The notes beneath the pieces are model-generated. The model searched no databases. It was not told where the DNA came from and saw only the letters and a list, made by a program, of their open reading frames with translations. From Apoderus coryli (taxonomy: Eukaryota; Arthropoda; Insecta; Coleoptera; Attelabidae), in contig OU452198.1 in assembly GCA_911728435.2 (NCBI GenBank), positions 14,728,001 to 14,792,000 on the forward strand: a DNA stretch of 64,000 bases, written 5' to 3'. Position numbers and translations under genes: made by a program. Positions 1 through 64,000 of the stretch are shown piece after piece; position 1 is the first letter of the stretch, and every line of letters begins with the position of its first letter.

Positions 1-1593
1 ACCTCAGCAGAGAACAAATTGACACAAGACAACGGTTCACAAATAAAATGTTCGTTATTTCTTGCAGATCCACCATGGCAGCGTAACGTGCGACAGAAGA
101 ATGATTTTAATGTGTAATTACTAATGAATGTATTAGCAAGTTTTTCTTCACACTGCCAGTGTTCTGTTACACATAAAATATCTATTTGATTATTAGTTAA
201 ATAAACATCAAGCAAACCTATTTTGTTGGAAAGGCACTGGACATTTCAATGTAAAATATTGCAGATGCTATGGATTGTATCCACTTGCTAGGGTAGCTCA
301 AGATTATAAAAAAAACAAATTTCTCTGTGCTAAAATGCTTCCCAAATGTAAAGCCATTTTTATTCTACCAGATTTCTTTAACACTGAATGTTTATTACTT
401 AAGAAAAAGTAACCTATTGCTGTAAAGCTGATAAAAATTGTTTTAAAATGATGAATCAGTCGATCCCTACTGCTATTTAAGACTTTGGTGGTTGTGTGCA
501 CTCCTATCACAGGGTTTGAGCTATTTCAACGAAAAACTAATGGGTTCATCCTATAGGACTCCCCCAAACTCATATACAAAAATTTAGCTTTATTAGTTTA
601 GTTAGCGTTTAGAAGATATTGTAGAAGATAGAATACACACAGACAGACAAACTTTCATCTGTAAATGGTCTTAGTCGTCTCAAGGGACTTCCCTTGGGCG
701 GGAAACTAATACAGTTTGACAATGTTTCGCTGGCAAAGGAAAATGGAAATTAAAACGCAAGAGTGTCAATACGCAAGAATAACTTCAAATGAGTGTCTTT
801 TGATGCTTAATATTAAATTTGCAGCAATTCTGCAAAGACTTTTCAAGATAGATATGATATCCTAGTTTTTAAATCGCTTTAGGAAATTCTCGTACGAACA
901 AGAATATATTTCCTTGCAAAATATAAAATGAAATCACCTGAACAACTTTAGGGTAAACATGACTCAACAGACTGGCATTATCTTCAATTTATTTCCTTCT
1001 AGTACAACCTAACGTGATAGAGACACTAGAATCAATTAAAATACCCCGGAGTTACACATAAAACAACGTGGAAACAGTGAGTGTGCCATAAGCGGTGAGT
1101 TTTTAACGGTATACGGTGGTGTATGCTCTTCGCGTTATCCAGAATTACCGTAAGCTACTCTCCACACTATCAGGTATCTACTGTTTGCCATCCCACACCT
1201 CCATTCCCGTACGAACTGTTTGTTAAAGGTTTTTTCCGCGTTTTAAATTCATTAAAAAGTTCACTGACAGATTAAAGCTGAGCTTTTTTTCTCTCTGAAA
1301 TAATATCGTAGGACTTCATTTCACTGGGTTTAATTAAATTTTTTAGAAGCCGTTTCTAGATGGATCATATTTCCTGGAAAATAATATCTCATTGAGACAA
1401 ATGTGCGTCTCGAATACGGTGAACAGTTCTATGAATTCTTGTAAGTTTTATATGAACCGTAGCTTCTACTGCTTGGATATCATTTGTCTTCTTTTAACTG
1501 GTGTATTTGTTTGAATTGTGAAATATTTACTTGAATCTTTATTTAATTAAAACGTTAATATCGGTGAAATGCAAATCGCATTTACTGCATAAA
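1..1593. other. No gene recognised; contains dispersed-repeat fragment
   Basis: I see no coding region here. Bases about 520-715 match, in minus orientation, a dispersed repeat seen again at 8755-8900, 25590-25955, 26373-26690 and 51895-52035. Shared phrases include the segment around TGGGTTCATCCTA and the segment around GTCTTAGTCGTCTCA. The rest is AT-rich unique-looking DNA. Confidence 0.5.
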
Positions 1594-1595
1594 TA

Positions 1596-1665
1596 CAGGG
1601 TGTTTAAAAAAGCACGGCAATATTTAAGGGGGTGATTGCTCAGGTCATTTTCAAATATGTTAAAA
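1596..1665 (+). mobile_element. Solitary mariner-like transposon terminus
   Basis: The sequence starts TA|CAGGGTGTTTAAAAAAG and continues with a GGGGGTGATT block. The inverted right end of the element finishing at 7560 has the same organisation (CAGGGAGTTTCAAAAAG, then GGGGGTGATT). It is either a lone end or the far end of that element, pushed 6 kb away by nested insertions. No transposase is attached directly. Confidence 0.45.
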
Positions 1666-1989
1666 ACGTAGTTTCGTTTATGCATAGCTTGCAAATATTA
1701 GAATGCACTGCCGAGTACCTGAAAAATATTTCATTATTGAATTTTAAACTAGCTGTTGCCCTCGAGGCACGAATAGCTCTCCATATTTAAGTGTAAAAGT
1801 CATAATTTTATGACCTTTTTGTCATTTATCTAAATTTTTGTTTTGTTTTAGACATCAGCTATTTTTTTTTTTTTTGTATCGGGTTTTGTGCCTTTTTCTT
1901 CTCTTTGGAGGCACTATTTATACGCAGATATTTTATATTTCAGATCTAGGCCAAATTCTTGTACGCAAAATAATTGATTTTTTTTTAGT

Positions 1990-3510
1990 TTTATTATAAA
2001 ATTTATTTTGCCCCCTTTTCTACTATTTACGAACGCCTATGTAAACAAAATTGTTATGCTGCATGTTGTAGGTTATCCGTTAAGTGGTTTTTGAGTTATC
2101 ACGGATACAATTTTTTCCTGACCCTTTTATAGAATTTTCACGGACGCCTATGGAACATTAATTTTTGTCGTGTATTTTTAACATCAATTCAACTAGTTAA
2201 ATATAAAATTTTTTACATTTTAATTTTTTTTTCATTTTACCCCTTTTTTTTACTATTTACGAACGCCTATGTAAATAAAAATTTTATGCTGCATTTTTTA
2301 GGTTATCTTATATGAAAGCTATATATAATTACCCAATTTTTCTGGTATATTTGGGAAACATTTTTTTTTTCGTTTTTGACTCTTTTTTTAAGACTATTTT
2401 CGAACGCCTGTGTGAACTAATTCTTTTATGTAACATTTTTTAGGTTATATTCTATCACACTTATAAAAAATTATTCAATATTTCGGATAAGTTTAAGAAC
2501 TATAATTTTTTTAAATTTTTGAACCCTCTTTTAAACCCCTATGCCTACGCTCAATGTTAATCACCACCTATAAATAGCCTGTAGTATTTTCGTACCAAAT
2601 GTGGTTAAAATCCGTTAAGTGGTTTTTGAGTTATCACGGATACAAATTTTTTCTGACCCTTTTATAGAATTTTCACGGACGCCTATGGAACATTAATTTT
2701 TGTCGTGTATTTTTAACACCAACTCAACTAGTTAAATATAAAAATTTTTACATTTTAATTTTTTTATTTTACCCCTTTTTCTACTATTTACGAACGCCTA
2801 TGTAAATAAAAATTTTATGCTGCATTTTTTAGGTTATCTTATATCAAAGCTATATATAATTAGCCAATTTTTCTGGTATATTTGGGAAACATTTTTTTTT
2901 CGTTTTTGACCCTTTTTTAACACTATTTTCGAACGCCTGTGTGAACTAATTCTTTTATGTAACATTTTTTAGGTTATATTCTATCACAACTATAAAAAAT
3001 TATTCAATATTTCGGATAAGTTTAAGAACTATGATTTTTTAAATTTTTGAAACCTGTTTTAAACCCCTTGCCCACGCTCAATGTTAATCACCACCTATAA
3101 TTATCCTATAGTATTTTCGTACCAAATGTGGTTAACATCCGTTAAGTGGTTCAATAACTAGTTAATATTTCTGCTATTTTTAAGAAATACGTTTTTTTTA
3201 ATCTTTTTTACCCCATTTTACACTATTTTCGAACGCCAATGTGGTCTAATATTTTATGTTCAATATTTTAGGTTATATTCAATTAAATGCGTAAAAAATT
3301 ATGCAGTATTTCGGATAAGTTTAAGAACTATGAATTTTTTTAATTTTTGAACCCTCTTTTAAACCCTTTGCCTACGCTCAATGTTTCCCAAAATCTAATC
3401 AGCTCCTTGCCATGTCCAATAGTATTTTTGTACCAAATTTGGTTAAAATCTGTTAAGCGGTTTTTGCGTTTTCGTGGATACAGACAGACAGACAGACAGA
3501 CATTTTTTTA
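1990..3510. repeat. Degenerate tandem repeat, about 535-bp period, with GAACGCCTATGT motif
   Basis: Two long units are offset by about 535 bp (ATCACGGATACAA at about 2098 and again at about 2633), followed by a partial third. Inside them the phrase CGAACGCCTATGT or close variants recurs about every 110-180 bp (about 2030, 2263, 2403, 2792, 2932, 3234). The block ends in a CAGA microsatellite at about 3481-3502. A reverse-complement relative lies at 59370-59590. It is non-coding. Confidence 0.7.
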
Positions 3511-3600
3511 AAACTACTTATTTATGTATAAAATGACCAAAAAGAAGTATTTCCGGTGAAATTAAAATTTTTTTTTCATGAAACTAATAGTCTCCATATA

Positions 3601-5876
3601 CAGGGTGTCCTACGGTGGCAACCCATTAGATTATTTCCGAAACTACTTCGAATTGAATTTTGAAAATTTCAGTGTCTATATTGTGAAATATGCTCTACTC
3701 AAATAATATAATAGCAACGGCATAGCACTTCCGGTTATACCGGAAGTTGATGGCAACTTTGTTATTTTAAATATAACACCCTATATATTATTACATTTTT
3801 GGATTCTAAATAAGATTTCAGACATATTTCATGTATCATGTCCTATACCTAACGTCAGTTGTTTTTAACTTATATCAAGATTTATGTCAAAATTGACAGT
3901 TTAGGGCTCCTTAAGAATTCCGTTTTTCCTTGTAAATCAGTATTTAATAATTATTTTGCAGGTATTTTCTTATCAGGTGGGATCTTCTTTTTCGAATTGA
4001 CAAGACATTTTCTGATTACTTTATACAGAATGGTTAAAAAATTATATTGAAAACGGTTCAAGAAAAACAGTTGAAAGTCAATTTTTTCAAATGGAATGGG
4101 TATATTATTATTATTTTATCTTCCTTAGCATTAAAAAATAATGCAATTTTGTAATAGGTTATCATTTTCTAAAATGCATAGTTTTCGAAATATCGTCATT
4201 TTAAATTTTTCTGCAGCGCCTACCGTTGTCTCTCTGGAAACTAGCTAATTAATTTAGTTAACCATGAAAATAATGACATTTCTTCTGAATTAGCATAAAC
4301 GTCAAACTAAATACGAAATTAGTTGTTGATATCCAATCAGTCGTTATTTATCAATATTTGTGACTATTATATTTTACAATAACTATTACAAAATGGAAAA
4401 TATTTATTCATATGCTGATATTGTAAATGTATTATTAACCCATGGAGAATGTAACAAAGTGATTAATAGAACCTGTAGAGTATTTAACGAGAGAAATCCG
4501 CATTTGCCAACAATGACTAGAGAAAAATTAAGAAGAATTTTGAGAAATCAAATACGGTGGGGGCAGTGTCATGCAAATCGAGTACTACAAAAACCTGTAA
4601 CTACAAATGAGGATAATGTGGTAAATGTTTTGGCATATTTTAATACATATTCTGAATCATCATCTAGGAATTTCAAAATCCTCTGTCCAAAAAATATTAA
4701 AAAGTAGTGGTTTACATCCACTTAAATTCAAATATCTTTGTGCTCTGGAAGCAGGTGATGCCGAACGACGTGTACGGTTCTGCGAAACCATTTTAACACG
4801 AACGCAAAAAGTGATGATGACAGATGAGTCAAAATTTTCGAGAGATGGAATCGTTAATAGACAAAATAGTCATTTTTGGGCTTCTGAGAATCCGCACGCT
4901 ATTCGTGAACGAAATTTTCAAAATAAATTTAGTGTGAACGTTTTTACGAGCATAATTTAAATACGGAAGGTTATCTTTATATTTTGCAAAATGTTGTAGC
5001 GCATTTTTTGGATGATCTACCATTAAATGAATTAAGAAGTTGTTGGTACCAGTTAGATGGAGCACCACCTCACTGTGGAAATAGAATCACACAACAGCTT
5101 AATGAAATGTTTGAAGATCAATGGATCAGACGTTTAGGGCCTTGGGATTGGCCAGTGATATCTCCAGATATATCACCGCTGGATTTTTTCTTTAAAATGA
5201 CAATAATTTCATGGTTAACTAAATTAATTAGCTAGTTTCCAGAGAGACAACGGTAGGGGCTGCAGAAAAATTTAAAATGACGATATTTCGAAAACTATGC
5301 ATTTTAGAAAATGATAACGTATTACAAAATTGCATTATTTTTTAATGCTAAGGAACATAAAATAATAATAATATACCCATTCCATTTGAAAAAATTGACT
5401 TTCAACTGTTTTTCTTGAACTGTTTTCAATATAATTTTTTGACCACCCTGTATAAACTAATCAGAAAATGTTTTGTCAATTCGAAAAAGAAGATCCCACC
5501 TGATAAGAAAATACCTGCAAAATAATTATTAAATACTGATTTATAAGGAAAAAACGGAATTCTTATGGAGCCCTAAACAGTCAATTTTGACATAAATCTT
5601 GATATAAGTCAAAAAAGACTGACGTTAGGTATAGGACATGATACATGAAATATGTCTGAAATCTTATTTAGATTCCAAAAATGTAATAATATATGGGGTG
5701 TTCCATTTAAAATAACAAAGTTGCCATCAACTTCCGGTTTAACCGGAAGTGCTATGCCGTTGCTATTATATTATTTGAGTAGAGCAGATTTCACAATATA
5801 GACGCTGAAACTTTCAAAATTCAATTCGAAGTAGTTTCTGAAATAATCTAATGGGTTGCCACCGTAGGACACCCTG
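3601..5876. mobile_element. Composite DD41D mariner-like transposon with 675-bp inverted arms
   Basis: The element is bounded by TA at 3599-3600 and 5877-5878, with ends CAGGGTGTCCTACGGTGGCA and its complement. Inverted arms run about 3601-4277 and 5202-5876. Inside the arms lies a second pair of termini (4026 and 5450, CAGaaTGGT/ACCACCCTG, each flanked by TA), so the element looks nested. The right arm starts immediately after the third catalytic motif of the transposase and has replaced its C-terminus. The copy is dead because the transposase is frameshifted. Confidence 0.85.
4393..5215 (+). pseudogene. DUF4817-like DD41D transposase, frameshifted and 3'-truncated
   Basis: Reading starts at MENIYSYADIVNVLLT, an N-terminal helix-turn-helix of the DUF4817-like type. 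It moves to a second frame near 4690 and a third near 4960. The three catalytic blocks of a Tc1/mariner DDE/D transposase are visible: MTDESKF, QLDGAPPH and SPDISPLDFF. I count 41 residues between the second and third aspartates, which is the DD41D spacing. The WGHLK-type segment and C-terminus that normally follow are missing, because the inverted arm begins at that point. Expected full length by comparison with the intact copy at 39870-40943 is about 357 residues. It is non-functional. Confidence 0.85.
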
Positions 5877-5878
5877 TA

Positions 5879-6284
5879 TACATATATTACATATATGATA
5901 TGGAGAGCTAAAAAATACTGAAGTTGTAGGTACTATAATAGTCAGATTAACTGAGGGCTAAAAGTATGACGATCTGTATTGCTCTTGACTTGGATTCATC
6001 TGGCTTGATTATTGATTCATTTTAAATAATTGTTGTGTACGTAGATAGTAATATAGGTAATAGGTATGTTGAAAATTGTCTAAATATTTATGTACATTAT
6101 GTGTAATTGTAAGAGGCTTATTTTGTTGTATGGCTGTCTGTGTATGAGAAGGTTTTGTATGGTTAGGTAGAATAGCGAATCTCGCCATTTCAATGAATTG
6201 TTTTTCGCGCTATATTTTGTTATTGTTAATTCATTGAATAAAGTAATTATTATTTTTTTAAAAAAAGTTCCCATAAATATACGT
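5879..6284. other. No gene recognised
   Basis: AT-rich spacer between two transposon relics. I see no supported feature. Confidence 0.4.
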
Positions 6285-7560
6285 CCGGAAAGTTTTTTGT
6301 AAATAACGGGTTTGTTTAATTAATTCAGTAAAATATGTCCTTACCGATTTCTTTGAAATTTCGCAGCGTTGTTGCTAGAAATAGGGAAAAACTTTTGAAA
6401 GTGACCACCTCTATGTCGGATATATTACTCCAATCTTCTTCTCACTGACTGGCGAACTCTCTCAAAAATACCAGGGTCATTTCTAATCGAATTACACCCA
6501 GCAATAATGCGATTCGTTAGGACCTCCACATTTTCCAGAGGAGCGTAACGTAAATCAAAGACTTCAGATGGCCCCACATGAAAAAATCCAGAGGGTTTAA
6601 ATTCGGGGATCGTGCAGGTCATATAAGTGAGGTCCACCTTGGCCAATCCAGTGATTTCAGTATGTTTCTGTTAAAATGCGCTGGTGCACCATCGTGCATA
6701 AACCACATTGCATTTCTTATTGCCAATGGTACGTTCTCCGGTAATCCAGGAAGCATGTGTTCCAGAAAGTCGCGATATACCTCTGCGGTAAGCCTTCCTA
6801 GTAGAAATACCCACAATTCCAATCTAAACGTTCAACGAAAACTGATGTTGAAAATGATATACAACTATCGCATGCGGATTTTCATCAAACCATATAAATA
6901 TCGTTAGTATGAAAATCCCTTATTTCTTGAACAACTCGCTTGATTAGTAAACAAAATCAGGATGAGGAATTTCAACAATTTCGTGCAAAAGCCATTGACA
7001 GAATGTCATACCAGCGTAAAAATAAGAGACAGTATACCCACTATGGTTGGCATTCCTTGTGTGGCGTTTACAGAGAGAAGCTGTGTGTCGGCGTAGAGAG
7101 TGAGATACGGGAGCATCTATACACGCGTGTTTAAAAATTATTCTTACGAGGGCGGTAAAAATGTAATTGTATATTCGTTATAACTCGTAAACGAAGCAAC
7201 ATATGAAAAAAAAAAACAAGAGATAAAAAAGTTGTAGTTTTAGTTGCTTGATCTCAAGACAATATCGAAATTAAATTACAGTCAGTAGCGTACATTTTTT
7301 GTCAATAATTTTTATTAAGTTGTCCCCCCTAACGCCACTGGACTTAATTATTTTGATCTAATTAGAGCCATATAAGCTCCCTATATCTAGCAACAACACT
7401 GCCAAATTTAAAAGAAATCTGTAAGGGGATATTTGAGTTAACTACAAAAAATCGTTATATACAAAAAAATTTCAACACCTTGTATCTTGGAAACTTTTTT
7501 TCATAAAATAACCTGAGAAATCACCCCCATAAATATTGCTGCTCTTTTTGAAACTCCCTG
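6285..7560 (-). mobile_element. Mariner-like transposon relic, left end truncated
   Basis: The right end is ...ACTCCCTG|TA at 7560-7562. Segment 7380-7450 is an inverted match to 6290-6420: both carry the phrases TGTCCTTACCGATTTCTTT and GTTGTTGCTAGA or close variants. The outermost 100 bp of the left arm is missing. A minus-strand transposase relic lies inside. A further degenerate relative is at 53289-53800. Confidence 0.65.
6425..6905 (-). pseudogene. Mariner-like (DUF4817-type) transposase C-terminal half, frameshifted
   Basis: On the minus strand from about 6905 I read ENPHAI, then NVWIGIV-like residues. Next comes a clean stretch (6822-6619) with the block MHDGAPAHF, which holds the second catalytic aspartate. 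After a frameshift, the stretch 6646-6425 contains FFHVGP (a decayed WGHLK block), then NSIRNDPGIFERVRQSVRRR and a stop. The first catalytic block and the N-terminus are not recognisable, and the third D block is destroyed at the frameshift. It is a dead transposase. Confidence 0.75.
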
Positions 7561-7562
7561 TA

Positions 7563-7915
7563 TACACCTATTATTGTTGTTTATTTTTAGCCGACATCAT
7601 GAGAACCACAAATCCCAAACAAAATCTCTATGGAACATTCCATTGTGTATAAGTACCCCAACCCACGTTAACCCTCATGCAAACTTTTACGTTAAAATTA
7701 TTTGTTCCGAGACTAAAAATAATTCTTGTTTTTTATTCTCTTAATTAAGGTAATGTATAATGGTTACACGTGAAAAAGAATTTAAAAAATAATTAATAGA
7801 AAGTTTTATTTGAACATAAAAACTTTATGGAAAAGTTGGGAGCAAATTTCTAATTATATTTGAAATTATTCTACAGAGTTGATTACTTAATTTTTGTATA
7901 AAAAATAGGGATTGA
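7563..7915. other. No gene recognised
   Basis: AT-rich spacer. I see no supported feature. Confidence 0.4.
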
Positions 7916-7919
7916 CACC

Positions 7920-8580
7920 GCGTTTCGGTTTTCAGACCAGATTAGATACGGAAACGTACACTACCGCAAGCAGTAACGAAACGGTTAATAACGAAATACG
8001 GAGACACCTAAATCTGCAGCAAAGGGTTATTAACAGAAACGAAATCATTACCGAAACCTGTTCCCACTAAAAACCAACTAACCAAGACCCAGGTAAACGC
8101 TAGCTACCGAAAATAACCTATAGTAACGAAATCTAAGCAACGAAACCGTATAGAAATTATAGCTACGGAACCGAAACCGATAACAAAACTCTTTCGGTTT
8201 CTATATCAGTTCGTTGCACATAGTTTCGGTACCAATTTGAATATTATGCGTTTTGCTTTTTGTTTTATTTACTGCACCGAGGGATTCGGTAATATTTATG
8301 TTTACAGACTCCACTAGTATTTCAATATCTGTAATGAGGGCTTCGGTTCTGTTTCGTTAGTCAGAGTTTTGGTACCTGTTTCGGTTTCGTGCCTCTGGTT
8401 TCGATACCGCTTCGATAATCAGGTATCGGTCCTACTAATGTTCCGATATCGAGAGTTTCGGTTATTAGGTACTACTTTCATTTTGATATCTCAGTCGGTT
8501 CGTTAATTGAAGTTTCGGGTATCTATCACAAAGGATAGTGAACCGTTGTCCATTACGCAGTTCCTTTTCGGTATCAATAC
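7920..8580. repeat. Strand-switching degenerate repeat of GTTTCGTTA-like units
   Basis: From about 7950 to 8180 the top strand is crowded with AACGAAAC and ACCGAAAC words. From about 8190 to 8570 it is crowded with their complements, GTTTCG and TTTCGGTA. The two halves therefore face each other as a loose inverted repeat around about 8185. Unit spacing is irregular (8-30 bp). It is non-coding. Confidence 0.6.
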
Positions 8581-8621
8581 CTACTAAAAAATTTTTTATA
8601 TAGACAAGAAGTTGTACTTAA

Positions 8622-8633
<12 letters not shown>

Positions 8634-8655
<22 letters not shown>
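8634..8655. repeat. (TA)n microsatellite
   Basis: An uninterrupted run of alternating T and A. Confidence 0.9.
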
Positions 8656-8657
<2 letters not shown>

Positions 8658-8754
8658 CTATTTTATATTAATACAAAAAAATTGCCTTTTTTTCACCCCA
8701 AAACTTTCGCGGCAAGATATAATATAATCTAAACTATATGACCTGGGTAACGAA

Positions 8755-8900
8755 ATAAAATTGGAAATGGTCTTAGTCGTCTCAGGGGACTTCAAAATGG
8801 TTATAGCCGTCTTTATCTCAATTTTGTTATCGCATTCACGTAAGTGAAAATAAAAATGTACCATGACTTCGCCCAGTGCTACTATCTTAACACAACTGAA
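8755..8900 (-). repeat. Dispersed repeat fragment (same family as 25590-25955)
   Basis: It shares the run around GTCTTAGTCGTCTCAGGGG and the following GACTTCAAAATGGTTATAGC with the copies at 25840 and (inverted) 26440. It is non-coding. Confidence 0.6.
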
Positions 8901-8992
8901 ACGAAACGACAAAATTGTATAACCTTTTGGTTGTAGGCAACCCGTACAGTAGCATCAGAGAACAAGTTGTTCTCTGGTAGCATACTACATAT

Positions 8993-9085
8993 CAGGGGTC
9001 TCCAAACTACGGCCTGCGGGTCAATTCCGGCCCGCCAGTGCCATCAATCCCGCCCACGGCAGCTTAAGACTAGTGTCATAGAATA
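8993..9085. mobile_element. hAT-like terminal fragment
   Basis: The stretch starts CAGGGGTCTCCAAACTACGG and continues with a GGCCCGCC block. This resembles the ends of widespread hAT elements. I cannot find the partner end or an 8-bp duplication, so only one terminus is claimed. Confidence 0.45.
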
Positions 9086-10459
9086 AATAAAGAGAATATG
9101 AACTCCCACCACTTTCTATTGTCCTGCGCGAGGCAGGTGGTAGCCATTTTTTAATATACACGACAGATCCATGTTTACGTTTTATTGAAATTACAGGATA
9201 GGTAAAGAACAGGGGAGTAATAGAATTATTTTATAATAGAATTACATCTTTATTAATTATAAAAACAAATAAATACTTTTATTCATGTTTCCATATAATC
9301 ATTTTATTTTTAGTTATATTTTTAAAATTTCTATTCATTAATTTTAATGTATAAAATAACCTTAGCCTAAAATATAATTTGGTAACATATTTTTTTGGGA
9401 AATTAGAACATGGATGTTCAAACGTTACATTGTGGCTTAAATTAATAAAATTATTAATAATATTTAACTTAAACAATTTTCAAAATCACCCCAAATAAAA
9501 GGGCAATAATACCTGAGACAAGAATTTACTACCTGGTAATATACGAGTATATAGTAAAAATATTGTAACCATTTTGAAATCAGCGGGTGTTATATACATT
9601 CAGAAAGAATACTAATGTTATAGCTCAATCCGAATGAACCCCAATATGCTATTCAAATTGTTACGGTTCGATTCAAGTTTTACGAGCGGTTTCAACTAAA
9701 GAAGAACAAACAAATAATATCAACTTGAATAATAACAGAATCAAATTATTATATGAATGAAACAAACAACTAAAATAAGCTTTATTAACAACTAAAATAA
9801 GCTTTATTAATCACTTTTTATTTAAAAAAAGATATTTAATTGGTTGACCCTTTTGTCAGTAATTTATCGAAAACTTTCTTAGAAATGAAACACAAAGTTT
9901 GTGGGCTAAAACAACTAATTTAATAATTAAAACTAATTAAAGAAAATGAATAACAACAAGAAATAAATATGTATAAATAAAAGAAAAAGAATGAAACAAT
10001 TAAGCGTTAATGAAAATTTAAAAGAAAATCTTAGTTATTACTTGTACTACTTAAAAATAGGAAAATTAATATAATTACGAATAATTATATTATTCATTTT
10101 TTTATAATATACCCCAATACAGATACAACGACTGGGTGAGAACATTACAAAATAAGATACATTTTTATTTGTATGTCGACTTTAATAAAGATTCTTGATT
10201 TTGGAGTTCACGACTGGACAAAAATGCATTATTTTTTTATGCGCCCGTTATATATATTATTTTGATATGGGAAACCGTGACGCCTTCCAACTAGCTTTGT
10301 ATATATACATGCAGCACGTATTGAAAAGATAACCAGATGTTATAGTTACAGTGTGATCACTCAAAACTTTCGATATAACTTCATGTAAATTAAATGTCGA
10401 ACATTTATTATTATAATAATAAATGTTCGTTATAAACTTTTTTGAAAAAAAGGGTAAAA
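9086..10459. other. No gene recognised; 30-bp perfect palindrome at 10399-10428
   Basis: The stretch is AT-rich. A 22-bp phrase around AACTAAAATAAGCTTTATTAA is duplicated in tandem near 9766-9811. Bases 10399-10413 and 10414-10428 are exact inverted copies with no spacer. No coding potential is visible. Confidence 0.5.
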
Positions 10460-10905
10460 AATTTTTAAATGGCAACCCCCAATTTTATATATTTGTTATT
10501 TTTTTTGCGTCAAAAATGAGGGCAAGTTTTCAAAATATTGACAATTTTAAAAATTTTGAATTTTGACACTTTTTCAATTTGATTTTTCTCTTTTTTTCAA
10601 ATACCCCGTATTAATAATTACTAAAACAATATACGTAGCCGCCTAAAGTAGGTCTATAGCTCCTAGGATATTCTAACAAATTAAATTATTAAAGCCTCCA
10701 TATAATACAAAATTGTAATTATTCTTTAATCTGCAAACGTGATTTTTGACATAAAATTTCAAATATTTCAAAAACGGCTGGAGATAGGTATAACATATAT
10801 GCATGAAATATCTTTAGAATTACAAGGAGAATCAAAAAATATATAATTTATATAGGGTCATATTTGAAATAAGAAAGATGACACCTACTTCCGGTATAAC
10901 CAAAA
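10460..10905. mobile_element. Truncated arm of the 11580-13413 transposon family
   Basis: It matches the right arm of the elements at 11580-13413 and 13907-18382 (phrases TAGGTCTATAGCTCCTAGGA and AAAACGGCTGGAGATAGGTA). It includes the internal junction where CCCCGTATTAATA replaces ACCCTGTATTAGTA. It stops within the ACTTCCGGTATAACC segment before the outer terminus. Confidence 0.7.
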
Positions 10906-11577
10906 AATAATATTTAAGTTATTTTTATTTTATGTCACAGGTAGCCTACGACTGACATGTGTTCCTTATACACACGCGGGTGTACCAAAGGATAGCCCAC
11001 GACACAAAAATCGCCGCATTCTGGAATTTCTTTGGATGAAAAGCGGAAGAAACGATTTCACGTAAATTTGACAAATCAACGAATTAAATTAACGCACCAA
11101 CGAATAGTGAGTTGAAAAAGTGGTAAGTAATCAAGACAAAGAACAACTCTAAAACATTAGGCGTTTATAACTCGATAATTTGTCTATCAAAAAATTTACT
11201 TTTACCCAGTTGACCCACAACCCATTTGAGGTGCTCGGTCAGTGTGCGATAGCCAGAGTCCCGATTTGCTATGGCACATATCTAATCTAGCCCATATGGA
11301 CACCCGTTGCACATGAAATGTACCTATATAGCAACATCTTGTGATGTAAAAACTTATGTGCGGTAACTGAATTGCGGAACGATGAAACGTTTGGAGAAAG
11401 TATAGTGTTTAACAGAAAAACACTCAAGTTATAAGTCGTGTATTATTAAACAAGCTCCAATCACTTTAAGCCTCTGACTAGAGAATATGGGGGTCAATGA
11501 CCTCTTATCCGACATCTATAGTTACAAATAAGTGTACCACATATATCGTTGTTAGGTGTCGCTATAGCTAGTATATA
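10906..11577. other. No gene recognised
   Basis: Spacer between two members of the same transposon family. I see no supported coding region. Confidence 0.4.
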
Positions 11578-11579
11578 TA

Positions 11580-13413
11580 CCGGGTGTCCCACCGGGAAGG
11601 GATTCCATCGATTATGGAGAAACTACACTGTGGAAGAATCTGAAAATCTGGTGTAGTACTTAGGTCGACGGAACCAATTTGGCTAAAATGTTTTCAAGAA
11701 TCTACCACTTCCGGTTATACCGGAAATGGGTGTCAACTTCCTTATTTCAAATGTGACCCTACGTAAATTATATTTTTTTTATTCTCTTTGTAATTCTAAA
11801 CATATTTCATGCATAATATGTTATACCTATCGCCAGCCGTCTTCGAAATATTTGAAATTTTATGCCAAAAATTACGTTTTCAGAATAGAGAATAATAACA
11901 ATTTATTATTATATGGAAGCTTTAATAATTTAATTTGTTAGAATATCCTAGAAGGTATAGACCTACTTTAGCCGCCTACATATTTTTTTAGTATATATTA
12001 ATACAGGGTATTTGAAAAATAGGGTAAAGATCAAATTGAAAAAAGTGTCATAAATCAAAATTTTTAAATGACATTTTTTTGCATAAAAAATAAGGGCAAG
12101 TTTATGAAAGGATGTCTATCCCAAAAATTGATAGTTTTCAAAATATTGGAATTTTACATTTTTTTATTACAATAGTGATATGAATTTGAAATTTAATTGA
12201 TTTTAGTTGGCCATGATGACTTTAGATAGCAAATAAATATGACACTTGACAAAAATAATCAACAACTATGACAAATTGTAGACATTAATTAGTAGTAATA
12301 ATCATGGCGGGCTTATAAATTATACTAACGAATACTATCTAAATTTGTTTATTATTTATGGAGAATGGTGCTTTTAGAAAATCCAGACTCCACTGCAAAT
12401 TTTTCCAGAGATGTCCTAGGATATGCCGTGAAGTACCCCAGTACAGCTTCATCGTCACAAATAGGTTTCCTTCGTTTTATTTTTGTCTTTACGGACCCGA
12501 AATTTTTGAAATTATCTATTATCCGTTTAACAACTTTTGGTGCTGGCTTGTGTTTTTCTGGGTACCTGGCAGAAAATGTATCACACGTTTGTGACATCAC
12601 TCTGTCACATTATCCATAAATAATAAACAAATTTAGATAGTATTCGTTAGTATAATTTATACGCCCGCCATGATTATTACTACTAATTAATGTCTACAAT
12701 TTGTCATAGTTGTTGATTATTTTTGTCAAGTGTCATATTTATTTGCTATCTAAAGCCATCATGGCCAACTAAAATCAATTAAATTTCAAATTCATATCAC
12801 TATTGTAATAGAAAAATGTAAAATTGCCAATATTTTGAAAACTATCAGTTTTTGGGATAGACATCCTTTCATAAACTTGCCCTTATTTTTGATGCAAAAA
12901 AAAAATATAAAATGGGGGTTGCCATTTAAAAATTTTGAATTATGACACTTTTTTCAATTTGATTTTTTACCCCTTGTTTCAAACACCCTGTATTAGTATT
13001 TACTAAAAAAATATACGTAGGCGGCTAAAGTAGGTCTATATCTCCTAGGATATTCTAACAAATTAAATTATTAAAGCTTCCATATAATAAAAAATTGTTA
13101 TTATTCTTTATTCTGAAAACGTAATTTTTGACATAAAATTTCAAATATTTCGAAAACAGCTGGCGGCATACATATTATGTATGACATATGTTTAGAATTA
13201 CAAGGAGAATCCAAAAAAAATATAATTTATATAGAGTCGTATTTGAAATAAAGAAGTTGACACCCATTTCTGGTATAACCGGAAGTGCTAGATTCTTGAA
13301 AACATTTTAGACGAATTGGTCCCGTCGACCTAAGTACCACACCAGATTTTTAGATTGTTCCACAGTGTAGTTTCTCTATAATCGATCGAATCCCTTCCCG
13401 GTGGGACACCCGG
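11580..13413. mobile_element. Composite long-inverted-repeat mariner-like element, copy A
   Basis: It is bounded by TA at 11578-11579 and 13414-13415, with ends CCGGGTGTCCCACCGGGAAG and complement. Inverted arms of about 770 bp run about 11580-12360 and 12612-13413. A second, inner pair of termini lies at 12004 (CAGGGTATTTG) and 12990 (ACACCCTG), each abutting TA. The sequence outside the inner pair is itself palindromic. Only a short transposase fragment survives in the middle, so it cannot supply its own transposase. Confidence 0.85.
12352..12612 (-). pseudogene. DUF4817-like helix-turn-helix remnant of a transposase
   Basis: The minus-strand reading begins near 12612 (MDNVTE, then a stop/frameshift) and continues MMSQTCDTFSARYPEKHKP. 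After KVVKRIIDNFKNFGSVK it goes on with a second helix-turn-helix like segment ending FSKSTILHK, and stops at 12352. This corresponds to roughly the first 80-100 residues of the family. The whole DDD catalytic core is absent. Confidence 0.75.
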
Positions 13414-13415
13414 TA

Positions 13416-13904
13416 TAGGTATATTTGATAGACTTTTAATAATATTGTAGAATAAACACAAAGTAAGAATATTTCAGTATGTTAAAAGAAATAATCTGTC
13501 TCAAGCAAAAAGGCAATTTTTCTTTTAACCTAATTTCACGACAATACAACAAGTTTAGTTTTACATAACTAGAAGCAAAGTGGTTCTGTTCTATTCTTTT
13601 CGTACTGTTTCAATAGCTAAAAACTGCATTTTTCACAATCTCGCTATTACTTCCTTTATACCAAACTTTATACTTTCAAGTTTCTCACAATCAGAAAGAT
13701 ATTTCCTTAGAGTGAAAAACTTTAAGGGAACATTTCTACATATCATAGAACAATAAAGAAAAGCAGTGACATAAGTTATACCTAAGCTAAATTTGACGGT
13801 ATTTAAATAATATATTGTACAATTCTGTATCAATTGAAAGATATAAACGGTAACAAGTCATGAATAGAATTAAAATTATTGTAATTTATTTCAACATGTT
13901 GCTA
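13416..13904. other. No gene recognised
   Basis: A 490-bp spacer between two copies of the same element family, which lie in the same orientation end to end. I see no supported feature. Confidence 0.4.
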
Positions 13905-15011
13905 TACCGGGTGTCCCACCGGGAAGGGATTCGATCGATTATGGAGAAACTACACTGTGGAACAATCTGAAAATCTAGAGTAGTCCGTAGGTCGATGGGA
14001 CCAATTCGGCTAAAATATCTTCAAGAATCTAGCGCTTCCGGTTATTGCGGAAATGGGTGTCAACTTTCTTATTTAAAACGCGACCCTATATAAATTGTAT
14101 ATTTTTTGGATTTTCCTTGTAATTCTGAACATATTTCATGCAAAACATGTTATACCTATCACCATTCGTTTTCGAAATATTTGAAATTTTATATCAAAAA
14201 TGACGTTTTCAGAATAAAGAATAATAACAATTTTTTATTATATGGAAGCTTTAATAATTTAATTTGTTAGAATATCCTAGGAGATATAGACCTACTTTAG
14301 GCGCCTACGTATATTTTTTTAGTAAATATTAATACAGGGTATTGGAAAAAAAGGGTAAAAAATCAAATTGAAAAAAGTGTCAAAATTCAAAATTTTTAAA
14401 TAGCAACCCCTCATTTTATATTTTTTGTATTTTTTTGCATCAAAAATAAGGGCAAGTTTATGAAGAGATGTCTATCCGAAAAACTGATAGTTTTCAAAAT
14501 ATTGACAATTTTCAAAGACCTTAATAACACAGGAGACCACATTGTTTACATTTTCAGGGTTAGCCAACATCGTCCCTTCCTCTATTTATCCTAATACAAG
14601 CATTGCCAGACTTACAAATGTATTTGGAATATCTTTAAATTTTTGTCACAACAAATAAAAAATGAGGGATGTAAATAATTATTTGTAACTAAGAGGTTAA
14701 TAAAAAATTTTATTACTATACTTAGGTTATAAATTAGTTCATTTTAAGATTAAATTGTACAAAACGGGATAATTATTTTATTTTAGGAATTATTCTCATA
14801 GTAAAATAAAAGCGCACTACGGCAACATCGTTTACAACTTTACGCTTCTTGTACGACAGAACACGGCGTTTTGAATGAAATTATAATTTGCGACGTTGAC
14901 GTTGAGAAACACTCATGTCATTAGCGCTTTTCATCGTTTTTTGAAGTATATTCCTGTTTTGCGATATTCTTGTGTGTGTTTTTTTAAACTTTAAATATTT
15001 ATTGAATAACT

Positions 15012-16371
15012 ATGGTTCGTGGTTGTGTAGTTTGTGGAAAAGTGGATAGTTTATTTCCAGATTTAACTTTTCACAGGTAAGTGTGGTTATGTTTGGAAAT
15101 TTGTTTGTGTTTGGTGTTAGTTTACACAGTGGCGGGGTTTGTTTGATATGATAAATTTCTTACATTTTTAATTTTTATTTCTATTAAATTATTAGTAACA
15201 AAAGCAAACAGATACTTTCTGAAAATAATGTTGGTTCATTTACGCCCAACAATGTAACCGCTTAGTAATTCAAAGCAGCATTAAAGAAGTAAGTGGTAAA
15301 TCTACGTAGGATATTACCTCCCTAGCTCTGGAGTATAAGGCTGATTATAGCCTTTTTACATTAGGTACTTATATTGTATTTTTTAATTTAGGTTTCCTCA
15401 GGAACCGGAAAAACGAAAACTCTGGTTTTCTTTAGTTGGCATTGCTAAAGGACCACTTTTGCCAAAAAATCCATGGTTATGCTCGGATCATTTTTTCCCA
15501 GAGGATCTGGCAACGAAATTTAAGGGAGCAAGATTCGTTAGAAAGGGTGCAAATCCTCGACGGTGTGAAGGTGTTTTATTTTTGGATGATGCATCCACTA
15601 GGTAAAAAATATTTATAATTATATTTATTATATTATAATAATAATTTATATTCTTCTAGCTCTGACTCAACCACAGATGTTAGGTCTGTGGACTCATCTG
15701 TTTTTGGAACACCTCCAATACCGAAAGAATATCCTAAGTAGGTTCTGTTATTATTATTTTTTGGATAAAATTAAACTAGCTAAGTAGGTATGTGCATTAA
15801 CCGCATTTATATCCATTTTTAGGATTGCTCAGCTATTCTTAGAAAAAACTATTATGGAGTCCACTGTTTCAACCGCTAATATGGGGTCCCTAATCAAAAG
15901 GTATCCTTTAGAAAGGCTTTTTAATATTTTGATATATTGAATTAATACATATTTTAGGTCTGAAAGTATAATTGTTAAATCTATTCCTGGTACCTCCAGA
16001 GCCAGTTTCATTAGAAGCCAACAAGGGTTCAACCAGTTCTGTGACAGAAACTGCATCAGAAGCAGGAGAATCCCATTCAGATATAATTGAAGCCCCTGTA
16101 GCTAGTGCAAAAATTGGAAGTAAAAAGAGGTAGGTATTACACCAACATGTTTCAGAAGCGGGTGATATAAAGGGGCTGAAGCTAAATGTTGGTATATTTG
16201 GTACATTATTCAAATTTACATTTTACCGTTATGAAATTTTGATATTTGTTCATAAAAAGCTCTTTTTTAGTATAATTTACCAGGGGCTTGATATTTTTTA
16301 GGAAAAGGCGTTATTCTGGTGATATGGATAGTAGTGACTTTCAACCCCTACTAAGAGAAGAAAAAATATAG
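15012..16371 (+). pseudogene. P-element-like THAP transposase, spliced, N-terminal part only
   Basis: Six exons can be laid out with GT/AG borders: 15012-15076, 15392-15601, 15660-15737, 15823-15900, about 15958-16129, and 16302-16371. Exons 1 and 2 encode a THAP zinc finger: MVRGCVVCGK supplies C-x2-C, then FPQEPEKRKLWFSL, then WLCSDHFFPEDL, which supplies the CxxH end. Exons 3-5 are Ser/Thr/Glu-rich linker. Exon 5 needs a 1-nt frame correction near 15990 to stay open. After a stop at 16369-16371 and another at about 16390, the same frame continues into a basic coiled coil (RIHTLQNQVRRLKIRVKSLK, 16414-16473), as expected downstream of the THAP domain in P/THAP9-type transposases. The catalytic domain is absent. 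In the family the THAP finger binds transposon DNA. ATG 15012 is chosen because it directly precedes the first THAP cysteine. Confidence 0.8.
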
Positions 16372-16502
16372 GAATTTAAAAAAATAAAATAACGTGCCAA
16401 AGGAAAAAGAATACACACCTTACAAAATCAAGTTAGACGACTTAAAATCCGCGTAAAATCATTAAAAGATCTATTGATAGTTTTAAGGAACAAATCACAG
16501 AT

Positions 16503-16815
16503 ACCGTGAAGCTGGCGAAAAAATCAGAGGTGACTTTTATCATGGGCGATTTTAATGCCAAAGTAGGAAGTACACCACGAAAGGATATTACCGGTATATA
16601 CGGATTACGTACAGCAAACGATAGAGGAGACCGGCTAGTTCAGTTCTGCCAGGAACATGATTTCATTGCCTCAAACACCTTTTTAAACTTCCAAATAGAA
16701 GGCTCTATACGTGGACCTCTAGCGCCCATACCCCTGAAAGAATTATTCGCAATCAAATAGACTTCATACTTATTAAAAAGCGATACAGAAACTGCAAAAA
16801 GTCTGCAAAAACATA
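16503..16815 (+). pseudogene. LINE apurinic-type endonuclease fragment
   Basis: It translates to a stretch containing VTFIMGDFNAKVG, the GDFN block of AP-endonuclease-type LINE endonucleases, then YGLRTANDRGDRLVQFCQEH and ASNTFL. It becomes frameshifted near 16720, where RNQIDFILIKKRYRNC-like residues can be read in another frame. The fragment is of the RTE/CR1-like sort that often accompanies the reverse transcriptase seen at 36537-37707. It lies wholly inside the P-type element. Confidence 0.75.
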
Positions 16816-18384
16816 ATTAATTTGTATGTTCATAGTATATAATTATTATTTATTATCATTGTGTTTAATTTAATATATATAGCTAAAAATAAACTATTGA
16901 GAATAATGTGCCTTTTTTTATTTCCTGACTTCCTATTTGTAATGCATAAAATGATTTTAAAATTAGATTATCTTCAAATTATACATAAATATATTAATTT
17001 AAGTATTGTTTTTTCGATATACGAAATGAAGGTTTTGCAGCTATATCAAGAAATACCTACTACAAAGAAAGATTAACAGACTTTCTTAGCGAATACCTTA
17101 TACATATTAATATTTAAATTATTTTACTGAAAAACTCATTCCAATTAAATATCGACTAAATTTCAGTTTCAAAATAAGTTGAGTAGCTCGGCACGTTGGC
17201 TTTTTAATGTATGCTATTAATTATATATTATGTATTATTGTATACATAGTTCAAAAGCAGTCAGCGATCAGTACGCCACTGGCTGCAGAACGCATACCGG
17301 AGATTACAACGTTGCCAATGAGCAACTTGAAGGCGACAAGGATAAGTCTTTCTCTCTCTTACACAATACTTGTTTACAAGTAATGTTGGCTCGTGTTTGA
17401 AAGCACGTTATCAATGAAATATTTTGTCTCCTGTGTTATTAAGGTCTTTGACAATTTTACATTTTTCTATTACAATATTAGTTGGCCGTGATGGCTTTAG
17501 ATAGCAAATAAATATGACACTTGTCAAAAATAATCAACAAGTATGACAAATTGTAGATATTAATTAGTAGTAATAATCATGGCGGGCGTATAAATTATAC
17601 TAACGAATTTATAATTACTAATAGTATCTAAATTTGTTTATCATTTATGGAGAATGTGACAGAGTGATAACAAGAACGTGTGATAACATTTGCTACCAAA
17701 TACGCAGAAAAACACAAACCATTGATTTTAATTGGCCATGATGCCAACTAAAATCAATTGAATTTCAAATTCATATCACTATTTTAATAGAAAAATGTAA
17801 AATTGTCAGTATTTTGAAAACTATCAGTTTTTGGGATAGACATCTTTTCATAAACTTGCCCTTATTTTTGATGTAAAAAAATAAAAAATATATAAAATGG
17901 AGGGTTGCCATTTAAAATTTTTTAATTTTGACACTTTTTTTCAATTTGACTTTTTACCCTTTTTCTCAAATACCCTGTATTAATATTTTCTAAAAAAATA
18001 TACGTAGGCACCTAAAGTAGATCTATATCTCCTAGGATATTCTAACAAATTTAATTATTAAAGCTTCCATAAATATAATAAAAAATTGTTATTACTCTTT
18101 ATTCTGAAAACGTAATTTTTAACATAAAATTTCAAATACTTCGAAAACGGCTGGCGATAGGTATAACGTATTATGCATGAAATATGTTTAGAATTACAAG
18201 GAGAATCCAACAAAAATTAATTTATATAGGGTCGTATTTGAAATAAGGTATAACCGGAAGTTCTAGATTCTTGAAAACATTTTAGCCGAATTGATCCCGT
18301 CGACATACAGACTACACCAGATTTTCAGATTGTTCCACAGTGTAGGTTTTTCGATCTAATCCCTTCCCGGTGGGACACCCGGTA

Positions 18385-20827
18385 TTTGTATACGTGTATC
18401 TAGAAGATACACAATAAGAAAATATAGAGAAGTCTTTCTTGCTCCTCCTGTAAAAAATAATAATTTTGTCATAAAGCCTGTTTTATTATTATTAATATTA
18501 TTCCAAGACAATATTCCATATTATATTGTCATAAATATTCCATAAATAAATATAAATCATAAATAAATCAAACACCACATGATGTTGCATGGAAAAATAA
18601 AGATATTAATTTCCTATATATATTCTAGTTTACCTAGAGAAGTCAGCATTGCTCGAGAATCTGGATCCTTGCCTATTACCCTCCGCATTCAGGCTTATAC
18701 GAAAATGCAAACGTAGCTATTCTTGCCCTTCACCCCTTCTAACTAAGGATTACCAATTGGTAATAATAAGATGTACTTCTTATATTAATAACCAATTAGC
18801 AGAAATCCATATCTGAAAATCGTAATTCCTTTATTATTATTAGTCAGACTGGGAGGATTTACGGGTAAGCTTTCTTTTTACAGAAATGCCTGTATTATTA
18901 ATTCTCCTCTTTAGAGAAACAATAACAATATTCACTTGTGTTGTATATTGTCACATCTTTGGTTCTTATAAAGGGGCTAGATGTATTGTAATTTATTAAA
19001 AAATGTTTTCTACGATTTTTAGTCTCACAGGACTCGCTTGGCTAGTTCTCGATACGTCCCTGGGTCCCTCCTAGTATCATGTTTTCAGACGGAAGCCATT
19101 CAAAATGCTACAATCCTACTCACAAGTGGCTGGGTTTATTTAAGAAACACAACAGTTTAAAAGCTAAGTAGAAATGAAACGAAGTGAATCAAAAACTTAA
19201 TTACTGTTTATTATAAAAATGTACAAACTTTAAATAATTAAAAATGCAAATAAAATCAATGACTTTTTTTAAAAAATAACAAAAGATACAAAAAATACAA
19301 AAGATACAAAAGAGGAAATTACATACACTCTACACAATAAAATTTTGTTGGTACTTACATTAAAAATTTTAACATTTTGCACTCAATCAACTGGATCGTC
19401 TTCAAAGGAGTAAAAGTTACACGCGCGATCAAAAATTCTTTTTCCTTTACTCTTCGATGAACGGTCGAGAATCCGTTTTCCTAACGTCTAACTCTTACTT
19501 AAGAAAAACATCCCGAACTTCGCGCGTATCAGGACGTCCGTTTCCTTCGACTGTCCCGTCCGAACTCTCCTCTTTTTTGTTTGTGTCAATTTTTCATTTA
19601 ATTCTTTTCCCCCTTTCATTAATTTGTTTTATATTTTTCTACTTTTTTATTGGTCTACGCTATTTACTTTTTTCCTACCTAATGACCGATGCTTCTCCTA
19701 TTTTGTTTAGACCGCAAAAACAAAGTCCAAGCACCTCGAGTGAAAATAGCGACTGTCAGTAAATTTTGTAAAATGTAAATTATGTATTCCAAAAGGAAGT
19801 TTTGTCTAAAATTACTCTCGTTGGAAATAAAAAAACATAAGGTGATGTAACAGGAAGTATCTTCTCTAATGGAAAAATGAATGTATATCTTTATTAATAA
19901 GTAAATTAATTTATAAAATATTTAATAAATCTTCATACTGTGACAATATCATCATTAAACTAACAGTAAGAAGCCCTGAATAGCCGGTGCGGGTGGTCTA
20001 GTGGTAGATCAGGAGCAGGTCGCGCCGGTGTATAGTTGGTTGGCCAATTTCTAATGTAAAGAGGCATGGGAACGGATAGCCGGTAGAATCGTTAAATTTA
20101 TATATTATATATTAGCTTTGGAAAACCTATATCATAATATTCCCGTATGTATTCATTGAAAACTTATACCCAAACCACCAGAGGCACTGCAATAAGTCCG
20201 AAATTTTTAACATTGAGTGTCTCATCTATTACAATATATAAACATTTATCTATAGTTATTGCTGATGAAAAATAATATATTAAGATTATTTCTTACAAAA
20301 CAAATTTTAATAATCCCTTTAACAACATATATTTGCACTATTCCATTGTTTTGTACGCTGTAATTGAATCACAACTTCCAAAAATAAATCCTTAACCCTG
20401 CAATAATAAAATATTTAAGATAGACCCAACATATACTTCAGGAGGTATATATCTAACATATCTATATTAATTAAGTTACTTCATTAAGGAAGGAAAGTTT
20501 ATGTTGTTCTTCAACGTTTTTCGGGAAACTTTCGAAGGACAAACAAAGGAATACCGTCATTGTTTGAAGTAAAAAGAGATGAAAACAAAAGAAAAACATT
20601 ATCCTGGGTAGACATGATAACAAATGGGTTTATTTTGCTATCGTTAGATAAAAAAAATCAATAAAACGACGCTGACTCGTAATAATCATAATATTTTTGT
20701 TTACTGGGAGTTTGGCAACTCGTCTTTATTATGCAATGATTTAGGTTACCCAATTATCAAGTCATATTAATTCTTAACATTTATGTTGTTGGTTCAACTC
20801 AATATCTTTATTTTTTTAGAAGATTTT
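18385..20827. other. No gene recognised; possible tRNA-like box A at about 19990-20030
   Basis: No convincing coding region. An open frame at 19457-19762 has a hydrophobic low-complexity composition with no family resemblance and is not called. Around 19995 the phrase GTGGTCTAGTGGTAG resembles a tRNA box A, but I see no matching box B. The remainder is AT-rich spacer. Confidence 0.4.
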
Positions 20828-21162
20828 TTTACATGCGAATGACTAGCAATAGTCTCGAGCATGGAAAATTATTTACAGCTCGAGTTATGTACCTACTATA
20901 CTTTTAGTAATAATAATATTCATTACGTAACACTCTGGGGATTTTTATTTTTTATTATGGAATTATGTCAAACACAAATGTCAAATAAATTCAAATATTT
21001 AAATGTCATAATCACCTTTTCTTCTGTGTTAAGTATTTCTGCTTAAATTTTAATTCTGAAATGGATTCTGATTCTGCAAAGTCGTAGAAAAAGTATAGTA
21101 CATAACTCGAGCTGTAAATAATTTTCCATGCTCGAGACTATTGCTAGTCATTCGCATGTAAA
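20828..21162. mobile_element. MITE with about 70-bp terminal inverted repeats
   Basis: Bases 20828 to about 20897 (TTTACATGCGAATGACTAGC onward) are repeated inverted at about 21092-21162 with almost no differences. The 190-bp interior is AT-rich and non-coding. A phrase from the interior (AATATTCATTACGTAACACT, about 20917) recurs at about 21388, so a larger repeat may surround it. The transposon superfamily is not recognised. Confidence 0.75.
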
Positions 21163-22439
21163 ATATCATTTACAGCACATGTTATGTAATATACTATTAT
21201 TGTTTGTTTTGAGTGGGTGCAAATAGTCGTATAAACTTGAAACATTCTAAAATAGAGAGATCGTGAATCACGAGAACTAACCATACATTATTTGCTTTGT
21301 AAATTTGGGCACTTAAATAGTGAATGCAATATATTAGTTAAAAATAATATGACGTTTGGGTCACGTGATATTGAGACTGTCTGTAATATTCATTACGTAA
21401 CACTTATGTAAGATTGAATTTACATGTCACGTTAACAGTTTTGCAATAGACGGCTTAACAAAATAGGAGTAGAAAAAGTGATGGTAATGCATCAAGAAGT
21501 AAAGGACAGAGGGTGGTAAATTAGGTTAATTACTATGAGAAGTACAGTATGTAACAAAACGCCACTGGTTGTGGAATTTCGTGCTTATGTAGGCTAATTT
21601 TTATCTGTATTTTTCTTAATAGTTTTGGGTAACGAAAATAAATGATTTTTAACTGCATTTTATAAGAAATAATATATTTTTGTTATTTATATTATTTCAA
21701 AGATTGTAAATGTTTCAGCTCTTTCAAATAGTAAAGCATTATCTAAGGATCTTTTTTGGTCAAAAGCAATAAATTGTCTTAACGTCATGCTTATTTGATG
21801 GGTTTTGGAAACATAAATAAAGAGATAGTGAAATACAACCATATGTTGGTTGTGTTTCTTAGTCGAAGAATATTCCAGAAAGAATGAATTTGATTAGAGG
21901 GATGAAACGCTAAACATTCTCGAAATACCTTCCTATTAATTAGATGTTAGATGATATTGTATATATAGGTAATTGGAGTGCTATCATGGTTTTTCCCACA
22001 TCTAAGTATGATTATGAAAGGGCTCTAAAAGGTGTGTTTTTTTATCCAGTAGCTTTTATCAGTTAGATTCGTTCTAGTTTGTTTATAACTCAGACATACT
22101 AGTTTATAGAGTTAAGAATGGTTTTAGTTTCTTTCTTTGAGAGTTTGGACTTCTGACTTTTTATAAAAAGTTTGAGAACTTCCTTTCTAGTTCTTGTAGT
22201 TTATAAGTCCAGTTCATTTTCAGTCTCTGAAATAGTTTTTTTTTAAAGTTTCTTAATAATCAGTCGACGTAAAGTTTTGATCAGTAAGTTCTTTTGTTTC
22301 TTCTTTTTAATGTCTTTAAAGTTAAAGAAATTTTTGTTTCTAATTCAGTTTCAGTAAAGTCAAAATTTGTTTCTTTTAGTAATTATTGTTTAATATTTCG
22401 AATAGTCGAATTTAAAGTCTGCTATAATTGTCAGATTAC
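21163..22439. other. No gene recognised
   Basis: AT-rich spacer with T-rich stretches. I see no supported feature. Confidence 0.4.
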
Positions 22440-22616
22440 AATTATAGTTAAATTTTTACGGAAATTAATATAATTATTCATTATCAGAGCTTCAGGGGGG
22501 TTAATCTTAGATCAATGCTAAATTGTCATTAACTCCTTTTTGCAGATTGATAAATTAATTATTTTGTATTATGTATGTTTTTTTTTATTGCAAATAAATT
22601 TGATTATTATTATTAT
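22440..22616 (+). repeat. Probable LINE 3' tail with (TTA)n end
   Basis: It ends in AATAAATTTG followed by a TTATTATTATTAT run. The LINEs ending near 43068 and 48238 share this ending style. No coding part is attached. The piggyBac-like element inserted directly into the run. Confidence 0.4.
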
Positions 22617-23548
22617 CACGTTCGTGGACAAGCCTGCTACGGCCGTCAGGCGTTTTGTGACATGAAGGCCGTAGCAGTAAATTTTTATTCAAGCACGCCT
22701 GCAGTAACAGTCGCGTTTTACGTGCAATAGTTATGGGATGATGTAGAATGTGTCCCAGTAAACAGAAAAAAATGCCTTTTGATATCATTGATTCAATGAA
22801 TTTATGTCTGGCATTGATAGAAGGAACCAGATGATTTCGTACTACTCATCACTTAGAACAACACTATTTTGGTACAAAAAAGTGATCTTTCACTTATTGG
22901 ATATTACTGTCTGGAACTCCTTTTTTTGTTTAAAAAAATTAATAACTTAAATTATATTTCGTCTATCACTTTCAGAGTATCTTTAATGAAAAAATTGATA
23001 AATATTGACCCAAAAATCAAAGACGGAAGATCTTTAATAAAACTCTCTCCTGCTAATACACCTAGTATAAATCAAGTAAATACTGGAAATCACTTTCCAG
23101 AATTTATCCCAGTACCTGAAGATTATTCGCGCAACCGTTATTTTTTGCGTTGCAAGCAATGTTCTAAGACAAACAAAAGAAAGGAATTCAGTTACAGATG
23201 TACAGGTTGTCCTGAGAAACCTGGGCTTTGTGTTTCGACCCATGGCATGCTACATAAACATTGCAAGTAATTATTAACGACGTTTAAATGGTTTTTTTTT
23301 TGTACTCATTACTTATTGCAGTTTTCTTTAGGACGGCTATTACCGTTCTGTCCCATTATGAAAAAATTTTGGTGTCATGGGAGAGTGACGGTTATAGCCG
23401 TCTACCATTTTTCTAGTTTTTTTTTTTTTTGTTAAAATTAATGAATAAACCCAATCTATGTATATATTTAAATAAATAAAGCTCCATTTCATCATAAAAC
23501 CATGTGATTAATTTTGGACATCGTTATCTTTCATTGTCCACGAATGTG
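22617..23548 (+). mobile_element. piggyBac-like element, internally deleted
   Basis: Its termini are inverted: CACGTTCGTGGACAA at 22617 and TTGTCCACGAATGTG ending at 23548 (one mismatch). TTAT sits immediately outside both ends (22613-22616, 23549-23552) instead of the canonical piggyBac TTAA. Subterminal inverted GGCCGT/ACGGC words follow. The interior keeps only the C-terminal cysteine-rich end of a piggyBac transposase. The TTAT could simply reflect insertion in a (TTA)n run. Confidence 0.7.
22987..23270 (+). pseudogene. piggyBac transposase C-terminal cysteine-rich domain
   Basis: From a methionine at 22987 it reads MKKLINIDPKIKDGRSLIKL, a linker, then a cross-brace-like zinc finger. The finger comprises RCKQCSKTNKRKEFSYRC, TGCPEKPGLC and HGMLHKHC (C-x2-C, C-x2-C, C, then H...HC). 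This is the pattern of the C-terminal DNA-binding domain of piggyBac transposases. The DDD catalytic domain is missing and no start upstream restores it. The residues form one clean open frame to the stop at 23268-23270. Confidence 0.8.
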
Positions 23549-23639
23549 TTATTATTATAGCTCCAACAGTTGTTTTTTTGTTACTTAAAGTAAAGCTTCT
23601 AGTTGGGGAAAGCTTTAGGTCTATCTTAGTAAACTGAAG

Positions 23640-23948
23640 GGTCATTTAAAGAGTGTGTTAAGTTACCGGTGGCATGTATAAAGTATACAGCGAAACACAG
23701 TCATAAAGGTCAGTTAGTTTTATTTTAATACAGAAGTTTGTACTTTCATCAATTAGAATTTAAAAGCCGCTCGTAAATTTCATTAGCGAAGTAGATGTTT
23801 ACTTCCTTTATAACCGGAAGTACTATAAACCCGGAAATAGTACATCAATATAGAACCATCACGATAATACCCAACCCCTAAGTTTCAGGAACATACCTTT
23901 TGTAATTCCCGAGAAGTTTGAATAGGCCACTCAAAATGAATCACCCTG
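23640..23948. mobile_element. Right terminus of a mariner-like long-inverted-repeat element
   Basis: It contains the ATAACCGGAAGTACTATAAA segment, typical of the arms of this superfamily in the window, and ends AATCACCCTG|TA at 23948-23950. I find no left partner. Confidence 0.5.
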
Positions 23949-24059
23949 TATATGTTTTACCACACAGTGGTTTCTTCGGATGTCGAGTAATAACTAAACT
24001 ACTTGAACCATTTTTTTACCTAAGCTAAAGATACTATTATAGTCAAGTGAGGGGAAATT

Positions 24060-24320
24060 TTAGATGATTGGCAAGTTGAATCTTCTTTCTGTTAGTTGAA
24101 CGCGTAGTAATTTTCCTTAAGCCGTTTTTTTAAATGTGCGTCCAGTTTGTCCTATAGACAAGCAACTCCAGGTAAGTTTATAGACTCCCGATTTACCATA
24201 CATATTTACTTGTTTTGACTTCATTTTGTTTAATATTGTGTTATATATTGTATTAGGTATTGGTTTTAAATGCAACTGAATAATTTTGTTTTCTAAGAAA
24301 GCGTGAAATATCATCACTGG
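24060..24320 (-). pseudogene. Penelope-like GIY-YIG endonuclease fragment
   Basis: The minus-strand reading contains KSGVYKLTWSCLSIGQTGRT followed by FKK. This matches the GIY-YIG core as found at the C-terminus of Penelope-like retroelements (G-V-Y-K-L ... I-G-Q-T-G-R). Removing one A after FKK restores RLKENYYAF, the usual continuation, so there is a frameshift near 24125. The reverse transcriptase is not present nearby. It is relevant to the hammerhead-like motifs in the window, since Penelope-like elements are known carriers of hammerhead ribozymes. Confidence 0.7.
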
Positions 24321-24371
24321 GTATTCTAGTATAAGTTAGGGTTTTATATTTCGTTTGATTTCCCATGAGTC

Positions 24372-24525
24372 ACACATCAATCCCGAAGTTGTATCGCTTG
24401 TATCAGAAAATGTTGTTTATTTATGTACATTTCCAGCCCACACTACCTATCACACACAGCTGCTGGATGTAGGTGTTCCTAAATCACTAAAAGCTCACAG
24501 GTCCAAAAGCTTAAATAATTTTTTA
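24372..24525 (+). pseudogene. pogo-type DDE transposase fragment
   Basis: The plus-strand reading runs HINPEVVSLVSENVVYLCTF, then PAHTTYHTQLLDVGVPKSLK, then SLNNFL and a stop. The PPHTTH-x-LQPLDVGVFKSLK block is the third-D region of pogo/CENP-B-type DDE_1 transposases. It directly abuts the Penelope relic, which runs on the other strand. It is isolated and dead. Confidence 0.6.
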
Positions 24526-25110
24526 TGAAAGCAAATGCTGACCAGCCTAAACGAACTTTCATAATATACTGAATCCAGGGTTCATCTCAAATTTTTGCGC
24601 AAGTACAGCCCTACCAATGTTCATAATTATATTTTATTTGAGGGACAAGAATAAACTTTTGTCTCATTTTTTTTTTCATTTACGAGGCTATACCATAAAT
24701 AACCTACCTGCCTTCATAACTTCGCACCAGAATAACCGAGCGACCACTGTGATACGAGCATATTGTGGTAATTGGCTCCTCACAAACTCATTTGCAGTCC
24801 TAGTTACCTCAGGGACCTGTTAGCTCGTGCGTCCTGTGCGCGTTTTTATAAGGCAAGGGTTTGTTGTTATCTTTAAAATTTTCAAAACTTGATGAACCCA
24901 TTAGTTTTTGGTTAAAATCGCTCTAACCCTGTGATATCCAAATTCATAAATAAAAGTAGGGGCAGTATTTGAAAGCACTTTTTATACACTTTACAGCAAC
25001 AGCTTACTTTTAACATTTACGTCTATGGTTCTCGAGAACATTGCGTTTAAAATTTCCCGAGTTAACTAGGTAGTTGGTAAATACATGTATAAGGTCGGGG
25101 TAATTCGCAT
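24526..25110. other. No gene recognised; dispersed-repeat fragment near 24880-24970
   Basis: The phrase CCCATTAGTTTTTGGTTAAA at about 24898 belongs to the dispersed repeat also seen at 26373-26690. Otherwise it is unannotated spacer. Confidence 0.4.
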
Positions 25111-25182
25111 ATGTGGTGTAGCTCAGTGAGAAAGTGTCCGCTTTACATATGAAAGCCCTGTGTTCAACTCCATGCTTCTTCC
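25111..25182 (+). repeat. tRNA-like sequence (SINE head or tRNA pseudogene)
   Basis: A box-A-like TAGCTCAGTGAG is followed by a perfect 5-bp anticodon-like stem (GCTTT/AAAGC around ACATATG) and a box-B-like TGTTCAACTCC, then a T-run. U33 is replaced by C and the T-arm pairs poorly, so this is not a working tRNA. Confidence 0.5.
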
Positions 25183-25440
25183 ATTTTTTTTTATTTCTAT
25201 TTTTGAATGAAGTAATTAGTTTATTAGGTTAGTGTGTTGGAAATAAATTAATATTTTTCACCTGAGAGGCATTATAATGTAGTGAAGCCCGTGGTGCATA
25301 TAATGCTTTATTCTGTACTCAATATTCATGAAACCAAAGATTAATCTAGATGAAACTAATAGCCTCCATATACATATAATATATTATAGTATATATACAA
25401 AGCCAATACAACTACTTTGGTCAAAAATTATTAGTAAAAA

Positions 25441-25515
25441 TTGCAAGTGCAGGGATCGAACGCAGGACTTTCCGCACCCAAAACCATGCCGATTACCACT
25501 AAGCTACGGCCAACG
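25441..25515 (-). repeat. tRNA-like sequence (SINE head or tRNA pseudogene)
   Basis: On the minus strand GTAGCTTAGTGGTAATCGG (box A) and GCGTTCGATCCC (box B) are about 30 bp apart, as in tRNA genes. The anticodon arm has an 8-nt loop and imperfect pairing, so I favour a tRNA-derived SINE or pseudogene. Confidence 0.55.
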
Positions 25516-25589
25516 GTAAAAGAAATAAAACCCAATATGCAATACGGCGATACTACATATTTGTCTCTAGAATTTTGGAGGCAAATATC

Positions 25590-25955
25590 AATATCGCTGT
25601 AAAGCAGATAAAAAAGGCTTTAAAATGATGTATCACTCGACCTCTACTGCTGTTTGAAAATTTGGAAGGTGTGTCCACCTCTATCCCAGGGCTTAAGCGA
25701 TTCCAACCAAAAACTAATGGATTCATCCTAGGACTCCCCCAAACTCATATACCAAAACTTAGATCAATTGGTTGAAGCATTTAGGCGCTATCGTGGAAGA
25801 ATACATACAGGCACACAGACAGGCAGACTTCCATCTGGAAATGTTCTTCATCGTCTCAGGGAACTTCAAAATGTTTATATCCGTTTTTATCTCAAATTTT
25901 TTTAGCGCGTTCACAATACCTTCTCTATGGGTCGGGAAAGTAATATTCATATACA
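25590..25955 (-). repeat. Dispersed repeat, minus copy
   Basis: Nearly the full consensus seen inverted at 26373-26690: the CTAATGGATTCATCCTAGGA segment, ACAGACAGGCAGACTTCCAT, and the segment with CGTCTCAGGGAACTTC. It is non-coding. With the next copy it forms an inverted pair about 420 bp apart. Confidence 0.7.
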
Positions 25956-26372
25956 TAACTGCGGGGCATTATAAGCGGACGTTATGATAATGCCCCCCAG
26001 TTGTTATGGATATGATATCACAATCCGTATCAAAGGGATTACTAATAGTTGTGAAGAAAATAAAGAATTTTCATTATTCTTTTTGATACACCTACAAGCT
26101 ACTGTATAGTTTAAGAGACTTTGAATATGCACTAGATGACTATCATGACTTCGTCTAGTGCTCTACAAAATAATATGAGTACCACAGGTTTACTTCAGCG
26201 TCAAATAGCGAAAATTTTCGGTCATATGTTTTTGTAGTAGCTTTCAGCTTGGCATTTCTCGAATTTCGGACGGGCAGCATGCATGAGCCGAGTTTTAACG
26301 AAATAATATGTCGTATGTTTGACAAAAAAAAATATTGGTACGCATATGATTTTCGTTTTTTACCTTCCCGCA

Positions 26373-26690
26373 GAGGGAAAGTATTTGAACGCGCTAAAAA
26401 AAATTGAGATAAAGACGGATATAACCATTTTGAAGTTCCCTGAGACGACTTAGACTATTTCCAGGTGGAAGTCTGTCTGTCTGTATGTATTCTACCACAA
26501 TAACGCCCAAACGCTTTGACCAATTGAGCTAAATTTTGGTATATGAGTTTGGAGCAGTCCTAGGATGAACACATTAGTTTTTGGTTGAAATCGCTTAAGC
26601 CCTATATATAGGGGTGGACACAACCGCTAAATTTTCAAATATCAGTAGGGATCGAGTGATACATCATTTTAAAGCATTTTTATCTACACA
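26373..26690 (+). repeat. Dispersed repeat, plus copy
   Basis: It begins near CTTCCCGCAGAGGGAAAG. It contains a TCTGTCTGTCTG run and the segment TTAGTTTTTGGTTGAAATCG. Related copies lie at about 520-715, 8755-8900, 24880-24970, 25590-25955 and 51895-52035. It is non-coding. Confidence 0.7.
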
Positions 26691-26810
26691 GTTTTTTTAA
26701 GGTTTTTGTGAACACTTTGGATAAAATAAAGTAAGGTTATTGTTATGATCCCTATACCTAAATCTACCCGTTTGTCTAATTTTTGCGTTTTTGCAATTGT
26801 AAATATTGTA

Positions 26811-27845
26811 CAGGGTGGTCACAATTTTTTATTGTTCTTATCAATCATGTTTATTTAAATAACTTTCTTATTTTAAATAGCACACCCTATATTTCATAGC
26901 TGCTAATTAATGGTCTCTATCAAATGGTATTAGGCTTCCCTATACCTAACTGTCACCGTTTCCCAAGAAAAAAATATTTTAACTTAAATCATATTGATTT
27001 GATGACATCCTCATAGGCTAGTAAAGCGTACTCTAGATCGTTTATTTTCTGAGAAATGGATTGGCCGCGGTGGTCCATAAAACTGACCCCAAGGTCTCCA
27101 GACTTAACACCACTAGATTTTTTGTAATGGGGATATATTAAAAACATTGTTTATGATACGCCAACAACAACACGGGATGATATGAAACAGCAAATTAAAA
27201 CTGCTTTTGATACAAGTACACCACAATTATTAGCAAATGTCAGACATTCATTTGAAAAAAGAATTGAACTGTGTATTGAAAATAACGGCCAACATTTTGA
27301 GCATTTTTTGTAGCTAGTAAATATGTATGGTATAAGTACTTAAGTATTTTTTTGTTGTTAATTTTTAATAAATATGAATATGTTACTGAATGTTAAGAAT
27401 TTGTATCTATACTATTATTCTTAAGTTTTAACTTTCAGAGTTTGTTAGAATTAGGTAACCAATAAATTGTAGCGTCAAAGTTTTTAAGTACGATTGTAGA
27501 TATGGTCCCATACTTGATGGTAGAGAAACCTTGTTGTCTTTTCAGTTCCAATTTTCCTACGGAAAACCGTTGTAATATTCGAATACCGATCAGCCAATAG
27601 TAATTTAATAATGTAAATTACAGGGTGTACTATTAAAAGTAATATATAAGATAAATAAGTTAAAATAATTATTTCTTAGGAACCGGTTACAGTTAGGTAT
27701 AGGGAACCCTAATACCATTTGATAGAGAACATTAATTAGTATCGATATGATAGTATCTATGAAATACAGGGTGTGCTATTTAAAATAAGAAAGTTATTTA
27801 AATAAATATAATTCATAAGAACAATAACAAATTGTGACCACCCTG
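26811..27845 (+). mobile_element. Mariner-like element with about 165-bp inverted repeats, internally deleted
   Basis: The ends are TA|CAGGGTGGTCACAATTTTTT and the complement GACCACCCTG|TA. TA duplicates are at 26809-26810 and 27846-27847. Inverted arms run for about 165 bp (26811-26980, 27680-27845). The interior keeps only the 3' part of a transposase. Confidence 0.8.
27013..27314 (+). pseudogene. DUF4817-type transposase C-terminus, with internal stop
   Basis: The reading starts near LFSEKWIGRGGP, frameshifts, then gives PRSPDLTPLDFL (third catalytic D block), one in-frame stop, WGYIKNIVYDTP, and a clean tail through RHSFEKRIELCIENNGQHFE to the natural stop at 27314. The first two catalytic blocks are deleted. 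It is most similar in layout to the C-terminus of the intact 39870-40943 protein. Confidence 0.75.
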
Positions 27846-28304
27846 TACAATATTTACAATTGTACTATACACTGACCTAATGTATGTCCGATTCACTTGA
27901 CATTTTAAAATGTTTAACAGTTTAGCTAAAAAAATGAACGAACAGAATGTTTTTCAAAATGACCCTATTTTTTGCAAAAAACGCAAAAATTTGACAAACG
28001 GGTAGATTTAGGTATAGGAATCATAACAATAACTTTACTTTATTTTATCCAAAGTGATTAAAAAACCCAAAAAATACTGGGTGTTCCATTTAAAAATATA
28101 TAACTTTGATATGCAACACTTTTCTGGAACACCCGGTATATTTAAAAGCATATTTGTGAAATGCTCCTCGTAGACCTACATACACCCATGCAAACAAAAT
28201 TATGTTTGGCTATGAGAGACCGAGGCGAATGTACCGCCCGACCCGGTATAATTGTAAATAGCCTGACTTGATTGTGTAATTTTAATATGGAATAAATTAA
28301 TTTG

Positions 28305-28360
28305 AATTTGGTCGCTTCGCATGAGGAAGGTTATGGGTTCGAATCCTAGCTCTGGCAACA
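28305..28360 (+). repeat. tRNA-like 3' half (SINE or pseudogene)
   Basis: A perfect box B (GGTTCGAATCC) in a T-arm-like context is followed by AGCTCTGGCAAC and a T-run at 28362. The 5' half of a tRNA is not recognisable, so it is a fragment. Confidence 0.45.
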
Positions 28361-28911
28361 CTTTTTTTTTCTGATTTTAATTAAAGTAGTTAGTTGGTTA
28401 AGTTAATTTATTGGAAATAATGAAAATAATACAATTATTGTAATAATAATAAAAATTTAATAAAATTCTGTTTCGTTACGCAGGTGAAATATTTTTGGTT
28501 ATATTATATCTTGTTGGGAAAGTTTTGGGGCGACATAACCGATTTTTTTCTGGATATGCTGGAAACACAAGAGGAATCGATGACAAGACATTTGTTATTC
28601 AGATTTCGGACAAAAGAAACGAAATAGAGAATAATAGAATTTTGGAAAGCCCGACCAAGTAAGTGTAATTCACAAAGATAAAATCAGACCAAAGAATAAA
28701 TAAGAAGGGATTTCCACTTATCTGGAAGTAGATTTTAGAAATCACATAAATATATTCATACACAAAAATGGCAATATAATTCTCAAAAGTTAAGCCTTTT
28801 ATGACGAGTCTGTAGGTAATATGAAGTGCCATACAAGTTTTTTTTTTTTCGTTTTGTTTTCTTGAACCTTGGTTTTCAATTTCAACTACTTTTTTTTTTT
28901 TTGGTATCAGG
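28361..28911. other. No gene recognised
   Basis: AT-rich spacer ending in T-runs. I see no supported feature. Confidence 0.4.
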
Positions 28912-29291
28912 TTCGATTTTGAAATGAAGATTCCTTAAACAATTGGTTTAATTTGTCATTCATTCTTTCCTTTTTTTTCCCTTTTCAAATTCTACCATTC
29001 GACGTTTCGACAATGGTTATTGTCTTCTTCACGGATCACATTATATTGTTTTCTAAAATATGTTGTCCTCAGCCCTTAAACATCGTGTTGAATTTTCGTT
29101 TTGTGAGAATTTAAGGGCTGAGGACAACATATTTTAGAAAACAATATAATGTGATCCGTGAAGAAGACAATAACCATTGTCGAAACGTCGAATGGTAGAA
29201 TTTGAAAAGGGGAAAAAAAGGAAAGAATGAATGACAAATTAAACCAATTGTTTACAAAAATGAAATAAGGAATCTTCATTTCAAAATCGAA
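28912..29291. repeat. Near-perfect hairpin with hammerhead-like arms
   Basis: The left arm (about 28912-29085) and right arm (about 29107-29291) are almost identical inverted copies. The main difference is a 13-bp insertion near 29253. The loop is about 20 bp. Each arm, read toward the outside, contains GTGAAGA, a perfect 6-bp stem (GACAAT/ATTGTC, loop AACC), GAAAC and GTC. This is a hammerhead layout except that the invariant C at the start of CUGANGA is G, so catalysis is not expected. Confidence 0.75.
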
Positions 29292-29697
29292 AAAAAAAGT
29301 AATTGAAATACAAGTTTATTTTACATCAGATTAACATGCTAATTTATCTAAATGATATTTGATTAAAAATAATAGCTTACTGTAATATTTAATGCTAACA
29401 ATCATACCAAAATGTTTATAAGGGTAGCCGAAAATTTATATAGGTACATGACTTTCAGATATCAAAAAGCAATACCCAATAAACACACGTACGTAAAAAA
29501 CGTTTAAATTTACTAATAAAGTTTTATTATAATCGTGTTTTTCTTACGTAGAATCTACTCAAAAATGTCGCGGTATTAATTGTAAGGATTTTATAACGTT
29601 TGTTTAGTGTAGCATGTAAAAGTTAAAATAATTTGTTTTCCTTGGACTTTTAGAAGAAGTTCCAATAATGGAAAGATTCCATATGTGGTATACCATA
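29292..29697. other. No gene recognised
   Basis: AT-rich spacer between the hairpin and the fold-back element. Confidence 0.4.
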
Positions 29698-29699
29698 TA

Positions 29700-31895
29700 C
29701 CAGGTATTCGATTAAGGGTGGACAGGTAGCATATCTCAGGAAATAATAGTCGTAGGACAATGGGAAAAAAATTCTTTTAGGGAAATCGACAATGGGAAAT
29801 CGCTGGAAATAGTTTTTTAGTTCCTAACTATACCGCTAGGGGGCGTAATAGATACAGTAATGCGAAAAATGCATTTTTATTGAAAATTTCACAATATAAG
29901 TTAGAAAAACAATACTACCACAGTAATGCTACTGAGGTTCGGCATCTTTTTGGTGTATCACTTTTTATTGTGCGGCTTGAAATAAAGGCAGCAGGGAAGG
30001 ACGAAATTTTACTTATGATATTGTGTATAACTTTGGTTTGGCTTAACCGAATTTATCAATCTAATTTTTGTTTAAGAACTCAAGCCTTGCTGATGAAGAA
30101 AAAAAAGATTTCAAATCATAATTGTTTTTTTGGGGCTCCGCTAGATGGCGTAATTTGCATCGCCTAAGGTTTTTTGATTTTGCTTTAAAAACTTAAATGG
30201 AATGATACAAATATTTTATCAAAAATGAAAAGTAAATTGAATTTGCAACAAAAAAGTCCCAAACCGCACAGGAAAATCTTTATTCGTTTGAGAGTTATGG
30301 CCAAAAGAATGTTGTTCACCAAAATTCGTTGAAAAATCATGTATCTTTAATTTTCCGTGATCAAGAATGCCATGGGAAATAAAGAAATAGATTTAAAATT
30401 TATTAAACTGATAGTTTAACAAATAAAAATAATGAAAGATCCATTAAAATGACCGAAATGCAGAGCTTTCATAAAATTTGTTAAAAGAGGTAGATCTAGA
30501 TACCCATGAAAAAAAAATTGGGAAGTTTCCATGCATGGAGACAAATAAATAAACCCGACTATGCTGCTAAATACCCTGACTACGATTCCACACCACAAGT
30601 TTACACTCCATCAACTTTGATGGTCAACTTCCGGCATCCAATGAGGATTTTTTTGTGACCAATACTGCGTATTGTGTAAATTAACACTACCTCAACTAGA
30701 AAAAAAGGCTCAGTCCATAAAATCTGTGAGAGAAATTGCGGGTTTTCCGTGCACATATCTCTCAGCCAATAACAAAAGTCTATAGGCGCTTCTTGTCAAT
30801 ATCGGCATCTGAAAGTGCCTGATCTAAAACCATACTGTAAGGATGCAGTTTAAAAGATTTTAAAATCCAATATGCTGAAGTGCGGTTTATTCCTAAGTCT
30901 GAAGAAATGTCACTGACGCTTACATGAGGATTCGCTTCCACATACGCAAGAACGCTTATAATATTATCTTCACTGCTAACTGGACGTCTTCTGAGCGGGA
31001 CTGGATCAACTCTTACACTTCCCGTTTCTCGTAAACGGGCTAACCGACGGAACACTTTTCTGCTATGGTGTCTTCGGTTAGGGTATTTAGCAGCATATTC
31101 GCGTTTATTTATTTGTCTCCATGCATGGAAACTTCCCAATTTTGTTTCATGGGTATCTAGATCTACCTCTTTTAACAAATTTTATGAAAGCTCTGCATTT
31201 TGGTCATTTTAATGGATCTTTCAATATTTTTATTTGTTAAACTATCAGTTTAATAAAGTTTAAACCTAGTTCTTTATTTCCCATGGCATTCTTGATCACG
31301 GAAAATTAAAGATACATGATTTTTCAACGAATTTTGGTGAACATTCTTTTGGCCATAACTCTCAAACGAATAAAGATTTTCCTGTGCGGTTTTGACCTTT
31401 TTTGTTGCAAATTCGATTCGATTTAGTTTTCATTTTTGATAAAATATTTGTATCATTCCATTTAAGTTTTTAAAGAAAAATCAAAAAAACCTTAGGCGAT
31501 GCAAATATCGCCATCTAGCGGAGCCCCAAAAAACAATTATGATATAAATTTTTTTTTTTTTTTTCATCAGCAAGGCTTCAGTGCTTAAACAAAAATTAGA
31601 TTGATAAATTCGGTTAAGCCAAACCAAAGTTATAGACATTATCATAGGTAAAATTTCGTCCTTCCCTGCTGCCTTTATTTCAAGCCTTACAATAAAAAGT
31701 GATACACAAAAAGATGCCGAATCTCAGTAGCATTACCGTGGTAGTATTGTTTTTCTAACTTATATCGCGAAATTTTCAATAAAAATGCATTTTTCGCATT
31801 ACGCCCCCTAGCGGTATAGTTAGGAACTAACCATTGTCCTACGACTATTATTTTCTCAGATATGCTACCTGTCCACTCTTAATGGAATACCCGAA
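29700..31895. mobile_element. Fold-back mariner-like transposon whose arms include transposase coding sequence
   Basis: The inverted arms are about 880 bp (29700 to about 30578) and 820 bp (about 31078-31895). The ends are CCAGGTATTCGATTAAGG on the left and the degenerate complement GGAATACCCG on the right, with TA nearby. The arms reach into the coding region: the left arm is an inverted copy of the start of the transposase (MLKEVDLDTHE... through the first helix region). The 3' half of the gene is gone, replaced by that copy. Confidence 0.8.
30590..31178 (-). pseudogene. DUF4817-type transposase, 5' half
   Basis: The minus-strand frame from 31178 gives MLKEVDLDTHETKLGSFHAW, NKREYAAKYPNRRHHSRKVF, a basic linker, and HVSVSDISSDLGINRTSAYW (second helix-turn-helix), to a stop at 30780. 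In the next frame one still reads a NTQYWSQKNPHWMPEV block and then WSVNLWCGIVV, which are conserved in the family between the first and second catalytic aspartates. The expected SDE block is eroded. The reading ends at about 30590, where the opposite inverted arm begins, so the second and third catalytic residues are absent. Confidence 0.75.
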
Positions 31896-32290
31896 TATAT
31901 GGCCAACTGCATTTATAAATGCAGGACGGGGTTCCACCGCATTTTAGTCTAGTAACACGGCAATTTTTGGATGAAAATTACCATATCTGGTAGATTACGA
32001 GAGCAGGTCTGCAGCGATGGCCCTCTCGCTCTCCCGATTTAAATAATAATAATCAATGTCTTTGAATATTATTACAGAAGTACTTAATGGATTATTTTCT
32101 CTGAGGACACCCTAAAGCGTTGGTATACAAAACTCCTATTAAAATTGAAGAGGATATGCATGTGACATAATAAGAAATAGGCCTAGTATTTTCCAGGGAG
32201 TGCGTAATTATTTCCTACAGTTTAGTTTTGAGGTTAATGAAATGTATTCAGTTTATTGTAAATATGAAGTTGTTCTTATTCTTTTTAATA
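31896..32290. other. No gene recognised
   Basis: Spacer. Short CCGAGT-like and TA-rich tracts only. Confidence 0.35.
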
Positions 32291-32292
32291 TA

Positions 32293-32856
32293 CAGTGCGC
32301 TTCAAAAAACTCGGTAATATTTATCTTGAGAACGAAGCATTTGCGGACCCATGTTTATAATATTACGAACTTTTTGTCTTAACAGTCTAATTATCGTTTG
32401 CATTTTGCATTTGAAAATCTGAATCGAAGACTATGCTCTAATCACTCTTGCAGCGCGTCTATTCACGGTAAAGAAACAGAACGTAGGTCTTAGTATATAT
32501 TACGATGCTCCTGGACACAACATTTTTGTGCCTCCATTTGCTATCGCGTGCGAAAAACAGAGACAGCAGTGAAGCGCTACGCTATACGCTAGTAACAGTA
32601 GAAATGAAACGCATTTGTGACGTCATATATGGGGTGCTGCCCTACCCATCAGTCTATACGAATAAAATTTGTGTGTGTGGTGTTGTTGTTTTTGTTTTCG
32701 CGATCGCGCGTTTTGAGTATTATAAAGTGAATGTTTTGATTTTGAACAATTACAATAATAGTAAAGATGAATTCAGTGCAATATATGAATGTAAATAATG
32801 TTAAATTAACATTTGAGGATCGAATTACTATAAAAAAAGTTTTGATGGACACCTAA
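32293..32856 (+). mobile_element. Tc1-like 5' end with transposase N-terminus scrap
   Basis: TA|CAGTGCGCTTCAAAAAACTC resembles the start of Tc1-type elements. About 470 bp downstream an ATG at 32767 opens MNSVQYMNVNNVKLTFEDRI and TIKKVLMDT, then a stop at 32854-32856. This could be the first residues of a helix-turn-helix transposase. The rest was replaced by the adjoining hAT fragment. Family assignment is tentative. Confidence 0.4.
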
Positions 32857-32860
32857 CGCA

Positions 32861-33393
32861 AATTTATTTGAAACTGACAAATTTGGTGAATATCAAACCG
32901 TCTTTCCAAATGAAGATATTAAAACTGTGTGTAACTTATTTCCTAACGTAAATTACTTAAAATTAAAAAATGAACTCTCGATAAAATACGCACGGGACGA
33001 TTTTCTGAAACACAGTGGGGTTGTGCCTCTGTTACAAACGTTTATCCAAAACAATTTAACATCAACATTTAGTGATTCTGTGGAATTGCTGACTGTTTCG
33101 TGTACTGTCCCTATGACGACTGTAGCGAAATATGTGTCTCTAACCTCAAACGGATCAAAACATTTTTAAGAAACACTATGGGCCAGGAAAGGTTGTGCGC
33201 GTTAGCAATGCTATCTATTGAAAAAAAACTTGTGAAGTCCATTTCAAGGTTTAATGATCAAGTCATCAACCACTTTGCTGTTAAGAAATCTAGGAAGATT
33301 CATTTTAATTCTTTATTTTAAAAATTTTGGGTGTTATTGATTATTATCACCTTGTTGTGCCCCACCTCTTTCAGACCTCACGAGCCGCCACTG
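32861..33393 (+). pseudogene. hAT (ZMYM1-like) transposase C-terminus and 3' end
   Basis: Frame one gives EDIKTVCNLFPNVNYLKLKN, then YARDDFLKHSGVVPLLQTF and SVELLTVSCTVPMTTV. After a frameshift near 33140 it reads LKRIKTFLRNTMGQERLCAL, AMLSIEKKLVKSI, and FNDQVINHFA to a stop at 33319-33321. The LKRIK-x-x-L-R-N-T-M-x-x-x-R-L-x-x-L block is the dimerisation region at the C-terminus of hAT transposases of the ZMYM1/52-kDa-repressor sort. The end CCTCACGAGCCGCCACTG (33376-33393) resembles the hAT terminal repeat. The N-terminal zinc finger and catalytic core are missing here; a different N-terminal fragment lies at 44300-44770. Confidence 0.75.
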
Positions 33394-36320
33394 TATAACG
33401 TCTAACACCCTGTATAACGTTTGTTACGGAATTGATTGGGGAATAAAAGTTCGAGAGGATACTTTACCACAATAATTTCGCGAATATTTGAATTATGCTT
33501 AAATCTAAAAATAATAATGGAAAGTGTTGCAAATACCCAAGTACGAGTAATATATAAATTTTAATGTTATGGAAATTATTTTTATCTCGGTGGTGCTAAT
33601 TTATATCTGCGTTTTTGTTGACTATACATTTTTTAAGGCCTGCGAGCCATATTTGTATTTTGCATCTTTTACTTTGTGCCTTTTATGTAGTCCTCTGCAT
33701 ACCGAACACATCAATGTTGACGCCACTATCCAATATGCTGTTACGTTTAAAATTTGTATATATTTCTATTTTCAGAAAAATAGGGAAATTATTTGTTGCT
33801 ATGGAAACATTCACTGTTCCAAGTATATTTGAATTAAATAATATGTTTAATTGATTTTTGTAGGTACATAATTTCTGACTATCCCTGTATGTGCTCTCGT
33901 AACCATCGGGTTTATACTTACCTGCACCATAACACAAATGATTACGTGATTCAAATTTTAAATTGTTCTAATTAAAAAGGTAATAATACATCTCACTCCA
34001 TCTATTGTTAAATAGGCATAAACTATTTAAATTTATAAATAAACAAAATTTGTTGATAAGGGTACCTACAGTAGTAGAAGTACATATTTATTGATTTTTC
34101 CTGTGCGCTATGTTAACTTCCCAGATTTAAATGAAAGAGGGCATTCTTTCTTTGATTTAGAATTCATAATTGTTGTTTGGAGAATTATTTGAATTATGAA
34201 ATAATTATTCATATTTGTTTTTCTATAGCATATTGTGTTCTTAGTATATAATTATCGTTTTTTTCCTTAATTATTCATAATAAAATATATTTGTGTTAGT
34301 TCTCTTAACAATCGTTGGCGTGCTATCATCGAGGAATAATGTTTATCCTCCAGGTGTGAAATTTTGATTGGTCGAAACTCTTAAGTTGACATTGCGGTTT
34401 GTGGGATTTTGCATTGTCATTCTTCTTTGTACGTCGAGTGCTACAAGAGTATACTAGTGGTTAAAGTGGATAGTTCTCTAATTTTTCTAAGCTTGATTAG
34501 AAACCATTTTTGTGTGGGATTTATGAGAATTATTATCCAAAATTATTGTTTGATTTCTGGATGGTTTGGAAGTTATATATTGTGTGTATTGTGCGATCAA
34601 ACAATCAGCTTTGTCTGGATTTTATTTAACTACTTCAATTCTTGTTGGGTGAGTGTCCTTGACTATTTTAGCTTCTACAGTTTTTTTCTTCATCGACCAA
34701 AATTTAATTATACCTTTTTTTCAATTCTTATGCAGACTCAACTTTGTAACCGATTTCTGTTTGGTCATGTGAAAAGTATCACTGGATTACAATTAAGCCA
34801 CACAACATCAAGGTGAGGGAACTACACTTTCCTTTAATTTTTTTTGTGCTTCCTTTTTATTAAACCTCGTACCCGTACTTAGGACTTGATTTTATATTTT
34901 TAGGGCTTCTTTTTTCTTTTTCTTCGTTCTTCTTCCTGAATTCGGATATTATTCCGTTTGTCCATTACAATCAAGTAATAGATTGGTTTGAACGATTTTG
35001 ACTCCAATATTTGGCAATCATCGATTTATGACTGCTGTTGTATGGTGACAAAAAAAAAATTTCATGGTTCTGGTCGAATGTTTGTGTAAAAATGGATGGT
35101 TGATCATCAGAACGAGACCAGGTTTTTATTGTAGAAATTTATTTGTTGAGCGTCATTTTATTAATTAGATTATTTACAAAGTGAATTTCTCATATCGCGT
35201 ATATACAGAGTTGCAATGAAATAAATTAATTTTCCTTCTGTATGTTCATATAATTGTTTTTGTGTTAAATAGTACCATTTGGGTTTTCTTTCAATTATTA
35301 AATAGTGAACATTTCTTTATTCTAAATAACAAAAAAATATATCAAGAGTTTATATATTTTGTTATTATCTTGCGTAATTGTGTGATATTTAAATATGTAT
35401 TCTAAAACTATTTTATATAGTAGTGTTGGGAACTATTCGTGATCACGTATAGGGGTCTTATTTTATATTATTATTAAAATACATATAAACAATAAGTATA
35501 TAGATATCGATTAAAATTTTCACTCTTTATTGGTAATATATTTTCTTTAGAACTTAGTATTGAATATTAGTATTGTTGAATGACTGATGTATTTTTGTTA
35601 ATATATACCTAATAATTTCGTATATCAGTATTTGGGAGATCCAAACATTGCTTATTGTACTGAATATTTCTTTTATAATTTTTAGAATAGGAATTCAGTG
35701 ATAAGATTCATTATTCTTTTATTGTTTCGTAACGATATTTATTAATGTAAATATTTCAAATTTTTTTTGTATTGTGTGTTGAAAAATAATTTCGTATAAA
35801 TATATAATATATCTTTTGAATTTAATTATGGTGAATGATCGTATGGTGGATTCAAGCTTTGTGACATACAAAACATCGTAGGTTTCTAACTTTACCGCAA
35901 AGTTAGTGGCGCACCCCCCCTGAAGGCTGACCTAGTCGAGCTTTGCTGTGGTTTAAGCTAAAGCTGTCACAAGGTTTGAAAACGTTACCCGATTTCTTTT
36001 TTTTGTGTTTTCTTAAATATTAATTTTAATGATAAAAACAAAAATCATATAAATATTCTTCTATCAATTTAAACCGTAGCAATGCATTTCGCAGTTCATC
36101 AATTTAAATTTGATTTATCTGGATCAATATTCTAATTTATAATACACATAGACTATCTCTTCATTTAATGTAGTTATTAGGTTAGACACAGTTTGAAATT
36201 GGCTTCTGAGGTTATCGTTATCAGTTATGTTTGTTATACGTACAGTGCGACAAAGTTGATTGCACATTACAAAGTCAATAATACCTAACATTTTATATAC
36301 TTAGTGTTCTACTTTGTATA
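33394..36320. other. No gene recognised; possible LTR-retrotransposon-like segment near 35880-35960
   Basis: About 2.9 kb without supported coding sequence. An open frame at 34409-34816 is Cys/Phe-rich and resembles no family I know. Near 35905 the words GTTAGTGGCGC followed by a C-run look vaguely like the primer-binding region after an LTR, but I find no paired LTR, gag or pol. I do not call it. Confidence 0.35.
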
Positions 36321-36430
36321 TTACGAGGGTTGCCTTGTATATTTCGGGATTTGGCAACCCTGGTGTTGCAATCTAGCAACTGACAGCTCTATCGGAAAGT
36401 TGAACATTTTTGAGGTTATACGTACTCAGA
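36321..36430 (+). mobile_element. Possible mariner 5' end
   Basis: TATTACGAGGGTTGCC and the following GGCAACCCTGGTGTTGC segment with CAACTGACAGCTC resemble the untranslated leader of mariner-type elements. No transposase follows: a LINE relic begins 100 bp downstream. Confidence 0.35.
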
Positions 36431-36536
36431 ACGTTAGCGTGTCTTGGTAAAAGGGGCATCATTATAAAAGGGGCCTCATTATAAAAATAATAATCTTCTT
36501 GTTTATACTTAACTGTTTTAAATAACTGATGAATTC

Positions 36537-37707
36537 ATGGGCGAATTCCAGTTCTGTTTCCGTAAAAGGTTTGGCATAAGGGAGGCCCTGTTTAGTATCC
36601 AGGTGTTGGTTCAAAGATGCAGGGATGTTTCGGTCTCTGTGTATGCCTGCTTCGTAGATTACTACAAGGCTTTTGGCAGGGTGCAACATGAAGAGCTTAT
36701 GGAAATCCTTAAAGATATAGGCTTGAAAGATAGAGAGCTCCAGATAAGCGCAAATCTATACTGCAACCAAACCGCACACATCAAAGTGGACAATCCAATG
36801 GCAGACGAAGTACGAATCAAGAGGGGTGTCCGGCAGGGCTGCATTCTTTCACCACTTCTCTTTAAATATACTCAACAGAATATTTGAAAGAGCGTTCGAG
36901 GATAGCACTGAGGGAATTTCCATTAATAGCGTAAATATAAACAATCTTCGCTACGGCGATGATACTTTTATAATCGAGGATTATCTGGAAGGCATCCAGA
37001 TTTTACTTAATAAAGAGGCTATTGGAAATGCAGCATTTGTATTAAACTTGAACACCAAAAAACTAAATGGATGGCGATTAGTAAGAACCAAGTTAGAGGA
37101 GGTATACTTCATGTACAGAACCAACAAATCTAACGCGTCTAAACCTACAAATATCTAGGATGTCAGGTCAACAAAAGCTGGGATACTATGCAGGAGATTC
37201 GTGCCCGATTGGAACAGGCAGAGCATCGTTTGTGAAAATGAGGTCAGTGTTGTGCTGCCGAGGTCTATCGCGCTTCGTTCGTACTCGAGTGCTACGTTGC
37301 TATGTATTCAGCATTCTTTGCTATGGAATTAAGGCATGGGCAAGGAGCTAGAGGCTTTCGAAATGTGGATGTATCGACGGATATTAAGTATTTCCTGGAC
37401 GGACAGAGTGCGCAATGAAGACGTGCTTAGCAGAATGTCAAAAGATCTCGATGTCATGTTTACACTTAAAAAGCGAAAGTTAGAATACTTCGGACACATA
37501 CTTAGCAATAGCAAGCACGAACTTCTCAAGCTGATCATAGAGGGTAAAATTGATGGCAAGGGAGGCCTTGGACCACTAAGAATATCATGGCTAAGAAATT
37601 TGAGACAATGGTATGGTAACACCCCGGCGAGTCTCCTTAGAAAAGCAGTGAATAAAGTGCAGATAATGTTGATGATTTCCAACGTTCGAAGAGGACAAGG
37701 CACTTGA
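36537..37707 (+). pseudogene. LINE (RTE/CR1-like) reverse transcriptase, frameshifted
   Basis: The reading runs across four frames. Blocks in order are: GEFQFCFRKRFGIREALFSI (palm start), YACFVDYYKAFGRVQHEEL (F-D-x-x-K-A-F-D region with changes), IKRGVRQGCILSPLLF, then RYGDDTFI (the YADD motif changed to YGDD), LEGIQILLNK, YKYLGCQVN and RCYVFSILCYGIKAW. It ends with the C-terminal RRILSISWTDRVRNEDVLSR and KKRKLEYFGHILS blocks. The endonuclease half is missing. In the family this enzyme performs target-primed reverse transcription; this copy is dead. The clade is inferred from the blocks only. Confidence 0.8.
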
Positions 37708-37767
37708 AGAAGAAGAAATAACAGATCATAATCGATTAATTTCGCTTTTTCCGACCCAATGCCAAGT

Positions 37768-37883
37768 ATTGATGAAAAATAATGTCGTGGCATAGCGGAT
37801 AAAATGACTGGTTTTACCTAGGGATTTTGTTTAATTTAGCAGGGCCTCAGTCTAATTCAGTAGAACCAGACCGAGGCATGGGT
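37768..37883 (-). repeat. Dispersed relative of the 525-bp hammerhead satellite
   Basis: It aligns at roughly 85 percent by eye with 61447-61560 of the terminal satellite. Shared phrases are TTTTGTTTAATTTAGCAGGG and ACCAGACCGAGGCATGGGT. It stops 12 bp short of the satellite's predicted ribozyme cleavage site and lacks the ribozyme. It lies 60 bp beyond the LINE relic. Confidence 0.75.
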
Positions 37884-38183
37884 GTCATTTTATAATTTTA
37901 CATTATTAGGCATCAACGACCGAACGCTTGGACAGGATTACAAAACAGTGAGACCAGGATATGAAGCATTCTCGGAAGCATCTAAATTGTTAAATATAAT
38001 AAAAGGAAGAATTTCTTCTGTCAGAAATTTACTATTTAAATTACAAAACATTTCTCATTCATCTATAATTATTCAACTATTTAGCACAAAATAATTGGAG
38101 ATCCATTAAACATTTAATATTTTGTAATAGGAAATAAAAGTCTGACTCCACAAAATCAATTTAATACGTTACACTCAATGTGT

Positions 38184-38232
38184 TACATCCAAACATGTTT
38201 CGAAGCTCACTAGCCTCATCATCAGTGGTAAA
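38184..38232 (-). ncRNA. Hammerhead-like ribozyme motif
   Basis: On the minus strand the order is: CCA, CTGATGA, a 5-bp stem AGGCT/AGCTT (one G-U) around AGTG, CGAAA, then the palindromic ACATGT and TTGG. CTGATGA and GAAA are the two invariant hammerhead core strings. The short self-complementary helix III (ACAUGU) resembles that of Penelope-associated hammerheads. Helix I has only about 3 clear pairs (CCA/UGG). Activity is uncertain. Confidence 0.5.
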
Positions 38233-39425
38233 TTTCGAGAGAAAATTGTATTTGCAAATATTACATATGACTAGGTTGAGAGTCATGTGTTGAAGTCTGA
38301 AAAAGGACCTTTTTTGTTATAATGTAGTTACGTTGTTGTAATTAAATAACTCACCATTTTGAGGAAAAAATTTTTTGTTAATATTATTAAAAAAAAAAAA
38401 AAAAAAAATTATGTTAATACATATTATATCTGGTTTTTCTTTTTTGTGATCATTTTCAAGAATAGAATTTTTACAAAGTTATGGTCTGTCTTTCTACGCA
38501 GTACCTGATAGACAAAATGGTTGATATCAAAATTTTTCCTCAAAATGGACTACTTCTTTAAAATATTTAATATTTTCTTCACACTCCTTCAAAGCCACTA
38601 AAGACGAAAATTTTTGCAACAGTGAATTAAAACCAGAAAATCTATTAGACAGATATGCTAAAAAAAACCGTCTAAAATAGTGTTTAAAGCATCTGTTTTT
38701 GTGCTTTCAATAAAAAATTCCCGTTACATTTGTGTCGTGAAATGTTTTTGTTCGCCCAACTCGTTCATTGATAAAATCAATAGAAGTTCGCTGGGAAAAC
38801 GTAAAAATAATAAAAATTGTAGACCAAAATATTGTCGTAAAATAGTTTATTATACCTTCAATTTTGCGTTTGCACTAGAGCATAAGGGGTAACGGTCCCA
38901 TCGTGACTCTTATACGATACTGATCTTAACATGAACTGTGTAGCCGCAATGATAGCAAAGTATCTGGAATTGGATAATCCAAAGGCTTACATCGGTCACT
39001 GTTTGCGGCGTGCTTCATCTTCTTATTGGAGCAAGTGCTAATTTTGAAACTTTAAGTAATCCTAAATTTCAAAAGTCTCTTTTCAAAAAATACCGTTCTA
39101 TTACAAACAAATACAAACAAATTTCATTTCTCTCGAAATCAGTACAGTTCTCGAAAAACATACAAGAGAGCAAAACGTTTCTAAATTAAACAGAGATTCT
39201 AAATTATTATTTACTAGAAAGCAGAAGCGGCGGACAAAAAAGTTCGAGAGGCTCAAATTTAGTACAAACCCAAAAAATGTACCACCCTGATGATGAATTT
39301 TTGGCGTGTAATAAGTGTACTACATTGTAATCCATTATTCCTCAAACTTACTTACAAAAACCGAAAAAATCCTGAAACTTTGACACCCTGTATCTCAGAA
39401 AGAAAGCTTCCACAGATATATTATA
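38233..39425. other. No gene recognised; poly(A) run at about 38389-38408
   Basis: AT-rich. A short frame at 38680-38892 has no recognisable family. A lone CACCCTG|TA terminus lies at about 39385. I see nothing else. Confidence 0.4.
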
Positions 39426-41512
39426 CAGGGTGGTCCAACGAAAAGTTTGCACCTAGCTTTTCTCTTTTTTTTGTAGTCGAATGCGAAAATGCTCGGACAC
39501 GTCGATTTTGCTTTTGAGGGGGACACATTTTAAACATATTTTTCGATCTGCGCCTTTAACCCCCTAGCGGGGCTGAGTAACAACCCTAAAATTTTAAATG
39601 GAAAGAGGGGTCTAATGACATATCATTTGAAAGGACACAAAATTGTCTTTCTAATGATACCCTATTTGTCGAATTTTACTAAAACAGTTAATACGAAAAC
39701 GACTTTAAAGACATTAAGCCGATAATTTTGGTATTAATGAGAAATACAAATAAGTTTTAATTATTGCGAGTGAAAACACCTGCAATCGTTAGTACATTCC
39801 AATGTTTGTTAGTTTTAACATTGCTTTGTAAAAAAAGTAAACAAGCTGTTAAATTGATTTATTAAAACGTTACATTAACAAATGTTGAAAATGTGACCCA
39901 TTTGATTCCATACAATAATACAGATTTTGTTCAAATCTATTTCTAACATTTTGTAGCATATCAGGTGTTATGTTTCTGCACTCTTCTGTAATGCGTTGGC
40001 GAAGATCTTCTATGGACTCGGGCTTCGTGGCAAAACATTTATTTTTTAAGTGCCCCCAAAGAAAAAAGTCTAAAGGCGATAAATCCGGTGACCTGGCAGG
40101 CCATTCAATTGGGCCCCTCCTTCCAATCCACCGTCCAGGGAACCGGTCATCTAAGAACTGTCTTACAGGAGCCACATAGTGCGGAGGTGCTCCATCTTGC
40201 TGGAAATAAAGCCGATCAGCAGTATGATTTTGGTCATCTTCTATTATTTGTGTTATTAAAGGATCAATTGTGTCTTCAAGCATGTTTAGGTACACTTCAC
40301 CAGTTAAATTTCCAGGAATAAAAAGTGGTCCTATAATATGATTTCCTAATATGCCACACCAGACGTTTATTTTTTGAGGATACTGGGTATGAACCTCACG
40401 GAATAAATGTGGGTTACTGTCATCCCAGTAACGGCAATTGTGCCTATTTACAGCTCCATTCAAATAAAATGTGCATTCGTCGGAAAAACAAATGTTAAAT
40501 AATAATTGCGGATCTTCAATTAAACGCTGGCTCATTGCTTCACAAAATTGCAGCCTTCTATCAGGATCATCCTCATTTAGTTCCTGTACTAATTTGATTT
40601 TGTACGGATGAAATTTGTACGCTTTTAAAATTCGTATTATGGACGAACGGGAGACACCTGAGGCTTCAGCTAGTTGACGGGTACTTTGACTATGATCCAT
40701 TTCAACATGCCCTAAAACAGCGACTTCCACAGCTTCATTTCTGATCGGTTTCTGCGGCTGGTGTTTTACATTACAGACAGATCCGGTATCTACAAACTTT
40801 TTAACTAACTTGCCAACGTACACATCATTCACATTTTTATCGGGATGTCTCTCATTAAATAAGCGAGCCGTAAGTCTAGCACTACTATTATTTTGAAAAT
40901 AAAGTTTAACAATTTCAACTCGTTCTAGAATGGAATAAATCATTTTGTACGGTAAAAGTAAAATAACTTGAGAAGCAACCAAACTGAATCAATGAAAAGA
41001 CTAAAATAAACGGTGTAAATTCTTTTCCTACACGTATCTGCAGTTTTTATTTCAACAAAAAACGCAAACGATTAGTGAGGAATTTAGTTCTGATAAATAA
41101 GATCGTGTTTTTGAAATCCCGTTTTTCTTCAAAGTAAATAATTTAGAAATGATTGTAGTTGTTTTCAGTCGTAATAATTAAAACTTATTTATATTTCTCA
41201 TTAATACCAAAATTATCGGCTTAATGTCTTTAAAGTCGTTTTCGTATTAACTGTTTTAGTAAAATTCGACAAATAGGGTATCATTAGAAAGACAATTTTG
41301 TGTCCTTTCAAATGATATGTCATTAGACCCCTCTTTCCATTTAAAATTTTAGGGTTGTTACTCACCCCCGCTAGGGGGTTAAAGGCGCAGATCGAAAAAT
41401 ATGTTTAAAATGTGTCCCCCTCAAAAGCAAAATCGACGTGTCCGAGCATTTTCGCATTCGACTACAAAAAAAAGAGAAAAGCTAGGTGCAAACTTTTCGT
41501 TGGACCACCCTG
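39426..41512 (-). mobile_element. Complete DD41D mariner-like transposon with intact transposase
   Basis: It is 2087 bp, bounded by TA at 39424-39425 and 41513-41514. The inverted repeats are about 355 bp (39426-39780, about 41158-41512), starting CAGGGTGGTCCAACGAAAAG, with only scattered differences. One uninterrupted transposase gene occupies the centre on the minus strand. All parts expected of an autonomous element are present, unlike every other DNA transposon in the window. Unlike several relatives, its flanks are not palindromic. Confidence 0.9.
39870..40943 (-). CDS. DD41D mariner-like transposase (DUF4817-type), intact
   Basis: About 357 residues from the methionine at 40943 (MIYSILERVEIVKLYFQ). 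A start at 40982 would add 13 residues. I prefer the inner one because the related copy at 4393 begins at the equivalent place (MENIYSYADIV). Residues about 1-60 form a DUF4817-like helix-turn-helix, and about 70-120 a second one (STRQLAEASGVSRSSIIRIL). The catalytic blocks are FSDECTF, QQDGAPPH and SPDLSPLDFFLWG, with 41 residues between the second and third aspartates. The C-terminus is conserved (FEQNLYYCMESNGSHFQHLL). In the family the enzyme binds the terminal repeats and moves the element by cut-and-paste into TA sites. No frameshift or stop is seen. The gene fills the space between its inverted repeats. Confidence 0.9.
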   Translation of the reverse strand: MIYSILERVEIVKLYFQNNSSARLTARLFNERHPDKNVNDVYVGKLVKKFVDTGSVCNVKHQPQKPIRNEAVEVAVLGHVEMDHSQSTRQLAEASGVSRSSIIRILKAYKFHPYKIKLVQELNEDDPDRRLQFCEAMSQRLIEDPQLLFNICFSDECTFYLNGAVNRHNCRYWDDSNPHLFREVHTQYPQKINVWCGILGNHIIGPLFIPGNLTGEVYLNMLEDTIDPLITQIIEDDQNHTADRLYFQQDGAPPHYVAPVRQFLDDRFPGRWIGRRGPIEWPARSPDLSPLDFFLWGHLKNKCFATKPESIEDLRQRITEECRNITPDMLQNVRNRFEQNLYYCMESNGSHFQHLLM

Positions 41513-41514
41513 TA

Positions 41515-42639
41515 TGTCCCGTTAAATCACTTCCTTGCATCCCTAAAATATTTGAAGCAAACTACACGTTTCTCACTTGTAAACTCGATCTCTCTATCAA
41601 ATGCTCGCGAAAATGTTTAAAGTTTTTAATGGTATTTTACAACATATCTAATTAAACTGTACTCAAACTTTAAGAGTTTTTGAAAGTTTTCTATAGTGCA
41701 TACCTAAGTTTTTAAAATAAACTTTTTTAATATATCTTTTTTATATCTCTAATTTTTGTTTGATTGGAGTTTTGAAACTTTCTGAATTATTATTAAAGAG
41801 CTTACACGTAATTCCCATTTATTTTATGTTTTTCTCATAATTAGATATTTAATATGCATACATTGTGGGTATTTATCCTACAGGATATTATTTCGGGAAC
41901 AACTGCAACAGGTATAGGAAAAACTGGAAAAATTGGTCGATGAGGACAAGCTCGCTAGAATGTAGCCTTCGTCAAAATGGAATCAGATGACTCCTTGCTA
42001 ATTCTAAATACCAATTAAAAAGAATAAAGAATCAAATAAGCAGAAGCATCTACCTAACTTCAACCTTAATATTGTACAGTTTATTCATCATCACGTTTCT
42101 GTCTATTACATCGACGATACCTTATAGTTTTTTAACTTTCTTTACTCGTATAATTATAATAATAATAATAAGTTTATTAGTTCTAAGAAAAACATTACAT
42201 AATAATTCCATTCTGGGACAAAATTTGTTGCGTTGATTTTCAGCCTCTCAAGTAAGTTGAGGTTTGTTGAAGCCTAGGAAACAAAAACTTATTAAAACAC
42301 TGTATTAAAGGTAATAGTTAATAACCAACACCAAACTATACACTAGGACAGTACAATAATAAGGCTGAACTAAAATTATTCTGGTAAAAAGTCCTGACAA
42401 TCCATTTTTGGGACACACTGTAGTAACAAATACTCTTATGTGATTTTAACTGTTGCTAGAAATAAAACAAACGCACTTACAAAATTCTGAAAATATAGGT
42501 TGTCTGCAAAAGCAAACTTGGATTTCGTCTGTCGTTGCTATATAAAATTACAAAATCATAAATAATATGCAAAGTCACACTAACGATTTTTAAGGACAAG
42601 GATTACAATCTACAGATTTCGCATATTTAATATAAATAT
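41515..42639. other. No gene recognised; possible minus-strand LINE tail at about 42150-42300
   Basis: A TAATAATAATAATAA run at about 42158-42172, next to AGTTTATTAG, could be the reverse of a LINE 3' end. Nothing else is supported. Confidence 0.35.
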
Positions 42640-43068
42640 GTATATATATTGGAGCTCGGTTGTACAATCTTGCCAACGTCTCTGAGTTCTTTGGGGATAG
42701 CGAGCTTTAGAAAGAAACTCAAGAAATATCTGTTGGATAAAAGTGGGTAGCGATGGTACGTTGTGAATTTCATTTTGTTGATTTTATTTCGTTTTTATTT
42801 TGATTTTTCCTCATTCTGGTTTTTCCTCATTTTCTTGATTTTATTTGTTTTCTGTTTCTTTTTCGCCTGTGTTATTACAATATTTAATTTAGTACAGGTA
42901 AATTTTTGGTATGTGACAAATACTTAGAATTTTTTAATTTTTTATGATTTATTATGCACAATGTAATTTGATATTTTATTTGATTTGTTGTATGCATGCT
43001 CGGTTAAAAACAGCTTGCTGAAATTCGCCGAGTTAAAAATAAAGACCATTTATTATTATTATTATTTT
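42640..43068 (+). pseudogene. 5'-truncated LINE: last codons and 3' UTR
   Basis: The reading TILPTSLSSLGIASFRKKLK then KYLLDKSG and a stop at about 42750 is the typical C-terminal end of jockey/CR1-type reverse transcriptase proteins (SLSSLxSFRKKLKKYLLDK). About 300 bp of T-rich untranslated sequence follows, then GTTAAAAATAAAGACC and a TTATTATTATTATT tail at 43050-43065. No catalytic part remains. Confidence 0.65.
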
Positions 43069-43181
43069 AGTAAAAATGTTCAGCTGTTTTCAAGCCGTCT
43101 ATTACAATACTGTTACCGTGACTTGTAAATTCAATCTTAAATACCTAAGTGTTAAGTAATAAATTACGAAAGTGTTACGTA

Positions 43182-44905
43182 CAGGGGCAGCTAGTCCTAT
43201 GAGGCAAGTGAGGCAGTGCCTCACTAACTTTTTAACCAATTAAAATTTTTTTACTGTTAAAAAATGGCGCACAGATTGATAGATCGTTACCAATTATTAT
43301 AACTACGCACATCGCACATGATGATTTGTTTTAAATTATGAAAATAACTGTCATGTAAATCGTGCGTCCATTTAATGCTCGGTATGCAATGAGGCAACAA
43401 TGCCCTGCCCGTCGGCGAACGCAGAACGAGAGTAGGCCAACGTCAATAAAATCATCCATACTATGGCCGTAATTTAATAATTTTAAGTCAGAGGCAGTGC
43501 CTCTAGTCCCTATGCACAGCGAGGTGCCACTTTTAATTATTGTTATCTACTACCACATTGATTAATATTAGTCTCCGATTTTCTTATTAAATAGAAACTG
43601 ATTAGCTAACATTTTTATGTGTTGTATACAAAGGTTTTTTTTTAAATTTAATAATTTATGTTTACTAATTTATGTGAGTTGACTTGATAATCTATTGTAT
43701 TGCTATAAATTGCATATTCATTCATCGCAGGCATGTACTCATGTACGTATTTTATTTTCAAAGTATTTATTATAAGAGTACACATTCCATTTAGCTCTAT
43801 CAACGTTAAACTTGAAACACATTAATATCAATTGGAGTCGCACAATTCTGTCTAGCATAGTAGGTATTACTACAGTACTACATTAATGTGTGAAACAAAG
43901 ATGGAAAGTGAGGCTGTGCCTCTTCATGCGTTTTTAGATATACAGCAAATTGAGTGACTGAAACAAAACATCCACATCTGTCTTATACCTCTTAATTTAC
44001 TACTTAGCGTTCTCTCGCTTTGACCTATTAATCCTACATTATCTTTGATCTTTGTTCAATTCATCTTTCTGTTTTTTATTTTGCTTTCTATGTTTTGATT
44101 ATAATATTATTATAGGTAGTACCTACCTATTTTGTAAATTATCATTATTTCTTTCTGGTTTTTCTTTATAATAATCGTAATAAATTAAGTGACACTAGAG
44201 ACAGGCAATAAATACAATAAATAAATAGGTATTTAGTAATATTTCGTGTAAAGATTCTTAAAGTGAAGCATTTTTTTTGTGCTAGTGTAGTGATAATGAA
44301 TGGTTAATAGTATAGAAAATATGGATGTTTTAGGTCTAGGCCGTAGTGCACCGACGCCGACAGTAGTACAAGTAAACGTAGATTTAGAAATGCGAAATTC
44401 TAGGGATATAATCAATTATTTAATATATCGGCGGTCATTTTCAAAGCGATTCGACGATAAACTATACGTCGTTCAAGAATTAGCGAGGCCTATTCCAGAT
44501 TTAAGTATATATTTAATAAATATTGGTTCCGCGGGAAAACCCAGGGGTTTTAATAATGATTGCCACAAAAAGTTTGATTGGTTAGCTGGGACCGCGGAGT
44601 TAAAAAAAATATTTTGTTGACCTTGTGTCATGTTTTCAGTATCTAATAATACTTAGTCTAAAAATGAGTATTCTGATATAAAAAATTTAGCTCGTAGTCT
44701 GGCTATTCACGACAAAAGTCCTGCACATATTGGATGTAAATGTAAATTACTTATCATTAAAAAACAAAAATATAGCTTCCGTTATTGATAGTTCCCAAAT
44801 AATCAGCAAAGAATATACATAATATTGGTAATTGGTAATCAACATTTTTTTTATAAAAATCTTTGTATCTTTGTCACAACCCTCAGGACTCACGGGGCGC
44901 CATTG
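43182..44905 (+). mobile_element. hAT-like element (ZMYM1 type), internally deleted
   Basis: The left end is CAGGGGCAGCTAGTCCTATG, followed by GAGGCAGTGCCTC, a palindromic word that recurs at about 43493 and (variant) 43910. The right end GACTCACGGGGCGCCATTG (44887-44905) is a degenerate inverted match. No 8-bp duplication is visible, so the ends are approximate. The interior has the N-terminal part of a hAT-like transposase. Confidence 0.6.
44300..44770 (+). pseudogene. hAT (ZMYM1-like) transposase N-terminal fragment
   Basis: An open frame starts at 44300 and ends near 44620, with FNNDCHKKFDWLAGTAELKK and IFC. After a stop the frame continues PCVMFSVSNN, then DIKNLARSLAIHDKSPAHIG. The pattern W-L-x-G ... 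L-F-C-x-P-C-x-x-F ... N-L ... H-x-x-S-x-x-H is the TTF/BED-like zinc-finger region at the start of ZMYM1-like hAT proteins. The second cysteine pair is damaged by the stop. The catalytic core is not present. Confidence 0.6.
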
Positions 44906-46255
44906 TAATAAATATTACGTCGCACTTTAGATTTTTATATTACATTCCCAACACAGAAAAATATTGTGAACGCACTAAAAAAAATTACAACAAAACTGAA
45001 CAAACATTGAATTAGTGACGGAATGAGTAAAGTGTTGTACAAAAAAAAAGGTACATTATGACATTTAAATAAAAAATTCCGTGACACAAGTTCATATCCC
45101 ACTTATAGTTTATTTTATTTCTCTGTAACTTAGTTGAAAATTGTTCGTTGGCTTATTTGCGATTTGCAAAAGAGAAATAACATTTCATTATGGCAGTGTG
45201 CAGTCTTTGAATTAAAGACAATTATAAGTGCGGCGAATTCCTTTGTCGACAGAGAGATAAAACGTTCCGACACGAAGTGAAGTAACTGTATATTAAACTG
45301 TGCCGAGACGTAGCCCTGCACATAGGAAGCAAGGCAGGTGCGAATTAGGGAAGTTCCATACGATGTAAATGTTGTTTTCTTTTGATTTTTTTTATCAAAT
45401 TTTTTGAAAATCATATAGGATATTTATTATATTGCATATTGACAGAGGTTGTCTCATATTTTGGAAGTGACCTATCTAAACATTTGTATAATTTATTGTA
45501 AAACAATTGTAAACAATAATTTACGTTATCAGAATGTAATAATAATTCCGTATCACACGACGAAATCAACTGATGAAATAAAGCGAAATTGGCATGTTTA
45601 AAGTTATAAACAATTTTTTTTTTATCAAAGTTAAGGTTTCCATTGTTCTTCCTAGTTCTCGGTTACTAAAGAACTCTCAGTCTTGGATATAATCGAGATC
45701 AATAGAATTGAGATTTATAACTCTAAATATCTATTTAGTATATTAGTAATGTTATTCATTTGTCTCAGATTATATACAAACTCATAAACTGATTCAGGAG
45801 TACACACTTATCACAGATAGAACTAGGATCAAAAAGGCATATACAAATCTCCCATTATCAACATTCGGAAACAATTCAAAAACCTCCAAATATTCTTCTA
45901 AGAAATGAATGGCAAAATTAGGTGGTAAGTATACAACAGATATAAAAACCGGACCTTAATTAAAATACACTCACTTTCGCAGCTCACGTCTATTTCTTCC
46001 CAAGAATATTGTAACACCCGGTATATTGTAATAAAAATATTGTATCCTCTCGACCTAAGTATTTTACGCTGATTAATAATTTATAAAAGTTCATCACTCT
46101 AACATCGGTATTGTATCTACTAGATAGACAAAATTTGCTGATTGACATTTTTTCACAAAAGCGGTAATATCAAACCCTTTTCTATATTCTATATTTATTT
46201 TAACATGGTGGAGATCGCTTACCCTAATTTTCGAATACTTATTGTGACAATGTTT
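44906..46255. other. No gene recognised; lone transposon terminus at about 46012-46021
   Basis: GTAACACCCGG|TA at about 46011-46023 is a single mariner-like end without a partner. The remainder is AT-rich spacer. Confidence 0.4.
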
Positions 46256-46352
46256 CTTCTTTACCGTTGTATCTCTCATCAAACAGTTCTCTGATAGCAA
46301 TGCCATCGTACAGCCAGGTCTCGGTTAGTGCTATGATGTCGTAGTCTTCAGA
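46256..46352 (-). pseudogene. Inverted LINE endonuclease fragment
   Basis: The minus-strand reading SSEDYDIIALTETWLYDGIA followed by IRELFDERYN is the conserved N-terminal stretch of the AP-endonuclease domain of jockey/CR1-type LINEs (Y-D-I-I-x-L-T-E-T-W-L). It points away from the reverse transcriptase that begins at about 46346 on the plus strand. This arrangement is typical of 5' inversion (twin priming) during LINE insertion. Confidence 0.65.
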
Positions 46353-46998
46353 GCTGATTGAAGTAATCCGTGACATAAAAAATAAGTATTCCTGTGGAAT
46401 AGACGGATTTGCGATAAAACTCATAGAAAATTGACCATTGTCAGCACACAGAGCCTTGATAGATGCAAAAAACCTGTCATTTTTAAGAGCTATATTTCCT
46501 GATTGTCTTAAAACTGCTATGGTGATACCATTATATAAGAGTGGCGATACTAATGATCCATCAAATTTCAGGCCAATATCATTGCTGTCGACTTTCTCTA
46601 CGATAATCGAGAAACTTGTCAAGAAGCGACTCCTCAATTTTCTCCAAGTAAACAACATAATCACGACCCAACAGTTCGGTTTTCAGCCACAACAGATGCT
46701 ATATTCTCCTGTCTCGAAAATGTTTATTCACAGCTTAGTAACAGTAGAGCTGTTGCCGCAGTATTTTGCGACTTTTCCAAGGCATTTGATTGCGTGGATT
46801 AGGGTATTCTTCTTAGGAAGCTCGAATTTTATGGTGTTAGAGCCTTTGAGCTGGTTCCGCTCATATTTGACCAACCGTAGGCAGCTGGTTAGATATCGAA
46901 ATAATGTTTCTGATAGTATGGATGTTGCCTGCGGAGTGCCACAGGGTTCCGTTTTAGGCCCCCTTCCCTTTCTTTTGTATATAAATGATATTACTACT

Positions 46999-47155
46999 TT
47001 TTTTTTTTTTATTTGAAGAAGTAGTCCATACTCTCAGTGGAGTGCTAAGTTAATACAAAGCAAACACAATCGAAATTTTTTTTATTTGTAAAATTTAGTT
47101 AAAATACAACATACATGTTTCGAGGATTCAGATCCTCATCATCAGTGCCAACCTC
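46999..47155 (-). mobile_element. 157-bp hammerhead-carrying retroposon
   Basis: It is inserted in the LINE coding sequence and flanked by a 13-bp direct duplication, TGATATTACTACT (46986-46998 and 47156-47168). The plus strand begins with a T-run (about 14), so the element is a minus-strand retroposon with a poly(A) tail. Its 5' end holds a hammerhead-like motif and its 3' part is AT-rich without coding. Removing it and one duplicate restores the LINE reading IND-ITTIKL. Confidence 0.8.
47108..47155 (-). ncRNA. Hammerhead-like ribozyme motif at the 5' end of the retroposon
   Basis: On the minus strand CTGATGA (47139-47145) is followed by a perfect 6-bp helix II (GAGGAT/ATCCTC, loop CTGA), then GAAA (47118-47121), then palindromic ACATGT and A. 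The proposed cleavage dinucleotide is UA. Helix I (UGGCA with UGUUG) pairs only through wobbles. The core is intact and helix I is weak. Confidence 0.6.
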
Positions 47156-48238
47156 TGATATTACTACTATTAAATTAAGGGGACAGTTTACACTGTTTGC
47201 GGACGACACAACACTTCTGTGGCATGATAAAAATGTTGATGTGGTGAAAGAGTTCATACAAGGTGATTTAGCAAAGGTAAAAGATTGGTGTGATTCAAAT
47301 TACCTTTCATTTAATTTTACAAAGACAAATATTTTATGTTTCAATTTTGAATTTGGCGATTTAGTTTTGGAAAGTAACCCCATAAGCAGGGTAAATTGTG
47401 TCAAGTTTTTGGGAGTCCATATTGACTTAAAGCTTAAATTTGAAGAACATATTAAGCAATTGGGTAAGAGGGTTTCATCTGGCTGCTATGGTTTAAGGGT
47501 TGTGTCATGGGCGATGGGATTGAGGGTTGCTAGAAATCTATATTTTTCTTTAGTGGAGGCTCATCTGCGATATGGCATAGATTTCTGGGGTACCTGTAGC
47601 CAGACTCTTTTTAAAAGTATTTTCGTACTGCAAAAGCGGGCTGTGCGTTACTTGTCCGGAGTTCATGCTAGTGTTAGCTGTAGACAGTTATTTATAAAGA
47701 ACGGAATACTGACGCTTCCATCGCTTTTTATCTTAGAGACTGTTTGCCGTATTCACAAAAATTTAAGAAATATCACAGGCTTAGCTCCTCCTGGTCATAC
47801 TTATCCCACGAGATTGGTTCAAAGGGTGCACTTGCCTATACCGAGGTCTGCTTTGTTGAAAAAATCACTTATTTATGAGAGTCGAAAAATGTATAATCAT
47901 TTACCACCACAATTGACAGCGATGGAAAATTATACAAAATTTAGAGGAGGAGTCAAGCGAGTTCTTTTAGAAAAGGCTTTCTATTCCCTTCAGGATTATT
48001 TTACAGACACCTGGTAAAATTATTGTCTCATATTTGTTTTATGTTTTTTTTTGGTTCTTAATATAATGTATATATGTGTGTTTTTTAATGTTTGTCATTT
48101 TTATTTTTATTGGTTCTTTGTAGAATGTTAGATACTATTATTGAAATTTGTTTTTATTTATATAAGTATTATGAATTGACTTTGTCTATAAGATTGTACA
48201 ATTTTTTTAATAACAATAAAGTTATTATTATTATTATT

Positions 48239-48802
48239 AAAGTTGTATAAAATTAAATTGTTTTTGTGCTGAGCCCCCTCACATTTTGATAGTACTTAAC
48301 TTTATTTTACCTCTATTTGCGGACTCAATCTACACTCGATGCTGTCCTTTTCCTCGTTAAAAACAAGGCATGTAATTATGTGTTAGGGCAGAATTTAATA
48401 AATAAGCAAATTTACACAAAGTTACCCGTATTTTGAAAATTTCCCATTGCGTACTTTTTGAGAAATCCATTGCGTCGGTTCGTCGTGGGACACGGTGTAT
48501 AAAGTTATTAGGAATATTATGTAATATCAGTAAATCAAAATGTTGTTTTGTTCTCTACAGGCATTGATATACGTGCGCGTGGACGCAGAATTTCGTGGCA
48601 GTAAGGAAATCCATTAAACGAATGAATGGAATACACTTTGAACACACTTTACACTTTGTATTATTTTTATTACGCCATTGATACTAGTGTTGAACAATTT
48701 CAAATAAACAATGAATACCAGGCCGATTTGAATAAAATAACTCCAGTGCTTTACACTTGTCGTACGGCATAGAAAAACAAACACCATGTTGTTTTTGTCA
48801 CA
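48239..48802 (+). promoter_or_regulatory. 5' flank of the LRR gene, with an upstream out-of-frame ATG
   Basis: No clear TATA box is visible. An ATG at 48785 in the good context CACC sits 18 bp before the gene's ATG but is out of frame. It would open a short overlapping upstream reading frame if transcription starts above it. A decayed transposon terminus (phrase GTCGGTTCGTCGTGGGACAC, matched at 50690-50716) lies at about 48474-48500. Confidence 0.3.
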
Positions 48803-51800
48803 ATGTTTTTCCAGACCAGTACGATCATCAGCATCGCTAAATGCATTTTACTGTTGTTCCATTTAAATGTGTCTGTAGCGACATTGCAAACTAAACGTTC
48901 TTTCTGCGATTTAAATTTTATGGAGAATCAGACAATAGCTTATGGGTTAGCATACGAATTCAATTTCTACGAATGGCGTAGTTTTCAACCAGAACAGGGT
49001 GAAAGAGAATTTATTGAAATCGTGGGTAGTGGTATTAAAGTATTGTGTAAGACGTTGTTTTTACCCATTAGTGTTAAAGAAGTGATTTTCGCACGGATTG
49101 GTGTGGAGGATATTGAGGTGGGATTCTTTGAGAATACCACAGTGGAACAAGTCGATCTTCGAGGTAAATTATAATTAATAATTTGTGGTAAAGGAGCTGA
49201 ATATTATAAATTCATTATCATGTCGTATCCAGAATAAAAATTTGAGGGTGAATCAAAAAAACCTTTGATTTTGATAGGCAATATAATTTTATTTATAAAA
49301 ATCATCTAAATTTTAGAAGCGTGCGGTGATACTCATTGATCACTAAGATCTTCAAGTAAAGCTCATGTAAATATACACTGTGTCCAAGATAACAATGTCT
49401 GCTAAATTAGAGAAAAGTTGTACAATTTAAATACCTTTTAAATGGTGTTTTCAAAAGTAAACTAACTTTAGCCGTTTTAAATATTTAATATTAATATTTT
49501 TGAATTGAATAGCTTGAAATTTAAGCATAAAAAATGCAGGGCCTTATTGAAAAAAACCAAGTTGATGGTTTTTCAAAAACGAAACGTCGGCGTCGCACGC
49601 AGGTATATTCGTACACGCAATATTTTTTTCCTTGAAAAATATCAATGAGAAAGTGCTTTTCATTTTTTATAAGTGTAAAAATAATGTCAGAAATAAATAA
49701 AAACCAAAATCGAAAAAAACCTTTTTTTCAAAAATTCTCGAAAACGGCTAAGGCTAGTTTAATTTTGAAAACACCATTTAAAAGTTGTACTATCCTATCC
49801 ACTAAAATCTTGTGTTTAAACTTACATAAAATTATTTTCTACTACTGCTGCAGAGCTGGGCAGTATCCGGATACAAATGTATCAGGCGAGGTATCAGGAT
49901 ACAATTTTTCTATCCGAAATCCGTATTCGAGTACTTTCCAAAGCACTGCATTTGATATGCGTATCCGCCTCGGAAATACTTAGTATTCGATATTCGAGTA
50001 CATTGGTGGTGGTGAGGAAAAACTGTTTATTTGTCGATTTAGAAGAAAAAGTCGTTCTTTATAAAAACGTCTGCTTGTGTCGAAACTACAATTTCAAATG
50101 CCAAATTTACGATTACTATACAGGGTATATCAAAAATAACATTTTTAATGATTTTGATTTTTTTTTTTAATTTTATGAAAATATTTTCAAAACCGTGATT
50201 TATTAAACCAATTGTGCAAAAAACACTAATAAACTTTTTTCTCAAAGTGGTTAATTTCATAGCTACTATTAAAATAATAAAATAAAAAAAAAACAAGGAA
50301 ATCAAAATCATTAAAAATGTTATTTTTGATATACCCTGTATAGTAATCGTAAATTTCGTACTCGAAATTGTAGTTTTGATACAAGCAGACGTTTTTATAA
50401 AGAATGACTTTTTCTTCTAAATCTACAAATAAAAAAGTTTTTGCTCTTCCAAACTCTATCCGTGGACACATTTGATAGAGTTTGGAAGAAGAATAAAATA
50501 TTAAATAAGTATGTATCTTAAAAACGGCTAAACTTAGGTATAGGAGATTATACATAAAATATGTCTAAATGTTTGGTAGAATGTAAAAATGAAATAATAT
50601 ATAGGGACTCCTATTAAAAATAAGAGAACAAACATATCGAAAATATTTTAGTTAAGCCCTGAGCCACATTGGTATACTATCAAATCGATCAGGTCGGTTC
50701 GTCGTGGGACACCCGGTACAAGAATTTTTCCACTTTCGAGTTAAAATTGTCCAAGGAATATGACCTTAAGCTATGGCCACGAAGTCAGGCAACATCCTGT
50801 ATAACAGAAAAATAGTTAAAAACGATCAACTAAAGAGTGAATTTTAACTTTTATGACACAATTACAATTGGTCGTATTTATGTCAATTCAATGAATAAAA
50901 GCTCAATAATTCTATCCAACGAATTGTAAATACGTTAACAGTTGAAAATTTGTGAGTACGCGACCATTAACATAATGAATTTCGATTTTGAATAGGGCCA
51001 TGATGAAAACCCTCAAATCACATTACGCGAATTTTAATGCATGTTCTTATATATTCAAAATAAACTTTCATTAAAGTATACCTCACCTAAACCTGACAGT
51101 TTTTTAAATATTTAAATTTTATACCTCTATAAAAATATAGACATAATTTGAATGAAAAAATTCACACCTATTCGTTTGTTCTTTTTAAGCCAGTCTGGGC
51201 TGAGTAATATACCAACTCATCACTGAATACGCCAAATATAAAAAACCTCCAATACTAAATACAGGGTGTCCAATAATATAAGTTATATGAACGTAAAGTT
51301 TTATTCTAAATAAATTGTTTATTTCAAACCGAACACCTGGTATATGAGGTCAAAATTAGATGCACATAGTAATTATCTGTCAAATGTTTTGATACTTTCG
51401 TATGGATAACTCTTGACGTTTTAGTGGAAAATGCACATATTCATAATATTAGGTGAATTTTTAATTAAACCTGTTAATTTCATGTAGACCACCCTGTATT
51501 TGTTGATGATGAAATTAATTATCTATTAATCACTATTAATTATCTATTAATCACTTGAAATACTTATCGCAGCCCACAGAGCAAGTCAAGACACGTTAGA
51601 GCAAGCCGCAACATACTCATGTAACCTGTAGATGCAATAAAAACAACTTTAATTTATTTTTTAATATGTTGATAAATTGATGTTGTGTTCTTAATTGTTT
51701 GAGGCAGGATAATATGAAAATAAAAAAATACCAGAATAGTGCAGCGACTTCTTGAATGACTCATGATAGGACCTAGGCAACAATAGCTGGTTTGCACATC

Positions 51801-54800
51801 TAGTGGTGGTTTAATGTAATTTTAGAAATATTCATAGTAAACGTTGAATCATTTCCATTAAATTGAACGCAATTTTCTCGAGAGCTATGGAGGAAATTTT
51901 CAAAATTAAGCTATAAAAATGCTTTCAAATGATGTACACTCTGCTATTTAAGAACACAGGGTTAAAGCGATTTTAATCAAAAACTAATAGGTTCATCCTA
52001 CGATTCCCCCAAACTCAGATATTAAAAACGGTTTCTATGATGTTGGGAGTGATCAATGGCATCTCGTTTTGAATGCGATTAGGCATCATCTATATACTCT
52101 GTGGCCTATTTAGATAAACACGGCTTTTGAGATGTCCACATCAAAAAAAGTCAAAGGAGTTCAAATCGGGCGATCTCGCTATATCGTTGAACCATAAAAA
52201 GATATTGTTCGATTCAAGGTCGAATGGGCCAAACGCTCATATGTTTAGTACAATAACAGCAGTTACAGCGAGTCACGAATTATCTCACAACGCCGAAGAT
52301 CTTTATTTTTAAAAACTTTATTTTATTAAAAAATTACAATTTAAGTTTCAAAATTATATGTTATACATTCAAAAGCTTCTTTCTGACTGCTCGTCCTAAG
52401 TGAAAAATAGTATTAAGCAAAGCAATGAAAAAATAACTACATAAACAATTATTATCTTATGCAAGGTAAACAATATTTATAATATACATTTCATGTACTT
52501 CATATGAAGACTGATCATATAATTCACGTAAGTCAAAATACTAAAAATATCTGGACGGGAAAACCTGACTTACATGACTTAGATGGTGGCGCCGCCATGC
52601 GTCAGATATCGGATCAAATACGTAGGCTACAAAATTGTTAAACATAAATCAAAACTGACGTGTCTTGGCTTTTCTTTTAAACATGTTCCATTTTAGAAAT
52701 AATCGCCCGTTCCGTTACTTTACGGACACCCTGTATGTTGGAAAGACTAAAAAAATAATTTTGCCAATAACACGTGACCTAATAAGACGTGCGTTACATT
52801 TTTAGGATAAATAATACCAACAACAAAAAAAACGTTATATTTTTGTATCGAATGCTCCAGAATATAATTTTCGGGACAAACTTTTAATGACCTAACTTTA
52901 GATGACTGTACGACAAAAGTAACATGCAGCTCGTGCTCATCAAAACTTTATTTTGTATACTTAATAATCTAAATTAAAAATAATTTCATATAGACTTAAG
53001 AGATTTGTTCCAGTGAAGAGCATTGCAGGTGAAGCGAGAATCCAATCTCTAATAATAAAAATGATATATTTGACAATTCATGATAATTAAACTTTCTGAT
53101 TTACCTTTAAATTAATTTTAAGCTGGAATTACGTGATGTCAAGCAATATAATGAGCTGCGTTTTTTCAAATTGGAGATCTCATATAAATTCTATTCTGAG
53201 AAAAATATTGTTGTTGTATAACTCAAACGTCGGGAATCATTTATTGCCAGTTGCTCATTAACAATAATTGCAACTGGATTGTTTCGAATATACAAAGTGT
53301 TAAAGTTTTTTTGTAAATAAAGGTTTTTTTTTAATTAAGTCAAATATGTCCTTACCGATTTATATATATATATTATATCGCCTTAACTAGATCAAAATTA
53401 ACCGTGGTGTTAGGGAGGCAACTGGATAAAAATTATTGACAAAAAAATGTACGCCACTGATGGCAATTTAATATCGATATTATATTTGAGATAAAGCAAA
53501 TAAAACTACAACTTTGTTATATCTGGTATTTTTTTCAGATGCGATTTTATACCTTGTAACACCGATCGGTAAAATACAAACTAGCTAAATATGTTAAAAA
53601 AGTTATTCTGGACATATTTAGCTCGTTTGTATTTCGCCGATTGTCGTCATAGAGTAGGTACAAAATAGCATATAGAAAGTGATCTCTCTGATCTCTAATC
53701 GCTATATGGCTTGCAAAGTTCCGCTGCAGGTGGCCCCACATGGAAATAGGGAGCTTGTATGGCCCTAACTAGATCAAAATTATTAAGCCCAGTGGCGTTT
53801 TTGATGCCTTGGATTTTTAACATCACAAACATCGAGATGGGAGGAGGGGGAGAAGGAAGTTGATAATATTGATTCAGGACAATGCTGACTGTACAGAATT
53901 ACAAAATGATCTAATTAAGGTGGAGGACTGGTGCTCAACAAAGAAATTACCACTGAATCTCAATAAATGCAAACTAATGACTTTCTCTAAGCGACGGTCT
54001 GCTATTCGGTTTGACTACACACTGAACGGTTCGGTTTTGGAGTTAACTGACGTCACCAGGGATCTGGGTATTTTGGCCGACAATGAATTGACTTTCAATC
54101 AACACATACAGGAATTAACGCAGACCACACTACGTACATTAGGGTTTTTCATGAGAAATACTTCAAAATTTAAAAAATTAATTATCTTAAAGCGTTGTAT
54201 ATCTCAATGGTTAGATCAAGGTTGGAGTATGCCTCTATTATATGGTCTCCTATTTACCAACTATACTATACTGATTGTATTGAAAGAATCCAGAGAAAAT
54301 TTCTGAAGTATCTATTTTATAAGGACCAGGATCATTTTCCTGTACGGGGATATTATCATAAATTATTATTGAGAAGCTACGAATTTCAGTCTTTCTCAGA
54401 GCGAAGGGTCTGTGCATATCAGGTATTTGTTTTTAAAATAGTAAATTATCTAATTGACAGTCCTATGTTATTGGCGCAAATTAATTTCCGCGTTCCGCAA
54501 TACAGGGTGAACTATCACTCAGTACAAAAATTTTAACTAGAGGTACAGAAAAATAAGATGTAATAGAATCGCTTTTCAAAAAATTTCCATCATTTTTATT
54601 AAGGTTGCATATAATTTTTTTGTAAATCATATTAAACTTCCTTTTGACGACGCCTATGACCGCCTGCCCAACAAGTTTAAATTAGACATTAGTCTAAAGG
54701 TTATAATACAGCGACATGTTGCCAAGTGTATCGATTTGCCGAGCATTTAAAGTAAAAAATTTATTTAGAAAATGTAGATGATTATGTAATCATAATAATC

Positions 54801-57800
54801 ATAATCATAATCATAGTCTTTATTCATCAGGTACAGCATCAGTACAAAGAATGCGTCAATAAATTATAATTCACAGAATACATAACATAAAAGTTCACAA
54901 ACGACAAATATTGTAAATTTACAATACAAAATATATAATCAAGAAATTGTAAAATATTCATTCAGTGTATAAAAACTATATCTCAATAACCAGTTTTTAA
55001 CATTCATTTTAAACTGCTTCGGGCTACGAACCAATTTGAAATGCTGAGGTAGATGATTAAAAATTTTTAACGGCATTACCAATGAACTATTCGCCGTAAG
55101 GGAGAGTCTATGGACAGGTAGTTTGAGATTTAAGTTATCTCTCAGATCATAATCAGACAATTGTCCTGTGCTTATAAATCTATCCTTGTTTGAATACACA
55201 TAAAAAACACACTCCAAAATATAAATTGATGTTATTGTTAATATTTTTAAGTCTTTAAATAGTTGACGACATGAGAATCTCATTGATTTAAATGATATTG
55301 TCCTAATGATTCTTTTTTGTAATATCAGAATTTCGTCTATGCGCCGCGAGTTACCCCACACTACAACCGAATAGGACAGCACAGAATGCACATGCGCAAA
55401 ATAAAATGACAACAACACATCAAGAGTTACGAAGCTTCTGAGTTTCCAGATTAAAAATGATAGTCTACAGAGCTTCTTGGAAACGGTTTCAATATGCATG
55501 TACCAACTTAAAAGTGAATCGACTTCAACACCCAAGAATTTTACAGTGTTGTTCTGGACGAGGCTGCAATTACCACTCCGAATTCTTCAACTTCAATCAT
55601 GCGAAATATTAAATATTATGTTAGCACCTACCTTTCGGATATGTCTAACATGCCATAGAATGATTTTTGACCTTCATGGGGACAGCTTGGTTTTCCTCGT
55701 ACACTCTTCTAATTTAATGTTAGGTACTCAGCGCGTCGACCACGACAAGGTGGATGCCCTCTGTCAGCAAACCCCCAAAGGGTAACAAAAAACACACAAA
55801 TGCAAATAACACTAGCACTTCAAAGCACTACAGCAGCAAATGTTCAAAGAGGCCACTGTTAACTTCACTTCATTTACGCGCTTAATCACTGAAATTCGGA
55901 TACGTGCAAAAACGTTAATCCGGATTTGATTTGATTCGCTGCCCCTCAATTTGTAGACGTAACTGCTGTTCATCACCAATCTCGTTTCATAGACAATAGT
56001 CTTCATGTAGATCCAAAATTATTATTATTTTACATAAATTGTTCATGTTTTACAACAGGAACTTCTCACTCATCACAATACTAATATGTAGGCCTACAAC
56101 CTATACCGTAAATTGTTGTGAAAACGATAATGAATGCTTCAAATTGATTGTTAAAGTTACGCTGCTTCGGCCGTTCACTTTCATCACAAAATGTAAACAA
56201 ACAAATCATAGATAAGTGTTTATTGAAACAAATACAAAATACGGTTAATAGTCTTACGGTATAAAACTGCATTAGAATCTGATAAATATTTTGAGAATTT
56301 GTTTTTGCAAAGTAGCAATTTTATTATTAACAAAATCTTTACTGTTAATAGCAAAAAATAACAACAACCAACTTGTGCATAAGTTACATTGACATACAAA
56401 AGATATTTGACAGTTCACCATTTCCTGAAAACTAAAACATAAGTCGAATTCACGCCATGAGCGATTATAACCGGTTTAACTTTTTGCATTCACGCGACCA
56501 CGGTTATTGGCGGTTTCACTATGATGACGTCACGAAAAAGATTTTCATGACATTATCACAGCTAACATACACATGTTAGCTGTGACATTATATTTTCTTT
56601 GCGGTTTCAGGTTTCACAAGAGTCCGAACCCGTCCGAAACAGTCGGGATTCTGCACAAACCAACGGCTCATCTCACTTGGTTTTTTTTTTGTAAAACGAA
56701 CGTGAAACTCAACATTGTCTAGCTAATTTGCGCTTAATTTTTCACGTAACTAGATTTGTTTTCATAGGCTTCGAAACTGTCAGAAACAGTATGGATTCTG
56801 TGCATAACGTTGTTGACACGCGATGAAATTGATTTGCGCAGAACAGAGACTATTTCTGACGATTTCAGAAGCCTGTGAAAACAAACCTAGTTAGTGAAAA
56901 ATGAAGCGCAAATTAGCTAATGATAATGTTCATGAAAGGCTTTTTCGTGACGTCATCATAGTGAAACCGGCAATAACCGGGGTCGAGTGAATACAAAAAG
57001 TTAAACCGTTTATAATCGGTTATAATCGATCATGGCGTGAATTTGACTTATGTTTTAGTTTTAAGGAAATTGTGAACTGTCAAATATCTTTTGTATGTCA
57101 ATGTAACTTATGCACAAGTGGGTTGTTGTTTGTTGTTATTTTTTGCTATTAAGGTATCGTTAATAATAAAATTGCTGCTTTGCAAAAACAAATTCCAAAA
57201 ATATTTATCAGATTATAATGCAGGTCTATACCGCAAGATTATTAACCGTATTTTTTATTTGTTTCAATAGGTAAACACTTATCTATGATTTGTTTGTGAT
57301 GAAAGTGAACGGCGGAATTAGCGTAACTTTTTCACATTTTACGGTATAGGTTGTAGACCTACATATTATTATTGTGATGAGCAAGAACTTCTGTTGTAAA
57401 ACATGAACGGTTTATGTAAAATAATAATAATTTTAGTGATTAAGTGCGTAAATAAAGTGAAGTTAACGGTGGCCTCTTCGAACATTTGGTTCTTTCGCTA
57501 CGCGAGAAGTCGTTGTTGTAAAAATAACCAATTTGAGTAAAATAATCGGACATTTTGTTATTAGTGTAGTTGTTCAATATGCGAAAATATCCTTTTAGCA
57601 GTTTCCAAAAGCGAAGAAGTAATGTACAATTATGCAGATGAACTTATTTATCAGGTATTTTAATTATTATTATTAACAAAACTGTTCATTTTCGCCGTCT
57701 CTACAATTGGCAACGCCGCGAATATTATCCCTACAGCTAATCGTATGTTGGAAGTCCTATTGAAAAATGGTTGTCATAGGCGCCGATTTACCGGGGAAAA

Positions 57801-60697
57801 ACGTGGATTTGCCCCATTTTGTAAACATCGAATAAAAATTCCGAAACAATTTTTTTAGTTTTTCATGCTTCTCTGAGCACGTGGTTAAAATTTTTGTACA
57901 GAGTGATAGTTCACCCTGTATACTTCGCGTAAAAACAATATGTTTGCAGTTCCCCATCACAGAACAAACTATGCAGGGCGGGCGCCAGTGGTTAGAGCTT
58001 GTGCGTTGGCGAATACACTTAATATTGACAAAGAATTAAATTTTTATAATGCCAGTGTTGGTGAATTTGTTGTTGATCTGCGAAGATATATTATGTCGAA
58101 TCGAAGTTAAGGTTTTGCGTGTTGCTATAGTTTTTGAACCCATATTTTGATTGTATCGCTCTTTATTCATTCAAATGTCCGTTTCTGCTGCATAATTCGT
58201 TTCGCTACTTCGTTGATTACCTACATGTTGTGAATGAAGTGTGAATCATATTTTGGCATTTACAATGAATCGCTTAAATATTGTTATCTTGGTTAATCTA
58301 AGCTAATTAGGTAGTAGTGCATTATGTTTTGCATTTGTACTCGTATATTAGTTATACCATTTGTATTTATTATAATTTGTCTTGTAATTGGGCGTAAGGT
58401 AAGCTTGTTAGGCAATAAATGATTCTTATTATTATTATTCACTGATGATTCAAAAACAATTCCGATACAGCAGCACGCAAGCAGAAAGCAAATCCAATAC
58501 AAAAAAAATACAATTTTTTGAATCTAATGTTAGTGTATAATAATAGAAGTACTGTGCGCTAAAATGCTATAATCAGTTAAAATCTCTGGTAGCTAAGCCT
58601 CCTTAGAGGCCCCGAGCTCTTCAAAATCAAAGTGTCGAACAATCAAAACAGACTGATAAACAATATTCCAACTTTGGTCTGGATTCCTGTCCACTCTGGT
58701 TTAGAAGGAAACGAAACGGATGCGTATCTATCTGCACCGCCCAATACCTGGGTGATGAGTTCAGAACGTTAGACAGCCAAGTAGCTGATGAATCGAGTCT
58801 AAAAGAAAGCTCAAAGTTATGTTATTTAATTGTGATTTAGATTCTTTTATCTAAGAACGACTTCAGACAAATTGTAATTGAGTTCGCACCATGTAAGTGA
58901 ATTTAATGAAACTTAGTACCGCTGTATTACCGAATAATCCCACGAAAATTTTGAAATATATTAAAAGCAAATTTATACACTTTAGATTTTTAATATAGCT
59001 AACTTATTGTTTATCTTATCGCTTGCATACTCGATTTTCGTGAGATTAAATAAGTTGCTAGAGCTTTTTAATCATCCACAGCAAGCTGCCTTTTTCGTCG
59101 ATGAGAAATATGAATTCATACTATGTCCGCAAAAAAGTCGGCATATTATTAGAGACAATGGAAATTGGTACAGTTAGGTTTTTCTTATCTAAAAACTAAA
59201 AATAAGGTAGGTAGACCATAATAGTTACATGACAAATTTGACTTTTTTTTGACATCACAAAGTACCGTTATTTATTTTTTATTTTCACCGGAAATACATG
59301 TTTTATACGTAAATAGGTAGTTTTTATTGGTTTAATAGAGTATAAACTAAAACATTAACCATAAAAAAAATTAGACACATTAGCGTTCGAAAAGAGGGTC
59401 AAAATGGGTTAAAAACTTTACAAAAACATATTTCCTCAACATATAGCAGAAATATTGAGTAGTTATTTATAGCTTTGATAGAATTAACCTATGAAATATA
59501 TCATAAAAAACTTGCTTACATAGGCGTTCGTAAATAGTGGAACAAGGGTTAAAATACAAAAAAGTATTTCGTATATAAACCTATTCGAAATATGAAATTC
59601 AAATCTAATTTTAAGTTAATTGAAACGCCATTGCCACACCCAAAAGGCAACTTAATCCGCATAACGTTTTGTTAATTTTATCGAATTAAATGATTTATAA
59701 AATGAAAATAAAACTCGAATGATGAATGATTTGAATTTGTTTTAATGATTTGCAATTTGATTTGATTTCAATTTAAATTTTAAATATGTACAAATTTATT
59801 TGACTCAGGAATTAATACTTTTCTCAGAACATAAAGATAACAATTAATAATCTTTTTCGGAAATTAATAGAGCACTGATGATGGCTCCATCATCATGGTG
59901 CTCCGAAACATGTATGGTTACAAAATAATTTGTAGATAAATCTATTAAATTTGTTTTGCTTGTTACTATATTAACATCATCTTTGTAAAAATCAGTCAAA
60001 GGTTGGATTTTTTTCTAAAACTCTAATATCGCTTCCGGTTTTTAATATAAATACTAAACACAATTTATTATCTATTTTAGGAAATCATTTGCAATCAATC
60101 AAACAAGGAATATTCGACCGAACAACTATACGAAGTCTAATTCTCTCAGACAATGTGATTGACTTTATTGCGCCAAATGCTTTTGATGATATGCTACACT
60201 TAGAGGCAATTGCTTTAGACAATAATCGACTTGCGAAGTGGAATATACAATGGTTTCACAATGCCGCATCCCTATATGAAATATCAATCAGTCAAAATTA
60301 TTTAAGAGAACTACCTGCCAAATTAACCACCAACATGGGTGGTATACCATTTTCATATCACACATATTCAGTATTAGGTAGTTTAAATTTTGACACTAAC
60401 TTGATAGAGAAAATTGATAGTAATGCATTTACGAATCTAAATATAATTGATAATATAAGTTTAAAAAATAATAGACTAGTCAAACTTCCATTCAAAGTTT
60501 TCAAAAGTATTGTATATTTCTATGAATTGAATTTGAGTGGAAATAATTTTCATTGCTTCGATAATGAGACCATAACAGAGAGTTTTGGGAATGTAAGACG
60601 GTTGATAATAGCTGACAATCCTATTGGTTTGGATTGTCAATTAAAATTGAATGAGTATTGTGAAGAAAGACTCCATTGTTTCTGTACGTTTAGTTAG
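48803..60697 (+). CDS. Secreted leucine-rich-repeat protein, two exons
   Basis: Exon 1 is 48803-49163 and exon 2 is 60081-60697. The donor GAG|GTAAAT and acceptor TATTTTAG|GAAAT join in phase to give VDLRGNHLQSI, a perfect LRR consensus across the junction, which supports the splice strongly. The product is 325 residues. Residues 1-26 are a signal peptide (hydrophobic IAKCILLLFHLNVSVA), then an N-terminal region with Cys35. About eight LRRs follow, including VEQVDLRGNHLQSI, IRSLILSDNVIDFI, LEAIALDNNRLAKW, LGSLNFDTNLIEKI, IDNISLKNNRLVKL and FYELNLSGNNFHCF. The end is a Cys-rich cap (DCQLKLNEYCEERLHCFC). No transmembrane segment follows, so secretion is inferred. The ligand is unknown; such insect proteins are usually extracellular binding modules. 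A polyadenylation signal AATAAA lies at 60860-60865. The 10.9 kb intron is packed with transposon relics. A longer transcript with further 5' exons cannot be excluded. Confidence 0.85.
49164..50013. other. Intron of the LRR gene, first part; no other gene
   Basis: AT-rich intronic DNA. No transposon family is recognised before 50014. Confidence 0.4.
50014..50448. repeat. Nested palindrome: 218-bp MITE at the TA centre of a longer inverted repeat
   Basis: The inner element 50121-50338 has ends TA|CAGGGTATATCAAAAATAAC and complement, with TA at 50119-50120 and 50339-50340. The outer arms (50014-50118, 50341-50448) are inverted copies. The joined empty site around the TA (50109-50118 and 50341-50350) is a perfect 22-bp palindrome. 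It is non-coding. Confidence 0.75.
50485..50716. mobile_element. Right arm of a mariner-like element
   Basis: It contains AAAACGGCTAAACTTAGGTA, typical of the arms in this superfamily, and ends GTCGTGGGACACCCGG|TA at 50716-50718. A related decayed end is at about 48474-48500. No transposase is present. Confidence 0.55.
50719..51261. other. Intronic spacer; no feature recognised
   Basis: AT-rich, no repeats of note. Confidence 0.35.
51262..51496. mobile_element. Possible 235-bp MITE with CAGGGTG ends
   Basis: It runs from TA|CAGGGTGTCCAATAA to TAGACCACCCTG|TA. Only the outer 8 or so bases match as inverted repeats, so two unrelated termini are an alternative. Confidence 0.35.
51895..52736 (-). 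mobile_element. Decayed repeat and mariner-like transposase scrap
   Basis: 51895-52035 is a fragment of the dispersed repeat (ATAGGTTCATCCTACGATTC). At 52130-52175 the minus strand reads RSPDLNSFDFF, the third catalytic block of the DUF4817-type transposases; a few bases on, GHL-like codons are visible. A terminus TTACGGACACCCTG|TA ends at 52736. Everything is heavily eroded. Confidence 0.5.
52737..53288. other. Intronic spacer; no feature recognised
   Basis: AT-rich; nothing supported. Confidence 0.35.
53289..53800 (-). mobile_element. Decayed relative of the 6285-7560 transposon
   Basis: It shares TATGTCCTTACCGATT and AACTAGATCAAAATTA with the arms at 6340 and 7350. On the minus strand it still has a MWGHLQRNFASHIAI reading (about 53740-53697), the WGHLK block of the transposase. 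It appears to have lost the rest of the gene. Confidence 0.55.
53860..54750 (+). pseudogene. Jockey/CR1-like LINE reverse transcriptase C-terminal part
   Basis: Frame one reads LIKVEDWCSTKKLPLNLNKC, KLMTFSKR, DVTRDLGILADNELTFNQHI. Frame two, from 54195, reads YISMVRSRLEYASIIWSPIY and CIERIQRKFLKYLFYK, continuing to about 54536. At 54626-54750 another frame gives FDDAYDRLPNKFKLDI, probably the C-terminal end. The W-C ... L-N-x-x-K-C and R-S-x-L-E-Y-A-S-x-x-W blocks mark the thumb and connection region after the catalytic palm. The catalytic motif itself is missing. Confidence 0.75.
54787..55585 (-). pseudogene. 5'-truncated LINE, C-terminal protein and 3' end
   Basis: The minus strand reads NNTVKFLGVEVDSLLSWYMH from about 55560 and stays open to a stop at 54939. 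Within it are SFYFAHVHSVLSYSVVVWGN, ILQKRIIRTI, FNHLPQHFKLVRSPKQFKMN and LLRYSFYTLNEYF, the usual C-terminal region after the reverse transcriptase. The 3' UTR ends AATAAAGACTATGATTATGA and a short ATGATT microsatellite at about 54787-54820. It is tail to tail with the preceding LINE relic. Confidence 0.8.
55837..57488. repeat. Large 1.65 kb palindrome centred near 56815
   Basis: CAAATGTTC...GAGGCC at 55837 is mirrored by GGCCTCTTCGAACATTTG ending at 57488. Long stretches (for example 56075-56530 against 56930-57385) are inverted copies of each other. The left arm carries an extra 140 bp near 55880-56020 and about 180 bp near 56540-56720. The latter contains its own small palindrome (CACAGCTAACAT...ATGTTAGCTGTG). 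There is no coding capacity. It may be a fold-back transposon. Its superfamily is not recognised. Confidence 0.8.
57489..58439. other. Intronic spacer; lone transposon end and a LINE-like tail
   Basis: A single CACCCTG|TA terminus lies at about 57913-57920. At about 58410-58438, AATAAATGATTC followed by a TTATTATTATT run suggests a LINE 3' end. Nothing coding. Confidence 0.4.
58640..58790 (+). pseudogene. RNase H fragment of a LINE
   Basis: It reads NNIPTLVWIPVHSGLEGNET followed by DAY. This matches the W-I-P-G-H-S-G-x-x-G-N-E-x-A-D block of RNase H domains in R1/I/jockey-related LINEs; here the glycine of PGHSG is V and the final AD is TD. It is isolated and dead. Confidence 0.6.
58791..59369. 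other. Intronic spacer; no feature recognised
   Basis: AT-rich; nothing supported. Confidence 0.35.
59370..59590 (-). repeat. Minus copy of the GAACGCCTATGT repeat
   Basis: It contains ACATAGGCGTTCGTAAATAG and a GAGGGTCAAAA word, the complement of units at 1990-3510. It is non-coding. Confidence 0.55.
59868..59918 (+). ncRNA. Hammerhead-like motif in the LRR gene intron, sense strand
   Basis: GCA, CTGATGA (59875-59881), an imperfect helix II (GGCTCCAT/ATGGTGCT around CATC), CCGAAA, then ACATGT, A and TGG. The core strings are intact. Helix I is poor (only about 2 pairs), so activity is doubtful. It lies about 160 nt upstream of exon 2. Confidence 0.45.
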
Positions 60698-60924
60698 AAT
60701 TAGAATGTGAAGATCAATAATACAAATGTGTAAATATGGTATGTTTAATGAATTAAATTTTATAAATTTACCTCTGTCCATGTAGAAAATCTCTCCAAGA
60801 ACAACAGCGACAGATAATCAAAAACGATGATAATTATAAAAGCTATTTAATGCATTTTAAATAAATAATTGTAGGAATTCTATCAGAGCTAACTGTTTTA
60901 AGGGCTTAACATTTAAGAACGAAG

Positions 60925-61287
60925 GCTTATCTACTTCAAAATCAGCTTTCATCTATAGGTCGATTTGCAGAACACTTCTAGAATATGGCCATCCACTTTA
61001 CCTCAACTGTCGCCGAGGTTCAATGTACAATCTCCAAATTGCAGAACGTTCAGCTCTACGAACATCAAACCAGCTACTATATACAGCTGACAGCTGTACG
61101 CAAATAGTACCAATAGAGGAACGACTACCACACTTAACTGCAAAGTTTGCCAGTTCTGATGAGCAAATAAGAAGAACACACGAATATGCTATATTGCTAC
61201 CTCCTGAACACATTTCCCGTCTGAAATTTCCACCTGAAAGTCTCTTGGAGGCTTTGCAGAGACTGCACGAACATGGCCAAAATTGAG
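60925..61287 (+). pseudogene. Jockey-like LINE C-terminal fragment
   Basis: It reads ICRTLLEYGHPLYLNCRRGS, MYNLQIAERSALR, then IVPIEERLPHLTAKFASSDE, QIRRTHEYAILLPPEHISRL and LEALQRLHEHGQN, to a stop. This is the conserved end of jockey-type reverse transcriptase proteins. A small deletion separates SALRT from SNQLLYT. It lies 230 bp downstream of the LRR gene on the same strand. Non-functional. Confidence 0.7.
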
Positions 61288-61566
61288 AATTCAACATCAG
61301 GAATTATTAAAACTAAAACTATAAATTAATCTCTTGTCTTCTCTTTTGAATCTTTGTTTTTTTTTTCTTTCAAAAATATTTAGGATTATTTTAGTTTACA
61401 ATATACAATCAATTAAGAGGATTTCATGTCCGTAAATATAATAAATGAAAATAATTTCGTGGCAAAGCGGACTAAAAAGTTGGCTTTACCTACACAAGGA
61501 ATTTTGTTTAATTTAGCAGGGCCCCAGTCTAATTCGATAGAAACCAGACCGAGGCATGGGTCGACA

Positions 61567-61614
61567 GGTACTGACGAATTCGTTTCGCTCTTGTTATGAG
61601 CTCGTCAGAGCACC
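61567..61614 (-). ncRNA. Type I hammerhead ribozyme, unit 1
   Basis: On the minus strand, helix I is GGUGCU (61614-61609) pairing with AGUACC (61572-61567), six pairs with one G-U. The core is CUGACGA (61608-61602). Helix II is GCUC/GAGC with loop AUAACAA (61601-61587). Next is GAAA (61586-61583). Helix III is ACG/CGU closed by AAUU. The cleavage triplet is GUC, with cleavage predicted between 61573 and 61572. All invariant hammerhead nucleotides are present. Helices II and III are closed and helix I is open, which is the type I arrangement. Cleavage at successive units would release 525-nt monomers. Confidence 0.9.
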
Positions 61615-62091
61615 ATAGTCGCTGCCCATCACAAATATCGACCTGCATTTAAGCACAATAGGATACACAACAGTAGACACATGTAAACATATATCATCTA
61701 CATGTACATAGTAATGCATATCTCATACCATGCAGAGGCCGAACAAACTCAATGTATAGGTAAAACCAGTCGTATAAATAGAAATAAATATAAATAAAAA
61801 TAGTATGAACACAAAACGCTAGCAGGAGACCATTTTATCCTTCTGCCAGCATCTCCCAAATATTTGGGTTTCAGCAATGCTCGGACGGTGGTCTCCAAGC
61901 GTTCTGCCGTCGATGTTTAATGCCAAATAATGAAAAATTAAGAGGATTTCATGTCCGTAAATATAATAAATGAAAATAATTTCGTGGCAAAGCGGACTAA
62001 AAAGTTGGCTTTACCTACACAAGGAATTTTGTTTAATTTAGCAGGGCCCCAGTCTAATTCGATAGAAACCAGACCGAGGCATGGGTCGACA

Positions 62092-62139
62092 GGTACTGAC
62101 GAATTCGTTTCGCTCTTGTTATGAGCTCGTCAGAGCACC
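62092..62139 (-). ncRNA. Type I hammerhead ribozyme, unit 2
   Basis: Identical in sequence to the unit 1 ribozyme. Predicted cleavage is between 62098 and 62097. Confidence 0.9.
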
Positions 62140-62616
62140 ATAGTCGCTGCCCATCACAAATATCGGCCTGCATTTAAGCACAATAGGATACACAACAGTA
62201 GACACATGTAAACATATATCATCTACATGTACATAGTAATGCATATCCCATACCATGCAGAGGCCGAACAAACTCAATGTATAGGTAAAACCAGTCGTAT
62301 AAATAGAAATAAATATAAATAAAAATAGTATGAACACAAAACGCTAGCAGGAGACCATTTTATCCTTCTGCCAGCATCTCCCAAATATTTGGGTTTCAGC
62401 AATGCTCGGACGGTGGTCTCCAAGCGTTCTGCCGTCGATGTTTAATGCCAAATAATGAAAAATTAAGAGGATTTCATGTCCGTAAATATAATAAATGAAA
62501 ATAATTTCGTGGCAAAGCGGACTAAAATGTTGGCTTTACCTACACAAGGAATTTTGTTTAATTTAGCAGGGCCCCAGTCTAATTCGATAGAAACCAGACC
62601 GAGGCATGGGTCGACA

Positions 62617-62664
62617 GGTACTGACGAATTCGTTTCGCTCTTGTTATGAGCTCGTCAGAGCACC
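62617..62664 (-). ncRNA. Type I hammerhead ribozyme, unit 3
   Basis: Identical in sequence to the unit 1 ribozyme. Predicted cleavage is between 62623 and 62622. Confidence 0.9.
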
Positions 62665-63141
62665 ATAGTCGCTGCCCATCACAAATATCGGCCTGCATTT
62701 AAGCACAATAGGATACACAACAGTAGACACATGTAAACATATATCATCTACATGTACATAGTAATGCATATCCCATACCATGCAGAGGCCGAACAAACTC
62801 AATGTATAGGTAAAACCAGTCGTATAAATAGAAATAAATATAAATAAAAATAGTATGAACACAAAACGCTAGCAGGAGACCATTTTATCCTTCTGCCAGC
62901 ATCTCCCAAATATTTGGGTTTCAGCAATGCTCGGACGGTGGTCTCCAAGCGTTCTGCCGTCGATGTTTAATGCCAAATAATGAAAAATTAAGAGGATTTC
63001 ATGTCCGTAAATATAATAAATGAAAATAATTTCGTGGCAAAGCGGACTAAAAAGTTGGCTTTACCTACACAAGGAATTTTGTTTAATTTAGCAGGGCCCC
63101 AGTCTAATTCGATAGAAACCAGACCGAGGCATGGGTCGACA

Positions 63142-63189
63142 GGTACTGACGAATTCGTTTCGCTCTTGTTATGAGCTCGTCAGAGCACC
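63142..63189 (-). ncRNA. Type I hammerhead ribozyme, unit 4
   Basis: Identical in sequence to the unit 1 ribozyme. Predicted cleavage is between 63148 and 63147. Confidence 0.9.
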
Positions 63190-63666
63190 ATAGTCGCTGC
63201 CCATCACAAATATCGGCCTGCATTTAAGCACAATAGGATACACAACAGTAGACACATGTAAACATATATCATCTACATGTACATAGTAATGCATATCCCA
63301 TACCATGCAGAGGCCGAACAAACTCAATGTATAGGTAAAACCAGTCGTATAAATAGAAATAAATATAAATAAAAATAGTATGAACACAAAACGCTAGCAG
63401 GAGACCATTTTATCCTTCTGCCAGCATCTCCCAAATATTTGGGTTTCAGCAATGCTCGGACGGTGGTCTCCAAGCGTTCTGCCGTCGATGTTTAATGCCA
63501 AATAATGAAAAATTAAGAGGATTTCATGTCCGTAAATATAATAAATGAAAATAATTTCGTGGCAAAGCGGACTAAAAAGTTGGCTTTACCTACACAAGGA
63601 ATTTTGTTTAATTTAGCAGGGCCCCAGTCTAATTCGATAGAAACCAGACCGAGGCATGGGTCGACA

Positions 63667-63714
63667 GGTACTGACGAATTCGTTTCGCTCTTGTTATGAG
63701 CTCGTCAGAGCACC
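63667..63714 (-). ncRNA. Type I hammerhead ribozyme, unit 5
   Basis: Identical in sequence to the unit 1 ribozyme. Predicted cleavage is between 63673 and 63672. The unit itself is truncated by the window end, but the ribozyme is complete. Confidence 0.9.
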
Positions 63715-64000
63715 ATAGTCGCTGCCCATCACAAATATCGGCCTGCATTTAAGCACAATAGGATACACAACAGTAGACACATGTAAACATATATCATCTA
63801 CATGTACATAGTAATGCATATCCCATACCATGCAGAGGCCGAACAAACTCAATGTATAGGTAAAACCAGTCGTATAAATAGAAATAAATATAAATAAAAA
63901 TAGTATGAACACAAAACGCTAGCAGGAGACCATTTTATCCTTCTGCCAGCATCTCCCAAATATTTGGGTTTCAGCAATGCTCGGACGGTGGTCTCCAAGC

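Follow-up and report, generated by a model that had tools for sequence, protein, structure and literature searches.

Animal retrozymes are tandem repeats that carry type I hammerhead ribozymes and are expressed as circles, and LINEs or Penelope-like elements have been conjectured as their helpers (PMC7229834). Ribozyme circles in general measure from 150 to over 1000 nt (PMC7229834). Among Penelope-like elements, an anole protein was shown in vitro to cleave both target strands and extend them; reverse transcription begins at two neighbouring sites inside the RNA, and the segment separating these becomes the genomic tail (PMC11167929). This tail between two starts is called a signature unique to Penelope-like elements in the same report (PMC11167929). 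In a rotifer, Penelope-like elements with inverted terminal repeats have been described, along with a tail of 31 bp and 8-10-bp duplications (PMC3846280).

The 3′ part of the window, that is, the whole 64-kb stretch of DNA that was analyzed, has a period of 525, with 2061 of 2065 positions identical. The array begins at 61411 and reaches the window end, thus comprising 4.93 units with three substitutions between units. The element to which it belongs (locus L009, G000:C1:14789411-14795401) is 5,991 bp long and consists of 6.79 plus-strand copies followed by 4.63 minus-strand copies; its second arm lies past the window end. The preliminary description had treated the locus as a simple tandem array, which is wrong because the copies of this element stand head to head. 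The following features of the element were found in the window:

61402 to 61413, no strand assigned: left copy of the 12-bp target duplication TATACAATCAAT, with the same copy at the right end of L009
61411 to 64000, minus strand: part of the retrozyme element lying in the window (4.93 of 11.4 units), from the period of 525 and the genome map of L009
61414 to 61443, minus strand: tail, lying between the zones where reverse transcription starts (modes at units 4 and 34), from the starts in 35 elements
61567 to 61614, minus strand: type I hammerhead copy 1, by descriptor, with predicted cleavage between 61573 and 61572
62092 to 62139, minus strand: type I hammerhead copy 2, by descriptor
62617 to 62664, minus strand: type I hammerhead copy 3, by descriptor
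63142 to 63189, minus strand: type I hammerhead copy 4, by descriptor
63667 to 63714, minus strand: type I hammerhead copy 5, by descriptor

The first 3 bases of the array belong also to the left copy of the duplication, and the tail stretch is present at only one end of the element. No ORF of 110 aa or longer was found in the array; neither a reverse transcriptase nor a GIY-YIG endonuclease is encoded, and the element is therefore not itself a Penelope-like element. The GC content of the unit is 39.4%, under the 45% limit for low GC in animal retrozymes. As characterized in the passages cited here, the animal non-LTR retrozymes (Cervera and de la Pena, 2020; PMC7229834) share with this element short low-GC tandem repeats, each unit of which has a type I hammerhead whose helix III is short, the lack of LTR features and a predicted self-paired circle. 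They differ in unit length, ~170-400 nt against 525 bp, a range that is not treated as defining, and the same passages describe no head-to-head arms, fixed 12-bp duplication or tail for them.

The ribozyme is repeated in every unit. On the minus strand, each unit reads GGUGCU-CUGACGA-GCUC(AUAACAA)GAGC-GAAA-CG(AAUU)CG-UC/AGUACC (slash, predicted cleavage), a complete type I hammerhead with a helix I of 6 bp, a helix II of 4 bp and a helix III of 2 bp with a tetraloop. The pair A15.1-U16.1 adds to helix III. A strict type I descriptor (helix I of at least 4 bp, CUGANGA, helix II of at least 4 bp, GAAA, helix III of at least 2 bp, UH) gave exactly five matches in the 64 kb, all on the minus strand, with CUGACGA starting at 61608, 62133, 62658, 63183, and 63708. 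No match was obtained in 100 dinucleotide shuffles read on both strands. These results bear out the complete minus-strand hammerhead in every monomer reported in the preliminary description, and the predicted cleavage position agrees with the one given there, 5′ of 61572. The five hammerheads are near-identical copies and thus count as a single independent observation. The covariance search proposed earlier was less productive: the array has no match to the Rfam models at the gathering score, and the best match below it, HH9, aligned the core correctly with 20.6 bits against the 52 needed (E 0.08). Such a match proves nothing alone, and Rfam by itself is insufficient to establish the hammerhead. 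Among the ribozyme windows of 40 loci fetched from the genome, counting only those at most six substitutions away, 164 of 166 are perfect over 48 nt, so a core-inactivating base in most monomers, which the preliminary description named as evidence against its reading, is not the rule. Part of the ribozyme, used as an exact pattern, was found nowhere in the viral and prokaryote contigs scanned.

Three more motifs composed of CUGAUGA, a hairpin and GAAACAUGU were observed in the window, at 59875 (plus strand), 47145 (minus strand) and 38225 (minus strand). Their hairpin sequences differ. They resemble the minimal hammerheads of Penelope-like elements and are rejected by the strict descriptor.

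The 525-nt minus-strand circle has a predicted folding energy of -165.0 kcal/mol, compared with -120.9 ± 5.6 in 100 shuffles, and its paired fraction is ordinary (0.625 vs. 0.613 ± 0.024 in shuffles). In linear RNA folding, both strands of the unit fold well, the ribozyme strand more so (z -7.05 for the minus and -4.60 for the plus strand). Within the circle as folded, GUCG/CGAC and CCCAU/AUGGG lengthen helix I. For the isolated ribozyme, an inactive hairpin is favored over the active fold (-20.2 vs. -15.0 kcal/mol), and the active fold costs 5.2 kcal/mol within the circle. In the hammerhead core, for example at 61574-61608 (minus strand), GACGA can pair with UCGUC of the cleavage site to form the inactive hairpin. 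The core also contains the palindrome CGAAUUCG, so paired ribozymes are possible. Activity of natural hammerheads is raised by loop-loop contacts (PMC3088659), which lie outside the computed folding energies.

At least 193 matches to the unit were found in the 428-Mb host assembly (129 contigs), as dispersed insertions. In total, 40 loci were fetched from the best of the 193 matches listed (40 of 1532 first-look candidates were scored); the loci therefore represent young, intact copies, and all totals are lower bounds. The recent spread of the unit proposed earlier is upheld. Two arms of tandem copies, plus and then minus, stand head to head in 36 of the 40 loci, including L027, in which one arm has a short internal duplication. 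Two-armed elements measure 0.7 to 7.2 kb, and arm size in the mapped loci varies from 0.15 to 8.9 units, in line with the tandem dimers to multimers known for animal retrozymes. The four one-armed loci are L011, L012, L024, and L030, the last with a 13-bp duplication by eye.

A 12-bp target duplication flanks 35 of the 36 two-armed elements. For 17 elements, the longest string shared across both outer junctions measures 12 bp; it is 13 bp for 11 and 14 bp for seven. When left and right junctions were paired at random (974 pairings), it never exceeded 9 bp. Since the minimum is exactly 12 in all 35, the duplication is fixed at 12 bp, the strings of 13 and 14 bp reflecting chance identity. The remaining element, L041, has a shared string of only 4 bp and a disrupted outer part. 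Where animal retrozymes have a target duplication, it is expected to exceed 4 bp, as this one does. The label of a 525-bp insect satellite thus holds for the unit length and the ribozyme in each unit, and is replaced in other respects by that of a dispersed two-armed retroelement with target duplications. Satellite DNA in the sense of long arrays without insertion scars was rejected: the 40 loci are short arrays, and duplications accompany 35 of 36 two-armed ones.

The outer ends of the elements are equally regular. With the duplication removed, 33 of 35 elements have one end starting in unit 522-7 (mode 4), and 34 of 35 have the other starting in unit 32-38 (mode 34). Both zones are kept in 32 of the 35, which is 32 of the 36 two-armed elements; the exceptions are L019 (513), L042 (512), and L026 (214). 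The distance between the two starts is 28-47 nt, with a median of 32 (34 elements). At the two starts, target and unit overlap on average by 1.94 and 2.37 nt, where chance would give 0.97 and 0.93; the observed averages were reached in 1 and 0 of 5000 resamples, respectively. The null used was two-sided (~0.95 nt), a one-sided version (~0.5 nt) being too low.

Arm-length statistics were calculated for 33 elements, with L026, L027, L041 and the four one-arm loci dropped. Tailed and untailed arms have mean lengths of 1075 and 1074 nt, respectively. The two lengths are not significantly correlated (log Pearson 0.13; Spearman 0.31, p 0.08) and are compatible with an exponential distribution (KS p 0.16), and arm end points around the unit are not distinguishable from uniform (KS p 0.23 and 0.60). 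The centre junctions have a mean overlap of 2.0 nt in 20 elements (chance 0.69) and 1-19 nt of filler in 13. Arms and centre together read as two independent extensions followed by end joining. Longer than one unit are 47 of the 66 arms, and the ribozyme cut site is passed by 32 of 33 tailed and 28 of 33 untailed arms, so that the template was not usually a cut linear monomer. Five of 33 tailed arms end in unit 155-170, around the cut site, where ~1 was expected; this is a post hoc observation from which no claim is made.

Sequence variants within the elements were tabulated at eight sites chosen for their recurrence; 30 single-copy variants were left unused, as were three gapped arms (L019, L040, and L046). 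Recurrent variants are uniform within the element in 283 of 285 site-element combinations. The arms are concordant in all 218 site comparisons, and the 11 of these that involve a rare allele all agree. For instance, each of the 14 copies of L036 that cover the site has 48T. Since a variant originates in a single monomer and yet fills the whole element, it must have passed through a single-monomer template, most simply an RNA circle. Both arms of an element would derive from either one circle or sister circles; later gene conversion could be an alternative source of the uniformity. Two mixed cases were observed, each a single copy with an allele common elsewhere: copy 3 of L009 (68T) and a minus-arm copy of L036 (280C). 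Recurrent mutation, conversion, template switching and assembly error are candidate causes.

The scar described above recurs in GIY-YIG elements of the same genome. A six-frame search for GIY-YIG gave at least 150 scored matches (of 1260 first-look candidates), many of them as close minus-plus pairs and some with frames of several hundred residues. The inner distance in 18 hand-picked pairs ranges from 421 to 3771 bp. Outer ends were fetched for 11 pairs of one family, herein referred to as X, and for one pair of a second, Y. Both ends were located by script in 8 of the 11 X pairs, each having a 33-nt tail at one end only. The shared strings of X measure 12, 12, 12, 13, 13, 13, 14, and 14 bp, compared with at most 6 bp in 300 random pairings. 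Pairs L057/L058 and L067/L068 gave 5 and 2 bp under stricter limits, and 12 bp each after the limits were widened by 3 nt. By eye, the same scar was seen in L053/L054 (12 bp) and L069/L070 (14 bp), and the left stretch of L065/L066 is not an X end. In the single Y pair, also judged by eye, one end bears a tail of ~30 nt, and the shared string measures 14 bp.

Downstream of the frame, elements of both families have motifs resembling minimal hammerheads; in the two pieces submitted to Rfam (L049 and L052), these gave no match. A 66-aa piece near a Y element matched no Pfam family and had only a weak match in a structure library. Assignment of X and Y to the Penelope-like elements is putative and rests on the GIY-YIG domain, frame length, hammerhead and scar, the reverse-transcriptase domain being unconfirmed. 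Similarity between the retrozyme and X tails is not significant (292 of 1000 shuffles were as good), so likeness of tail sequence was rejected as proof of the exact partner. In an anchored comparison with X, the second start zone of the retrozyme (unit 31) ranks 1-3 of 525 and the first start gives nothing; no claim is made from this test.

The local Penelope-like elements thus bear the scar of the retrozyme, their arms standing head to head, with a tail of 30-33 nt at one end only and duplications of 12-14 bp, which points to Penelope-type machinery. Judging from this anatomy, the element is probably a non-autonomous element of the animal-retrozyme type, integrated by such machinery, a single circle serving as the template on which the two ends of the broken chromosome are primed. 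Minus-strand transcripts would cut themselves by the hammerhead into 525-nt monomers, which would then be closed into circles; the preliminary description had likewise predicted 525-nt monomers, possibly circular. A protein of presumed Penelope type, combining a GIY-YIG endonuclease with a reverse transcriptase, would break AT-rich DNA with a stagger of 12 nt; the 12-bp duplication and extension of both 3′ ends suggest that the overhangs are 3′ and 12 nt long. Both 3′ ends would anneal over a few bases to one and the same RNA circle, ~30 nt from each other, and each would be extended around it a variable number of times. The two cDNAs would then be joined head to head by end joining. The expected product is a 12-bp duplication, a tailed arm, a random centre junction, an inverted tailless arm and the second 12-bp duplication. 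We lean slightly towards a wider form of this scheme, in which double-ended rolling-circle target-primed reverse transcription is common to the retrozyme and its Penelope-like movers. Two reverse transcriptases would start ~30 nt apart on one circle, from a single break with a 12-nt stagger.

Like the Penelope-like elements of the anole and rotifer reports (PMC11167929; PMC3846280), as far as their cited passages describe them, the element combines extension of both strands, adjacent starts with a 30-40-nt tail, inverted repeats, AT-rich targets and a hammerhead in the RNA. Unlike them, it encodes no protein, and its hammerhead is canonical rather than minimal. The duplication is 12 bp here and 8-10 bp in rotifers (PMC3846280), and the one-end tail, called optional for Penelope-like elements in the literature consulted, is present in nearly every element. 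In the anole system, as reported, the start sites lack homology to the cut DNA and are the same for both strands, and the main substrate is unprocessed RNA (PMC11167929); the scheme proposed here departs from it on these points.

Alternatively, the same enzyme may have copied the same element from an existing array, through a linear multimeric transcript left uncut. The arms longer than one unit need either a multimer or a circle, and the mixed cases L009 and L036 fit a multimer; however, a mixed array would yield mosaics, whereas the variants are uniform in all but two of the combinations and in both arms, which makes this template unlikely. Inverted arms of tandem repeats with a target duplication of fixed length are also expected of a DNA transposon of the foldback type, whose inverted ends are long and repetitive. 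A transposase needs matching ends, though, and the outer ends here differ (~unit 4 vs. ~unit 34) and wobble by several nucleotides at their starts; the centre junctions are scattered, and neither the ribozyme nor the single-monomer haplotypes would play any role, so that we regard such a transposon as very improbable.

Twin priming by LINEs produces inversions, and LINE remnants adjoin both the array and a relic of a related element described below. An insertion driven by a LINE in this manner is nevertheless highly unlikely, as the fixed 12-bp duplication, the two fixed priming sites and the tail at one end match the local Penelope-like elements instead. Least credible, to the point of being nearly negligible, is an ordinary satellite spread by unequal exchange, with the hammerhead incidental: the units are indeed tandem and near-identical, but the loci are dispersed, with target duplications and defined outer ends. 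Unequal exchange may change arm length afterwards. Integration by Penelope-type machinery from a circle therefore remains our preferred reading.

The window also contains a trace of a related family:

37776 to 38097, no strand assigned: diverged relic of a related element, without the ribozyme stretch, from similarity to the unit

Its plus arm (37776-37883) is 83-85% identical to unit 38-151, and the minus arm, which follows head to head, has a weaker, gapped similarity to the unit. As a genome query, the relic has at least 52 matches, itself included (40 scored of 2030 first-look candidates). Among the matches listed, its longer relatives are 84-94% identical, and several stand as close inverted pairs. 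These relatives indicate a related, apparently larger family, which is apparently older than the retrozyme. Directly upstream of the array, at 60089-61290 (plus strand), a leucine-rich-repeat frame is followed by a stretch that resembles a LINE C-terminus by eye. Additionally, a frame of 370 aa with a DUF4817 helix-turn-helix, by appearance a mariner-like transposase, was found at 39870-40982 (minus strand), with close relatives in two weevils and a scorpion among the named matches of the 120 listed.

The preliminary description regarded the locus as a candidate for an undescribed system and compared it with pDo500 and the schistosome Sm-alpha repeats. Animal non-LTR retrozymes had already been published (PMC7229834), and they are closer to this element than those repeats, which are related in kind. 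The pDo500 repeats of Dolichopoda cave crickets are likewise from an insect and ~500 bp long, with a hammerhead shown to cleave; they differ as an abundant satellite (~5% of one genome), for which the cited passages describe no insertion scars (PMC2837043). Schistosoma W-elements are satellite-like repeats as well, some with type I hammerheads, and one presumptive target duplication is mentioned, whereas the head-to-head scar and the tail are not described in the parts of that report cited here (PMC8490949). Both the retrozyme class and the Penelope hypothesis are thus already published. The new part is the insertion junctions, which lie outside the interval covered by the preliminary description; no report of such junctions for retrozymes was found in the titles, abstracts and consulted passages of the open-licence papers retrieved.

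According to a 2020 review, retrozyme repeats show no motif that reveals their mobilizing partner (PMC7761336), and a 2024 review still names both LINEs and Penelope-like elements as helpers (PMC11722881), as far as the cited passages go. The insertion scars answer, by anatomy and for one genome, the question of which machinery moves animal retrozymes: the link to Penelope-like elements, previously only suspected, is the one to which they point. With their uniform haplotypes, the elements document in the genome that single monomers were copied, as expected under the circle model. Corals, mussels and salamanders can be searched for the same marks straight away.
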